Assembly: GCA_902635335.1 (NCBI GenBank)
Contig: CACPNO010000001.1
Span: forward strand, 1 to 64,000
Origin: an uncultured Pelagibacteraceae bacterium
GTDB taxonomy: Bacteria; Pseudomonadota; Alphaproteobacteria; Pelagibacterales; Pelagibacteraceae
Reading direction: 5' to 3'
Length of the DNA stretch: 64,000 nucleotides
The notes beneath the pieces are model-generated. The model had not been told where the DNA came from and did no database searches. It was given only the letters and a program-made list of their open reading frames with translations. Positions 1 through 64,000 of the stretch are shown here, one piece after another (the first letter of the stretch is position 1; each line of letters opens with the position of its first letter). A program made the translations under genes and the position numbers.

Positions 1-1035
1 TTTTGTTCCAGGTCTAGGACTAAATATAAATGAAAAGGAATTAATAAATTTAATTTTTTTTATCAGTTCACATGTGTGTTCAAAATCTTTCTGAGTTTCT
101 CCAGGATAGCCAATAATAAAATCGCTAGAAAATTCTATCTCTGAATTGATTTTCTTTAATCTTTCATAAACTTTTAAATAATCTTCAACAGTATGTTTTC
201 TATTCATTAACTTTAACATCTTATTTGAACCACTTTGAATGGGTAAATGAACAAATGGCATCAATTTATTACTATAAGAATAACAATCAATTAAATCGTC
301 TGTCATATCTATTGGATGCGAAGTCGTATATCTTATTCTTTCCAACTCTGAAAATTGTTCTAAATGCTTTATTAGATTAGATATTCTATACTCTCTAAAA
401 TTTTCTTTATATGAGTAAGCATTAACATTTTGACCAAGCAATGTGATTTCTTTTACACCATTTTCTATTAATTGTTCTGCCTCTTCTATAATTTTATTAA
501 ATGGTCTAGAATACTCAGGTCCTCTTGTATAAGGTACTACACAAAAATGACAAAACTTATCGCATCCTTCTTGAATTGTTAAGAAAGCAGATATTTTGCT
601 ATTGTTATTTTTTATTTGATCAAAATATCCAAACTTTGAAATAGTATCAAATTCTGTTTCTTCTTGTTTCAAATTTACAATATGGTTTTTTAACAATTCA
701 TTAACTTTATGATATGATTGAGGTCCTAATACAATATCTATATATGGTTCCCTCTTAACCATTTCTTCATTTTCAGCCTGTGCAACACAACCTGCAACTA
801 CCATTATTGGTTTTTTTTTATCTCTATATAATTTTTTAACTCTACCTATTTCATGGTAGACTTTTTCCTTAGCTTTGTCACGAATGTGACAAGTATTTAA
901 AATATAACAATCTGCATTTGATTGATTATTAGTCTTCACAAAACCCAGCTTACTTACAGAATCATAGATTCTGTTGGAATCATACTCATTCATTTGACAA
1001 CCAAAAGTTTTTATAAAGATTTTTCCGCTAAACAT
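1..1035 (-). CDS. miaB: tRNA-2-methylthio-N6-dimethylallyladenosine synthase MiaB (partial, runs off window start)
   Basis: Reverse-strand translation begins MFSGKIFIKTFGCQMNEYDSNRI...YILNTCHIRDKAKEKVYHEIGR, typical MiaB N-terminal Cys motifs; not in ORF track because it is truncated by the window edge. Confidence 0.93.
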   Translation of the reverse strand, partial: MFSGKIFIKTFGCQMNEYDSNRIYDSVSKLGFVKTNNQSNADCYILNTCHIRDKAKEKVYHEIGRVKKLYRDKKKPIMVVAGCVAQAENEEMVKREPYIDIVLGPQSYHKVNELLKNHIVNLKQEETEFDTISKFGYFDQIKNNNSKISAFLTIQEGCDKFCHFCVVPYTRGPEYSRPFNKIIEEAEQLIENGVKEITLLGQNVNAYSYKENFREYRISNLIKHLEQFSELERIRYTTSHPIDMTDDLIDCYSYSNKLMPFVHLPIQSGSNKMLKLMNRKHTVEDYLKVYERLKKINSEIEFSSDFIIGYPGETQKDFEHTCELIKKIKFINSFSFIFSPRPGTK

Positions 1036-1066
1036 ATTTTAACTTAAAAAAATTTTGAAATTCCTA

Positions 1067-1495
1067 TCATTTGCTTTTTTTAATTCCGTAAAGCTCTAGT
1101 TTGTGATCTACTAAATTATACCCATACTTCTCTGCAACTTTTTTTTGAAGTTTTTCTATATCTTCATCGACAAACTCAATTATTTCTCCCGATTTAATAT
1201 CAATAAGATGATCATGATGACTTTCATCCACAGTTTCATATCTCGCCTTTCCACCTTTAAAATCATGCTTGGTCAATATGCCTGACTCCTCAAAAAGCTT
1301 AACTGTTCTGTAAACTGTAGCAATACTTATTTTTGAATCTAGTTTAGAGACTCTTTGATATAATTCATCAACATCAGGATGATCCGATTCACCGTAAACT
1401 TCTTTTGACTCAGATAAAACTTTTGCAATTATTTTTCTTTGATCGGTGAGCTTAACACCTTTCTTTTGGCAAATTTGTTCTATAGTTTCAGACAT
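1067..1495 (-). CDS. fur: Fur family transcriptional regulator
   Basis: LTDQRKIIAKVL...ISIATVYRTVKLFEESGI...ESHHDHLIDIKSGEIIEF. Confidence 0.9.
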   Translation of the reverse strand: MSETIEQICQKKGVKLTDQRKIIAKVLSESKEVYGESDHPDVDELYQRVSKLDSKISIATVYRTVKLFEESGILTKHDFKGGKARYETVDESHHDHLIDIKSGEIIEFVDEDIEKLQKKVAEKYGYNLVDHKLELYGIKKSK

Positions 1496-1503
1496 AATTT
1501 ATT

Positions 1504-1869
1504 CTAACTCGAATATACAGGTTTTATCAAACTTTTATTTCTATCTAATTTTGTTAAATTGTTGTAATTTTTATTTATTAAATCATCAGAATCAAATCCA
1601 ATTAAAATAGAGTTATTTGCTAGAGAAATAGCTTTCGCTACTGATAGGGAAATTCTAAGGCTGGTAAATTTACCTGGTCCTAAATTAACAAATATTCGAT
1701 TTATATCAGATATTTTTATTTTTTTTATATTCAGAAATTTCAAAAGTATTTTCATAAAATTGTCAAAGTTTTCTCTACTGTTTGCATGCTTACTGATATA
1801 TGATTGTTTACCAGTAATGATAACAAAAACAATTTTTTCATTAGCCGCATCAATTATTAAATTTATCAT
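1504..1869 (-). CDS. tsaB: TsaB-like tRNA threonylcarbamoyladenosine biosynthesis protein, short (121 aa)
   Basis: NLGPGKFTSLRISLSVAKAISLANN matches the TsaB GPGSFTGLRIG..AKGLA motif; ends where the C-terminal lobe should begin. Confidence 0.75.
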   Translation of the reverse strand: MINLIIDAANEKIVFVIITGKQSYISKHANSRENFDNFMKILLKFLNIKKIKISDINRIFVNLGPGKFTSLRISLSVAKAISLANNSILIGFDSDDLINKNYNNLTKLDRNKSLIKPVYSS

Positions 1870-2869
1870 TTTTTATCTTTTTTTTTTAAATGCTTATGCA
1901 GAAACTGTAAACAAAAAATATGAACCAAATGAAGAGGGGATTTTAGCTTTGATGTATCACAGATTTGAAGAAAATAAATATCCTTCAACCAATATAAAAA
2001 TTGATATATTTCAAGAACATTTAAATATTATCAGAGAAAATAACTTTTCTTTTTTGAATCCAAAAAACTTTGATTTAGAATTTAATAAAGTAAGTGAAGA
2101 GAAAAAAATTTTACTTACTATCGATGATGCATTTTCCTCTTTTTATTTGAATGCATGGCCAATTCTAAAAAAAGATAAAATTCCTTTTATTTTATTTGTT
2201 TCAACAGAGGCTGTAGGCAAAAACGGTTATATGAGTTGGGATGAAATTATAGAGATATCAAAGGAAGATTTTGTATTTATTGGAAATCACTCACATACAC
2301 ATGATTACTTAGTAAAATATAAATTCGAAAAATTTGAAAAAGATATAGTTAAATCAATAAAAATATTTGAAAAAAATCTTGGTTATAATTCTAATTTTTT
2401 TTCATACCCATTTGGTGAGTACAGTTTAGAACAAAAAAAATATATTTCTAAAAATTTTGAATATGCTTTTGGTCAACACTCAGGAGTTATAGATTTAAAT
2501 AAAGATAAATATGAATTACCAAGATTCCCTATAAATGAAAAATATGGAGATTTAGAAAGATTTAAATTTTTAATAAATCTTTTACCGCTACAGTATAAAG
2601 CTATAATTCCGGAAGAAAAATTTTTATTAAATACTAGTAATCCACCAAAACTAATAATAGAATTTTTTAATGATCAACCCAAAATCAATAAAATAAATTG
2701 CTTTTCAAATGAAGGAGGGGAGTGGAAAAATTCTCAACTAGACTATAAAAAAGATAAAATTGAAGTTATTTTTGATGAAAAATTTTTACCAAGAAGAGGG
2801 AGAATAAATTGCTCAATGCAAGATGAAGATGGATGGCGATGGTTTGGAACTCAATTTACTCTAAATTAA
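1817..2869 (+). CDS. secreted polysaccharide deacetylase family protein
   Basis: Signal peptide ending NAYA|E; ALMYHRF, LLTIDDAFSS, IGNHSHTHDYL, FSYPFGEYS deacetylase motifs; start placed at internal Met at 1817. Confidence 0.82.
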   Translation: MITKTIFSLAASIIKFIIFYLFFLNAYAETVNKKYEPNEEGILALMYHRFEENKYPSTNIKIDIFQEHLNIIRENNFSFLNPKNFDLEFNKVSEEKKILLTIDDAFSSFYLNAWPILKKDKIPFILFVSTEAVGKNGYMSWDEIIEISKEDFVFIGNHSHTHDYLVKYKFEKFEKDIVKSIKIFEKNLGYNSNFFSYPFGEYSLEQKKYISKNFEYAFGQHSGVIDLNKDKYELPRFPINEKYGDLERFKFLINLLPLQYKAIIPEEKFLLNTSNPPKLIIEFFNDQPKINKINCFSNEGGEWKNSQLDYKKDKIEVIFDEKFLPRRGRINCSMQDEDGWRWFGTQFTLN

Positions 2870-3943
2870 ATTTTTCATTTTTAAACTTGTTGGTAAAATA
2901 TCTACATCATCAAAATCAGTTAAAGAATTCTGATTAATAATTTTTTTAAGAACCTCTGTATATTCTTTTCCCGTTTCTGCATATTTTTCTAAATACTCTA
3001 CTAGTTTTAAACTATTTAATTTTTTATCATTATCTCTTTGAATTGCTCGTTCAATTCTAAATTCTTTATAGCTAGTATGTGTATTCAAATTTCTTAGATA
3101 AGCTCTAACAGAAGCTTTTAAAATTTTAAACTTTGCAACTCTATGTTTTTTATCTTTTTCAATTTCCAAAGGCTTTATTCCTTCACCAGACCAAGTCCAC
3201 TGTCCAAATAATGCGTTTCCTTCTTGTGCAAACCTCGAACTTCCCCAACCAGTTTCTTTAGCTGCCTGAGCTATTGAAAGTGAAATAGGAATTTCATCCA
3301 TTCTTATTTTAAGTTTTGCTAAATCATTATTTTTAACGCCATACTGTTTAAATTTTAGTTCAAGCCATGCTTTATCACGTTGTGAGGTATTATTTTTATT
3401 TAAAATTTTAAAAAGTTTTTTCCGATCAAATCTTATTTTAAGATTTTCCTCAATAATTAATGGTAGCACAATTTTAATAAATAGTTTTTTTCTTTTTTTT
3501 GGACTTTCTATATTTTGAAGCTCTTTAGGAAGTTTTGATAATTGATTCCCTACATTAACCAATTTAGTTTTTTTAACAGTATCAAGATCATATCCATTAT
3601 CTTTAAATAATTCCTCAATTGTTGAGGCACTTAATCTTTGAGGGTCCTCATCTTCTTCATTCTTTCCAAAAACATCAATATCTTCAAAAATATTCCATGA
3701 ATATCTGTCTTTAATTGAGTCTTTAATTATTTTATTTTTTTTATTCTGTTTGTCTAATATTTCATCAAAATTTTGTTTTGAAGAATTTAAAACTACTTCA
3801 TTTGATTCTAAATTAATTTTCATAAAACTTAGTAAGTTAGGCAAAACTGAGAATATAAGGATTACAACTAGACTTGTTAAAAAAGTTTTAAAAAAATTTA
3901 GATTACTATTATCTTGTGTTGTTTTTAAATTTTTTTTTTTCAT
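2861..3943 (-). CDS. Bax-like glucosaminidase-domain protein
   Basis: SLSIAQAAKETGWGSSRFAQEGNALFGQWTWSGEGIKP. Confidence 0.8.
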   Translation of the reverse strand: MKKKNLKTTQDNSNLNFFKTFLTSLVVILIFSVLPNLLSFMKINLESNEVVLNSSKQNFDEILDKQNKKNKIIKDSIKDRYSWNIFEDIDVFGKNEEDEDPQRLSASTIEELFKDNGYDLDTVKKTKLVNVGNQLSKLPKELQNIESPKKRKKLFIKIVLPLIIEENLKIRFDRKKLFKILNKNNTSQRDKAWLELKFKQYGVKNNDLAKLKIRMDEIPISLSIAQAAKETGWGSSRFAQEGNALFGQWTWSGEGIKPLEIEKDKKHRVAKFKILKASVRAYLRNLNTHTSYKEFRIERAIQRDNDKKLNSLKLVEYLEKYAETGKEYTEVLKKIINQNSLTDFDDVDILPTSLKMKNLI

Positions 3944-3979
3944 CTCTCTTTTAAATTCTTATAATTGATAGAAAAGATA

Positions 3980-4522
3980 TTATACAGCTAAAACTTCTTT
4001 TACTTCTGGGATATAATGACAAAGAAGGTTTTGGACACCTTGTTTTAAAGTTAAAGTTGAAGATGGGCATCCTGAACAGCTACCTTTTAGCATAACAGTA
4101 ACTTTTCCATCTTTAAACTCCTTAAATGCTATATCCCCCCCGTCTCTTGCAACTGCTGGCCTAATCTTAGTTTCTAATATCTTAATTATTTTTTTTTCAA
4201 TTTCACCATAATCTTTTTGGCCATCAACTTCTGTTTTTTTTTTTATGATAAACTCATTACCCTCATCATAGTATTCATTAAGATGTGATATCACTATATG
4301 CTTTATATTTTCCCAGTTTTCGTCTTGAGTTTTATTAATTGATAAAAAATCCTCACTTAAAAATATACCTATAACTCCATTAATTGATAAAATGCTTTTT
4401 AATATAGGAATTTCTGTTTGATCCTCATTTAAGAATTCATAAGGACCGTCATTTGACACACCTTTTCCTGGGATAAATTTAAGAGAATTTGGATTTGGCG
4501 TTTCTTGTGTTTGGATGAACAT
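3980..4522 (-). CDS. NifU/Nfu-type Fe-S cluster scaffold protein
   Basis: N-terminal FIQTQETPNPNSLKFIPG plus C-terminal RPAVARDGGDIAFKEF...GSCSGCPSSTLTLKQGV. Confidence 0.93.
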   Translation of the reverse strand: MFIQTQETPNPNSLKFIPGKGVSNDGPYEFLNEDQTEIPILKSILSINGVIGIFLSEDFLSINKTQDENWENIKHIVISHLNEYYDEGNEFIIKKKTEVDGQKDYGEIEKKIIKILETKIRPAVARDGGDIAFKEFKDGKVTVMLKGSCSGCPSSTLTLKQGVQNLLCHYIPEVKEVLAV

Positions 4523-4561
4523 ACAATCTATATAGCAATAAATATTTAAATTTAAAGAATT

Positions 4562-5563
4562 TTAAAAACCTATAATTTTCTTCATTTCATTTATCTTTTT
4601 ACCTGCAATTTCCTCTGCTTTACTTGCTCCTTGTGCTAGAAGTTCATCTAAATATTTATGATCGTTAATCAATTTTTTAATTTCGTCGGAGATTGGTGAA
4701 ATTTTATCAAGTAAAATTTCAGCTAATTGACTTTTCAGATCTGAAAAATTTTTACCTTCAAACTCTTCTAAAGTTTTATCTAAAGTTTGATTTGAAATAC
4801 TAGAGTAAATACCAAGCAGATTTTGAGCTTCTGGCCTATCTTTTAATTTATCTTTTTCATTTGAAATTGGAAAAGAATCTGTTTTTGCTTTTTTAATTTT
4901 ATTTGTAATTTCGTCTTTTGTATCAGTTAGATTAATTCTGCTAAGATCTGATGGATCTGATTTACTCATTTTTTTTAAACCATCTTTTAAACTCATTATT
5001 CTTGAAAAATCTTTTTTAATTAAAGGTTCTGGAACTTTTAAAAAATCAGCACAATTAAAATCTTTATTAAATTTTTGAGCTATATCCCTAGTTAATTCTA
5101 AATGTTGTTTCTGATCTTCACCGACAGGAACATGCGTTGCATCATAAAGTAATATATCGCTAGCCATTAATATAGGATAAATATAAAGACCAACCGAAGC
5201 TTTTTCTTTATCTTTTCCAGCTTTTTCTTTAAATTGTGTCATTCTATTTAACCAGCCCATTGGGGCCATACAACTCAACATCCATGAACCTTCTGAATGT
5301 GCATGAACTTTTGATTGGTTAAAAATAATACTTTTACTAGGATCAATGCCACTTGCAATAAATGTTGCGGCTGTTTCACGAATATTATTCCTCAATTGTT
5401 CTTTATCTTGCTTAGTAGTTATTGCATGTAAATCTACAACGCAAAAAATACACTCATTTTCATCGTCATTGTTTAAGTCAACAAAATTTTTAATAGCTCC
5501 AAGGTAATTACCTAAATGAAGATTACCTGTGGGTTGAACACCAGAAAAAATTTTTTTAGACAT
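4562..5563 (-). CDS. trpS: tryptophanyl-tRNA synthetase
   Basis: FSGVQPTGNLHLGNYLGAI; KKMSKSDPS. Confidence 0.97.
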   Translation of the reverse strand: MSKKIFSGVQPTGNLHLGNYLGAIKNFVDLNNDDENECIFCVVDLHAITTKQDKEQLRNNIRETAATFIASGIDPSKSIIFNQSKVHAHSEGSWMLSCMAPMGWLNRMTQFKEKAGKDKEKASVGLYIYPILMASDILLYDATHVPVGEDQKQHLELTRDIAQKFNKDFNCADFLKVPEPLIKKDFSRIMSLKDGLKKMSKSDPSDLSRINLTDTKDEITNKIKKAKTDSFPISNEKDKLKDRPEAQNLLGIYSSISNQTLDKTLEEFEGKNFSDLKSQLAEILLDKISPISDEIKKLINDHKYLDELLAQGASKAEEIAGKKINEMKKIIGF

Positions 5564-5566
5564 TTA

Positions 5567-7096
5567 TTAATACTTTAAATTAATATCTGAAATTTTAAAG
5601 GCTTTTATAATAATTGAAATTCCAATGTATGAAAGTAAACTTAATAAAACAATCAATATAATAAAAATAAATTTATAATTATTTTCATACTCCAAGTAAG
5701 TTCCAAGAAGATTTATTAAAATATAAAATATAAAGATCAAAATTATATTTGAGAAAATGATTTTTGTTGTCTGCTTAATAAAATTAGAACTAAATTCAAA
5801 GTAATTTTTGTTAATCACAAAAACCAATAAAATTAATCCATTAAACCAAGAAGAGATTGTTGTTGCGATTGGTATTATAATAAATCCAATTTGTGAAAAA
5901 AAAGTTATACTTATAATTATATTTAAAATTACTGATATTAAAGAATACTTAAATGGTGTTTTCGTATCATTTCTTGCAAATAAAAAAGTAGAAAATATTT
6001 TAATTAAAGAAAATGCAGGAAGTCCAAAAGAAAAATAAAACAGGGCTTTTGCAGAATTACTAACGGCTAACTGATCAAAGGACCCATAACCAAATAAGGC
6101 AGATGTTATTTGCTCTGAGCCAACCATTAAAGCAAATGATGCAGGCAAACTTAAAAACAAACTTAGCTCTAAGGCTTTATTTTGAAGCTGTATTATTTTT
6201 ACAGATTTGTTACTTTTTATATGTCTGCTTAGATTTGGGAGTATTACAGTTCCTATAGCAATCCCAGCAATTGCTAGGTTTATCTGATAAATTCTATCTG
6301 CATAATATAAATAAGAAACTGCGCTTGCTTGAAAAGATGCAATAATAGTACCAACTAAAATATTTATTTGAGTTACACCAGAAGAAAATATACTTGGTAG
6401 AAGTTTACTAAAAAAGTTTTTAACTTTTTCATCTATTTTAAAATTAAAATTTATATTTATTACAAAATATTTTTTAACAAATATTAGTAAAAAAATAAAT
6501 TGAATAAGGCCGGCAAGGGTTACTGAATAAGATAAGTAATAGACCAAGTTATAATTCAAATCTTCAGCATATAATAAACATATTATTAATAATATATTTA
6601 AAATAATTGGTGCTGCTGCTGCAACGGCAAATTTATTATGCGAATTTAAAATTGCAGAAAAAAAGGATGCAAGACTAATAAAAAATAAAAATGGAAATGT
6701 AATTCTAGTTAAATCAATTGCGATATTTAATTTTTCTGAGTCATTTGAAAATCCTGGTGCAATTATTTTAATAAACACTGGCATGAATATTTCTATTATT
6801 AAGATTGTGAAAAACAGACCTAATAACAATAAATTAAAAATTGTGTTTGCAAACGAATTTGCATTTTTTTTTCCTTTAATAAGTTCTGAGGAATAAGAGG
6901 GAACAAATGCAGCATTAAAAGTTCCCTCTGAAAACAACCTTCTAAAGGTATTAGGAATTCTAAATGCTACAAAGAAAGCATCCGCTAAAGGGCCTGATCC
7001 AAGGTATATTGCTATAAAAAAATCTCTTATGTAACCAAGAACTCTACTTAATAAAACAAATAAACTAAACGTGCTAGTTGACTTAATGAGGTTCAT
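5567..7096 (-). CDS. murJ: lipid II flippase MurJ (MviN)
   Basis: STFSLFVLLSRVLGYIRDFFIA...ADAFFVAFRIPNTFRRLFSEGTFNAAFVPSYS. Confidence 0.95.
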   Translation of the reverse strand: MNLIKSTSTFSLFVLLSRVLGYIRDFFIAIYLGSGPLADAFFVAFRIPNTFRRLFSEGTFNAAFVPSYSSELIKGKKNANSFANTIFNLLLLGLFFTILIIEIFMPVFIKIIAPGFSNDSEKLNIAIDLTRITFPFLFFISLASFFSAILNSHNKFAVAAAAPIILNILLIICLLYAEDLNYNLVYYLSYSVTLAGLIQFIFLLIFVKKYFVININFNFKIDEKVKNFFSKLLPSIFSSGVTQINILVGTIIASFQASAVSYLYYADRIYQINLAIAGIAIGTVILPNLSRHIKSNKSVKIIQLQNKALELSLFLSLPASFALMVGSEQITSALFGYGSFDQLAVSNSAKALFYFSFGLPAFSLIKIFSTFLFARNDTKTPFKYSLISVILNIIISITFFSQIGFIIIPIATTISSWFNGLILLVFVINKNYFEFSSNFIKQTTKIIFSNIILIFIFYILINLLGTYLEYENNYKFIFIILIVLLSLLSYIGISIIIKAFKISDINLKY

Positions 7097-7145
7097 AAAT
7101 CATATTAGTCCTAAATTTACCTTAATAGTATATTTAATTTACCTA

Positions 7146-9434
7146 ATGAAAAAAAACAAAATTGAACATTATACAGATAAAGAGGCTCTTGAATTTCATA
7201 ATTCTGATAAATCTGGAAAGATTGAGATAAATTCATCAAAGCCGATGACATCAAAAAGGGATCTGGCTTTAGCATACTCTCCAGGTGTAGCCGCGCCAGT
7301 AAAAGAAATTTATAAAAATCCAGAACTAGCATATGATTATACAACTAAAGGAAATCTTGTAGCAGTCATAAGTAATGGGTCTGCGATTTTAGGATTAGGA
7401 GATTTAGGCGCAATTGCTTCTAAACCTGTTATGGAGGGTAAAGCAATTTTATTTAAAAGGTTTGCAGATATAGATGCAATTGATTTGGAGATTGACAACA
7501 AAGATCCTACAGAAATAGTCAATAGTATAAAAAACTTTGCTGTAAGTTTCGGAGGAATTAACCTTGAAGATATTGCGGCACCAGAATGTTTCATAATTGA
7601 GGAAAATCTAAAAAAAATACTTGATATACCGGTATTTCATGATGATCAACATGGAACAGCTATTATTACATCAGCAGCACTTATTAATTCAATACATATC
7701 ACAAAAAAAAAAATTTCTAAAATTAAAGTTGTCGTAAACGGTGCGGGAGCATCTGCTATGGCATGTTCAGATTTATTTTTAAGATTAGGAGTTAAAAAAC
7801 AAAATTTAACAATGATTGATAGTAAAGGTGTAATTAGTTTAGCTAGAAAAGGATTAAATAAATGGAAATTAAAATACGCAAAAAAAACAAGTGACAAAAA
7901 TTTAAATGATGCATTAAAAAATGCTGATGTTTTTTTAGGATTATCATCTGCAGGTATTCTTAAAAAAGAAATGATTAAAAAGATGGCAAAAAATCCAATC
8001 ATATTTGCATGTGCTAATCCTGATCCAGAAATTTTACCTGAAGAAGCTTACAAAATTAGAAAAGATGCAATTATAGCAACTGGTAGATCAGATTATGCAA
8101 ACCAGGTTAATAATTTGATAGGATTTCCTTATATATTTAGAGGTGCACTAGACGTAAGAGCGAAAACTATTAATGAGGAAATGAAAATTTCTGCAGCTAA
8201 TGCTATTGCTAAACTTGCTAGAGAAAGAGTTCCTGACGAAGTTGCAGCAGCAATGGGAGGAGACAGACCTAAATATGGAAAAGATTATATAATTCCATCC
8301 ACATTTGATCCAAGATTAATAAGTGTTATTCCAGTAGCAGTAGCTAAAGCAGCAATTAAAAGCGGTGTAGCACGAAAAAAAATAGATAATTTTGATTTAT
8401 ATTCTGAGCAATTAAAACAAAGATTAGATCCATCTGTTACTATTCTGCAGGGAATAAATTCTAAAATTAAGAAAAATCAAAAAACTGTTGTATTTGCAGA
8501 TGGCGAAGATGAAAATACTTTAAAAGCAGCAATTGCTTTTAAAAATAGTGGATTAGGAACTCCTATAATTGTTGCAAAAGAAAATATAGTTAAACAAAGA
8601 TTAAAAGAAATTGGATATGGACAAAATTTAGATATTAAAATTGTTAATTCTACTGATAAAACTTTGAGAGATAAATACTTAAAATTTCTCTTTAAGAAAA
8701 TGCATAGAGAGCAAGGTTTACTTGAGAGAGATTGTGACAGAATGATTAGAAATGACAGGGTCATTTGGGCATCATGTATGGTTGAATGTGGAGATGCTGA
8801 CGCAATGGTAACAGGTAATACACGAAGATATTCTCAATCGTTAGAAAAAATTAAAAAAGTTATTCCTGCCAGAGAAGGTGAAATAATGTTTGGATTAAAT
8901 ATGGTAGTTAGTAAAGGAAAAACAGTTTTTATTGGCGACACATCAGTTAATGAATATCCATCATCTCAAGAATTAGCTGATATAGCAATTTCATCAGCTA
9001 GAGTTGTAAGATTGTTTGGATTTGATCCTAAAGTTGCTTTTTTATCTCATTCGACATTTGGCCAACCAATAACCAGTAGAACAAAACATATTAGGGATGC
9101 AGTAAAAATTTTAAAAGAAAGAAAAGTCAATTTTAAGTTTGACGGCGACATGCAACCTGACGTTGCTCTCAATGAGGAATACTCTGAATTATATCCATTT
9201 TCAGAGATAGTTGGAAATGCAAATATTTTAATAATGCCTGGTCAACATAGTGCAGCAATTTCTAACAAAATTATGAAAACATTAGGAGGTGCTAAAGTTA
9301 TTGGTCCATTATTAATAGGTTTAGCTCAACCAATAGAAATTGCTCCTTTAAGATCTTCCACTTCAGAAATATTAGATTTAGCCTCAGTTGCTGCTTATTC
9401 AGCAGGTGTTATTGAATACAAAAAATATAAATAA
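7146..9434 (+). CDS. maeB: NADP-dependent malic enzyme with C-terminal phosphotransacetylase-like domain
   Basis: LAYSPGVAAPV...VFHDDQHGTAI...; C-terminal PTA-like region; start placed at MKKNKIEHYTD. Confidence 0.93.
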   Translation: MKKNKIEHYTDKEALEFHNSDKSGKIEINSSKPMTSKRDLALAYSPGVAAPVKEIYKNPELAYDYTTKGNLVAVISNGSAILGLGDLGAIASKPVMEGKAILFKRFADIDAIDLEIDNKDPTEIVNSIKNFAVSFGGINLEDIAAPECFIIEENLKKILDIPVFHDDQHGTAIITSAALINSIHITKKKISKIKVVVNGAGASAMACSDLFLRLGVKKQNLTMIDSKGVISLARKGLNKWKLKYAKKTSDKNLNDALKNADVFLGLSSAGILKKEMIKKMAKNPIIFACANPDPEILPEEAYKIRKDAIIATGRSDYANQVNNLIGFPYIFRGALDVRAKTINEEMKISAANAIAKLARERVPDEVAAAMGGDRPKYGKDYIIPSTFDPRLISVIPVAVAKAAIKSGVARKKIDNFDLYSEQLKQRLDPSVTILQGINSKIKKNQKTVVFADGEDENTLKAAIAFKNSGLGTPIIVAKENIVKQRLKEIGYGQNLDIKIVNSTDKTLRDKYLKFLFKKMHREQGLLERDCDRMIRNDRVIWASCMVECGDADAMVTGNTRRYSQSLEKIKKVIPAREGEIMFGLNMVVSKGKTVFIGDTSVNEYPSSQELADIAISSARVVRLFGFDPKVAFLSHSTFGQPITSRTKHIRDAVKILKERKVNFKFDGDMQPDVALNEEYSELYPFSEIVGNANILIMPGQHSAAISNKIMKTLGGAKVIGPLLIGLAQPIEIAPLRSSTSEILDLASVAAYSAGVIEYKKYK

Positions 9435-9442
9435 AAGTATTA

Positions 9443-10036
9443 CTATTTTTTAGTAACTCTAAGATCATCAACTAAAAAAATACTAGTTATTACATCCTTG
9501 ACGTCTAAAATTTGTTTTGCCTCTTTAGTTACTTCGTCTCTTTCAGTTTTATTTTGAGCTATACCATAAATATAAATTTTTTTTTTATGAGTATCGATAT
9601 TGTAGTTAACTGATTTTACTTTTTTGTTACTTATTAATGCTGCCCTTAATTGTGAGGTTATAAGTAAATCCTTTGCAGACCTAGAAAAATTAAATTTTTC
9701 TTTTATTTGTAAATCATTATTGACTGACCTTGCACCTTTAATTTCCCAAGCTAATTTTGTAATTTTTAGTTTGTCCTCTACTGCATTTACTTTACCAGTA
9801 AGAAATATTCTTCCATCAAGAATCTTCGTTTTTACAGATATGATATAGCTTTTATCATTTGCTAATAACTTTGCTCTTAAATTTTGTTGCATTATAGAGT
9901 CATCTATTTGTGTTCCGAGGCTTCTAGGATCTAGTGCTATTGATACACCTGTACCGAGGACTCCTGTGGAAGAATAGCCAACACAGCCAAAAAGGACTAT
10001 AAAACTAATTAATAATATAATTTTTTTAATTTTCAT
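9443..10036 (-). CDS. BON-domain lipoprotein (DolP/YraP-like)
   Basis: Lipobox LFGCVGYSS; two BON-like segments; adjacent to rsmI. Confidence 0.8.
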   Translation of the reverse strand: MKIKKIILLISFIVLFGCVGYSSTGVLGTGVSIALDPRSLGTQIDDSIMQQNLRAKLLANDKSYIISVKTKILDGRIFLTGKVNAVEDKLKITKLAWEIKGARSVNNDLQIKEKFNFSRSAKDLLITSQLRAALISNKKVKSVNYNIDTHKKKIYIYGIAQNKTERDEVTKEAKQILDVKDVITSIFLVDDLRVTKK

Positions 10037-10877
10037 TCTTTATTTCAAGACAATAATTGTAAATAATCTTTTTAGAAATTAATCTATTTTCTGAAATTTT
10101 TTTTACGATATCTTTTATAGACATTTTTTTAATTAATTTATTAATTTTTTTTTTATCAGATTCTTCAAGTCCTTTATAACTTAATTTTTCATTTTTTATT
10201 TCTGAAATTACTACAGTTATTTCACCTTTTCTTGAAAAGTTTACATTGGATAACTCTTTTACTGATGTTCTTATATATTCTTCATGATATTTTGTAATTT
10301 CTCTACAAATTAAAATATCTCTATCAAAAAAAAATTCTTTTAATTCATCTATTCTTTTATCAAGTTTATTTGGTGATATGAAAAATACAATTGAACTCTC
10401 TAGAGATGATAAGTTTTCAAATAATTTCTTTATTTGATTTTGCTTTTCAGGAAGAAATCCACAAAAATAAAAATTATCAGAAAAACCACTTATTGATATT
10501 GCAGCACTTACTGCTGATGCTCCTGGAATTGGAAAAATATCAATTCCATTTTTTATACATTCTTGAACTAATATTTTACCAGGATCAGAAACTGCAGGAG
10601 TTCCCGCATCTGAAACTAATACTACTATTTTGTTATTTTTCAGAATTTTTAGTATTTTCTCTAAATTTTTAATTTCATTAAATTTATGATTTGAAATAAT
10701 TCTTTTATTTATTTCAAACTTTTGAAGTATTTTTTTTGTAACTCTTGTATCTTCACATAAAATTAAATCTGATTCTTGTAGGACTTTAATGGCTCTAAAT
10801 GAAATATCACCCATATTTCCAATTGGTGTTGCGACACAATATAGTCCAGGTTTAAATTTATTATTATTTAAATTCAT
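10026..10877 (-). CDS. rsmI: 16S rRNA 2'-O-ribose C1402 methyltransferase
   Basis: LYCVATPIGNMGDISFRAIKVLQESDLILCEDTRVTKK; SDAGTPAVSDPG. Confidence 0.96.
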   Translation of the reverse strand: MNLNNNKFKPGLYCVATPIGNMGDISFRAIKVLQESDLILCEDTRVTKKILQKFEINKRIISNHKFNEIKNLEKILKILKNNKIVVLVSDAGTPAVSDPGKILVQECIKNGIDIFPIPGASAVSAAISISGFSDNFYFCGFLPEKQNQIKKLFENLSSLESSIVFFISPNKLDKRIDELKEFFFDRDILICREITKYHEEYIRTSVKELSNVNFSRKGEITVVISEIKNEKLSYKGLEESDKKKINKLIKKMSIKDIVKKISENRLISKKIIYNYCLEIKNEN

Positions 10878-10913
10878 ATGAATTCTTTAATTAAATATAT
10901 TATTAAAACTTAA

Positions 10914-12065
10914 ATGAAAACTTTAATTAAATTGTTAATATTTCTTTTATTAAGTATCTCCCTATTTAATCAAAATATATTTGCTTCTGATAAAATTAAG
11001 ATTGGATTAATTGTTCCTCTAAGTGGTGAAAATTCTTTAATTGGCGAAAAAATTGTAAAATCAATAAGAATGGCAATAAATAAAATTAATGATGAAAGAG
11101 TGCAGATAATTCCAAAAGATACGAAATCAAATCCTATTGATGCTTTGAAAGTATCTAAAGAATTATATAAAGACGGTGTAAGAATAATCATTGGTCCAGT
11201 CTTCAACGAAAGTACAAAATATCTTGATGATTTGAAAGAAGTAACTTTTATATCTTTTACCAACAAATTAATTGGTAATCCAAAAAATGTAATTAGTGCT
11301 GGCGTCAATGCAATATCACAAATACAAACAATAAAAAAATTTAAGAATAAAAAAAATTTATCAAAAAGTATTATTTTAATTCCAAGAGCACAATTTAAAA
11401 AAGAGATAGAGGAAGCAATTAATAGAACTAAAATTAAACATAAAGAAGTATTTTATTATGACAGAGAGCCAACAAAACTTACCAAACAAATTGAAGAATT
11501 AACTAGATATAAAATAAGGAAAAATAATCTTAAATTTGAAATAAAAAGACTTGAAAATTTGTCATTTAAAGACAAGGAAAAAAAAATACAAAATTTAAAG
11601 AAAAGAGATACGCTTGGAAATATTAATTTTGATTCAGTCGTTATAGCTGACTTTGATGAAAATTTAAAAAGTGTAGCTACGTCACTTCTCTATACAGATG
11701 TCTCATCAAAGAGAATTTCTTATATAACTTTAAATCAATGGTTTGATGAAAGTCTCTTAAAAGATGACTCTATTCATCCAATATATTTTCCGTCAATTAA
11801 TAAAGATAACTATGAGTCATTTATGAGAGATTTTAAAAAAACTTATGGTTTAAATGGAGATCAGCTTTCATTTTTAAGCTATGATTTGGTGGGATTAGTA
11901 TATTTTTTAATTTATGAAAATGATTTTAAGATTTCAAAAAAAATGTTTGTTAAAAAAAATAAATTTAAAGGCAAAATAGGAGTTTTTGAAATAAGCAAAA
12001 ATACAATTACCCATCAACTAAACTTTTATAGCATTGAAGATAATAAATTTAAAAAAATTTTCTAA
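10914..12065 (+). CDS. periplasmic-binding-fold protein, probable LpoA-like penicillin-binding protein activator
   Basis: Signal peptide; KIKIGLIVPLSGENSLIGEKIVKSIRMAIN; divergent from rsmI as lpoA is in E. coli. Confidence 0.7.
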   Translation: MKTLIKLLIFLLLSISLFNQNIFASDKIKIGLIVPLSGENSLIGEKIVKSIRMAINKINDERVQIIPKDTKSNPIDALKVSKELYKDGVRIIIGPVFNESTKYLDDLKEVTFISFTNKLIGNPKNVISAGVNAISQIQTIKKFKNKKNLSKSIILIPRAQFKKEIEEAINRTKIKHKEVFYYDREPTKLTKQIEELTRYKIRKNNLKFEIKRLENLSFKDKEKKIQNLKKRDTLGNINFDSVVIADFDENLKSVATSLLYTDVSSKRISYITLNQWFDESLLKDDSIHPIYFPSINKDNYESFMRDFKKTYGLNGDQLSFLSYDLVGLVYFLIYENDFKISKKMFVKKNKFKGKIGVFEISKNTITHQLNFYSIEDNKFKKIF

Positions 12066-12651
12066 TTTTTTTAAATGCATTAAAACGATGGTCTATACTA
12101 TATTTTTTATAAGGGTCCATCTCACCAAATGTAAATCTTTTTCCTTTAGGTATAAAGATTGGATCATATCCAAAACCATTTTTTCCTCTCTTTGAATTAG
12201 ATATTCGTCCCTCTATTTTACCAATTTTACTTATAAATTTACCATTTGGCCAAAAGATAGTGAGTACACAAATAAATCTCGCACTTAATTTCTTTTTTTT
12301 CCAATTTTTATCTTTTTTAGAAATTTCTTTGTAAACTTTTTTAATAGCTAAATTGAAATTTCTTTTTTTTCCTGACCAATCTGCTGAATATACACCGGGC
12401 GCTTTATTTAAAATGTCAATCTCAATTCCTGAGTCATCTGATAAACAAATTTTGTTAGTTTTTTTTGAAAAATATTTTGCTTTTAAAAGAGAGTTTTGTG
12501 TAAATGTGGTTCCAGTTTCTATTGGACTAGGTATGTTAAAGTCCAAATTTGAGTAAATTTTTAAACTTTTGGGTAATAGATCTGCTATTTCCTTTAGTTT
12601 TCCTTTATTATTTGAGCCAATGAATATCTCTTTAATTTTTTTTTTAGGCAC
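12049..12651 (-). CDS. rdgB: non-canonical purine NTP pyrophosphatase, RdgB/HAM1 family
   Basis: IGSNNKGKLKEI; LSDDSGIEIDILNKAPGVYSADWSG; GFGYDPIFIPKG. Confidence 0.94.
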   Translation of the reverse strand: MPKKKIKEIFIGSNNKGKLKEIADLLPKSLKIYSNLDFNIPSPIETGTTFTQNSLLKAKYFSKKTNKICLSDDSGIEIDILNKAPGVYSADWSGKKRNFNLAIKKVYKEISKKDKNWKKKKLSARFICVLTIFWPNGKFISKIGKIEGRISNSKRGKNGFGYDPIFIPKGKRFTFGEMDPYKKYSIDHRFNAFKKIRKFF

Positions 12652-12686
12652 CTAGAAATTATACTTTTTCTTACCATATAAACAAT

Positions 12687-13337
12687 ATGGATAAAGAAGA
12701 AATAAAAAAAAATATAAATAATAGTAAAACTGAAGAAGATAAGTTAGATGCTCAAATAGCCGAAAATGATATTGAGGCTCAAAAGAGTGAGGATAAAAAT
12801 TCAGAGTCAGAGAAAAATGATGATGAGAAGCTAACTCCAGAACAAGAGTTAGAAATACTTAATGATAAATTAGCAAGAACATTTGCAGAGATGGAAAATC
12901 AAAGACGAAGATTTGAAAAAGAAAAAGAAGATGCATACGAGTATGGTGGATATTCTTTTGCAAAAGAGGCATTAAACCTATTAGATAATCTTGAGAGATC
13001 AAAATCTGTATTGGTAAATGATGATAAATTAAAAGATACTGAAGCACTTAAAAAAATCATAGAACATTTAGATATTATAAACAATGATATGCTTTCAATA
13101 TTTAAAAAAAATAATATTGAGCCTATTAAATCTATTAATGAAAAACTTGATCCAAACCTTCATCAAGCAATGATGGAAGTGGAGGATGATACAAAAGAGC
13201 CAGGAACTATCGTTCAAGAAATACAAAAAGGCTTTATGATGAAAGAAAGATTATTGAGACCTTCTTTAGTTGGGGTTTCAAAGAAAAAAGTTAAAGATAT
13301 GAAAAAAGAAGAACAAAAAGATGAAAAAAGTCAATAA
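12687..13337 (+). CDS. grpE: nucleotide exchange factor GrpE
   Basis: AEMENQRRRFEKEKEDA...HQAMMEVEDD...EIQKGFMMKERLLRPSLVGVSK. Confidence 0.95.
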   Translation: MDKEEIKKNINNSKTEEDKLDAQIAENDIEAQKSEDKNSESEKNDDEKLTPEQELEILNDKLARTFAEMENQRRRFEKEKEDAYEYGGYSFAKEALNLLDNLERSKSVLVNDDKLKDTEALKKIIEHLDIINNDMLSIFKKNNIEPIKSINEKLDPNLHQAMMEVEDDTKEPGTIVQEIQKGFMMKERLLRPSLVGVSKKKVKDMKKEEQKDEKSQ

Positions 13338-13413
13338 ATACAACAAAAATTTAAATCTTATAGACGGTTGTAGTCTTATAATTAGCACTTATATGTCGGA
13401 AAGGTATTAAATA

Positions 13414-15333
13414 ATGAGCAAAGTAATAGGAATAGATTTAGGAACAACAAACTCGTGTGTGGCTGTAATGGAGGGCACACAAGCTAAAGTTTTAGAAAAT
13501 GCTGAAGGTGCAAGAACTACTCCTTCTGTTGTTGCATTTTCAGATAATGATGAAAAATTAATTGGACAACCTGCTAAAAGACAGGCGGTAACTAATCCTG
13601 AAAATACAATATTTGCAGTTAAAAGATTGATAGGAAGAAATTTTGATGATCCATCTGTCAAAAAAGATGTTGAGACTGCTCCATTTAAAATTGTTAACTC
13701 TGATAAAGGAGACGCTTGGATTGAAGCGAAAGGCGAAAAATATTCTCCTTCTCAAATTTCAGCGTTTACGCTTCAGAAAATGAGAGAGACTGCTGAAAAA
13801 TATTTAGGTCAAGAAGTTTCTCAAGCAGTAATAACTGTTCCAGCTTATTTTAATGATGCGCAAAGACAAGCAACTAAAGATGCTGGTAAAATAGCTGGAC
13901 TAGAGGTTTTAAGGATTATTAATGAACCAACTGCAGCATCACTTGCATATGGTTTGGATAAAAAAACAAACAATAAAATAGCAGTTTATGATTTAGGAGG
14001 TGGTACTTTTGATGTATCAATTCTGGAGTTGGGAGATGGAGTGTTCGAGGTTAAATCTACAAATGGTGACACTTTTTTAGGCGGTGAAGACTTTGATAAT
14101 ACAATTGTTGATTACTTATTGACTGAATTTAAAAAAGAAAATGGTATCGATTTAAAATCAGATAAATTAGCATTACAAAGACTTAAGGAAGCTGCTGAGA
14201 AAGCAAAAATTGAGTTATCATCTGCCGCTCAAACTGAAATAAATTTACCATTTATTACAGCTGATAAAACAGGCCCAAAACACATTAACATGAAAATGAC
14301 TAGAGCAAAACTTGAGGCTCTTGTTGAAGATCTAATTTCTAGAACTATTCCACCATGTGAGACAGCTCTTAAAGATGCTGGTTTAAGCGCTAGTGAAATT
14401 GATGAAATAATACTTGTTGGCGGAATGACAAGAATGCCAAAAGTAATAGAAGAAGTTAAAAATTTCTTTGGTAAAGAACCAAACAAGTCTGTAAATCCAG
14501 ATGAAGTTGTTGCAATGGGGGCTGCAATTCAAGCAGGAGTATTACAGGGAGATGTAAAAGACGTGCTACTTCTAGATGTAACACCACTTTCACTTGGAAT
14601 AGAGACTTTAGGAGGAGTTTCGACTAAATTGATAGAAAAAAATACAACAATACCAACTAAAAAAAGTCAGGTTTTCTCCACAGCTGAGGATAACCAACCT
14701 GCAGTCTCAATTAGAGTATTACAGGGTGAAAGAGATATGGCTTCAGACAACAAAATTTTAGGTAATTTTGAGCTAGTAGGTATAGCTCCAGCTCCAAGAG
14801 GTGTTCCTCAAATTGAAGTTACATTTGATATTGACGCGAATGGAATTGTAAATGTTTCGGCAAAAGATAAAGGGACAGGTAAGGAACAAAAGATTCAGAT
14901 CCAAGCATCAGGTGGTTTAAGCGATGAAGAAATAAATCAAATGGTTAAAGATGCTGAAACAAATAAAGAAGCTGACAAAAAGAAAAGAGAAGCTGTAGAT
15001 GCAAGAAATCAAGCTGATACTCTTCTTCATTCCACAGAAAAGAACTTAAAAGAGCATGGTAGTAAAGTTTCTGATGCTGATAAAAAAGCTATTGAAGATG
15101 CATCTGCCAATGTAAGAAATGCTTTAAAAGGAACTGATGTAGAAGAAATTAAAAAGAAAACTCAAGATTTGGTTCAAGCTTCAATGAAACTAGGAGAAGC
15201 TATTTACAAATCACAACAAAGTACAAAACCTGGTGATGCACCTAAAGATGCAAAAGATGAAGGGAAAAAAGACGATAATGTTGTTGATGCAGACTTTGAA
15301 GAAGTAAAAGACGATAAAGAAAAAAGCGCCTAA
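13414..15333 (+). CDS. dnaK: chaperone DnaK
   Basis: [31 protein letters not shown]. Confidence 0.99.
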
Positions 15334-15361
15334 ACTATCAACCATTTGTCTATAACTAGTT

Positions 15362-16489
15362 ATGGCAAAAAGAGATTACTACGATGTCTTAGGTGTTGAA
15401 AAAAGTGCTAGCCCAGATCAAATAAAAGCAGCTTACAGAAAACAAGCAGTCAAATATCATCCTGATAAAAATAAAGGCGACAAAGGAGCTGAGGAAAAAT
15501 TTAAAGAAGCTTCTGAAGCATATCACGTTTTGTCAAACTCAGAGAGAAAACAAAATTATGACAATTTTGGACATGCAGCTTTTGAAAATGGTGGAGGTGG
15601 CAGAGGAGGTTTTGGAAACTTTGATTTTTCTGGCTCTTTCTCAGATATTTTTGAGGACTTTTTTGGAGAAGGTTTTGGTGGAGGTGGAAGAAGATCAAGA
15701 AGATCCAATAATAGAGGATCAGATTTAAGATACGATCTTTCAATAAGTCTTGAGGATGCTTACACTGGAAAAAAACAAGATATTAAATTTTCAACATCTG
15801 AAAGATGTGATACATGCAGCGGTTCAGGATCAAAACCAGGCCATAGTGCAAGTTCCTGTTCAATGTGTGGCGGTCATGGACAAGTACGATCAAGTCAGGG
15901 TTTTTTTACAGTTCAACAAACATGTCCTCAATGTGCCGGTTCTGGTGAAGAAATTACTGATCCATGTACAAGTTGTGGAGGGCAAGGCAAAAAACAAGCT
16001 AGTAAAAGACTTTCTGTAACTATTCCTAAAGGAGTTGATGATGGTACAAGAATTAGATTATCTGGCAAAGGAGAAGCTGGATCAAGAGGAGCAAGTAATG
16101 GTGATCTTTATTTATTTATAAATGTTGAATCACATGAACTTTTTAAAAGATCAGAAGTGAATTTATTTTTTGAATTCCCGATTTCATTTACAGATGCAGC
16201 ACTTGGAACAACGATTGAGATACCTACAATAGATGGAGGTAAAGCAAAAATAAAAATTCCAGACGGAACACAAAGTGGAAAACAATTTAGATTGAAAGGC
16301 AAAGGAATGCCATTTATGAGAAGAGGAGACTATGGAGATTTATACGTTCAAGTTAACACTGAAGTACCAGTATCCTTAAACAAAGAACAAAAAGAATTAC
16401 TTGAAAAATTTAGAAAAATTGAAAATGATCGATCAAATCCAAGTATAAAAAAGTTTTTTCAAAAAGCTAAAAATTTCTGGAAAAATTAA
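15362..16489 (+). CDS. dnaJ: chaperone DnaJ
   Basis: J domain with HPD; G/F region; CxxCxGxG zinc repeats. Confidence 0.98.
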   Translation: MAKRDYYDVLGVEKSASPDQIKAAYRKQAVKYHPDKNKGDKGAEEKFKEASEAYHVLSNSERKQNYDNFGHAAFENGGGGRGGFGNFDFSGSFSDIFEDFFGEGFGGGGRRSRRSNNRGSDLRYDLSISLEDAYTGKKQDIKFSTSERCDTCSGSGSKPGHSASSCSMCGGHGQVRSSQGFFTVQQTCPQCAGSGEEITDPCTSCGGQGKKQASKRLSVTIPKGVDDGTRIRLSGKGEAGSRGASNGDLYLFINVESHELFKRSEVNLFFEFPISFTDAALGTTIEIPTIDGGKAKIKIPDGTQSGKQFRLKGKGMPFMRRGDYGDLYVQVNTEVPVSLNKEQKELLEKFRKIENDRSNPSIKKFFQKAKNFWKN

Positions 16490-16591
16490 ATGAAAAAAAA
16501 AATTAAATATATTATTTTTGGTATTGTTTATGTTTTGGCGATTTTAATATTGGGTGCTTATTTTTACAAAGAAGGTATCGGTATAATCTAA
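16490..16591 (+). CDS. 33-aa single-TM small protein (MKKKIKYIIFGIVYVLAILILGAYFYKEGIGII)
   Basis: ATG immediately follows the dnaJ TAA; K-rich N-terminus plus hydrophobic span; not in supplied ORF track (too short). Confidence 0.5.
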   Translation: MKKKIKYIIFGIVYVLAILILGAYFYKEGIGII

Positions 16592-16634
16592 ATTAATAGT
16601 TAAAAAACATGTGAGTTTAAGTTCAAGAAGATAA

Positions 16635-17366
16635 TTAATCTCTTGCCATTTTAATAAAAATATCACCCATACCACCTTGAACCTGTTCTAGTGGTGCATT
16701 ATTTCTTAATTGACAATAAGCTCCAGTGTACTCATCTTTATCAATAGCCGCAATACTCTGTTCATTACATTTTGATGAATTATGTAATAGACCAATAACA
16801 AGTCTATTATCTATTGAAACAACTTGATTATTGTCAAGAACTTCACCATTGCAGAAATAATTTCTATTTACTTCTCGAGGAAAATCTTTTTTTCTACAAG
16901 GGTTTTTAATAGTTAAAACAGTAAATTCTTTTTCTCCATCTGAGAATTTATGTTTCATATTTTTAACTTGAGAATATTTCATTAAATCACATGAGCATGG
17001 AAAACAGCATTTATGATAAAAACCGCAAATTTTTTCTCCATTTTCTGAACTTTTTAAATAGACAAAATCTGGTCTACTGTTTGGAGATATTAATGAACCA
17101 GAGACCGCACAGTATAGTTTATTATATTCTATAAAATCTTGATAAGTGATTTCTTTATCCAAAATATGTTTGAAAAATTTCGGCCCGGCAGCATTCCTAT
17201 TTTGATCAGGAAAGATTTTGATCCAATCTTTTACAAGGTCCTCATAGTAATTAAAGTCTTTTGAGTACGTAGGTTTTATAAAACAAAAAAAAGTTATTAA
17301 TAAACATATAAACAATGTTTTTTTAAGGCCAATTTTTTTAAAAAATATGTCGATTATTTCTCTCAT
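16635..17366 (-). CDS. secreted/anchored Cys-rich protein of unknown function
   Basis: N-terminal hydrophobic segment; GEKICGFYHKCCFPCSCDLMKYSQVK and further Cys residues. Confidence 0.65.
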   Translation of the reverse strand: MREIIDIFFKKIGLKKTLFICLLITFFCFIKPTYSKDFNYYEDLVKDWIKIFPDQNRNAAGPKFFKHILDKEITYQDFIEYNKLYCAVSGSLISPNSRPDFVYLKSSENGEKICGFYHKCCFPCSCDLMKYSQVKNMKHKFSDGEKEFTVLTIKNPCRKKDFPREVNRNYFCNGEVLDNNQVVSIDNRLVIGLLHNSSKCNEQSIAAIDKDEYTGAYCQLRNNAPLEQVQGGMGDIFIKMARD

Positions 17367-17367
17367 A

Positions 17368-18804
17368 TTATTTTTGTTTTATTTCTATTGTTTTATTAAA
17401 TTCATTTATATTAAATGTCTCTAATAATCCATTTGTCCAAACAACATCTATAGATATATTTTTTTCACCTTCTCTTATACCGTAGTGAGCTACAGGCTCC
17501 ATTTGACATAAATACCCTGAGCCAGCATCTATAGTTTTAGCATGTTTTCTCAAATTAGAATTTAATATTACAGTTGCTCCTCTAGCAGGAGCCCCAAATT
17601 TATTTAATGGTTTAATCCTCAAATAATTAAAATCTTTTTTAATATCAGCTTTGTACATCGTTAATGGTTGCATTCCAGACTCACCGTGAGCAATCAACAA
17701 TTCTAAAATTCCATCATCATCTATATCTGCAACTGCTGCACCTGTTCCAAGACCATTTACTTCATAAGCATTTTTAATATTAATTTCTTCAAAAAATCCA
17801 TTTTCTTTTATTTTGAATAGTTTATTTGGTTCACCGATGTTATTCATAAATATCTCATCGTAACCATCATTATCAAAGTCTGCTGATATTACAGTTCTAA
17901 TTCTAGTTGGGATATTGTAAGTTGGAGTTGCAATATCTCTAAATTTGTTGTCTTCTAAAACAAAGACCCTATGATAGCCATTCCAATTAGACGTAACTAT
18001 ATCTAATCTTCCTCTATAAAATATATCAGTTAAAGTTGTACCTCTTCCATTTTCATATTGATCGTCCACTTTATAATCTTCGGCAATGTCCTGAAAATAT
18101 CCATCAGAGTTATAATATAAAAAGTTTTTACCTCTCTCATTTGCAGCAAAAATGTCAGTTTTTCCAGATAAAATATTTCCTGCAACCACTGCTCTTCCAC
18201 CAGTTATTTTATTGATTTTAAGCTGTTCTGCTAAATCTAAAATTTGTCCAGCACGCAGTTCATAAAATCTAGTAGGACCTCCATAATTAGCAACATATAT
18301 GCCATATTTTCCATCACCATTTCTATCAACACAAACTACTGATCTGCCAGCAGTTAAATTCAAGTTTTTTTTATTGATCTCTTTTTCAAACAAATCTACA
18401 AAACCGTTGCCACTATTATCAATCAATCTATCTGAATATTTTTTCTCTCCACTATATGTGTCTGTGTTTAAAAAATAAATTTCTTCAAAACCATCTTGAT
18501 CTATATCACACGCAGCTACACCAATTGTTTTTCTTTTAACATCATCAAAAATTTTATTTTTATTAATGTTTACCATTTTACCATTTTGGTATGTAAGTGA
18601 TAAATTTGAAAATCCAAATCCAGTAACCACAAATTCATATTTGTTGTCTTGGTTTACATCTGTTACGGAAATACCATAACTAAGTCTAAAGTCATTATCA
18701 TCAATTTGAGATGTAATATCTTTAAAAAAGTCTGCTTTAGAAACATTGTGAGACACAAAAAAAAATAAAACCAGAAAAAATTTTAATGGGTATTTAATAG
18801 CCAT
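17368..18804 (-). CDS. secreted FG-GAP/VCBS-repeat protein with C-terminal ASPIC/UnbV domain
   Basis: Repeated DxNxDGxxE/D motifs (DVNQDNKYEFVV, DIDQDGFEEIYF, DFDNDGYDEIFM); RGATVILNS...IDAGSGYLCQMEPVAHYGI ... VVWTNG. Confidence 0.85.
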   Translation of the reverse strand: MAIKYPLKFFLVLFFFVSHNVSKADFFKDITSQIDDNDFRLSYGISVTDVNQDNKYEFVVTGFGFSNLSLTYQNGKMVNINKNKIFDDVKRKTIGVAACDIDQDGFEEIYFLNTDTYSGEKKYSDRLIDNSGNGFVDLFEKEINKKNLNLTAGRSVVCVDRNGDGKYGIYVANYGGPTRFYELRAGQILDLAEQLKINKITGGRAVVAGNILSGKTDIFAANERGKNFLYYNSDGYFQDIAEDYKVDDQYENGRGTTLTDIFYRGRLDIVTSNWNGYHRVFVLEDNKFRDIATPTYNIPTRIRTVISADFDNDGYDEIFMNNIGEPNKLFKIKENGFFEEINIKNAYEVNGLGTGAAVADIDDDGILELLIAHGESGMQPLTMYKADIKKDFNYLRIKPLNKFGAPARGATVILNSNLRKHAKTIDAGSGYLCQMEPVAHYGIREGEKNISIDVVWTNGLLETFNINEFNKTIEIKQK

Positions 18805-18845
18805 AATTGTTGTATATTGGTAAAAAAATATATTAAAATAATTTA

Positions 18846-19622
18846 ATGAGCAAAGTAAAATTAGCGATATCTGGTTGCATGGGACGAATGGGCCAACAAC
18901 TAGTAAAATCTTCTATAGCAGATAAAAATTTTCAATTAACAACACTTACAGAAAATAGATTAATAAAAAAAAAAATTGCAGGGATAAAGCCTAGTTTAAA
19001 TAATGAAAATTCTTTTAAAAATGTTGATTTAATTATCGATTTCACAATCCCTGAATGTACTTTTGAAATTCTTAAAATTGCTTCAAAGCTAAAAAAAAGG
19101 GTTGTTATTGGCACTACTGGATTTACTAAAAAAGAGGAGAATTTAATTAAAAAATTTTCAAAGAAAGTCCCAATATTAAAAGCTGGAAACATGAGTTTAG
19201 GTATAAATTTATTAATGTATTTGACTGAAATAGCCTCAAAATCTTTAGGAAATAATTTTTTAAGTAAAGTTTACGAAGTTCATCATAAACATAAGATAGA
19301 TCATCCCTCTGGAACTGCACTAATGTTAGGTAAAGGAATAGCAGTTGGTAAAAATAAAGATTTTTATAATTTAATTGGAAAAAAATTTTTGAATAAAAAA
19401 AATTTTCCCTATGGGAAAAAAATTAATTTTAACTCAATTCGTAAAGGTAAAACTGTAGGTGAACACGAAGTAAAGTTTTCTAGTGGCAAGGAAATTATTA
19501 CATTAAATCATGAGGCTTTTGATAGGGCTTTATACAGTGAAGGAGCTTTGACAGCTGGAAAATGGTTAATGAAAAAAAAACCAGGTTTATATACGATGCG
19601 CGATGTTTTAAATTTTAAATGA
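18846..19622 (+). CDS. dapB: 4-hydroxy-tetrahydrodipicolinate reductase
   Basis: AISGCMGRMGQQLVK; EVHHKHKIDHPSGTAL. Confidence 0.96.
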   Translation: MSKVKLAISGCMGRMGQQLVKSSIADKNFQLTTLTENRLIKKKIAGIKPSLNNENSFKNVDLIIDFTIPECTFEILKIASKLKKRVVIGTTGFTKKEENLIKKFSKKVPILKAGNMSLGINLLMYLTEIASKSLGNNFLSKVYEVHHKHKIDHPSGTALMLGKGIAVGKNKDFYNLIGKKFLNKKNFPYGKKINFNSIRKGKTVGEHEVKFSSGKEIITLNHEAFDRALYSEGALTAGKWLMKKKPGLYTMRDVLNFK

Positions 19623-20272
19623 GTGAGGAGCAAAGGGCAAAAATTGTTCTTCGAATTTTAAACAAAATATATCCAAAGACGCCAATTCCTCTTAAACACA
19701 GAAATATTTTTACTTTACTAGTTTCTGTTCTTTTATCTGCGCAATGTACAGACGTAAATGTTAATAATGTTACTAAAAATATATATCCAAAATATAATAA
19801 GCCTGAGCATTTTGTTAAGCTTGGAAGAAAAAAAATTGAAAAACTAATACGAAGTATTGGTATTTTTAGAATTAAAGCAAAAAGTATTTATAATTTATCA
19901 AAAACTTTAGTTGAAAAGTATAACGGTAAGGTTCCAAAAACATTCGAACAACTTGAGGAATTACCGGGTGTTGGTCATAAAACAGCCAGTGTTGTTATGT
20001 CTCAAGGATTTGGACATGCTGCCTTTCCAGTAGACACCCATATACATAGGCTGGCGCAAAGATGGGGCTTAACAAACGGAAAGAATGTTGTTCAAACAGA
20101 AGTAGATCTTAAAAGACTTTTCCCTAAAAAATATTGGAATAAATTACATCTTCAAATAATTTATTATGGAAGAGAATTTTGCAAGGCAAGAGAGTGTTAT
20201 GGTTTATCTTGTAAAATCTGTACTACTTGTTATCCTAAGAGGAAAAAACCACTTATAACTAAGAAAGCATAA
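19619..20272 (+). CDS. nth: endonuclease III
   Basis: LLSAQCTDVNVN; ELPGVGHKTASVV; DTHIHRLAQRWGL; C-terminal 4Fe-4S cysteines. Confidence 0.97.
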   Translation: MSEEQRAKIVLRILNKIYPKTPIPLKHRNIFTLLVSVLLSAQCTDVNVNNVTKNIYPKYNKPEHFVKLGRKKIEKLIRSIGIFRIKAKSIYNLSKTLVEKYNGKVPKTFEQLEELPGVGHKTASVVMSQGFGHAAFPVDTHIHRLAQRWGLTNGKNVVQTEVDLKRLFPKKYWNKLHLQIIYYGREFCKARECYGLSCKICTTCYPKRKKPLITKKA

Positions 20273-20275
20273 AAA

Positions 20276-21205
20276 ATGAAAATATTAGGTATTGGAAACG
20301 CAATTGTAGATGTGATTTGTAAAGTAGAAGATGATTTTATAACAAAGAATAATTTAACTAAAAGCACAATGAAATTAATTTTTGATGATAAAGAATTTAA
20401 AGATTTATTATCAAATCTTAAAATAGAAAAAACTGTTTCAGGTGGATCAGTTGCTAATTCAATTGTTGGACTATCTCAACTTGGTAATGAGGTAGGTTTT
20501 ATAGGTAAAGTTAATGATGATGATCTTGGTGGTAAATACGAAGATGGTTTAAAGCAAGAAAACGTAAAATATATTTACTCAAAAAAGAAAGAAGATTTAC
20601 CTACAGGAACTTGTTTAATATTAGTTACACCTGACTCTGAAAGGACTATGTGCACCTTTTTAGGAACTGCGGGTAAAATAAATGAGAATGATGTTAATGC
20701 TGATGCAATTAAACAAAGTGAAACAATACTTTTAGAAGGCTATCTTTGGGACGAAGGTGAACCCAAAAAAGCTTTTGAAAAAGCAATACAAAGTGCAAAA
20801 AAAGTTGCAATGTCTTTATCAGATCAGTTTTGTGTTGATAGACACAAACCTCATTTTTTAGAACTGGTTAAAAACAAATTAGATATAACTTTTGCAAATG
20901 AACAAGAGATAATGTCTTTGATAGATGCAAAATCTTTTGACGAAGTAATTAGTTTCACAAAGTCTCTTGGTAAAATAATTGTTTTAACAAGAGGTGAAAA
21001 AGGTGCAGTTGCAATTAACGGGGATGAAGTTTTTGAATGCGGTGTTAAGCAAGGTCTTAAGATTGTTGATTTGACTGGTGCTGGAGATCTTTTTGCAGCA
21101 GGTTTTTTACATGGACACTTAAATAAAATGTCATTGAAAGAAAGTTTAGATAAAGGAACTGAAATGTCTTCAAAAGTTATACAACAAATAGGTGCTAGAC
21201 TATAA
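20276..21205 (+). CDS. PfkB family sugar/adenosine kinase
   Basis: GIGNAIVDVICKV; GGSVANSIVGLSQLG; DLTGAGDLFAAGFL. Confidence 0.9.
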   Translation: MKILGIGNAIVDVICKVEDDFITKNNLTKSTMKLIFDDKEFKDLLSNLKIEKTVSGGSVANSIVGLSQLGNEVGFIGKVNDDDLGGKYEDGLKQENVKYIYSKKKEDLPTGTCLILVTPDSERTMCTFLGTAGKINENDVNADAIKQSETILLEGYLWDEGEPKKAFEKAIQSAKKVAMSLSDQFCVDRHKPHFLELVKNKLDITFANEQEIMSLIDAKSFDEVISFTKSLGKIIVLTRGEKGAVAINGDEVFECGVKQGLKIVDLTGAGDLFAAGFLHGHLNKMSLKESLDKGTEMSSKVIQQIGARL

Positions 21206-21209
21206 AAGA

Positions 21210-21317
21210 TTATTTTTTCTTTCTTTTAAAACTACCTTTACCCTTCTTGGGTTTAACTACACGAGATTTATATTTTGGTGTTAATAAATCTTTAGCAATA
21301 AGATTTTTTTTTTTCAT
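21210..21317 (-). CDS. 35-aa ArfA-like putative ribosome-rescue factor (MKKKNLIAKDLLTPKYKSRVVKPKKGKGSFKRKKK)
   Basis: ATG overlaps the TGA of the upstream regulator gene; KKGKGS(F/Y)xRK core resembles E. coli ArfA; not in supplied ORF track (too short). Confidence 0.55.
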   Translation of the reverse strand: MKKKNLIAKDLLTPKYKSRVVKPKKGKGSFKRKKK

Positions 21318-21874
21318 TTAATAATATAACCAGACTTAGAACTTTTGATAAAATTTTGATCTTCAAAAAAATTATTTATTTTTTTTCTTAGTCTATAAAT
21401 ATGTGTTTCTACAGTATGAGTTTCTAATTTTGAATTATGACCCCATACCTCGGTTTGTAATTGACTAATTTTAACTGGCCTTTTTGAGCTGTTAAGGAAA
21501 ATTATAATATTTGCTTCCCTTTCAGTTAAATTAAGACTTTTTTTTTCATTAAAAATTTTTCTTGAGTTAAGATTTAGTTTGTAATTTCCCACATCTATAT
21601 CTGACTGCTGATTATATTTTTTTTTGAGAAATTTGATATTTATAGTTTCGACTAATTTATTAATAGCGATTGGAAATTGATTGATTATAATTTGTTCCTT
21701 AACATTTTTTTTTTTGTCAGAAATTATAAGAAAGTTTTCTTGTGCTTTTAAATTAAGATCTGTAATTTTTTTTATATTAATTAAATTGAAGTTGATATGA
21801 TTTTCAATTTCACTTAAAATCTCATAAAGTGTGTTAAAATCATAAATTACTAAAGTTTGATTCTTCATATACAA
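21314..21874 (-). CDS. OmpR/PhoB-type winged-helix transcriptional regulator without recognisable phospho-acceptor domain
   Basis: LNLTEREANIIIFLNSS...ISQLQTEVWGHNSKLETHTVETHIYRLRKKI...GYIIK. Confidence 0.8.
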   Translation of the reverse strand: MYMKNQTLVIYDFNTLYEILSEIENHINFNLINIKKITDLNLKAQENFLIISDKKKNVKEQIIINQFPIAINKLVETINIKFLKKKYNQQSDIDVGNYKLNLNSRKIFNEKKSLNLTEREANIIIFLNSSKRPVKISQLQTEVWGHNSKLETHTVETHIYRLRKKINNFFEDQNFIKSSKSGYIIK

Positions 21875-21882
21875 TTAAGAAT

Positions 21883-22380
21883 ATGACAATTATTTTAAAA
21901 AATAAAGTATCACTTATTTTTAATGATTTTATTTTTAAATGTTCAATTGGTACTAAAGGTCTAACCAAAAACAAGGTAGAGGGAGACAAAAAAACTCCAA
22001 TTGGGATATTTTCACTAGGTAATTTATACTATAGAAGAGACCGTCATTCTAGGCCCACCACAAAATTAAAATGTATTCCGATTGAAAGAAATATGGGTTG
22101 GTGCAATGATGTGAAAAGTAAAAAATATTATAATCAATTAATAAAAATTAATAAAAAGAAAATTCGTCACGAGAAACTATTTAGAAAAGATTATAAATAT
22201 GATTTTATAATTCCAATTAATTACAATATTAAAAGAACTAAAATTGGAAAAGGAAGCGCAATTTTTCTTCATTTAACTAAGAAATATAAAACAACAGCTG
22301 GGTGCGTTGCACTTAAGAGGAAAGATTTTTTAATTTTATTAAAACTTATTAATAATAAAACAAAAATTAAATTAGCCTAG
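21883..22380 (+). CDS. L,D-transpeptidase (YkuD-like) family protein
   Basis: GDKKTPIGIFSLG; SAIFLHLTKKYKTTAGCVALKRKD (His...GC catalytic pattern). Confidence 0.75.
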   Translation: MTIILKNKVSLIFNDFIFKCSIGTKGLTKNKVEGDKKTPIGIFSLGNLYYRRDRHSRPTTKLKCIPIERNMGWCNDVKSKKYYNQLIKINKKKIRHEKLFRKDYKYDFIIPINYNIKRTKIGKGSAIFLHLTKKYKTTAGCVALKRKDFLILLKLINNKTKIKLA

Positions 22381-23045
22381 CCCCTTTGACCAAAAATACT
22401 AGATCCAATTCTTAAATAGGTTGAATTAAATTTAATAGCATTCATATAATCTGAGGACATGCCCATACTTAATTCTTCGAGATTAATAAAATTATTCAGT
22501 TCACTCATCTTTTCAAAAAATATTTTAGAATCTTTATTAAATGGAGGAATGCACATTGTTCCAATTATATTCAGGCCTATATTTTTTGAAAAATTATAGA
22601 AATCTAATAAGTTTTCTTTTGAGATACCAGATTTTTGCTCTTCTTCTCCAAGATTTATTTGAATAAAAATTTTAGGCTTTACATTTTGTTTTTTTTGCTC
22701 GTCAGCAATTTTTTTCGCTAATTTTTCACTATCTAGGGAATGAATATAATCAAAAATATTTAATGCTAGTTTAACTTTATTAGTTTGTAATTTTCCAATT
22801 AGATGTAATTTAATTTTCTTATTTTGTTTTTTTATTTCTGTCCATTTTTCATTTGCTTCTTGGACTTTATTTTCACCATAATCTAAATGCCCATGTTCAA
22901 TTAACGGTAAAATATGATCTATTTTAAAGGTTTTTGAAACAGCAATGATTTTGGGTGTCTTATTTTTATCTTTCAAATCTAAAAATTTTGATTTAATTGA
23001 ACTTTGAATAGATAATAAATTTTTTACAGTTTGATGCATAAACAA
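22377..23045 (-). CDS. YggS family pyridoxal-phosphate homeostasis protein
   Basis: IIAVSKTF; DYGENKVQEANEKW; LHLIGKLQTNKVK; LSMGMSSDYMNAI; RIGSSIFGQR. Confidence 0.95.
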   Translation of the reverse strand: MFMHQTVKNLLSIQSSIKSKFLDLKDKNKTPKIIAVSKTFKIDHILPLIEHGHLDYGENKVQEANEKWTEIKKQNKKIKLHLIGKLQTNKVKLALNIFDYIHSLDSEKLAKKIADEQKKQNVKPKIFIQINLGEEEQKSGISKENLLDFYNFSKNIGLNIIGTMCIPPFNKDSKIFFEKMSELNNFINLEELSMGMSSDYMNAIKFNSTYLRIGSSIFGQRG

Positions 23046-23600
23046 TTAATAAAAAAATACTATTTTATAGATAAATTTGAAAAAGAAAACATTGATAAAC
23101 AAACTGCAAATACAACTATAATATATAGAAACTATAATAAAACTTATTCAGTCAAAGAGCTAGTTTTTTTAAAATATTATTTAAAAAAAAAAGGACATAA
23201 ATTTATCCTTTCCAATAACGTTAAATTGTCAATTAAATTAGGCCTTGATGGAGTATACTTGCCCTCTTTCAACAAAAATTTTATTCATTTAACCTACAAA
23301 TTTAAGAAGAATTTTATAGTAATTGGATCTGCACATAATCTGAAAGAGATAAGAATTAAAGAAAAACAAAAAGTTAAAGAAATTTTTTTATCGTCAATAT
23401 TTAAGGAAAATAAAAATTATTTAGGACTTAATAAGTTTAACTTAATATCAAAGTATTCAAATAATGAAATTATTGCACTTGGTGGAGTTTCAAAAAATAA
23501 TATTAGTCTACTTAAATTAACAAAATCAATAGGTTTTGCAGGAATTTCGTATTTTAAAAAAAAGGCCTCTATTAAAGAGGCCTTTTTTAAAGAAATTTGA
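23031..23600 (+). CDS. divergent thiamine-phosphate synthase-like (ThiE/TenI fold) protein
   Basis: LGLDGVYLP; VIGSAHNLKEI; EIIALGGVSKNNISLLKLTKSIGFAGISYF. Confidence 0.6.
   Translation: MMHKQLIKKYYFIDKFEKENIDKQTANTTIIYRNYNKTYSVKELVFLKYYLKKKGHKFILSNNVKLSIKLGLDGVYLPSFNKNFIHLTYKFKKNFIVIGSAHNLKEIRIKEKQKVKEIFLSSIFKENKNYLGLNKFNLISKYSNNEIIALGGVSKNNISLLKLTKSIGFAGISYFKKKASIKEAFFKEI
23556..23590. terminator. bidirectional intrinsic terminator-like hairpin between convergent genes
   Basis: AAAAAAAAGGCCTCT-attaa-AGAGGCCTTTTTTAA inverted repeat with A/T tails on both strands. Confidence 0.8.
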
Positions 23601-23608
23601 TTCTTTAA

Positions 23609-24553
23609 TTAGAATGCAAATACAAAATTGATTTCGTATCCAGTATTGTCTGCTGACTCTGAACCAGCTACGTTATCAATTGTAGAATGAGTTCCAGAGA
23701 TAGTCATTCCACCTGAAGTGTAAGAGAAACTTACACCAGTAGCTTCCTGATCTTCTGCTGAAGACTCAAAATCAATCTCAGATTGGTTTAATGATACTGA
23801 AAGATCATCACTTACCGCATAAGAAACACCAAGAGCTGTAAAGTCTTCGTCTTGACTTGCAGCACCTGAGTCTGTCTCATTTATTTGGTAACCAACTGTT
23901 AATGCACCCGCAGCATATGTAACAGCCATAGCTGATAAGTCAGATTTTCCAGTAATACCAGTTAGAGGTTGGTCGTTATTTTCACCCATTGCTAAGTATA
24001 CTGATAGACCATCTATACCTGTGTATAATGCACCAACTTCAGTTGAGCTTTCAACTCTTCCAACTCCAGCTGAAGGTGTGTAAGCAGCTTTAATTGCTAA
24101 TCCGTCCATTGCAGTGTAGTCAAAAACGAATCTGTTTGCTGAACTTGCAGCATTTGCAGCTCCAGCAGCTGTTCCAGCTACTGCTACTCCATGTGCTTCT
24201 TCGTTTGCAGAAGGAGTTACATCATCCCATGCTCCGATTGGCCCAGAAGTACCACTACCTGAGAAAGTTAGTTTACCCATATCGCCAGTGTCGATAGATA
24301 TGCTTCTGTCATCAAGAGCAGAACCGTCTAACTCTAAAGTTGTTGAAACAGTGAAACCATTATCCATTTCACCACTTGCAGTAAATGAGATTGAGTCAGT
24401 CATTGACCAACCATTTCCAAGGTTACTGTTATCTTCACCATTGAAAAAGATTGAAGTACTAGCTGAAACAGATAGAGCAGCTGCTTGAGCTGAACCTGCT
24501 GTTACTAACGCAGTACCTAATGCTGTCAATCCAATTTTTTTTAGATTGTTCAT
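23609..24553 (-). CDS. outer-membrane porin
   Basis: Signal peptide MNNLKKIGLTALGTALVTAGSAQAA; beta-strand-rich repeats; C-terminal ...GYEINFVFAF ending in Phe. Confidence 0.82.
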   Translation of the reverse strand: MNNLKKIGLTALGTALVTAGSAQAAALSVSASTSIFFNGEDNSNLGNGWSMTDSISFTASGEMDNGFTVSTTLELDGSALDDRSISIDTGDMGKLTFSGSGTSGPIGAWDDVTPSANEEAHGVAVAGTAAGAANAASSANRFVFDYTAMDGLAIKAAYTPSAGVGRVESSTEVGALYTGIDGLSVYLAMGENNDQPLTGITGKSDLSAMAVTYAAGALTVGYQINETDSGAASQDEDFTALGVSYAVSDDLSVSLNQSEIDFESSAEDQEATGVSFSYTSGGMTISGTHSTIDNVAGSESADNTGYEINFVFAF

Positions 24554-24773
24554 ATTATTACCTTTCGTTATTTGTTTAATATTAAACACTCACTATTTAC
24601 CAATTATTCATAGTAATTATCTCTAATATTGAATTATAAATGGTTATTTTGTAATAGTGTTGTATTTTTACATCAGTAATAAATGTTGATTTATACGATA
24701 TTTTAACCAAATAAAAAAAAAATCTTTTAATTATTAAGTTTTTTCATCTATTAGTAATATTTTAATAACAATT

Positions 24774-25340
24774 ATGCAAAATTTGAGAAGTTCACAAATA
24801 CTCATACTTTTAGGTTTCGTTTTCTTCACACTTACCTCTTGTGAAGGTATGCCAGGAGCTGATGCAAGAAAATACCCACCAGATCCTAAGAAAAGAGTAA
24901 AAAAAAATTTGGAAGAAGGAAGGGGATTTAGACTAGATAATGCTTTAGGCGGAGCTAAAAAGGGAGGTGATTTTATGTTTGCAAGTTCAAACGAACTATG
25001 GAGAGCCTCTCTTGATACAATCGACTTTATGCCTCTTTCATCTGTAAACTATGGAGGAGGAATAATTATCACAGACTGGTACTCTGATGGAGATAATTTA
25101 GAAGAGTCAGTAAAAATTAGTATTCGATTCTTAAGTAATGAAGTTAGAGCTGACGCAATTGATATAAAAGTTTTTTATAAAAAATGTAATCAGATTTCTA
25201 GTTGTAAAATTATACAGAAAACTGGAGCATTAACAGCAGAGCTAAAGAAAGAAATATTAACTAAAGCCACTATTTACAAAAAACAAAAAAAAGATAAAAA
25301 CTTTAAGCCTTACACAGGCTCAGCAGTCAAAGACAAGTAG
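24774..25340 (+). CDS. DUF3576-like lipoprotein
   Basis: Lipobox LTSCEGMPGADARKYPPDPKKRVKKNLEEGRGF; upstream of leuS. Confidence 0.75.
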   Translation: MQNLRSSQILILLGFVFFTLTSCEGMPGADARKYPPDPKKRVKKNLEEGRGFRLDNALGGAKKGGDFMFASSNELWRASLDTIDFMPLSSVNYGGGIIITDWYSDGDNLEESVKISIRFLSNEVRADAIDIKVFYKKCNQISSCKIIQKTGALTAELKKEILTKATIYKKQKKDKNFKPYTGSAVKDK

Positions 25341-25362
25341 AAACAATAATCGGTAATTTTCT

Positions 25363-27909
25363 ATGGATAGATATAATTTTAAAATTGTTGAAAATAAGTG
25401 GCAAGAAAAATGGCAGAAATCAAAAGTTTTTAAGGCAAAAATAGATAAATCAAAAAAAAAATTTTATTGTTTAGAAATGTTTCCTTATCCATCAGGAAAA
25501 ATTCATATGGGACACGTACGAAATTACACAATAGGAGATGTCCTATCTAGGTATAAATCTTTAAAGGGGTTTAACGTTATGCATCCAATGGGATGGGATG
25601 CATTTGGAATGCCAGCAGAAAACGCTGCCAGAGAAAATAATTTAGATCCTAAAGAGTGGACAAATGAGAACATATCTACAATGAAAAAACAGTTAAAAAG
25701 ACTAGGTCTTTCAATAGACTGGGATAGAGAAATTTCTACGTGTTCAGAGGAATATTACAAACATCAACAATTATTTTTTTTAGAATTATTTGAAAAAGGT
25801 CTTGTTTATAGAAAAGAAAATTATGTGAACTGGGATCCTGTAGATCAGACTGTGCTTGCAAATGAACAAGTAATAGATGGCAAAGGTTGGCGATCTGGAG
25901 CAATAGTTGAACGAAAAAAATTAAATCAATGGTTTTTTAATATTTCTAAATTTTCTGAAGATCTTCTCAAAGGTTTGGATGAACTTGAAGAGTGGCCAAA
26001 TAAAGTGAAAATAATGCAAAAAAATTGGATTGGAAAGTCATTTGGATGTGAAATTTCTTTTCAAACTGAGGGTGAACTTCCTGTAAAAGAAATTAAATGT
26101 TTTACAACAAGACCTGATACTTTATTTGGATTTTCTTTTTTAGCACTTTCAGTAGATCATGAAATTTCAAAATATTTTTCTAAGGATAAAGAATTTTTAA
26201 AATTCAGAGATGCATGTTCTAAAACAGGCACTACTGAAGAAGCAATTGCTATAGGTGAAAAAATAGGTTTTAAGACTAAATTATTAGCTATTAATCCTTT
26301 GAATCCAAACCAGAAAGTCCCAGTTTTTTTTGCTAATTTTGTTTTAATGGATTATGGTTTTGGAGCTGTATTTGGGTGTCCTGCACATGATCAAAGGGAT
26401 TTTGATTTTGCCAAGAAGTATAATCTTCAAATTAAAACTGTTGTAAAACCTGACAATGAAAATGATAATTTTGAGGTTAAAGATAAAGCTTATTCAGGTG
26501 CGGGGGTATTAATAAATTCAGAATTTTTAAATGGTCTTAAAGTTCCAAATGATTCAATTTTAAAAACAATTGATATTTTAGAGAAAAAAAAACTAGGTAA
26601 AAAAAAAGTAAATTTCAGGTTAAAAGATTGGGGAGTCTCCAGGCAAAGATATTGGGGTTGCCCTATACCAATTGCGTATAATGAAAATGGGCATGTAATG
26701 CCAATACCAAAAAATCAACTGCCAATTAAACTTCCTGAAAATGTAAATCTTAACTCAAAAGGAAATCCTCTTGATTCAGAAAATGAGTGGAAGAATATTA
26801 TTATAGATGGAAAAAAATGTATTAGGGAAACTGACACACTAGATACATTTGTTTGTTCATCTTGGTATTATTTGAGATTTTGTTCTCCAAAAGAAGAGGA
26901 ATATGGATTTACACAAGATGAAATAAATTACTGGATGCCAGTAGATCAATATATTGGTGGAGTAGAACATGCAATATTACATTTATTGTATTCTCGCTTC
27001 TTTATTAAAGCACTAGGGTTTAAAAATAACAATTTTAAATTTACTGAACCCTTCAAAGGGCTATTCACGCAAGGAATGGTATGTCACGAAACTTACAAAG
27101 ATCAGAATAATAATTGGCTTAGCCCTGAAGAAGTAGAGTTAGTTGAAAATCAATATAGAAAAAAAAATGATCCAACTAATAAAGTAAAAGTTGGGCCATC
27201 AGAATCTATGTCAAAATCAAAAAAAAATGTAATTGATCCAGAAAAAATAATAGAAAATTTTGGTGCAGATGCCGTAAGACTATTTATTTTATCAGATAGT
27301 CCTCCAGAAAAAGATGTACAATGGTCAGAGCAGGGTATGCTTGCATCTTATAAATTTATACAAAAATTATGGTTACTTAATGAAAAAGTTAAAAAAAAAA
27401 TTAAATTAGATATAAAAGAAATATACAATAATAGCGATTTAGAAAAATTTACAAATCAAATAATTAATAAATACACCTATAATTTAGAGAATTTTAATTA
27501 TAATGTAATTATTGCAAATATTTACGAGATATACAATTTTTTAAACAAGGAGGTTGATAAGAATATTAATAGTGAGACACTCAAAAAAAACTATAGAAAA
27601 ATTTTAATTTTATATTTACCGGTCATTCCACACTTTGCGTCAGAATGCTTATTTGACTTAGAATATGATGACAAATTTGATTGGCCAAAAGTTAATGCAA
27701 ATTTTTTGAAAGAAGACAAAGTGGATTTTGTAATACAAATAAATGGTAAAAAAAGAGCTATTTTAAAAGAAAATAAAGATATAGATCAAGAAAGTCTTTT
27801 AGTTAAAATAAAATCTAATAAATTATCTGAAAAGTATTTGAAAAATAAATCGATAAATAAAATTATATTTGTAAAAAATAGACTAATAAATTTAATTATA
27901 AATGAATAA
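25363..27909 (+). CDS. leuS: leucyl-tRNA synthetase
   Basis: [30 protein letters not shown]. Confidence 0.98.
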
Positions 27910-28378
27910 TTTTTTAGCCAAACCAACAATTTTTATAGCATTTTTATTAATATACTCTTGTTCTTATGAACCAATATTCTCTAGCAAAAATTATAATTTT
28001 GGAATTAATAATATGGAATTCGCAGGAGAAAAAGAAATTAACAGAGTCATAAAAAATAAACTTGAGCTTGTAAAAAAGATAAACAAAGACTCAGAAAATA
28101 AGTACAATATTGATATTGAAACAAAAAAATTTAGAAAAATTGTATCGAAAGACTCCAAGGGTGATCCAGAAAAATTTGAGTTTGAAGTTGTAGTTTCTCT
28201 TAAAGTATTAAGTAAAAAGCGAATTTTAATAAATAAAGAAATCGAGAAAAGTAATATTTATAATAATGATGCTGATAAATTTAAACTTGAGCAAAAAGAA
28301 AGGATAATAATTAATAATTTATCTCGAATAATTACTGACAATATACTATCTGCAATCATAAATCTAAATGATAATTAA
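27902..28378 (+). CDS. LptE-like LPS assembly lipoprotein
   Basis: Lipobox [10 protein letters not shown]; position between leuS and holA. Confidence 0.7.
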
Positions 28379-29345
28379 AAGTTTTGAATTAGAAAAACTT
28401 AAATCCTCAAATTCCAATATACATTTAATTTTTGGAAAAAATGATGGTATTAAAGAAGATATAATTAGCACAATTTACCTAAAAGATTTTGTTGGAGAAA
28501 TATTAAAATACGATGAAACAGAAATTTTAAATAGTAAAGATGAATTTATATCAAATTTATTAACAAGGTCTCTTTTTGAAAGTAATAAAATTATAATTAT
28601 TTCAAGAGCTACAGAAAAATTATATCCTATAATAAATGACATTTTGGAAAGAAAAAAACTACAAACTAAAATTATAATTAAATCCTCAAATCTAGAGAAA
28701 AAATCGAAACTAAGAAGTGTGTTTGAAAAAGATAAAACTTTAGTTTGTACTCCAGTTTATGAAGATGATGTAAGAGCTCTTAACCAAGTTATTAATAATT
28801 TTTTAAGAGATCAAAAATTAAATTTATCCCAAGAAATTAAAAATTTACTTATAGAAAGGTCAAAAGGAGACAGAATTAATTTGAAAAATGAACTTCTCAA
28901 ATTAAAATTTTTATCTATTACTAAACATAAATTAACTACCGAGGATGTTTTTAAATTAACAAATCTGGCAGATAATTACAGTGTATTTGAATTATCAGAT
29001 AATTATTTGGCTAAAAATTATAAGAAAGTTTCTAATATTCTAAATGAAAATAATTATTCATCTGAAGATTGTATAGTAATCATTCGAACTCTATTAAGTA
29101 AATCTAAAAGACTTTTAAAGATTAGAAATGAAATTGATAATAATCCAAATATTGATCAAGTTATATCTAACTTTAAACCACCTTTATTTTGGAAAGAGAA
29201 AGACATAGTAAAAAAACAAGCTCAATCATGGTCAACTGATGAGGTAAAAGAGATGATATACAAAGTCAATGACTTAGAGGCATTAGTAAAGAAAAATGCA
29301 GCCAATTCTGTGTTTTTTGTTTCAAATTTTATAAGTAATTATTAA
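28368..29345 (+). CDS. holA: DNA polymerase III delta subunit
   Basis: HLIFGKNDGIKED; RSLFESNKIIII; position after lptE. Confidence 0.85.
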   Translation: MIIKSFELEKLKSSNSNIHLIFGKNDGIKEDIISTIYLKDFVGEILKYDETEILNSKDEFISNLLTRSLFESNKIIIISRATEKLYPIINDILERKKLQTKIIIKSSNLEKKSKLRSVFEKDKTLVCTPVYEDDVRALNQVINNFLRDQKLNLSQEIKNLLIERSKGDRINLKNELLKLKFLSITKHKLTTEDVFKLTNLADNYSVFELSDNYLAKNYKKVSNILNENNYSSEDCIVIIRTLLSKSKRLLKIRNEIDNNPNIDQVISNFKPPLFWKEKDIVKKQAQSWSTDEVKEMIYKVNDLEALVKKNAANSVFFVSNFISNY

Positions 29346-30193
29346 TAATTTTCTTTAATAATCTCTACCAACCTATCTAATTGGTCGACTCCCTTATACT
29401 CTAAGCTAATTGTACCAGTGTTATTTTTTTTATTCTTAACAAAAACTCTCATTCCAATTTTATCTGTTAACTCCTCTTCAAGACTTATAATATTTGGATC
29501 TTTTTTCTTAGAAGAACTATTAGAATTGGACTTCAACATACGAACTAAACTTTCAGATTGTCTGACTGATAATTTTTTTGAAATAATTTTTTTTGCTAAA
29601 TGAGTTGCATTGTCTAATCCAACTAAAATTTTTGCGTGGCCTTGTGATAATTTCTCCTCAATTATTAATTCTATTATTTCTTGTGGGAGGGATAGAAGTC
29701 TTAAACAATTAGATATATACGCTCGACTTTTGCCAATAAACTTTGATACTTTGTCTTGGTCATAACTAAATTCATCTATTAATCTTTTGTACCCTTCTGC
29801 TTCTTCAATTGGATTTAAATCTTTTCTTTGAACATTTTCAACAATTGCAAATTCTAATGATTTAAGATTGTCTACATTAATTACAATCACTGGCACTTCA
29901 TGAAGACCCGCAAATTGTGCTGCCTGCCATCTTCTTTCTCCAGCTATTATTTCAAATTTACTTTCTTCATCGGGAGATGGTCTTGCAATAATAGGTTGGA
30001 TAATTCCCCGCTCTCTTATAGAGTTGGTTAATTCCTCTAAACTAATTTCGTCAAATTTTTTTCTTGGTTGGTACTTATTTCTAACTAGTGAACTTATAGA
30101 GATGTTTTTTTTATCATCAATTTTTTCACTATCTCCTATTAAGGAAGATAATCCTCTTCCAAGTCCTTTTTTTGATTTAAACGGATTAATCAT
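29342..30193 (-). CDS. parB: chromosome partitioning protein ParB
   Basis: GLGRGLSSLIGD; RKKFDEISLEELTNSIRERGIIQPIIARP; GERRWQAAQFAG. Confidence 0.97.
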   Translation of the reverse strand: MINPFKSKKGLGRGLSSLIGDSEKIDDKKNISISSLVRNKYQPRKKFDEISLEELTNSIRERGIIQPIIARPSPDEESKFEIIAGERRWQAAQFAGLHEVPVIVINVDNLKSLEFAIVENVQRKDLNPIEEAEGYKRLIDEFSYDQDKVSKFIGKSRAYISNCLRLLSLPQEIIELIIEEKLSQGHAKILVGLDNATHLAKKIISKKLSVRQSESLVRMLKSNSNSSSKKKDPNIISLEEELTDKIGMRVFVKNKKNNTGTISLEYKGVDQLDRLVEIIKENY

Positions 30194-30990
30194 GCTGCAC
30201 TCTCCACTGGTTTATCTTGGTTTAAAAATTGCTCTGTAAAACTAAAATATGCTCTGCTACCTGGACATGACTTATCATAAATTAAAACTGGAACACCGTG
30301 TGAGGGTGCTTCTGATAATCTAACATTTCTTGGAACAGCAGTGCTATAAACTTTATCCTTAAAATAATTTCTTGCCTCTGTCTCTACCTCTCCAGATAAT
30401 TTATTTCTCTTATCATACATTGTCAGTAGTATTCCTCTTATGTCTAAAGATGGATTTAGATTCGATTTTATCCTCTCAATTGTTTTCAAGAGCTGTGTAA
30501 GCCCCTCTAAAGCAAAGAATTCTGTCTGAAGTGGTACCACGAGCGCATCTGAGGCTACCAATGCCATTATTGTTAGGAGGCTTAAAGATGGTGGACAGTC
30601 AATTATGACATAATCATAGGCTGGCTCAGAATTGTTTAAAATTGGGGTTAATTCGTCTTTTAATTTAAAGGCTCTCCGACTGTCTCCGGCTGTCTCCACT
30701 TCTAGCCCCGACAAATCAACATTTGATGATATTAAATCTAAATTTTCAAAGCTTGTAGGCTGGATTACTTCAGAAATTTTTTTATTTCCATTTAATACAT
30801 TGTAAATTGTTTGATCAGAACTTGTTGCGTTAGATAATCCAAGACCCGTTGAAGCATTACCTTGTGGATCAAGATCAATTACAAGAATTTTTTTTCCTTT
30901 CATGGTTAGACCAGCCGCAAGATTAATGACGGTTGTGGTCTTTCCTACTCCACCTTTTTGATTTATGACTGAAATAATTTTTTTATTCAT
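30190..30990 (-). CDS. parA: chromosome partitioning ATPase ParA
   Basis: ISVINQKGGVGKTTTVINLAAGL. Confidence 0.98.
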   Translation of the reverse strand: MNKKIISVINQKGGVGKTTTVINLAAGLTMKGKKILVIDLDPQGNASTGLGLSNATSSDQTIYNVLNGNKKISEVIQPTSFENLDLISSNVDLSGLEVETAGDSRRAFKLKDELTPILNNSEPAYDYVIIDCPPSLSLLTIMALVASDALVVPLQTEFFALEGLTQLLKTIERIKSNLNPSLDIRGILLTMYDKRNKLSGEVETEARNYFKDKVYSTAVPRNVRLSEAPSHGVPVLIYDKSCPGSRAYFSFTEQFLNQDKPVESAA

Positions 30991-31627
30991 ATTTTTTTTT
31001 TAAATTAGAAATTTTTACTACTGATGACTCATTACTTGTAAGACTTTTCATTACCTCTATATCAAATTTCCATTTTGTAGAGACTTCTTTTAAAATTTTT
31101 TTTCCACTCTTTCCTAAATACATGACTATATATTTAAAATTTTTAAAATTTTTTGTTGCTATATCAAAAATCACAGGTAAAGGTTTGAATGCTCTACAAA
31201 TTATTACATCTGTAACTAAATTTTTCTCATCAAATATATTTTTTTGGTAAACTTTTGCTTCCAATTTAAATTTTTCTATCATCTCCTTTAAAAAATTACT
31301 CTTATGATAGCTCTTCTCATAAAAAATTAGCTTAAAACCTTGCTTTTTAGATTTCATCAAAATACCTAAAACTATACTAGGAAGCCCTGCACCTGAGCCG
31401 AGATCAGTACATACCTTGATGTCATTTTTATTAATAAATTCAATGGTTTGTGCACTATCATAAATATGCCTTGTATTTATTGACTTTTCTGTAGTTGAAC
31501 TTATCAAATTTATTTTCTTGTTTGTGCTCAATATTGACTGAGAATATTCTTCTAACTCCTTAAGTGTTTCACGTGAAACATTTGGGATATAAATTTTATT
31601 AGTTTTTATTATTTTCGAATCAATCAA
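30983..31627 (-). CDS. rsmG: 16S rRNA (guanine527-N7)-methyltransferase
   Basis: [33 protein letters not shown]. Confidence 0.93.
31565..31580. promoter_or_regulatory. parS centromere site (perfect)
   Basis: TGTTTCACGTGAAACA, exact 16-bp palindrome, in the rsmG coding region (encodes VSRET). Confidence 0.93.
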
Positions 31628-33495
31628 GCTATATGCTTAATAGACTTTCTTTTGACATGAGACAACAAAATATATACTGCTGCTGGAGTAATTCCATCTA
31701 TTCTTAGTGCTTGTCCTAGTGTTTTTGGCTTTATTTCCTTAAATTTTGACTTAACTTCATTTGATAATCCAGAAAATTGATCATAATCTAGATTTTCTGG
31801 TATTTTAAGATTTTCATCCCTTTTGAATGCTAAAATATCTGCATTTTGTTTCTTTAAATAACCTTTATAATGAGCCTTTATCTCAATTTGCTCATCAATT
31901 TCACGTGAAACATATTCAATTTCTGGCCAAATATCCCTAATTTTACTCATATTTACTGACTTTTGCCTTAATATTTCTATTGCATTTCTTTTAACGCCGT
32001 CTTTTGCAATGTTAATTCCAAATTTAGATGCTTTCGATGGCGAAATTAGCGAATTTTCCATCTTTTTAAGACTTTTTTCCAATTTTAAAGCTTTCTCTTT
32101 AAATATAATTTTTCTTTCATCTAATATTAAACCAATATCAATTCCTTTTTGGGTAAGTCGAATATCTGCATTATCAGATCTCAAAGATAGCCTATATTCT
32201 GCCCTTGATGTGAACATTCTATAGGGTTCTGCAACCCCTTTTGTAACTAAATCGTCTATCATAACACCTATGTATGCCTCAGATCTATCAAGGATAAATG
32301 GTTCTTTAACTTTAATAGAGAGAGCAGCATTTATTCCAGCTATCAGTCCTTGTGCTGCTGCTTCTTCATAGCCTGTGGTTCCATTAATTTGTCCTGCAAG
32401 GTAAAGATTTTTTATTTTTTTTGTCTCTAAAGTTAGAAATAGCTCGCGAGGATCAACAAAATCATACTCTATTGCATATCCAGGCCTTAAAATCTTAACA
32501 TTTTCTAAACCATTGATATTATTACATATTTCTTGCTGTATATTAGCTGGAAGAGAAGTTGAAATTCCATTAGGGTAAATAGTTTTATCATTCAAACCCT
32601 CTGGCTCCAAAAATATTTGATGCTTTTGCTTATCAGCAAACTTTACAATTTTATCCTCTATTGAGGGACAATATCTTGGACCAACTCCTTGGATGCTGCC
32701 AGAATACATAGCACTACTTTTTATATTTTTAGAAATAATCTTATGCACTGCTTGATTGGTATAAGTCATCCTACATGAAATTTGTCTGTTGATATTTTTT
32801 TTTGTGAGGAAAGAAAAAAAATATGGATCTTCATCTGGATGCTGCTCTTCAAGTTTTTCGAAATTAATTGTCGTTGCATCCAATCTTGGAGGTGTACCTG
32901 TTTTTAATCTTCCAATTTTAAAATCATATTTTTCTAATTGTTCACTTAAACCTGTTGAAGGTTTTTCATTAAATCTTCCTGCAGGTGTTTTTTCTTCACC
33001 AATGTGAATTAAACCATTTAAAAAAGTTCCAGTTGTGAGGATTACTTTAGATGATAGTACTTTTTTACCTTCTCGTGTAATAAAACCAATTATATTGTTT
33101 TTTACAAAAATAAACTCTATTACAGGATCTGAAAAAATGCTTAAATTACAGTAATTTACAAGTTTTCCTTGCATATATTTCTTATATAATGATCTATCAC
33201 TTTGAGTTCTTGGCCCACGAACTGCAGGGCCTCTGCTTCTATTCAATAATCGAAATTGTATTCCTGATTTATCTGCAACTTCGCCCATTACGCCATCTAA
33301 CGCATCTATCTCTCTAACAAGATGACCTTTACCTAATCCACCTATAGCTGGATTACATGACATCTCACCAATAGTATCAAATTTATGTGTAAATAAGGCT
33401 GTATTTACTCCTAATCTAGCAGATGCTGCTGCTGCTTCACAGCCAGCATGACCACCACCAATCACAACTACATCAAATGACAACTCATTATTCAT
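31624..33495 (-). CDS. mnmG: tRNA uridine-5-carboxymethylaminomethyl modification enzyme MnmG (GidA)
   Basis: [42 protein letters not shown]. Confidence 0.98.
31897..31912. promoter_or_regulatory. second parS-like site
   Basis: AATTTCACGTGAAACA: 14/16 to TGTTTCACGTGAAACA with intact TTTCACGTGAAA core, within mnmG. Confidence 0.8.
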
Positions 33496-33571
33496 ACCCT
33501 TAATTTATTATTGATCTTAAAATTTACAAGAAAACACTTAAAAATGCTCAAAAAACAAGCAAATTCAATAC

Positions 33572-34903
33572 TTATTTGCCTATACAAAAATCACTAAAAA
33601 TGGAACCTAATATTTCTTCAACATCTACTTTACCAACAATCATACCTAGATGTCTTGTTGCTAACCTTAAGTCCTCTGCAGCTTTATCAAAATCTTCTTT
33701 CGAATTTTTTTCCTCGAAATTTTTTAAATTTTGAACACAAGCTTCTAAACTTTGCCTATGTCTTTCTCTAGTAATTAGAGTTTCGTTTGAACTAACAAAT
33801 TTATTTTTTAGTTTATCTTTAATTCTAGTTATTAACCCATCTAAGTTTGTTTCATTTTTAATTGATAAAAAAATTGGATTAAACTTTCCAATTTGTTGAT
33901 TTATATTTTTATAACCAAGATCTATTTTATTGATTACAATTATTGATTTTTCACTAACCAAATCGTTCAAAAATCCAGTGAAATCTATACTTTTTGGCTC
34001 AATTACTATTATGTTTAAATCGGCATCATCAGCACGTTTAAGAGCTAATTTAATTCCTTTTTTTTCAATCTCATTTTCAGACTCTCTTATTCCAGCGGTA
34101 TCAGAAATTACAACTGGATAACCATCCAAATTTAAATGAGCTTCGATAACGTCTCTTGTTGTTCCTGCAATTTCTGAAACGATAGCCACATCTCTGTTAG
34201 AAAGATAATTTAACAAAGAAGATTTTCCTGCATTTGCCGGTCCAATAATTGCAATCTTAAAACCTTCTCTAATTCTTTCTCCAACTTTTTCATCATTTAA
34301 AATTTTTTCAATTTCATTTCTTATTTTTTCAGAATCTATTTTTATATTTTTTATCACATCTTCTGGAAGATCATCTTCAGGAAAATCAATTTTAGCCTCA
34401 ACGTTTGATAAAATTTTTAAAAGCATTTCACGAAGAGAATTGAATTTATCAGAACTTCTACCACTCATTATTTTTAGTGCTTGTTGTCTTTGAATTTCAG
34501 TTTCTGCAGAAATTAGATCGGATATACTCTCAGCTTTAAGAAGATTTATTTTTCCATTTTGAAAAGCAATTTTTGTAAATTCTCCAGGCTCTGCAATACG
34601 GCAATTATGTATTTTCGATAATTGATGTAAAATTGATCGAATTACAGCAATACTACCATGGACGTGTAATTCAGCCATATCTTCACCTGTGTAGCTCTCA
34701 GGGCCTGGAAACCATAATAATAGTCCCTCATCAATTAGTTCAGAAGTATTGATATTATTGAATTTTTTGAGTGTTGCTAATCTTGGTGGAGGAAGTTCAT
34801 CTTTTATGAGACTTCGAATAATTTCTTTAGTGCCAATTCCAGATATTCTTATTACAGCTACACCCGAGACTCCATTTCCAGATGATAGCGCATATATTGT
34901 CAT
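33572..34903 (-). CDS. mnmE: tRNA modification GTPase MnmE
   Basis: MTIYALSSGNGVSGVAVIRISG; IIGPANAGKSSLLNYLS; C-terminal FCIGK; start placed at internal Met. Confidence 0.98.
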   Translation of the reverse strand: MTIYALSSGNGVSGVAVIRISGIGTKEIIRSLIKDELPPPRLATLKKFNNINTSELIDEGLLLWFPGPESYTGEDMAELHVHGSIAVIRSILHQLSKIHNCRIAEPGEFTKIAFQNGKINLLKAESISDLISAETEIQRQQALKIMSGRSSDKFNSLREMLLKILSNVEAKIDFPEDDLPEDVIKNIKIDSEKIRNEIEKILNDEKVGERIREGFKIAIIGPANAGKSSLLNYLSNRDVAIVSEIAGTTRDVIEAHLNLDGYPVVISDTAGIRESENEIEKKGIKLALKRADDADLNIIVIEPKSIDFTGFLNDLVSEKSIIVINKIDLGYKNINQQIGKFNPIFLSIKNETNLDGLITRIKDKLKNKFVSSNETLITRERHRQSLEACVQNLKNFEEKNSKEDFDKAAEDLRLATRHLGMIVGKVDVEEILGSIFSDFCIGK

Positions 34904-34947
34904 AACAATTATTATAGTTTTATATTGTCCAAAATTATATAATTTTA

Positions 34948-35814
34948 TTGATGATAATTTGGTTAGCATCTTATCCTAAAAGTGGAAACACTTGGCTAAG
35001 ATTTTTTATAGTTTCTCTTCTTTTAAAAGAAAATAACGAAGTAAGCTTAAAAAACTTAGAAAGCATTAAACAATTTCCTACAAACTATCATTACAGAGAT
35101 TTTAGTATTTCTAAACCTGATCTTGGAAATCTTAATAAAATTTCTAAATATTGGGTGAGCGCTCAAAAAAAAATTAATTCTGATAATAAAATTAGATTTT
35201 TCAAAACACACAATGCTCTTTGTAAGTTGGACAATAATATTTTTACTAATGAAGAGAATACTCTAGGTACAATTCATATTGTGAGAGATCCAAGAAATGT
35301 TATTTCATCAGTAAATAATCATTTTCATCATGAGAGCCTTGAGGAGTCTAAAAAATTTATTCTTGATGAGAGAAAAGGAATATTCAATAAATCTAAAATT
35401 GAGCACAATAATATTTTTACGCTTCCCCAGGTTATAGGCTCATGGAAAACACATTATAATTCATGGAAACTAATAAGAAAAAATTATATTCTAGTTAAAT
35501 ATGAGGATTTAATAGAAAAACCAGAATTGGAATTTAAAAGAATTGCTCGTTATTTAGAACCTTTAATAAAATTAAAATTTACTGATGAGAATATTTCAAA
35601 AGCAATAGAATTAAGCAGTTTTGATAGACTTAAAAAAATTGAGGAAAAAGAGGGATTTGTTGAGAGTGTTAGAAATTTAAAAACTGGAAAAAAGGAAACT
35701 TTTTTTAATCTTGGACCAAAAAATGATTGGAAAAAAATTTTAGATAAAAATATTATAAAGGAAGTTAATAAAAAATTCGAACTAGAGATGAAGGAATTAG
35801 GTTATCTTAAATAA
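34948..35814 (+). CDS. sulfotransferase family protein (copy 1)
   Basis: WLASYPKSGNTWLRFF (5'-PSB loop), IHIVRDPRNVISS (3'-PB motif). Confidence 0.92.
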   Translation: MMIIWLASYPKSGNTWLRFFIVSLLLKENNEVSLKNLESIKQFPTNYHYRDFSISKPDLGNLNKISKYWVSAQKKINSDNKIRFFKTHNALCKLDNNIFTNEENTLGTIHIVRDPRNVISSVNNHFHHESLEESKKFILDERKGIFNKSKIEHNNIFTLPQVIGSWKTHYNSWKLIRKNYILVKYEDLIEKPELEFKRIARYLEPLIKLKFTDENISKAIELSSFDRLKKIEEKEGFVESVRNLKTGKKETFFNLGPKNDWKKILDKNIIKEVNKKFELEMKELGYLK

Positions 35815-35879
35815 ATTAAATATCTAATCTGTTTGAATATAGTAAAAAATTATTTAAATAAGTTAGTGGAGCTCCTTTT

Positions 35880-36746
35880 ATGATCATTTGGTTATCTTCT
35901 TACCCCAAAAGTGGAAACACTTGGCTGAGATTTTTTATCATTTCTTTATTGATGGGTAAGAAAACTAAGTTAAATTTAAATCATCTTAAGGCTATAAATA
36001 CATACCCCCATGTAGATCAATTCAAAGATTTAATATCTAATTTTTTAGACCTTGGTGAAGTTGCAAAAAATTGGATCACTTCGCAAGAGAAAGTTAATTC
36101 AGATAAAGCATTGAGGTTTTTTAAAACACATAATATGCTTGGAAACTTAAATGGGTATCCTTTTACAAATAGTCAAAATACACTTGGCACTATCCACATA
36201 GTTAGAGATCCAAGGAATGTTGTTACATCTGTTAAAAATCATTACAATTTTTCAACTTTTGATAATGCACTAAAATTTATTTCTAATGAAAAACAAATTT
36301 TGACTTTGTCTGATGAAGAAAAAAAAAAATACAGGGAAAAAGAGATTAGGTATCCACTTCCTCAAATAATTGGATCCTGGGGATCACACTATAAATCATG
36401 GAAAAGAATGAAAACAAATTATCTTTTAGTAAAATATGAAGATCTTGTTGATAAACCAAACGAAGAATTTGCTAGGATTGCAATCTTTATTGAAAGTTTA
36501 ATTAAAGTAAATTTTAGTAATGACCAAATCAGCACTGCAATCGAATTAAGCTCATTTAATAAGTTAGAAAATATGGAGAAAAGGTATGGGTTTATTGAAA
36601 GTTCATTAAATAAAAAAGGTGAAAAAAATAAATTTTTTTATCTTGGACCAAAAAATAATTGGAAAAAAATTTTAGATAAAAATATTATAAAAGAAATTGA
36701 TAAAAAATTTAAATTAGAGATGAGAGAATTAGGTTATTTAAAATAA
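35880..36746 (+). CDS. sulfotransferase family protein (copy 2)
   Basis: WLSSYPKSGNTWLRFF, IHIVRDPRNVVTS; clearly similar to copy 1 along its length. Confidence 0.92.
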   Translation: MIIWLSSYPKSGNTWLRFFIISLLMGKKTKLNLNHLKAINTYPHVDQFKDLISNFLDLGEVAKNWITSQEKVNSDKALRFFKTHNMLGNLNGYPFTNSQNTLGTIHIVRDPRNVVTSVKNHYNFSTFDNALKFISNEKQILTLSDEEKKKYREKEIRYPLPQIIGSWGSHYKSWKRMKTNYLLVKYEDLVDKPNEEFARIAIFIESLIKVNFSNDQISTAIELSSFNKLENMEKRYGFIESSLNKKGEKNKFFYLGPKNNWKKILDKNIIKEIDKKFKLEMRELGYLK

Positions 36747-38019
36747 CTATGAAGGTTTATTCATTGAATTAAAAAATTCTGCGTTATTTTTAGTTGTCTT
36801 TAATTTAGAATTTATGAAGTCAATTGCATCCATAGATCCCATTGGGGCAATTATTCTTCTTAAAACATTCATTTTTTGTAGGTCGTTTTTGTCAAAAATT
36901 AGCTCTTCTCTTCTTGTTCCTGATTTAGTTATATCTATTGCTGGATAAATCCTCTTTTCAGAAATCTTTCTATCTAAAATAGTCTCACTGTTTCCAGTTC
37001 CTTTAAATTCCTCAAAGATAACTTCATCCATTCTACTTCCTGTATCAATTAAAGCTGTAGCAATAATAGTTAAAGAACCTCCTTCTTCAATGTTTCTTGC
37101 TGCGCCAAAAAATCTTTTGGGTCTTTGAAGAGCATTAGCATCTACACCACCAGTTAAAACTTTTCCTGAACTTGGTACAACAGCATTATAAGCTCTTCCT
37201 AATCTAGTGATTGAGTCTAATAAGATTACAACATCTTTTTTATGTTCTGTTAATCTTTTTGCTTTTTCTATAACCATTTCAGCAACAGCCACATGTCTTT
37301 GAGCAGGTTCATCAAAAGTAGAACTTATAACTTCACCTTTAACTGTTCTTTGCATATCGGTTACTTCCTCAGGTCTTTCATCTATAAGTAATACCATTAA
37401 ATAACATTCTGGATGATTGGCAGTTATAGAATTTGCTATACTTTGGAGTATCATGGTTTTTTCCAGCTTTGGGAGGTGATATAATCAAAGACCTTTGGCC
37501 TTTACCAATAGGACTAACTAAGTCAATTAGTCTTGGGGTTAAATCAGGTTTTTTTTCAATTTTATTTATTTCTACTTCCATTGCTAACTGTTTATTTGGA
37601 TATAAGGGTGTAAGGTTATCAAAAGCAATCTTATGCTTAAATTTATCGGGTTCTTCAAAGTTTATTTTGCTTACTTGAAGTAATGCAAAATATCTTTCTC
37701 CTTCTTTTGGAGATCTAATAGGACCTTCTACTGAATCACCAGTTCTTAAACCAAATCTTCTTATTTGACTTGGGCTTACATATATATCATCTGCTCCAGG
37801 TAAATAATTTGATTCCATTGCTCTAAGAAAGCCAAAACCATCTTGAAGGAGTTGTAAAACTCCACCACCAGTTATCTCTTCACCTTTTTCTGCAAGTTTT
37901 TTTAAAATAGCAAAATAAATTTCTTGCCGTCTTAATGTGCTAGCGTTTTCTATGCCAAGCTTTTCAGCATCAGTGATTAGCTTTTCAGAGCTTGTTTCTT
38001 TTAATTCTTGAATATTCAT
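36747..38019 (-). pseudogene. rho: transcription termination factor Rho, reading frame split by a 1-nt indel (ORFs 37378..38019 and 36747..37454)
   Basis: First ORF runs to [16 protein letters not shown] then goes out of frame; second ORF resumes [34 protein letters not shown]. Removing one A from the A6 run (37457-37462) gives PPKAGKTMILQS. Confidence 0.9.
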
Positions 38020-38078
38020 GTATGGAGGTTTTTTTTAAAGATGTTGTAAATATATATACTGATTTAAAAATTTCAACC

Positions 38079-38513
38079 CTAGATAGGCTTAAAAACTACA
38101 ATAAATACAATTAAAATAAGTAAAACCGTCGGTATTTCATTAATAATCCTAAAAAATTTTGATGATTTAGTGTTTTCTCTTGAATGTAAAAACCGCATAC
38201 ATCTCCCCAAATATTCATGGTAAATCGTTAAAATTACCACAAAAAGAATTTTAACCTGAATCCATAAATAGGCAAAGCTCTCAATTCCATTTATCCAAAT
38301 TAATATAATTCCAAAAAGCCAAGATAAAATCATAGCCGGCCGCATTATATAATTATAAAGCTTGCTTTCCATTGTCTCAAAAATTTTAGTAGCTTGTTCT
38401 TTTTCAAAATTTTCTACGTGATAAACAAATATTCTTGGTAAATATAATAATCCTGCCATCCAAGAAATTACTGCTATTAGATGAAGTGATTTAAATAAAA
38501 GATATCCACTCAT
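38079..38513 (-). CDS. hemJ: HemJ-type protoporphyrinogen oxidase
   Basis: LLFKSLHLIAVISWMAGLLYLPRIFVYH; next to hemH/hemE. Confidence 0.88.
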   Translation of the reverse strand: MSGYLLFKSLHLIAVISWMAGLLYLPRIFVYHVENFEKEQATKIFETMESKLYNYIMRPAMILSWLFGIILIWINGIESFAYLWIQVKILFVVILTIYHEYLGRCMRFLHSRENTKSSKFFRIINEIPTVLLILIVFIVVFKPI

Positions 38514-38516
38514 TGA

Positions 38517-39509
38517 TTATAAATTCTTAGAAATAAGATGTTTGAATAAAGAAATATGATCTTCATTATCATTTAAGCAAGGTATCATTTCAAAGTTTTC
38601 ACCACCTGATTTGATAAAACTATCTTTCCCTTGGATGGATATTTCTTCTAAAGTCTCAACACAATCTGATGAAAAACCAGGACATATAACTAAAATATTT
38701 TTTTTTCCCTGTTTGGGCAAGGCTTCAAAAGTTTTGTCTGTATAAGGTTGAAGCCATTCTTGAGGACCAAATCTTGACTGAAATGTTGTCATAATTTTAA
38801 TGTTTGAATATTTTTCAGAAATTAGTCTAGTAGTTTTATGACAATAGCAATGATAAGGGTCACCCTTGTCAAAATATTTTTTTGGTATTCCGTGATATGA
38901 AGCTACTATTAAGTCTGGTTTCCAATTAATTTCGTTAATTTTTTTTTCAATACTATTTTTAATAGCATCTATATATAGAGGTTCAGACTCATAATGAGGA
39001 ATTATTTTTAAATTTGGTTGCCATCTCATTTTCATAAGAGTTCTATAAACCTCATCACATACAGTTGCAGTTGTTGCAGCAGCATATTGAGGATAGAGAG
39101 GTAGTATAATTAAATTTTCACAACCCTTTTCATGAAGTTCATTGATTTTACTTTTAATACTTGGATTACCGTATCTCATAGCAAAATCAACAATCAACTT
39201 TTCATTACCAATTTTCTCAGATAATTTATGAGCTTGGCTTTCTGTAAAAAACCTAAGTGGTGACATGTTCTTATCTTTCATCCATATTTCTTTGTAAGCT
39301 TTAGCAGTTTTTGATGGCCTGAATGTAAGTATAAATAAGTTAAGAATTACTTGCCAAATAAGTGGATTTACTTCAATAACTCTTCTATCTGACAAAAATT
39401 CCTTTAAATATTTCCTTATATCCAGCCAACTAGTGGAGTCAGGTGTCCCAAGATTTATAATTAAAACCCCTGTTTTGCCATAATTAACTTTTGGGTGGTC
39501 TGATTTCAT
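38517..39509 (-). CDS. hemH: ferrochelatase
   Basis: GVLIINLGTPDS; SYHGIPKKYFDKGDPYHCYC; CPGFSSDCVETLEEI. Confidence 0.97.
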   Translation of the reverse strand: MKSDHPKVNYGKTGVLIINLGTPDSTSWLDIRKYLKEFLSDRRVIEVNPLIWQVILNLFILTFRPSKTAKAYKEIWMKDKNMSPLRFFTESQAHKLSEKIGNEKLIVDFAMRYGNPSIKSKINELHEKGCENLIILPLYPQYAAATTATVCDEVYRTLMKMRWQPNLKIIPHYESEPLYIDAIKNSIEKKINEINWKPDLIVASYHGIPKKYFDKGDPYHCYCHKTTRLISEKYSNIKIMTTFQSRFGPQEWLQPYTDKTFEALPKQGKKNILVICPGFSSDCVETLEEISIQGKDSFIKSGGENFEMIPCLNDNEDHISLFKHLISKNL

Positions 39510-40507
39510 TTAAAGTTTCTTACGATTTTAATTAAATCTTCGACCATTTCAATTTTAGTTTCTGGTAAGATTCCATGTCCTAAATTAAATATGTATGGAT
39601 GATCCTTAAAAATATGAAGATATTTTTCCACTTCTTTTTTTAGAGTTTTCTTATCAGTTAATAATATTTTAGGGTCAAGCCCGCCTTGGATGGGAATTTT
39701 TATTTCTTTTACTATTTTTTCTGGATCAACATCATAATCTATATTTACCGCATCTGGTTTAACTATTTCGCAAAAATTTTTGTAATCTTTAATACCTCTT
39801 GGAAAACAAATTACAGGCACGCCTAATTGTTTAACATATTCTACAATATTTAATGTGGGTATATAAATATATTCTGGAATTTTATCATTTAATAATCCTG
39901 CCCAACTATCAAAGATTTGGATTACTTTAGCACCAGCCTCAACTTGATTTTTAATATGAACTTTTAAAAATTTTTCAATAATTCCTAAAAGTCTATTTAT
40001 TAGAAATTCATCTTTAAAGAATTCACCTGTTAGACCTTTTTTGGGTGATGATCTATTAATCATATATACAAGAATAGTCCACGGAGCTCCAACAAATCCT
40101 ATCATATCTCTACTATCCATCAAAGGATCCTTGGAAGTTTTGGAAATTGCTTTGTAAACTTTATAAACTCTTTCTGTAAAATTAATTTCATCAACATTTT
40201 TAATATTATCTAACTCTAGCTCTCCAAGCTTTGGCCCAAAATTTTTTTCAAATTCTACTTTCTGACCAAGTCCGTATGGTAACATCAAAATGTCAGAAAA
40301 TATGACTGCACCATCAAACCCAAATCTCTCTATAGGTTGAAGAGTTATCTCAGATGCTAAATCGCTATTTAAACAAAGTTTAATAAAATCTGTATTTTTT
40401 TTTCTTATGTCTCTAAATTCAGGTAAATATCTTCCTGCTTGTCTCATTAACCATATAGGATTGGTTTTAGTATCTTTATTTTTTATACAGTTTGTTATGA
40501 GACTCAT
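39506..40507 (-). CDS. hemE: uroporphyrinogen decarboxylase
   Basis: PIWLMRQAGRYLPEFR; GFVGAPWTIL; NLGHGILPET. Confidence 0.98.
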   Translation of the reverse strand: MSLITNCIKNKDTKTNPIWLMRQAGRYLPEFRDIRKKNTDFIKLCLNSDLASEITLQPIERFGFDGAVIFSDILMLPYGLGQKVEFEKNFGPKLGELELDNIKNVDEINFTERVYKVYKAISKTSKDPLMDSRDMIGFVGAPWTILVYMINRSSPKKGLTGEFFKDEFLINRLLGIIEKFLKVHIKNQVEAGAKVIQIFDSWAGLLNDKIPEYIYIPTLNIVEYVKQLGVPVICFPRGIKDYKNFCEIVKPDAVNIDYDVDPEKIVKEIKIPIQGGLDPKILLTDKKTLKKEVEKYLHIFKDHPYIFNLGHGILPETKIEMVEDLIKIVRNFK

Positions 40508-40791
40508 ATAAATAGATTTATATTATTTACTTTATTAGTATTATGAATTGTGGATAACGTAAATTATTCAATTATCACAGTTTTCTAACTTTTTATTAAT
40601 AATTTAGATCTCTAATAAGTAATATTTTACGGTGATTAATTAAGATTTCTCATATTTTATGCATATTATGTATAATTTTATTAACATTTTATAATTTAGC
40701 TAATTTAATGGAAAAAAAACTAACAATTATTATCCAGAGGTATAAATCTGAATTTTTCTTATTTTACTTATAGATTATAAACACTTTATAC
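40508..40791. other. probable chromosomal origin of replication (oriC)
   Basis: Unusually long AT-rich gap between hemE and ppsR with a perfect DnaA box (TGTGGATAA / TTATCCACA) at 40549-40557 and a one-mismatch box TTATCCAGA at 40730-40738; gene orientation largely flips here. Confidence 0.75.
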
Positions 40792-41619
40792 ATGAAAAAT
40801 TTATATCAAATATACTTAATATCAGATTCTACTGGTGAAACACTTGATAGAATATTTTTAGCATTGAAAGCACAATTTCCTAATTTCGAATACGAGACAA
40901 ACCATTTTTCTTTTACTCGAACTGAAAGTCAAACCCTAGCTATACTAAAACAGGCAAAAGGAGAAAAAAACTCAATTATTTTATATACAATTGTTAACAG
41001 CAAATTAGCAAAGTACCTTACAGAAAAAGCTTACGAAAGAAATATACCTTGTTTTGGAGTTCTTGGTGAATTGATTTTAAATTTTTCAAAAGTCTTAAAT
41101 CAAAAAGCCTCTCACCAACCAAGTGGACAACATATTCTAAATGAAGAATACTACGACAGAATTGAAGCTATTCAATTTACGATGAACCATGACGATGGTA
41201 ATCAAACTGATGATATAGAAAAATCAGATATTATTTTGTTAGGAGTAAGTAGAACAAGCAAAACACCAACTTCTATTTATCTAGCTAATAAAGGATTCAA
41301 AACTTCAAATATTCCACTAGTAAACAAAAATTCTGTACCATCTAAAGTTACTGAAAAAAATTTTAAACCGTGCGTTGTTGGTTTAGTTACAGAGGCAGAA
41401 AGATTATATGATTTAAGAAAAAATAGATTGAATTCACTGAAAGAAGATCAAAATAGTGAATATGTAAATATTGATAAAATTAAAGATGAACTAAATAGTT
41501 CTAGAAAATTATTCAAAGAGAATAATTGGCCAACTATAGATGTAACAAGAAAATCAGTTGAAGAAACTGCTGCGTCAGTAATAAAAATTTTTGAAATAAA
41601 GAACAAAAAAAATGCCTAG
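40792..41619 (+). CDS. PEP synthase / PPDK regulatory protein (DUF299 kinase/pyrophosphorylase)
   Basis: IYLISDSTGETLDRI; LLGVSRTSKTPTSIYLANKGFK. Confidence 0.95.
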   Translation: MKNLYQIYLISDSTGETLDRIFLALKAQFPNFEYETNHFSFTRTESQTLAILKQAKGEKNSIILYTIVNSKLAKYLTEKAYERNIPCFGVLGELILNFSKVLNQKASHQPSGQHILNEEYYDRIEAIQFTMNHDDGNQTDDIEKSDIILLGVSRTSKTPTSIYLANKGFKTSNIPLVNKNSVPSKVTEKNFKPCVVGLVTEAERLYDLRKNRLNSLKEDQNSEYVNIDKIKDELNSSRKLFKENNWPTIDVTRKSVEETAASVIKIFEIKNKKNA

Positions 41620-42196
41620 CATAATTTTAGCTTCAAAAAGTAAAGTTAGAAAAGAAATACTAGATAATCATAATATTAATAGTAAGGTTGAAGCCTCAAA
41701 TGTTGATGAAGACCCTATAAAAGAAAGTTTATTAAAGGAAGGAGCTTCACCAGAAATTATTTCTAAAAATCTAGCAGAATTAAAAGCAAACAAGGTAAGT
41801 CAAAAAATTAATAATGCTCTAGTATTAGGAGCAGATAGCGTCATCGATCTAACTGGAGAATTAATTTCAAAACCAGAAAGTAGAGAAGAAGCTTTGAATA
41901 TTTTAAAGAAACTCAATGGAAAAAAACATTCTCTGATCAGTTCAGTTTGTATATCTAAAAATGGATCTATGGTTTGGAACTATACTGACAAAGCTTACTT
42001 GACCATGAAGGATTTTTCTGAAAATGAATTAACTACTTATCTAAGTAAAATAAGTGATGAAGCTTTATATGCTTATAATGTTTATCAAATTGAAGGAGAA
42101 GGTAGAGCTTTATTCTCAAATATCGATGGAGATGAAGATACGATAATGGGCTTACCTATCAAAAAAATTAAGGAATATTTAGAAATTCAAAAATGA
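41612..42196 (+). CDS. maf: Maf-like nucleoside triphosphate pyrophosphatase
   Basis: IILASKSKVRKEIL; LGADSVIDL; IDGDEDTIMGLPI. Confidence 0.93.
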   Translation: MPSIILASKSKVRKEILDNHNINSKVEASNVDEDPIKESLLKEGASPEIISKNLAELKANKVSQKINNALVLGADSVIDLTGELISKPESREEALNILKKLNGKKHSLISSVCISKNGSMVWNYTDKAYLTMKDFSENELTTYLSKISDEALYAYNVYQIEGEGRALFSNIDGDEDTIMGLPIKKIKEYLEIQK

Positions 42197-42987
42197 AAAA
42201 ATTTTTAGTAATAGGGAACCCAATTGAACATTCTTTGTCTCCAAAGCTACATAATTATTGGATTAAAAAAAATAGTTTAGATGCAATTTATGGGAAACTG
42301 GAAACTTATGATAATGATTTGCCTGAACTATGTAAATCTATAAAAAAGGGAGATTTGGAGGGTTTAAATATTACTGTCCCTTTTAAAAAATCAATAATAT
42401 CTCACCTAGATATTTTAAGTAGTAATGCATTAAGGACACAATCTGTAAATACTATCTCATTAATCAAAGGTAATCTGGTTGGAGATAACACTGATATTAA
42501 TGGATTTGAATTAAGCATTAGAAAATTGAATTATGATGTAAGTGACAAGACAGTTCTCATATTAGGTGCTGGTGGAGTTGTGCCGTCAATAATTTTTTCA
42601 TTGTTAAGAATGAAAGTATCAAAAATATTTTTGAGTAACAGAACTAAAAAAAAAGCTGATGATTTAAAAAATTTATTCAACGAGATTAATGTAGTAGAAT
42701 GGGCTGAATTACCAGAGTTTGATATGATAATAAATGCCACTACTTTAGGTTTAAATAAAGTAGATAAATTTGGTATAGACTTTTCTCAGGTTGGCCAAAA
42801 TAAGCTTTTTTATGATGTTATATATGCACCATTTCAAACAGAGTTTTCTGAGGCAGGAAATTCTAAGGGTAATACAATTGTAAATGGTTTAAATATGTTT
42901 TTATATCAGGGGCAACAAGCTTTTAATATTTGGCATAATATTGAGCCAGAAATTAACAAAGAATTAATTGAATTTCTAAAAAACTGA
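42193..42987 (+). CDS. aroE: shikimate dehydrogenase
   Basis: VIGNPIEHSLSPKLHNYW; LNITVPFKKSI; LGAGGVVPSI. Confidence 0.95.
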   Translation: MKKFLVIGNPIEHSLSPKLHNYWIKKNSLDAIYGKLETYDNDLPELCKSIKKGDLEGLNITVPFKKSIISHLDILSSNALRTQSVNTISLIKGNLVGDNTDINGFELSIRKLNYDVSDKTVLILGAGGVVPSIIFSLLRMKVSKIFLSNRTKKKADDLKNLFNEINVVEWAELPEFDMIINATTLGLNKVDKFGIDFSQVGQNKLFYDVIYAPFQTEFSEAGNSKGNTIVNGLNMFLYQGQQAFNIWHNIEPEINKELIEFLKN

Positions 42988-43010
42988 AACTATGAGATCT
43001 AAAATTAAAA

Positions 43011-43604
43011 ATGATTAGAGTTGGAATAATTGGCGGTATAGGTTCAGGAAAATCTTTTATCTCAAGACTTTTTGGCTATCCAGTATTTAATGCAGATAAT
43101 GAAGTAAAATATATTTATAAAAAGAATAAAGAGTGTTTTAAAAAATTAAAAAAAAAATTACCAAAATTTATAAAAACATTTCCCATTAAAAAAAAGGAGC
43201 TTATATCCTCCATTAGCTCAAATAAAAAAAATCTAAAAATTATATCTTCCGTTGTTCATCCATTTGTGAGAAAAAATATGAAAAAATTTATAATAAAAAA
43301 TAAGAAGAGTGAAATGATTATTTTTGATATACCTTTATTAATAGAAAATAAGCTCAATAAAAAAAAAGATATAATTATTTTTGTTAAATCAAAAAAAACA
43401 AAAGTTTTAAACAGATTAAAAAAGAGACCTAACTTTGATGAGAAATTGATTAAGAAACTCACAGAAAATCAGGTTATTTTATCTAAAAAAAAAAAATTAG
43501 CTGACTTTGTAATAAATAATAATTTTTCAGCAAATGTGATGAAAAAAAAAATTAAACTAATTAAAAATGAAATTTTAAATGAAAGAAATAGTTCTAGATA
43601 CTGA
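43011..43604 (+). CDS. coaE: dephospho-CoA kinase
   Basis: RVGIIGGIGSGKSFISRLF; NADNEVKYIY; DIPLLIENKL. Confidence 0.9.
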   Translation: MIRVGIIGGIGSGKSFISRLFGYPVFNADNEVKYIYKKNKECFKKLKKKLPKFIKTFPIKKKELISSISSNKKNLKIISSVVHPFVRKNMKKFIIKNKKSEMIIFDIPLLIENKLNKKKDIIIFVKSKKTKVLNRLKKRPNFDEKLIKKLTENQVILSKKKKLADFVINNNFSANVMKKKIKLIKNEILNERNSSRY

Positions 43605-44244
43605 GACAACAGGCTTATCCGTTAGAGATGGTCATAGAATTGTTGAAATTGGATGTATAGAGTTAGATAATTTAGTACCGACAAAAAATATATTTCATTT
43701 TTATTTGAATCCAGAAAGAAAAGTGTCACAAAAAGCATTTGAGGTTCATGGTTATTCTGATGAATTTTTATCAACCAAGCAAAAATTTATTGAGATTGCA
43801 GATGAATTTTTAGAATTTATTAAGGATAAAAGGATAATCATTCACAACGCAGAGTTTGATATTGGTCATCTTAATAATGAATTATCTTTAATTGGTAAGA
43901 AAAAAATTAATATTTCAAATGTTATTGATACATTGGAATTAGCAAGGAATAAATTTCCTGGGTCGGGTATTAGTCTAGATGCATTGTGTAAAAGATTTAG
44001 AATAGATAACTCAAAAAGGGAAAAGCATACTGCATTGATAGATTGTGAATTACTCGCTAAAGTATACATAAACTTAATTGGTCAAAAAGAACCAACCTTA
44101 AATTTAAATGAAAGTAATGAAATTAAAATTTCTTTAAAAAATACTGTCTTAGATTATTACAAAAAAATAGTTACTCCCAGTGAAGAGGAACTTTCAAATC
44201 ATAGAGAATTTTTAAAAAAAAATTTAAAAAAAAATTTCTTTTAA
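43579..44244 (+). CDS. dnaQ: DNA polymerase III epsilon subunit
   Basis: EIVLDTETTGLSVRDGHRIVEIGCIEL; IIHNAEFDIGHLN; HTALIDCELLAKVY. Confidence 0.97.
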   Translation: MKEIVLDTETTGLSVRDGHRIVEIGCIELDNLVPTKNIFHFYLNPERKVSQKAFEVHGYSDEFLSTKQKFIEIADEFLEFIKDKRIIIHNAEFDIGHLNNELSLIGKKKINISNVIDTLELARNKFPGSGISLDALCKRFRIDNSKREKHTALIDCELLAKVYINLIGQKEPTLNLNESNEIKISLKNTVLDYYKKIVTPSEEELSNHREFLKKNLKKNFF

Positions 44245-44663
44245 TTCAATCGTGATTTATACAATTCCTCAAAATCAATTTTCTTTCCAAACTTTAAATC
44301 GGGTAAACCAGAATTTTTAAGAATAGTTAAAAACTTTTGTTCCAACTCAGGATAAATCTTTGTTTGTAAATCGCATAATACTATTTTTTCTAATTCAGCT
44401 TTTTTAATTTTTAAATCTAATATATCTATTGCGGTCGCATATTTAATTTGAAAAAAACCACTAATTTTTTTTTTGTTAGGGTTCTCGTATGTTAAAGTTG
44501 TTTGAACTTCTATCATCTTTCTCTTTAAAGGTTTTGAAGATATATTTACTTTCATCTGGTATTCTGGGATTGAATTTCTAATTGTTACAAGACTTTCTGG
44601 ACTTGGTATCTCTACTGATAAATCTTGAATATAACTAACAATTATTTTGTATTTATTTTCCAT
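44241..44663 (-). CDS. secB: protein-export chaperone SecB
   Basis: YIQDLSVEIPSPE; conserved position next to dnaQ. Confidence 0.88.
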   Translation of the reverse strand: MENKYKIIVSYIQDLSVEIPSPESLVTIRNSIPEYQMKVNISSKPLKRKMIEVQTTLTYENPNKKKISGFFQIKYATAIDILDLKIKKAELEKIVLCDLQTKIYPELEQKFLTILKNSGLPDLKFGKKIDFEELYKSRLN

Positions 44664-45081
44664 CTTTATCCTCTATATCTTCATACTCACCTTCAATATA
44701 ATTTTTTTCTCTATAAGTATTTTTGTTATTTTCTGAATTTTTTTTTGAATACTTTCTTAAAATGATTCTTCTTGTAAATGGAAAAACTAATAAAATACCA
44801 ATTATGTCAGTAGCGAAACCAGGTAATATCAATAGCAGAGCTGCAAAAGCTATTGCTGCTCCAGAAACTATCTCATAAAGAGGAATTTCATTTTTGACTA
44901 ATTGAGACATCCCTGAGCGTAATGTGTTGAAGCCCTCATATCTCGCGTACCAAATACCTACTACTGCTGTTGTTAGAATGAGTAAAATAGTGTTTATTGC
45001 ACCTATTTCTGATCCAACCTTTATAAATAGGTAGATTTCAATAAGAGGTATCCCCAAAATAAGAATTATTACTGTGTTCAT
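44653..45081 (-). CDS. FxsA family membrane protein
   Basis: GIPLIEIYLFIKVGSEIGAINTILLILTTAVVGIWYARYEG; LLILPGFATDIIGILLVFP. Confidence 0.9.
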   Translation of the reverse strand: MNTVIILILGIPLIEIYLFIKVGSEIGAINTILLILTTAVVGIWYARYEGFNTLRSGMSQLVKNEIPLYEIVSGAAIAFAALLLILPGFATDIIGILLVFPFTRRIILRKYSKKNSENNKNTYREKNYIEGEYEDIEDKDGK

Positions 45082-45139
45082 TTGTCTATAATGTAAATTC
45101 CAGGTTGAAATTAATCAACATAGTAAATATTATTACTAT

Positions 45140-45730
45140 ATGAGTTACAGCTTTGAGTACATCGATATTATATTATTAGCAATGATAGCAGGTTTTATTT
45201 TCCTCAGATTAAGAGGAATTTTGGGAAAAAAAACAGGTTTTGACGAAAATATTGACTCAAGTTTTCCTCACGAAAAGATGCAAGAAACAAAAAGTGCTCC
45301 TATTTTAAATGCTGAAACGTTTGATGATGCTGCAAAGAAAGATTTTATAAACGGTGCAAAAATTGCTTACGAAAGCATTATTACTAGTTTTTCCAAAGGA
45401 GATCTAAAATCAATAAAAAATCTTTTGGCTAAAGATGTATACGATCAATTTGACGAAGCAATCAAAGACAAAAAAGTAAGAAATGTAACATCTGAGACTA
45501 CATTTATTGGAATTAATTCTGCAGAAATTAAAGAACATAATCAAAATAAAAATATGCTTGAAGTGACGGTTGAATTTGTAAGTGAAATTATATCTTGCAT
45601 CAAAGATAAAGACAACAAAATTGTATCAGGTGATGCTCAAAAAGTTAAAAAAGTTTTAGATACTTGGAAATTTACAAAAGATAGTAATTCAAAAAATCCT
45701 AATTGGTTAATAGTAGACACCCAGGCTTAG
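45140..45730 (+). CDS. Tim44/TimA family protein
   Basis: IILLAMIAGFIFLRLRGILGKKTGFDE; NGAKIAYESIITSFSKGDLKSIKNLL. Confidence 0.88.
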   Translation: MSYSFEYIDIILLAMIAGFIFLRLRGILGKKTGFDENIDSSFPHEKMQETKSAPILNAETFDDAAKKDFINGAKIAYESIITSFSKGDLKSIKNLLAKDVYDQFDEAIKDKKVRNVTSETTFIGINSAEIKEHNQNKNMLEVTVEFVSEIISCIKDKDNKIVSGDAQKVKKVLDTWKFTKDSNSKNPNWLIVDTQA

Positions 45731-46147
45731 TTGAATAAAAAAATATCAGATAAAGATAAGCACGACTGGCAAGAGTTTTTAAATAGTACTGATAAATTAG
45801 AAAATAAAGATCAAAAAATTTCATCAACACCCAAAAGATATATTGAAAGATCTATTGATTTACATGGTTATACCTTAGAGGAAGCAAATCAAAAGATGAT
45901 TTCTTATATAGAAGAATGTTTTATTAATGGAGTAAACAAAATTAATGTAATCACAGGAAAGGGTCTAAGATCAAAAAATTTAAATGACCCATATCAATCC
46001 AGTAATTTGAGCATATTAAAATACTCAGTTCCTAATTTTATTAAAGGTAGTGATCATTTAATGAAAAAAATTATAAGTATTGATTTTGAGGCTGTTGAAA
46101 ATCCATCAGTTGGAAATTTTAATATTTTTTTAAGAAAAAAAAAATAA
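45731..46147 (+). CDS. Smr-domain protein
   Basis: SIDLHGYTLEEANQKMISYIEECFINGVNKINVITGKG; TTG start. Confidence 0.88.
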   Translation: MNKKISDKDKHDWQEFLNSTDKLENKDQKISSTPKRYIERSIDLHGYTLEEANQKMISYIEECFINGVNKINVITGKGLRSKNLNDPYQSSNLSILKYSVPNFIKGSDHLMKKIISIDFEAVENPSVGNFNIFLRKKK

Positions 46148-46150
46148 GAA

Positions 46151-47521
46151 TTATAAAATAAATTTTGAAAGATCTGCGTCTTTTACAAGTTCACCAATAT
46201 TTTTCTTAATATAATCCGAGTCTATACTGATCTTTTCACCAGCTCTATCTGTTGCTGTAAAACTAATTTCATCTAAAACTCTTTCGATTATAGTATGCAG
46301 TCTTCTAGCGCCAATATTTTCAACTGTTGTATTTACTTCGCTTGCAATTGTTGCAATTGTATCAATTCCATCTTCAGTAAATTCTAAATCTACATTTTCA
46401 GTTTTAAGTAAAGCTTTGTATTGTTTAATTAAACTGTTATCTGGCTCTTTTAAAATTCGCTTAAAATCCTCACTGTTCAATGCATCTAGCTCAACTCTGA
46501 TCGGCAATCTTCCTTGAAGCTCAGGTAAAAGATCTGATGGCTTTGCTAGTTGAAAGGCTCCTGAAGCTATAAATAATATGTGATCTGTTTTTATTGGACC
46601 GTATTTTGTACTTACAGTTGTTCCTTCAATTAGAGGTAGCAAGTCTCTTTGAACACCTTCTCTTGAAACATCTCCACCAACTCTATCAGTTCGTGCTGAA
46701 ATTTTATCAATTTCATCTAAAAATACGATACCGTTATTCTCCGTTGTATTTTTTGCAGATTTTATAATTTTGTCTTGTTCTATTAATTTATCTGCCTCTT
46801 CATTAAGTAATATTTCATGAGATTCTTTAACTGACATTTTTTTCTTTTTAGCCTTCTGTCCCATAGATTTACCTAGCATATCTGAAATATTAATCATTCC
46901 AACATTAGCTCCAGGCATTCCAGGAATTTCAAATGATGGCATACCCCCACCACTTTCAGTAACAGCAATCTCTATTTCGTTATCATCGAGATCGCCATCT
47001 CTCAATCTTTTTCTAAAACTTTCTCGTGTTGCAACACTTGCTTTATTCCCAACTATTGCATCAAGAACTCTGTCCTCTGCCAATTTCTGAGCTTTCGCGT
47101 GAACTTCTTTTCTTTTCTTTACTTTTTCCATTGCAATAGCAATTTCTAAAAGATCTCTAATTATTTGTTCAACATCTCTTCCTACGTAACCTACCTCAGT
47201 AAATCTAGTAGCTTCAACTTTTACAAATGGTGCTTCAGCTAATTTGGATAATCTTCTAGATATTTCTGTTTTCCCAACACCAGTTGGCCCCATCATTAAA
47301 ATATTTTTTGGAAGAACTTCATCTTTCATGTCACCTTCTAAAGCTTGTCTTCTCCATCTATTCCTTAAAGCAATTGCAACAGCTCTTTTTGCATTGTTTT
47401 GACCAACAACAAATCTATCCAACTCAGAAACTATTTCTCTTGGAGATAGTGAATTTTGAATATTACTTGTTTCTTTTTTTACTTTAGTGTTTGGTAAAGT
47501 TGTAACGTTTGATTTTTCCAT
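46151..47521 (-). CDS. hslU: HslUV protease ATPase subunit
   Basis: [49 protein letters not shown]. Confidence 0.98.
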
Positions 47522-48037
47522 TTAAATTTTCTCTATATTTAAATTATCATTTGTAAAAACACATATTTCAGATGCAACTTTAATTGCTTTTTTAGCAACT
47601 TCCTCAGCTGATAAATCTGTATCCATCAGTACTTTAGCTGATGCTAATGCATAATTTCCACCTGATCCTATTCCAATCACATCTCCTTCAGGCTCCAAAA
47701 CATCTCCAGTTCCAGAAATAATAAAACTATTTTCTTTGTCACCAACTGCCATTAAGGCTTCTAGTCTTCTCAAATACTTATCAGTACGCCAATCTTTAGC
47801 TAATTCAACGGCTGCTCTTGCTAAATTTCCAGCATGTTTTTCTAACTTAGACTCTAATCTTTCAAATAATGTTAAGGCATCTGCCGTAGAACCAGCAAAT
47901 CCTGCGATCACATTTCTTTTCTCAATCTTACGAACTTTGTTTGCAGTTTTCTTAATTACTGTATTTCCCATACTTACTTGGCCATCACCAGCAACTACTA
48001 CTTCGTTATTTTTTCTTACTAATACTATCGTTGTCAT
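47522..48037 (-). CDS. hslV: HslUV protease peptidase subunit
   Basis: [46 protein letters not shown]. Confidence 0.98.
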
Positions 48038-48128
48038 GAGATATAGATGGATATTAAATCTTATAGTTCAAGACCAAGGCTAGAATTATTGCCATAATTG
48101 AATAATAGATATATACCTTTTTCAGATT

Positions 48129-48719
48129 ATGAAACGTAAAGCCAAAATTAGTAGAAAAACAAAAGAGACCAACATCAGTGTTGATCTAAATATTGATGGT
48201 AAGGGTAAGTACAAAGTTGACACAGGCATAGGATTTTTAGATCACATGCTTGAGCAATTATCAAAACACTCTTCTATGGATATGAATATTAAAGCTAAAG
48301 GTGATACGCACATTGATCTTCACCACACAACTGAAGATACTGGAATTGCAATTGGCGAATGTTTGAAAAAAGCATCTAAAAAGTTTGTTGGTATAAAAAG
48401 ATATGCCCATGCGATGATACCGATGGATGAAACATTAACTAGAGTTGCAATTGACGTATCAAACAGACCTTACTTAATTTGGAAAGTAAAATTGAAAGTA
48501 GAAAAATTAGGCGAGATGGATACGGAACTGTTTAAAGAATGGTTTCAAGCTTTTTCGCAAGCTGCAGGAATTACTTTGCACATTGAAAATATCTATGGTG
48601 ATAACAGTCACCACATAATCGAATCTTGCTTTAAAGGATTAGCAAGATCATTACGTGCTGCTTTAGAAATGGATCCAAGAAATAAAACTACAATACCTTC
48701 TACAAAAGGTTCTTTATAA
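48129..48719 (+). CDS. hisB: imidazoleglycerol-phosphate dehydratase
   Basis: [45 protein letters not shown]. Confidence 0.98.
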
Positions 48720-48724
48720 ATTTA

Positions 48725-49351
48725 ATGAATGTCACAATTGTTGACTACAATTCAGGCAATATAAGTTCTGTAATAAATTCTTTTAAAGAAGTTGCAAAAG
48801 ACAAAGTAAACATTGCAGTAACATCAGATCTTGAAACAATTAAAACTAGCGATAAAGTTGTATTACCTGGACAAGGATCTTTTAAGAGCTGTATTGATGG
48901 TCTCAATAGTATTAACGGCTTGATAGATACCCTTAATGAATTTGCATTAGAAAGTAAAAAACCACTTCTTGGAATTTGTGTTGGACTTCAAATGTTTTCA
49001 GATGTTGGCTATGAAGAAACTGAAACTAAAGGGCTGGGATGGATTTCAGGTAAAGTTTCTAAAATTGACAACCAAGGGGGTAAATTTAAGCTTCCACACA
49101 TAGGTTGGAATGAAATAAATATAATGAAAGATAGTAAGATTTTTAAAGGCATAGAAAATAACTCTCACATGTATTTTGTTCATAGTTATGAATTTGTACC
49201 CAAAGATAAATCTGTAATTTCAGCAACTACCGATTACTCATCTAATGTTGTTTGTGCTGTAGAAAAAGAAAACATATTTGGAACCCAATTTCATCCTGAA
49301 AAGAGTGATAAAATTGGTCTTAAAATAATTAATAACTTCATAAGTCTATGA
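48725..49351 (+). CDS. hisH: imidazole glycerol phosphate synthase, glutaminase subunit
   Basis: IVDYNSGNISSV; GICVGLQMF; GTQFHPEKS. Confidence 0.97.
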   Translation: MNVTIVDYNSGNISSVINSFKEVAKDKVNIAVTSDLETIKTSDKVVLPGQGSFKSCIDGLNSINGLIDTLNEFALESKKPLLGICVGLQMFSDVGYEETETKGLGWISGKVSKIDNQGGKFKLPHIGWNEINIMKDSKIFKGIENNSHMYFVHSYEFVPKDKSVISATTDYSSNVVCAVEKENIFGTQFHPEKSDKIGLKIINNFISL

Positions 49352-50073
49352 AAATTTTTCCTGCAATAGATATTAAAGATAAAAAGTGCGTGAGGTTAGT
49401 TAAAGGAGACTTTGATAATAAAACCGAATATGAAATGTCGCCAGTTGAACAAGCTGGTAATTATAAAGACCATGGTTTTAAAAACTTGCACATAGTTGAT
49501 TTGGATGGAGCATTAACAGGAGAGACTGTAAATATTGATATTATTGAGAAGATTGTTGGTAAATTTGACCTTAAAATTGAAATTGGTGGAGGTGTCAGAA
49601 ACTTTGAAAGTATTGAAAAATATACAGATGCAGGTGTTGAAAAAGTGATTTTAGGAAGTGCTGCAATAAAAGATAAAAATTTTTTAAAAGAAGCTTGTCT
49701 AAAATTTCCAGATAAAATTGCTTTAGGTCTAGATGCTAAAGATGGTTATTTATCTTTATCTGGATGGAAAGAAAATTCTAATTTAAAAACTTTAGATTTT
49801 TTAAAAGATGTAAATAATTATGGAGCTAGTAGATTAATTTATACAGATATTAATAGAGATGGCATGAAGCTGAGCCCAAACTTTGATGAAACAGAAAATG
49901 TTGCTAACAATTCAAATTGTCCAGTGATTATTTCTGGGGGAGTTTCTTCAATTAATGACATTAGAAAAGCAAAAGAATTAGGAAATAAAAATATTGAAGG
50001 AATTATAGTTGGTAAAGCTATATATGATGGAGATATTAAATTAGAGGAACTTGCAAAAGAAATAGATGCTTAA
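49348..50073 (+). CDS. hisA: ProFAR isomerase
   Basis: [37 protein letters not shown]. Confidence 0.97.
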
Positions 50074-50821
50074 AAATAGAATTATACCCTGCTTAGATGT
50101 TAAAAATGGAAGAGTTGTAAAAGGTATAAACTTTGTTGACCTTCAAGATGCAGGTGATCCAGTAGAACAAGCAAAAATTTATAGTGATGGTGGTGCAGAT
50201 GAAATTTGTTTTTTAGATATCACAGCATCAAATGAAAATAGAGATACAATTTATGAGGTAGTTAAAGATACTTCTAAAAAATGTTTTGTACCTTTAACAG
50301 TGGGTGGTGGAGTTAGAAGTGTGGATGATATTAGCAAACTTTTAAACTGTGGGGCTGATAAGGTTTCAATTAATACAGCTGCAGTCCAAAACGCAGATGT
50401 TGTAGTTCAAAGTTCAAAAAAATTTGGATCACAATGTATTGTTGTTGCAATTGATGCTAAGAAAAACGGAGAAAAATGGGAAGTTTTTACCTACGGAGGT
50501 AGAAATAATACTGGAATTGATGCTTTAGAGTTTGCCAAAAAAATGGAAGAAAGCGGAGCAGGTGAGTTGTTGGTCACTTCAATGGATAGAGACGGTACCC
50601 AGGTTGGTTATGATATTGATCTGATATCAAAAATATCATCTATAGTAAATATACCTACAATAGCATCAGGTGGGGTTGGGGATCTTGATCATTTAGTCGA
50701 TGGCATCAAATTAGGCAATGCTAGCGCTGTTTTAGCAGCATCCATATTTCACTATGGAAAATATTCCGTGAAAGAAGCTAAAGAATATCTGGACTCAAAA
50801 GGTATACCTGTTAGGATTTGA
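50066..50821 (+). CDS. hisF: imidazole glycerol phosphate synthase, cyclase subunit
   Basis: [44 protein letters not shown]. Confidence 0.98.
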
Positions 50822-50822
50822 G

Positions 50823-51095
50823 ATGCTAAATACCCTAGAAAGTCTATTTAACCTTGCTCGAGAAAGAAAATTAGATCCAGTTGATGGTTCTTATACTAAT
50901 AAACTTTTGAGTGATAAATCTTTAAGCAAAGCAAAAGTGCTTGAAGAGATAAATGAACTAATAGAGGCTGTTGAAGAAGATTCAAATAAAATCCATGAAG
51001 CAGCTGATGTATTTTATCATTTAATAATGTACCTTGAGGCAAATAATATAAAAATTGAAGATGTAATGAGCGAATTAGATAAAAGAAAAAAATGA
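50823..51095 (+). CDS. hisE: phosphoribosyl-ATP pyrophosphatase
   Basis: DGSYTNKLLS...EEINELIEAVEED..HEAADVFYHLIMYLEAN. Confidence 0.94.
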   Translation: MLNTLESLFNLARERKLDPVDGSYTNKLLSDKSLSKAKVLEEINELIEAVEEDSNKIHEAADVFYHLIMYLEANNIKIEDVMSELDKRKK

Positions 51096-52030
51096 GTCAT
51101 AAATTTTATAAACCTGCAAGATCAAGATTACAAAGAAGTGAATTAGCTGTTCCAGGCTCTTCTCCGAAAATGTTTGAGAAAGCTTTAAGTTCGTCAGCTG
51201 ATTACGTTTTTTTAGATCTAGAGGATGCAGTTTCTCCTAATGATAAAATTTCTGCTAGAGAAAATGTTATTAAATCTTTAAATGAAATGAATTGGAGAGG
51301 AAGTGGTAAAACTATTTCTGTAAGAATAAATAGTTTAGATACTCATTACATGTATTCAGATTTAATTGAGATTGTTGAACAAGCTGGAGAAAATGTAGAT
51401 ACGATTTTAGTTCCAAAGGCAGGTACAGCAAGTGATGTTTACATGGTTGATTGTTTATTAACTCAAATTGAAACAAATAAAAAATTAAAAAATAAAATTG
51501 GAATTGAATGTCTGATTGAAACTGCATTAGGGATGTCAAACATCAAAGAAATTGCAACTTCTAGTGAAAGACTTGAGGCATTGCATTTTGGTGTTGCAGA
51601 TTACGCAGCAAGTTTAAGAGCAAGAACAACCGTCATAGGTGGGCTTAATGAAAATTATCCAGGAGATCAGTGGCATCACGGCTTATCAGAATTGGTAATG
51701 ATTTGTAGAGCTTATGGCCTTAGAGCAATTGACGGACCTTTTGGAGATTTTAATGATCCTGATGCTTATACTGCTGCTGCTAAAAGAGGAGCCGCAATTG
51801 GCATTGAGGGTAAATGGGCTATACATCCATCTCAAATTGAACTTGCAAATAAAGTATTTTCTCCTCCTGAGGCTGAAGTTACTAAGGCTAAAAGGATCCT
51901 AGAAGAGCTAGAAAAGGCTGCAAATGAAGGAAAAGGTGCCGCTCAGCTTGATGGTAGGATGATTGATGCTGCATCAGCTAGAATGGCTGAAAATATTGTA
52001 AACATCGACAAGTTAATCCATAATAAATAA
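51092..52030 (+). CDS. HpcH/HpaI-CitE family CoA-ester lyase, probable malyl-CoA lyase
   Basis: RSELAVPGSSPKMFEKALSSSADYVFLDLEDAVSPNDK; GIEGKWAIHPSQIELAN; followed by malate-CoA ligase-like genes. Confidence 0.88.
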   Translation: MSHKFYKPARSRLQRSELAVPGSSPKMFEKALSSSADYVFLDLEDAVSPNDKISARENVIKSLNEMNWRGSGKTISVRINSLDTHYMYSDLIEIVEQAGENVDTILVPKAGTASDVYMVDCLLTQIETNKKLKNKIGIECLIETALGMSNIKEIATSSERLEALHFGVADYAASLRARTTVIGGLNENYPGDQWHHGLSELVMICRAYGLRAIDGPFGDFNDPDAYTAAAKRGAAIGIEGKWAIHPSQIELANKVFSPPEAEVTKAKRILEELEKAANEGKGAAQLDGRMIDAASARMAENIVNIDKLIHNK

Positions 52031-52038
52031 TTATAATT

Positions 52039-53205
52039 ATGGATATCCACGAATACCAAGCAAAAAAAATACTTTCAAACTTTGGAGTTACAATTCCAAG
52101 AGGTGGAATTGTATACAGCCCAGAAAATGCTGAGAATAAAGCTAGAGAAATTGGTGGATCAAGATGGGTAGTAAAAGCACAAATCCATTCTGGCGCTAGA
52201 GGAAAAGCCGGAGGGATAATTGTTTGCAATACACCATTAGAAGTTGCTCAAGCAACAGATAAATTATTAGGAAAAAAATTAGTAACAAATCAAACAGGAC
52301 CTGAAGGTAAAATTGTAAATAGAATTTATATTGAAGAAGCTACAGATATTGAAAAGGAATTATATTTAGGATTGGTTTTTGATAGAAGCTCAGAAAGTAT
52401 TATGGTAGTTGCATCAACAGAAGGTGGAATGAGTGTTGAAGAAATTTCAAAGGAAAAACCAGAAACAATTATTAGATCTAAAATTGAAGTTGCAGTTGGT
52501 ATGCAAAATTTTCAAGCTAGAGAATTAGCATTTGGTCTTGGTATAGAGCCAGATTTAATTAGAAGAGCTTCTGATACTATTATTGGATGTTATAAAGCTT
52601 TTAGTGAATTAGATGCAACAATGGTTGAGGTTAATCCATTGGTAATTTCAAAACAAAAACAAATTTTAGCTTTAGATTGTAAAATGAGTTTTGATAATAA
52701 TGCAATGTTTAGAAGAAGCCAAGTTTCTGAGCTAAGAGATAAAACTCAAGAAGATTCAAAAGAAATTTTTGCATCAGACAGAGGTTTAAATTATGTCAGT
52801 TTAGATGGAAATATAGGTAATATAATTAATGGTGCAGGACTTGCAATGGCATCTATGGATATGATTAAGTTAGCTGGAGGAGCTCCTGCAAATTTTTTAG
52901 ATGTAGGAGGTGGAGCAACGCCAGAAAAAATAGTTAAAGCCTTTAAATTAGTTACAATGGATGAAAAAGTTAAAGTAATTCTTGTAAATATTTTTGCTGG
53001 TATCAATAGATGTGATTGGGTTGCAGAGGGAATTGTAGATGCATTAAAAAAAATTGAAATTAAAGTTCCATTAGTTATCCGTTTAGCAGGTACTAATGTA
53101 GAAAAAGGGAATATAATCTTAAAAGAGAGTAAAATAAATTATATAGAGGCAAATACTTTAGAAGATGCAGCTAATAAAGCGGTTGCAGCACTAAATAAAT
53201 CATGA
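52039..53205 (+). CDS. mtkA: ATP-grasp acyl-CoA synthetase beta subunit, probable malate-CoA ligase MtkA
   Basis: MDIHEYQAKKILSNFGVTIPRG; VVKAQIHSGARGKAGGI; GGGATPEKIVKAF; downstream of CoA-ester lyase. Confidence 0.78.
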   Translation: MDIHEYQAKKILSNFGVTIPRGGIVYSPENAENKAREIGGSRWVVKAQIHSGARGKAGGIIVCNTPLEVAQATDKLLGKKLVTNQTGPEGKIVNRIYIEEATDIEKELYLGLVFDRSSESIMVVASTEGGMSVEEISKEKPETIIRSKIEVAVGMQNFQARELAFGLGIEPDLIRRASDTIIGCYKAFSELDATMVEVNPLVISKQKQILALDCKMSFDNNAMFRRSQVSELRDKTQEDSKEIFASDRGLNYVSLDGNIGNIINGAGLAMASMDMIKLAGGAPANFLDVGGGATPEKIVKAFKLVTMDEKVKVILVNIFAGINRCDWVAEGIVDALKKIEIKVPLVIRLAGTNVEKGNIILKESKINYIEANTLEDAANKAVAALNKS

Positions 53206-54089
53206 CTGTACTAGTAGATAAAAATAGTAAGATAATTATCCAGGGTTTTACAGGTAAAATGGGCTCTTTTCATGCGGATGAGATGATAAAATATGGCTCA
53301 AATGTAGTCGGTGGAGTAACTCCAGGAAAAGGAGGCTCAAAGCATTTAGATTTACCGGTTTTTAATACAGTTAAAGATGCTGTTAATGAAACAGGAGCTG
53401 ATGCATCTATTTTATTTGTTCCCCCAGCTTTTGCAGCCGACTCTGCGATGGAAGCAGCAGACGCTGGAATAAAAATATGTGTAGCAATAGTTGATGGAAT
53501 ACCTTCTCACGATATGATCAGAATCAAAAGGTATATGAGAAGATACACTAAAAGTTCTAAAATGACATTAGTTGGACCAAACTGTGCTGGAATTATTAGT
53601 CCTGGAAAATCAATGTTAGGAATAATGCCTGGACATATTTATAAAGAAGGTAGAATTGGAATTATTAGTAGATCAGGAACATTAGGCTATGAGGCTGCCC
53701 AACAACTAAAAAACTTAAATATTGGTGTTTCAACAAGTGTAGGAATTGGAGGGGACCCAATTAATGGTAGCTCATTTAGAGATATAATAGAAAAGTTTGA
53801 AACAGATGACGAGACAGATGCAATATTGATGATTGGTGAAATTGGTGGTCCACAAGAGGTTGCAGCAGGTGAATTTGCAAAAGAAAATATGAAGAAACCA
53901 GTTATTGCTTATATAGCTGGACTAACTGCACCAAAAGGAAGAGTGATGGGTCATGCAGGTGCAATAGTTTCAGCTTACGGAGAAAGCGCAATTGAAAAAG
54001 TTGAAATTTTAAAAGAGTGTGGAATTACAATTTCTAAAAATCCATCTGTTATGGGTGATACAGTAAAATCAGTTCTAGAAAAAATATAA
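53202..54089 (+). CDS. mtkB: acyl-CoA synthetase alpha subunit, probable malate-CoA ligase MtkB
   Basis: IIQGFTGKMGSFHADEMIKYGSNVVGGVTPGKGG; GPNCAGIISPGKSMLGIMPGHI; RVMGHAGAIVS active-site His region. Confidence 0.78.
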   Translation: MTVLVDKNSKIIIQGFTGKMGSFHADEMIKYGSNVVGGVTPGKGGSKHLDLPVFNTVKDAVNETGADASILFVPPAFAADSAMEAADAGIKICVAIVDGIPSHDMIRIKRYMRRYTKSSKMTLVGPNCAGIISPGKSMLGIMPGHIYKEGRIGIISRSGTLGYEAAQQLKNLNIGVSTSVGIGGDPINGSSFRDIIEKFETDDETDAILMIGEIGGPQEVAAGEFAKENMKKPVIAYIAGLTAPKGRVMGHAGAIVSAYGESAIEKVEILKECGITISKNPSVMGDTVKSVLEKI

Positions 54090-54091
54090 TA

Positions 54092-54457
54092 ATGAGTTAC
54101 GATGACAATAATATATTTGCAAAAATATTAAGAAATGAGATACCTTGTAATAAAATTTATGAGGATGAATTCGTTTTATCTTTTCATGATATAAATCCTC
54201 AAAAAAAAATTCATGCTTTAGTAATTCCAAAAGGAAAATATGTTGACTTGGATGATTTTAGTCAAAACGCATCATCTGAAGAAATGGTTGGATTATTAAA
54301 AGGTATAAATACTGTAGCAAAGAAATTAAATATATCTGTTGATACCGGCAAAGGATATAGAGCGCTAGCAAATATAAGCGAAGATGGAGGACAAGAAGTT
54401 CCACATTTGCATTTTCATTTGTTTGGTGGGGAGAAAATCGGTAAAATGGTCTCGTGA
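54092..54457 (+). CDS. HIT family protein
   Basis: NIFAKILRNEIPCNKIYEDEFVLSFHDINPQ; HLHFHLFGG. Confidence 0.95.
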   Translation: MSYDDNNIFAKILRNEIPCNKIYEDEFVLSFHDINPQKKIHALVIPKGKYVDLDDFSQNASSEEMVGLLKGINTVAKKLNISVDTGKGYRALANISEDGGQEVPHLHFHLFGGEKIGKMVS

Positions 54458-54966
54458 AAATTAATGTAGATAGAAGTTTTTTAGAGATAAATTCAATAAG
54501 TGACCTAAACCGTTCAAAAAGTCCAGGTTCAAATTTTAAAATTAGTGAAGTAGACCCACCAGATTTCCATCTAAACAAATTTTTCTATAAGCAAATTGGA
54601 AAAAAGCATAGATGGATAGATAGATTAACCTGGGGAGATAAAAAATGGATTGAGTATGTTGAAAATCCTAGAATAAAAACCTTTATTTTAAAGGATAATA
54701 ACAACCTAGCTGGATATTATGAAACTATTCGTGATCTGGACCATAATCATTCTGAAATCGCATATTTTGGTATTTTGGAGGAATATTTTGGAAGAAAATG
54801 TGGTGGCTATCTTCTTTCTGAGGCTATTAAGAAATTATTTGAGGAAGGTATGACAAGAGTTTGGCTCCACACTTGTTCACTAGATCATGAAAATGCAATT
54901 AAAAATTATTTAGCCAGAGGAATGCAGGTATTTAAATCTGAAAAAATAAATGTTGAGGTTAATTAA
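54454..54966 (+). CDS. GNAT family N-acetyltransferase
   Basis: FGILEEYFGRKCGGYLLSEAIKKLFEEGMTRVWLHTCSLDHENAIKNYLARGM; GTG start overlapping upstream stop (GTGA). Confidence 0.88.
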   Translation: MKINVDRSFLEINSISDLNRSKSPGSNFKISEVDPPDFHLNKFFYKQIGKKHRWIDRLTWGDKKWIEYVENPRIKTFILKDNNNLAGYYETIRDLDHNHSEIAYFGILEEYFGRKCGGYLLSEAIKKLFEEGMTRVWLHTCSLDHENAIKNYLARGMQVFKSEKINVEVN

Positions 54967-55516
54967 TATACTTTTGTAAAGAAAATATTTTTTCTTCAAC
55001 ATTAACATTTACATTAATATCACTTAAAAAAGTTTGTATTAGATTTTGGTATATGTCTTTTGTCTCCCAACCTATTAAATCTAAACTTTCTTTATCAAAA
55101 AAAACCTTAATTTGGTTATTTTCGTATTCAAAATTAAATACATAATAAAAAGGGTAATTTTTGTCATTTTCTACTTTTTTCATTTTTGAAATTAAAAACT
55201 TTTTATCTAAAATAAAATTTAAAGGTGTTTTATCTAAAGGATATCTATAATAATTTTTTATTTTATCTGAATTAATAACTAAAGATTTACCATTCGAAAC
55301 TAAGATTTTATTGTAAATATCATAATACTTACAAAGAATTTTTTTCGGATATAAAATAATACACTCACCTTTTTCAATATTATTATTATCTATCTTTTGT
55401 ATAAATTTAAATTCCAAAGAATTTATTTTTTCCAAATGACTTATAATTTCTTGATTTGAACTATGTGCATTTAAATTAAAAAATAAAATGAAAAAATAAA
55501 TTAAACATTTTCTCAT
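54959..55516 (-). CDS. LolA-like outer-membrane lipoprotein carrier
   Basis: N-terminal signal; SLEFKFIQKIDNNNIEKGECIILYPKKILCKY; adjacent to ftsK. Confidence 0.8.
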   Translation of the reverse strand: MRKCLIYFFILFFNLNAHSSNQEIISHLEKINSLEFKFIQKIDNNNIEKGECIILYPKKILCKYYDIYNKILVSNGKSLVINSDKIKNYYRYPLDKTPLNFILDKKFLISKMKKVENDKNYPFYYVFNFEYENNQIKVFFDKESLDLIGWETKDIYQNLIQTFLSDINVNVNVEEKIFSLQKYIN

Positions 55517-57600
55517 TTAAGAACTTCTCTTTTACCAACGTGATTCGCTTGACTTACTTCTCCGTTTGCCTCCATTTGATCAACTATTCTAGCTGCTCTA
55601 TTGTAACCAATTTGTAATTTTCTTTGTAGAAAAGATGTCGATGCTTTTCTCTCAGATTTAACTATTTCAAGGGCTGTATTGTACAATTCATCTAAGTTTT
55701 CATTATCTTTTGAATTATTATTAATTTCTTTTCCGTCTGCAAAATTTAGAATTTCATCCACATAATCTGGCTCAGCCTGATTTCTTAAGAAGTTATTTAT
55801 TTTCTCAATTTCTCCTTCCGATACAAATGGCGCATGGATTCTCGTCATTCTGTTAGCAGAGGTCATATAAAGCATATCTCCTTTACCTAACAATTGCTCA
55901 GCTCCTTGTTCTCCAAGAATTGTTCTACTATCTATTTTAGATGTAACTTGAAATGATATTCTAGTTGGAAAATTAGCTTTTATTGTTCCTGTGATTACAT
56001 CAACACTTGGTCTTTGAGTAGCCATTATTATATGTATTCCAGCTGCTCTCGCCATTTGTGAAAGTTTTTGAATATAATTCTCTATGTCCTTTCCAGCAAC
56101 CAACATTAAATCTGACATCTCATCAACTATTACAACAATATAAGGCATAGAAACCTTATGTTTTTCGTTATATCCATCAATATTTCTAACCCCAACTTTC
56201 GTCATTAATTTGTATCTATTTTCCATTTCTTTAACAACCCAACCTAAAACTGAAGCAGCTCTTTTTGCTTCTGTTATTACTGGACACAGCAAATGAGGAA
56301 TTCCTTCGTATGTTGATAATTCTAACATTTTAGGATCGATCAATATAAATTTGCATTTTTCCGGGGAGTGTTTGTATAAAAGGGATAAAATAATTGTATT
56401 AATACAAACTGATTTACCTGAACCAGTTGTACCAGCTATTAGCAAATGAGGCATACTGCTTAAATCACTTGTTATTGGCAACCCAGAAATACTTTTACCA
56501 AGAGCAATCGGGAGTTTTATGTCTTTCTTTTTATAACTAGAGTCAGAAATTATTTCACTTAAGAAAACATTCTCGCGTTGAGGTTTAGGTAATTCAACTC
56601 CTATAGTATTGCTTCCAGGAATTGTTGCAATCCTTGCAGATTCTGAACTAGTATTTCTAGCAATATCCTCAGAAAGATTAATTATCTTTGATACTTTAAC
56701 ACCTGGAGCAGGTTCAAACTCATATAATGTAACAACAGGACCTTGGCTAACTTTTTTAACCTCTCCTTCTACGCTAAAATCTAATAAAATTTTTTCTAAC
56801 ATTTTTTCATCGATCTTATTTTCTGATGGATTTTTATCTTTCTTTGAAGGATTTTTTAAAAAGTCTAATGAGGGTAATTTATATTTAATAACTTTTTTAT
56901 TTGGCTGAGTCGTATTTTTATCAAATGAAAAGTTTTCTTGGACCCTAGTTTCATTATTAAGATATTCAGCTTCATCTAATAAATTTTCATTATAATTTTC
57001 AACAGTACTTATAGAAGGTGCCTTTTTAGATCTAGAGAAAATTATTAACAAGAATTTTAAATATCTTAACTTGAAATTAATACTAAGAAGAAAAAATAAT
57101 GATATTAAAATAATTAAAATTACATAACTAATTTGATTATTTAAGTTTATTAAATTCATAAAAAAGGTCTCTTCAAACAAATTACCTAAAAATCCATTAT
57201 TTCCATTAATTGTAAGCCAGTATGTTTCAGTATGGAAAGCTGTAAAGAATAACGTTCCTGTTATAGAATATAGAATTGTAAAAAATAAACTTTCAATAAT
57301 ATGTAAAATTTTTTTTTCGATTATTACTGATATAGATATAAACAAAAAAGAAATCGGTACTAATAATGAGATTAAACCGATTGATTGAAATAAAATATCA
57401 GAGGCATAGCTGCCTTTTGAGCCTAATAAATTCTTAATTTCTGTATTCTCTGGAAAAATAAAGTTAGGATCTTCAGGTGAGTAGCTAATTAATGATGCTA
57501 GGAGTAACATAGACAAACAAAGTAAGGCTAAACCCATTAATTCAGATAACCTTTTCAGAAGAAAACTTGTTGTATTATCTACTAAATTTTTAATTTTCAT
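55513..57600 (-). CDS. ftsK: DNA translocase FtsK
   Basis: N-terminal TM segments; MPHLLIAGTTGSGKSVCINTII; C-terminal winged helix ASTSFLQRKLQIGYNRAARIVDQMEANGEV. Confidence 0.97.
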   Translation of the reverse strand: MKIKNLVDNTTSFLLKRLSELMGLALLCLSMLLLASLISYSPEDPNFIFPENTEIKNLLGSKGSYASDILFQSIGLISLLVPISFLFISISVIIEKKILHIIESLFFTILYSITGTLFFTAFHTETYWLTINGNNGFLGNLFEETFFMNLINLNNQISYVILIILISLFFLLSINFKLRYLKFLLIIFSRSKKAPSISTVENYNENLLDEAEYLNNETRVQENFSFDKNTTQPNKKVIKYKLPSLDFLKNPSKKDKNPSENKIDEKMLEKILLDFSVEGEVKKVSQGPVVTLYEFEPAPGVKVSKIINLSEDIARNTSSESARIATIPGSNTIGVELPKPQRENVFLSEIISDSSYKKKDIKLPIALGKSISGLPITSDLSSMPHLLIAGTTGSGKSVCINTIILSLLYKHSPEKCKFILIDPKMLELSTYEGIPHLLCPVITEAKRAASVLGWVVKEMENRYKLMTKVGVRNIDGYNEKHKVSMPYIVVIVDEMSDLMLVAGKDIENYIQKLSQMARAAGIHIIMATQRPSVDVITGTIKANFPTRISFQVTSKIDSRTILGEQGAEQLLGKGDMLYMTSANRMTRIHAPFVSEGEIEKINNFLRNQAEPDYVDEILNFADGKEINNNSKDNENLDELYNTALEIVKSERKASTSFLQRKLQIGYNRAARIVDQMEANGEVSQANHVGKREVLK

Positions 57601-57663
57601 TTTATCACTAATGATTTGTCACTTTGTATCATTTAATTTTTGCTGATAAAATTAAATAATATT

Positions 57664-58725
57664 ATGAATATTTGTCTTTTAGGAAATAATTTAACAAATT
57701 TAGTTTTAGCAAACATATTACTCAAGAAAAGGATCAACGTTGATATTATCTCACAAACTAATCCATTAATATTAACAAATACAGTTAGGACAATCGCTAT
57801 ATCAAATGAAAATTATAAATTTTTGAGAGAAAATATTAAAGGAATTTCCAATTTGGGGTGGCCAACAGAAAAAATTAAAATTTATTCTGACAAAAACAAA
57901 TCATCAGAGTTATTTGAGTTCAAAAATAAACATCAAAAAAATTTTTACTTATTTAAATATAGTACATTACATAATTTGATGAAAAAAAATAAATCTTTAA
58001 AATTTATTAAACTTAAAAATTATAATTTAGATATTATTAAAAAAAGAAACTATGATTTAATTATTAACTCAGAACAAAATAATCCAATAACAAAAAAGTA
58101 TTTTCAAAAAAAAATAGAAAAAAATTATAAGTCTTTAGCTCACACAGCAATAATAGATCACAAAAAAGTTGAAAATAAAATTGCTAATCAAATTTTTACA
58201 AAAAAAGGTCCTATAGCATTTCTTCCTTTGTCTAATAATCAAACTTCAATTGTATTTTCAAATAATTCAACTAAACTAATTGACAAATTAAATCTTCTTC
58301 AAATCATTAATAAATGTAATCATCAATATATGATCACTAAAATTAGTGAAGTTGAGTCTATTAGCATTAAATTCTTGGTACTTAGAGACTATTTTTATAA
58401 AAATATTCTATCTTTTGGAGATTTAATTCATAAAGTTCACCCACTGGCAGGACAAGGGTTCAATATGACAATAAGAGATATAAAATCGCTATTAAATATA
58501 TTAGATGAAAATATTAAATCAGGTATTAATGACGGAGAAATAATTGCCCAAAAATTTCAAGAAAAAAATAAACATTTGAATTTTATCTATGGATTAGGAA
58601 TAGACATTATAAATACCTTTTTCAACCTCGATAGTAAGTTAAAAAATAATTTATCAGAACCGATGTTTAAACTTTTAAAAGGCAATAAACTTTTGAACAA
58701 ATATGCAACTTTCTTATCTAATTGA
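57664..58725 (+). CDS. UbiH/UbiF/Coq6-family FAD hydroxylase
   Basis: FAD-binding N-terminus; FGDLIHKVHPLAGQGFNMTIRDIKSL. Confidence 0.85.
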   Translation: MNICLLGNNLTNLVLANILLKKRINVDIISQTNPLILTNTVRTIAISNENYKFLRENIKGISNLGWPTEKIKIYSDKNKSSELFEFKNKHQKNFYLFKYSTLHNLMKKNKSLKFIKLKNYNLDIIKKRNYDLIINSEQNNPITKKYFQKKIEKNYKSLAHTAIIDHKKVENKIANQIFTKKGPIAFLPLSNNQTSIVFSNNSTKLIDKLNLLQIINKCNHQYMITKISEVESISIKFLVLRDYFYKNILSFGDLIHKVHPLAGQGFNMTIRDIKSLLNILDENIKSGINDGEIIAQKFQEKNKHLNFIYGLGIDIINTFFNLDSKLKNNLSEPMFKLLKGNKLLNKYATFLSN

Positions 58726-58731
58726 ATATTA

Positions 58732-59373
58732 TTATTGTAAAGTTTTGTTATTAAAATTGTCTAAAATATAAGTATTTAGAATTTCTTCTAACTTCTCTTT
58801 TCTTATATTTAAATCCTTACTTTCAAGTAAAACTTGTTTTTCTTCTAATGAAAACGGAGATGCCATAGATAATGTGTTAACTGTTTGGTCTAAACTTTGT
58901 TTTTCGATCTCTTTCCAATTAATTTCATATCCTTGTTTTTTAAAAAGTCCTTTAAGATTTTGAAATATTAATTTTAAGTCTGAAAATTTGATTGAATCTT
59001 TCTTTTCAACTAAATCACCATAAAAATCACTATATTCTACTTTGCATTCTCTAAATAAGTTATCATTAATAACTTCGTCTGTAATTTTAAACCTACAAAT
59101 CCCATTTAAAACTATCAAATATCTTCCATCATCGGTTTCATTAAAACTTGTAATTTTACCAGCACAACCAACACTGTGTAAATCAGGTTTTTTTAACTCT
59201 CCTGTCTTTTTGGGCTGTATCATACCTATAATTCTGTTACTTTTCATACACTTATCTATCATCTGAACATATCTTGGCTCGAAGATATTTAATGGAACAG
59301 TTGTTCGGGGAAAGATTATAAAATTTGAAAGTGGAAAAACTGGTAATATATTTGGAAGATCTTCTTTTTTCAT
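58732..59373 (-). CDS. LON substrate-binding (PUA-like) domain protein
   Basis: LPVFPLSNFIIFPRTTVPLNIFEPRYVQMI; no AAA+ or protease domain. Confidence 0.9.
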   Translation of the reverse strand: MKKEDLPNILPVFPLSNFIIFPRTTVPLNIFEPRYVQMIDKCMKSNRIIGMIQPKKTGELKKPDLHSVGCAGKITSFNETDDGRYLIVLNGICRFKITDEVINDNLFRECKVEYSDFYGDLVEKKDSIKFSDLKLIFQNLKGLFKKQGYEINWKEIEKQSLDQTVNTLSMASPFSLEEKQVLLESKDLNIRKEKLEEILNTYILDNFNNKTLQ

Positions 59374-59399
59374 ATTTTTTAAAATATAACAAATAATTA

Positions 59400-61043
59400 A
59401 TGAATTCAAATAATTTTGGCAAAGAAAAAAAAAAAATTCTTAAACTATTTAAAGAAAAAGAATATTTAGAAGTTTCTAAACTAGGATCTCTATTGCACCA
59501 ACAAACACCTGAGGATAGTGATTTAGTTCATATATTAGGACTAACTTCTATTAACACTCAAAACTTCTTAGAAGCCGAAAATTATTTTAAAAAACTTTTG
59601 ATATTAAAAAAAAGTGATGAAGCCTACTATACTTTAGGTAATATTCAGAAAAAGATAAAAAAATATGAAAATGCTATTTCATCTTTTGAAAATGCAATAA
59701 AACTTAACCCTAAATTTTCTGAAGCTTTTAATAATTTAGGAAACACTAAAAAATTGATCCACAAAAGAGATGAGGCTATATCTCATTATAGAAAAGCAAT
59801 AAGTTTAAAAGAGGACAATATTCCAGCACTTATAAACTTATCAATAATTTTAAAAGAAAATAATAATTATAAAGAGTTGATAAATATATACAAAAAAATA
59901 TTAAATTTAGATTCTAAAAATATTAAGACAATTTATAATCTAGGAACCGCCCATCTTTTTTTAGGAAATTCATTAGAAAGTAGAAAATGTTTCGAAAAAG
60001 TAATTGAACTTGATAACTTTAATATTCCGAGTTTTAGGAATTATGTTTCAATAACATCAATAAATAAAACTAATAAAGTATTCAAACAATTTGAAAAAAT
60101 TGATTTATCTAAATTAGATCATATAAATAAAATCTTAATTTTAGATGCTTTAAGTAAATGTTATTTTGATTTGAATAAAGTTGACCTTGCATTTAATTGT
60201 CTTAATAGATCAAATTTATTAAAAAAAGAACAATCAAAATTTTCTATGCATGATGAAGAAAAATTATTTCAAAAAATTAAATACTTATTTTCAAAAATAA
60301 ATAATGACGAGTTGCAATATGATGATAAAATTAAAAGCACGCCTGTTTTCATTGTTGGAATGCCAAGATCAGGTACTTCACTTATTGAACAAATTTTATC
60401 AACGCATTCCCAAATCTATGGAGCTGGAGAGCTCAATTATTTTCAGAAAATTGTTGTAAAGGCTGGTTTTGAAATACCAAATAAAAATCATAAATATTTT
60501 GCAGATATAAGAAAATCTTATTATGAGAAAATAAATAAAATATCTAATACCACTTTCATTATTGACAAATTACCATCAAATTTTAGATGGATAGGTTTTA
60601 TTTTAAAATCATTTCCAGAGGCAAAAATTATTCATATTCAAAGAAATCCAATGGCTGTTTGTTGGTCTAATTATAAAACTTTTTTTATAGATCAAGGTTT
60701 GGATTTTAATTTAACTCAAAAAGATGTAGCCCAATATTATTCTATGTACTCAGATTTAATGAATTTTTGGAATAACAAATTTAAAAATAATATCTTAACA
60801 GTAAATTACGAAATTTTTGTTAATAACTTTGAACAAAACACAAAAAAAATTTTAAATTATCTAGATTTAGAATGGGAAGATCAATTATTAGAATATGCAA
60901 AAACTAGTAGACCAGTTACAACTGCTTCACACAATCAAGTAAGAGAAAAAATTAAAAAAGATACATCTGATCAATGGAAGAAGTATACAAATTACCTTGG
61001 TATTATGCGTGATACTTTAACAAGTTTAAAAATAAAATACTAA
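59400..61043 (+). CDS. TPR-repeat sulfotransferase family protein
   Basis: TPR array followed by FIVGMPRSGTSLIEQILSTHSQIYGAGEL and IIHIQRNPMAVCWSNYKTFF. Confidence 0.92.
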   Translation: MNSNNFGKEKKKILKLFKEKEYLEVSKLGSLLHQQTPEDSDLVHILGLTSINTQNFLEAENYFKKLLILKKSDEAYYTLGNIQKKIKKYENAISSFENAIKLNPKFSEAFNNLGNTKKLIHKRDEAISHYRKAISLKEDNIPALINLSIILKENNNYKELINIYKKILNLDSKNIKTIYNLGTAHLFLGNSLESRKCFEKVIELDNFNIPSFRNYVSITSINKTNKVFKQFEKIDLSKLDHINKILILDALSKCYFDLNKVDLAFNCLNRSNLLKKEQSKFSMHDEEKLFQKIKYLFSKINNDELQYDDKIKSTPVFIVGMPRSGTSLIEQILSTHSQIYGAGELNYFQKIVVKAGFEIPNKNHKYFADIRKSYYEKINKISNTTFIIDKLPSNFRWIGFILKSFPEAKIIHIQRNPMAVCWSNYKTFFIDQGLDFNLTQKDVAQYYSMYSDLMNFWNNKFKNNILTVNYEIFVNNFEQNTKKILNYLDLEWEDQLLEYAKTSRPVTTASHNQVREKIKKDTSDQWKKYTNYLGIMRDTLTSLKIKY

Positions 61044-61215
61044 ATTAATCTCTATAGTTAAGTTTCTTAAAATCGTTCTTAAATATTTAATAAGCAATAT
61101 ATTTTTGATTAGGTGTAAGATTTTTTTCCACTTATTTTTATTTTGTGTACTTGTAATTGTTTCTGGAAAACCTTTCTCTCTTTCTTGATATTTTAGTTGT
61201 TCAATATCAATAATT
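61026..61215 (-). pseudogene. possible decayed C-terminal remnant of a sulfotransferase
   Basis: Stop-free minus frame IIDIEQLKYQEREKGFPETITSTQNKNKWKKILHLIKN..., no start codon; resembles LxxxExxxGFxE...WKKIL of the intact sulfotransferases in this window. Confidence 0.35.
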
Positions 61216-61231
61216 TAGATCGATTTTACAT

Positions 61232-62530
61232 TTAAAGTTCATTTTTTCTGAAATCGATTTGATTTTTTAATCGTAAATTTAAAAAATTAGGTGATGCTTT
61301 CATTTTATAAAATTTTTTAAAGGACTCATCTCCAATTAACTCGGCATAATTTAACCAATTTTTAATTATTAAAAAGTCAGACAGATTCACTTTATTAATA
61401 GATTCTACTATTACTCTTTTATCTCTGTTTGGAGACTCGTCGTCTATAATTTTTTCAAATTTTTTCCACGTCTCACTGTAAAGCATTTTTTGTGGACCAT
61501 TTAAGTTAATTTTTTTAAAATCGGGATATTTTTGATAATATTCTGTGCAACCGTGTTTTATCTCAATATTTTTGTAATTAATACCGAATTCATTCAATTT
61601 AACTTTTGTGGTTTCACATATATTTTTAGCATCATCTAGACCTGTGCAATAAATAAATCCTTTATAGTTTTCTTTAACTTGATATCTAGTTTCAACCATA
61701 CATTTTCTGATATGATTTGATAAAAAATCAGAATTAAATAAAAATAATAATTTTATTAATTGAAAAACATTCGTAGTATTGATCTGTACCTTATAACAAC
61801 CAAAGCAATATTCTGGTATTATACTGAATTTATCAAAAACTTTAAAATGTCTTTTACAATCTAAGTTTAATCTATTTCTTCTAAAAATTTCAGTTTTATT
61901 ATAATCTATTTGACTATTTTCTTTTTCTAGTGTTTTCTCAATTTCTTCAATTATTGGTATTATATCTAAATTTTTTGATATATCAGTAATTTTCTTGTTG
62001 TAAAAAAAATCTAATATTTGTTTATTTAGTTGTAATATATAGTTATCCGTTTCATCATTCGGGACTACATAATTTAATATATCAATCAATAAAATATTAC
62101 AATTTTTATTCCTCTTATTAATTGTTAAAGCTTTTACAAAATTTTTTATAGCATTTTGATATTCTCCAATATGCACATAACACATTCCCAAATTTTGATA
62201 AGGAGATACAATATTATTATTCTTTTCTATACACTTAATAAAATATTTTATAGCTATGTTTACTTTGCCAAGCTGAAAAAGTGTAACAGCTAAATTATTG
62301 TAGACTTCAAAAGATCCATCTTCATGAGAAAGTAATTTGTTATGATAAATAAGTGAATTTTCCCATTCTTGTGATAAAAAATATATTGATGCATAGAGCT
62401 GTAATTTAAAAATTTTAAAATTCTTGTTTTCAGGAATTTTATCCAAAAGTTTTAAAGCATTTTTAAAATCTCTATTGTTATACTTTATTATTATATCTTT
62501 GAATTCAGATGGAAAGTTTATAGATGGCAT
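61232..62530 (-). CDS. TPR-repeat protein with uncharacterised Cys/His-containing C-terminal region
   Basis: TPR units (KNFKIFKLQLYASIYFLSQEWENSLIYHNKLL..., NNIVSPYQNLGMCYVHIGEYQNAIKNF); CKRHFKVF...YCFGCYKV...KHGCTEYYQKYPDFKKINLNGPQ. Confidence 0.72.
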   Translation of the reverse strand: MPSINFPSEFKDIIIKYNNRDFKNALKLLDKIPENKNFKIFKLQLYASIYFLSQEWENSLIYHNKLLSHEDGSFEVYNNLAVTLFQLGKVNIAIKYFIKCIEKNNNIVSPYQNLGMCYVHIGEYQNAIKNFVKALTINKRNKNCNILLIDILNYVVPNDETDNYILQLNKQILDFFYNKKITDISKNLDIIPIIEEIEKTLEKENSQIDYNKTEIFRRNRLNLDCKRHFKVFDKFSIIPEYCFGCYKVQINTTNVFQLIKLLFLFNSDFLSNHIRKCMVETRYQVKENYKGFIYCTGLDDAKNICETTKVKLNEFGINYKNIEIKHGCTEYYQKYPDFKKINLNGPQKMLYSETWKKFEKIIDDESPNRDKRVIVESINKVNLSDFLIIKNWLNYAELIGDESFKKFYKMKASPNFLNLRLKNQIDFRKNEL

Positions 62531-62658
62531 ATTTAGTGATCATATTTATCATAAAATAAAATTAATCTACACACTCAGAAGACAGTTGATTAAATTTCAC
62601 ATATTTTGCCTATTGCTTAATTATTAAAAAGCTAATAGTTTCAACACTTATAGAACAG

Positions 62659-62705
62659 GCGGGCATAGCTCAGTGGTAGAGCGTCTCGTTGCCAACGAGG
62701 TAGTC
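62659..62705 (+). tRNA. tRNA-Gly(GCC), 5' part only (truncated)
   Basis: GCGGGCATAGCTCAGTGGTAGAGCGTCTCGTTGCCAACGAGGTAGTC: acceptor 5' strand, D-arm and complete anticodon arm (GCC); no T-arm or 3' acceptor strand follows. Confidence 0.8.
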
Positions 62706-62758
62706 CTTAGTTTTTTATCCTTGCTAATCTTAGTCTTTCTCAACGTCTAGTTAATCTC

Positions 62759-62787
62759 GACACACTCATGACACACTTCGACACAGA
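62759..62787 (+). repeat. three short direct repeats GACACACT / GACACACT / GACACAGA
   Basis: Copies begin at 62759, 62770 and 62780 (11- and 10-bp spacing). Confidence 0.55.
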
Positions 62788-62832
62788 AAAGAAAAACTAT
62801 GGTGAGTGGAATAAAATATAATTGTAATTAAA

Positions 62833-62861
62833 CTGTTACAAATTTTTCATCTTGTTTTGAT
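62833..62861 (+). promoter_or_regulatory. putative Pho box upstream of the 62893 CDS
   Basis: CTGTTAC-AAAT-TTTTCAT-CTTG-TTTTGAT: 7-bp units at 11-bp phase; first 18 bp match CTGTCATAWAWCTGTCAY at about 14/18 positions by eye. Confidence 0.42.
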
Positions 62862-62892
62862 ATCTTTCCATAAAAACAAAAAGGAATATATA

Positions 62893-64000
62893 ATGATAAA
62901 ATTTATCTTAGCAGGCCTTCTGGCCTCAACCGCATTTGTTAGCACAGTAAATGCAGACTTTAAAGAAATTGGGAAATTTGGAACACCAGCAAATAACCCT
63001 AGTGCAGAAGAAACATCAGCAGAAATAATTGCGGCAACAGCAGATGGCATGAAACTGGTATATAGCGATAGCCCTGCAAACGCATTAGGCATGATTGATA
63101 TTACTGATCCAGCAAATCCGAAACCATTAGGCCACATGAATTTAGGTGGTGAACCAACTAGTGTTGCAATCAAAAATGGACAAGCATTTGTAGGTATTAA
63201 TACTTCTCCAAACTATGTAGAGCCAAGTGGTCACTTATTAGTTGTTGATCTTGCCTCAGGAAAAGAAGTTACAAAAGTAGAACTAGGTGGACAGCCAGAC
63301 TCGGTTGCAGTTAGTCCAGATGGAACTTTTGTGGCAGTAGCTATTGAAAATGAACGTAACGAAGATATCAACGATGAAAAAATTCCACAACTTCCAGGGG
63401 GTTTTGTGGCAATTATTAATTTAGCAGATAACAGTGTTACTAAAGCGGACTTAGTTGGTTTTTCAACTATTGCTCCTAACGATCCAGAGCCTGAGTTTGT
63501 TGATATCAATAATTTAGGTGAAATAGTTGTTACTATGCAAGAGAATAACTGGATGGCGGTTATTGATCGAAGTGGAAAAGTAATTTCAGAGTTTGATGCA
63601 GGACTAGTAACATTAGTAGGTATTGATAACAAAAAAGATGGTGAACTAAAGATGGTTGATACCATTGAGAATGTTCGTAGAGAACCAGACGCAGTTAAGT
63701 GGATTGACGATGATCATTTTGCAACTGCAAATGAAGGTGACTATAAACATGAAGCACCAGGTCAAGCGAAACGTGGTGGTAGTCGTGGATGGACAATCTT
63801 CAATAAAAATGGTTCGGTGGTATACGAGTCAGGTTCGTCATATGAAAGAGCACTCGCTTCAGCAGGTTACTGGCCAGAAAAACGTGCAGAGAAAAAAGGT
63901 GTAGAACCAGAGTCAGTTGAAGTAGCAATATATGGTGATACACGTTATATCTTTGTTGGTGCTGAAAGAGCAAATGCTATCGGCGTTTATAAAGCAAACG
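62893..64000 (+). CDS. secreted beta-propeller ('choice-of-anchor I'/alkaline-phosphatase-like) protein, partial at window end
   Basis: Open frame MIKFILAGLLASTAFVSTVNADFKEIGKFGTPANN...MIDITDPANPKPLGHMNLGGEPTSVAIKNGQAFV...GGQPDSVAVSPDGTFVAVAIENER; SD-like AAGGA upstream; runs off the window. Confidence 0.75.
   Translation, partial: MIKFILAGLLASTAFVSTVNADFKEIGKFGTPANNPSAEETSAEIIAATADGMKLVYSDSPANALGMIDITDPANPKPLGHMNLGGEPTSVAIKNGQAFVGINTSPNYVEPSGHLLVVDLASGKEVTKVELGGQPDSVAVSPDGTFVAVAIENERNEDINDEKIPQLPGGFVAIINLADNSVTKADLVGFSTIAPNDPEPEFVDINNLGEIVVTMQENNWMAVIDRSGKVISEFDAGLVTLVGIDNKKDGELKMVDTIENVRREPDAVKWIDDDHFATANEGDYKHEAPGQAKRGGSRGWTIFNKNGSVVYESGSSYERALASAGYWPEKRAEKKGVEPESVEVAIYGDTRYIFVGAERANAIGVYKAN

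Follow-up and report, generated by a model that had tools for sequence, protein, structure and literature searches.

The intergenic region between hemE and ppsR (positions 40508-40791, assigned to neither strand) is very probably the chromosomal replication origin of the SAR11 bacterium from which this DNA comes, as supported by its boundary genes, the nucleotide skew of the complete relative G012, a conserved DnaA box, a trio-like element, a parS site, and the persistence of the region in genomes where ppsR or hemE is missing from its side. The window, by which we mean the whole 64-kb stretch analyzed, corresponds to the opening 64 kb of contig C1 from a source genome of 36 contigs that is 64% complete. 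The gap measures 284 bp, and the first-pass annotation had described it as strongly AT-rich and one of the longest non-coding gaps; it ranks second-longest in the window, and its AT content of 82.7%, versus 71.5% for the whole window, is above average, as in oriC regions of the hemE/ppsR type. Its edges are exact, with hemE starting at 40507 on the minus strand and ppsR at 40792 on the plus strand. The left boundary gene, hemE (39506-40507, minus; PF01208), encodes uroporphyrinogen decarboxylase, while the right boundary gene, ppsR (40792-41619, plus; PF03618, DUF299/COG1806), encodes a kinase-pyrophosphorylase whose closest public records all belong to Pelagibacteraceae (SAR11). As we take PF03618 to be the Pfam family formerly named DUF299, ppsR is the COG1806 gene. 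The Caulobacter origin is bounded by hemE and COG1806, a DUF299 protein (PMC1914354). The first-pass annotation had drawn the parallel to Caulobacter and Rickettsia through hemE alone; ppsR also matches the Caulobacter crescentus origin, Cori, and the location is thus flanked on both sides as in alphaproteobacterial origins of the hemE/ppsR type. A search for known RNAs in the gap returned a sub-threshold match only (E 0.83), and a 39-bp secondary match on contig C6 was set aside as low-complexity AT sequence.

Left of the gap lie parB, parA, rsmG, mnmG, and mnmE, and a perfect parS site, TGTTTCACGTGAAACA, is found at 31565-31580 on the plus strand, at the start of rsmG inside the parAB-rsmG-mnmG block and ~9 kb from the gap. 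The suggestion that genes are mostly on the minus strand to the left and mostly on the plus strand to the right holds in outline, the left-hand exceptions being two sulfotransferase-like genes (plus) and the right-hand ones hslUV and two small genes (minus). The sulfotransferase-like genes stand in tandem between rho and mnmE (34948-35814 and 35880-36746, plus strand), against the local strand, and share 54% identity; a similar gene occurs near the same place in 37 close relatives. In G012, a complete genome of the same genus (one contig, 1,343,202 bp), there is no space for such genes, the interval from mnmE to hemH having room for nothing but rho. The G012 gene intervening between rho and hemE (L212, G012:C1 1260011-1260943) is 30% identical to hemH of the window, versus 60-80% for its neighbours, and is possibly a different or replaced ferrochelatase. 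In the window itself, a frameshift near 37450-37470 breaks rho (36747-38019, minus) into two ORFs that overlap in different frames, and in 47 of 50 close relatives rho forms an unbroken single alignment. In a single-cell genome such as this, the likelier cause is an error of assembly or amplification rather than a genuine loss of Rho.

A perfect DnaA box had been claimed on the minus strand at 40549-40557, and TTATCCACA (top strand TGTGGATAA) is found exactly there. Aligning this predicted R1-like box across relatives, a check that the first-pass annotation had proposed, showed that 59 of 62 close relatives carry TTATYCACA without a mismatch; of the 30 same-genus species, only about half have an exact box. 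The gap as a whole holds one exact and five one-mismatch TTATNCACA sites, whereas 5,000 dinucleotide shuffles of it averaged 0.019 sites of the exact kind (P = 0.019) and 0.56 with one mismatch, and no shuffle had as many as five of the latter. The second box that had been proposed, TTATCCAGA at 40730-40738 on the plus strand, is present as a one-mismatch site but is not conserved: it falls where the gap varies most, with a mean column identity of 0.573, and is box-like in 6 of 62 close relatives. It should probably not be counted as a DnaA box, and a functional role for it is unlikely. The better candidate for a right-hand partner is TTATAAACA at 40775-40783 (plus), a predicted weak, R4-like box at the ppsR end that faces the first box, has a column identity of 0.989, and occurs in 57 of 61 close relatives. 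The form TTATNMACA is found at the ppsR end in 17 of 30 species, versus a shuffle mean of 0.13 that ignores species kinship.

The length of the gap is 261-285 bp in all 30 same-genus genomes that hold both genes, and its middle is not alignable across them. Over the 62 close relatives, mean column identity is 0.865 for the whole gap, 0.984 for the box at 40549-40557, 0.993 for positions 40533-40544, and 1.0 for the nine bases that follow the box, and the 47 bp proximal to ppsR are 94% conserved. As judged from these column identities, constraint acts on the left module and on the right-end box but not on the site at 40730.

The conserved positions 40533-40544 read TAT TAG TAT TAT on the plus strand, a DnaA-trio-like element of four 3'-NAN-5' trinucleotides that reads away from the box across a 4-nt spacer. 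By the published rule for a basal unwinding system (BUS), three or more NAN trinucleotides must lie no further than 16 bp from a DnaA box, 3'-GAT-5' being the preferred trio; of 2070 bacterial origins, 85% were predicted to have such a system (PMC8287927). The window, with four trios and a spacer of four, falls within this rule. The preferred TAG accounts for one of its four trios, the other three being TAT, and for all four at locus L217 of a second SAR11 family; the sequence at 40533-40544 suggests an AT-drifted DnaA-trio. Read from sequence alone, the element resembles the BUS of Bacillus subtilis in having a DnaA box, a 4-nt spacer, and four consecutive NAN trinucleotides of the right polarity, and differs from it in its trios, mostly TAT rather than TAG, and in the stretch between trio and box, where the GC patch has become AT-rich in this genus. 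Across the 30 species, bases left of the box show a period of three, with T in 88% at -19, -16, -13, -10, and -7 and A in 67% at the base that follows. In most members of the second family, a strict NAN run is not above shuffles, the middle A often being T, and a three-base T-N-G period is clear; the trio-phase shuffles, for the 30 species and the second family alike, ignore species relatedness. Among 54 boxes in G012, there is one trio-plus-box match, and it lies in the hemE/ppsR gap. As about one is expected from base composition, the case rests on conservation, not rarity. On the far side of the element, the AT-rich hemE-side flank (40508-40532) is the putative first duplex to melt, and the homologous place in the second family is TATATATA-rich. 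On the other side of the box lies the post-box element CGTAAATTA (40558-40566, plus), whose G two bases past the box does not vary among the 30 SAR11 species and aligns with the first G of CGGGG in other Alphaproteobacteria.

The comparison extends to hemE/ppsR gaps across the class, where a layout of TAG/TTG repeats, CCC, TGTGGATAA, and CGGGG recurs, as in GTTGTAGTTGTTGTTGATCCC-TGTGGATAA-CGGGG (L237) and GGTAGTGGTAGTAGTAGTACCC-TGTGGATAA-GGAGG (L240). In-phase TAG/TTG triplets beside TGTG average 1.58 over the class; the reverse strand gives 0.75, and 300 shuffles average 0.52 and never exceed 0.875. The layout is clear in about half of the 24 class gaps, and several gaps show none by the triplet test. 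Whether a single ancestral hemE-side origin core of this composition is common to all Alphaproteobacteria strikes us as evenly balanced; if so, SAR11 would carry its minimal form, of ~280 bp, with a single strong box, trios drifted towards AT, an invariant G just after the box, and no control by CtrA.

The main competing explanation is that the gap is a divergent promoter region only, serving hemE and ppsR, with the conserved blocks acting as promoter elements. The two genes are indeed divergent, the gap holds 10 promoter-like matches versus a shuffle mean of 5.0, and the conservation of the 47 bp next to ppsR probably means that promoter elements of ppsR overlap the region. However, the gap length and the hemE-side module are kept where ppsR is absent: in all 14 genomes of the second SAR11 family examined, hemE adjoins maf with no ppsR between them, the gap is 271-281 bp, and TAG/TTG repeats, CC, and TGTG are retained at an unchanged distance from hemE, an exact DnaA box being absent from most of these gaps. 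The module is likewise kept where hemE is elsewhere. G143 belongs to the same family but to another genus; its hemE is found at 718 kb, with rho taking the usual place of hemE beside ppsR. The rho/ppsR gap there reads TTAGTTTTGTTATTAGGTCA-TGTTTATAA-TGGGG, with trio-like repeats, a degenerate box, and TGGGG, and contains no exact DnaA box. The GC3 minimum of this genome, for which skew was computed without the last 11 kb of the contig, is at 139,531, beside ppsR at 140,516-141,328; among noisier measures, the raw GC minimum is at 159,876 and the AT3 and GC4 extremes are elsewhere. As the module outlasts the loss or displacement of either partner gene, an oriC is favoured over a plain divergent promoter, which would also leave the skew switch, the two exact boxes of the G012 gap, and the class-wide trio-box layout unexplained; we therefore consider a promoter-only role highly improbable. 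In G143, hemE and hemH have moved together (718-720 kb) to near the skew maximum, in the terminus region. The G143 hemE is 34% identical over only part of its length, and it is possible that it was replaced by a horizontally acquired copy.

The window's own genome being too fragmented, complete relatives served for the skew measurements; raw GC skew inside the 64-kb window was uninformative at such a scale. In G012, where the hemE/ppsR gap is at 1,261,949-1,262,209, the three clearest orientation-corrected extremes, at 1,260,428 (AT at fourfold sites), 1,270,412 (GC3), and 1,272,653 (AT3), lie 2-11 kb from it, in keeping with the first-pass prediction of a cumulative skew minimum at the gap, while GC at fourfold sites, a weak measure, disagrees and has its extreme elsewhere. 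A skew switch point near the gap is thus found in G012 by three measures and in G143 by GC3, with some weaker measures disagreeing. As the fits have wide intervals, they support the neighbourhood and not an exact base. The raw cumulative GC skew of G012 has a flat minimum at 1.18-1.32 Mb that encloses the gap, with its lowest point at 1,231,116 (31 kb off) and its maximum at 616,051; a search for dif with an E. coli-like consensus gave no convincing match in this genome. Of the 169 intergenic regions of G012 that measure 100 bp or more, the hemE/ppsR gap is also the only one with two exact TTATNCACA boxes, and DnaA boxes unmatched by other intergenic regions are expected of a hemE/ppsR-type origin. 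The breadth of the raw minimum, a plateau of ~140 kb, could accommodate a true origin elsewhere in the same origin-proximal block, such as upstream of dnaA or near parS, with the gap merely close, but this is the least probable reading, as dnaA is 62 kb from the gap in G012 with no exact box in its 347-bp upstream region, no second intergenic region there has two exact boxes, and the boundary genes of Cori flank the hemE/ppsR gap itself.

Read as an origin, and with a predicted unwinding module that is itself of a known kind, the gap would join the known alphaproteobacterial class of origins flanked by hemE and ppsR. It shares with Cori of C. crescentus and the Rickettsia prowazekii origin the same two boundary genes, DnaA boxes, and AT richness (PMC1914354), and differs from Cori in its length (~280 bp versus >400 bp) and in having one exact box rather than five. 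In E. coli oriC, an R1 box stands in the left half with an R4 box facing it. Similarly, the TGTGGATAAC box of the window sits at the edge of the predicted melting region with a facing box at the opposite end, although the flanking genes differ and far fewer boxes are recognisable between the ends. In Caulobacter, the origin is blocked by CtrA. The window gap contains no CtrA site of the form TTAA-N7-TTAA and so lacks this mark of a CtrA-gated Cori, and a search for the exact IHF sequence WATCAANNNNTTR, which leaves degenerate sites outside its reach, found none there. CtrA sites are also missing from some accepted Ehrlichia and Wolbachia origins (PMC1914354), and such sites are therefore not defining of oriC. 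A search for ctrA in G012 yielded four candidates with an OmpR-type C-terminal domain, one of them PhoB and none at the CtrA cut-off, in agreement with the reported lack of ctrA in Pelagibacter (PMC2877005). The SAR11 oriC is apparently a Caulobacter-position origin without CtrA gating. Over the gaps of the 30 same-genus genomes, TTAA-N7-TTAA is nevertheless enriched (20 versus 7.4 in shuffles) though no CtrA was found, an excess that may merely reflect TTAACA-type weak DnaA sites, and GANTC methylation sites are scarce (2 versus 9.9 in shuffles). GcrA is present in three of four genomes tested. DnaA is missing from the window's own genome because the assembly is incomplete, and a real loss was rejected: most relatives carry DnaA, and that of G012 scores above the DnaA equivalog cut-off. 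Domain IV of SAR11 DnaA carries the RPRQ, SLPEIG, and RDHTT segments, which presumably read TTATCCACA.

On this basis, DnaA would bind the R1-like box at 40549-40557 and form an oligomer extending left along the top strand of the trio element at 40533-40544, upon which the AT-rich hemE-side flank would melt and let in the DnaB helicase. Weaker TTAWNAACA-type sites and the R4-like box that faces the first box from 40775-40783 may complete the DnaA complex. Two forks would then depart, one through hemE-rho-parAB and the other through ppsR-maf-aroE-dnaQ, with ParB on the nearby parS segregating the new origins. As CtrA is absent, initiation would be timed without it.

Earlier SAR11 work set the terminus or origin by coverage or GC skew (PMC9589681; PMC9516812). 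The papers searched contained no account of the SAR11 origin at the present level of detail, and DoriC or another origin database may hold an entry for it. Few groups of cells in the ocean are as abundant as SAR11, and SAR11 growth is estimated from origin-to-terminus read depth, for which an exact and conserved origin locus would provide a fixed anchor, in fragmented genomes included. The SAR11 gap would also offer a small, CtrA-free origin of the Caulobacter type in which to ask what the core requirements are, and a testable origin core for the class as a whole.
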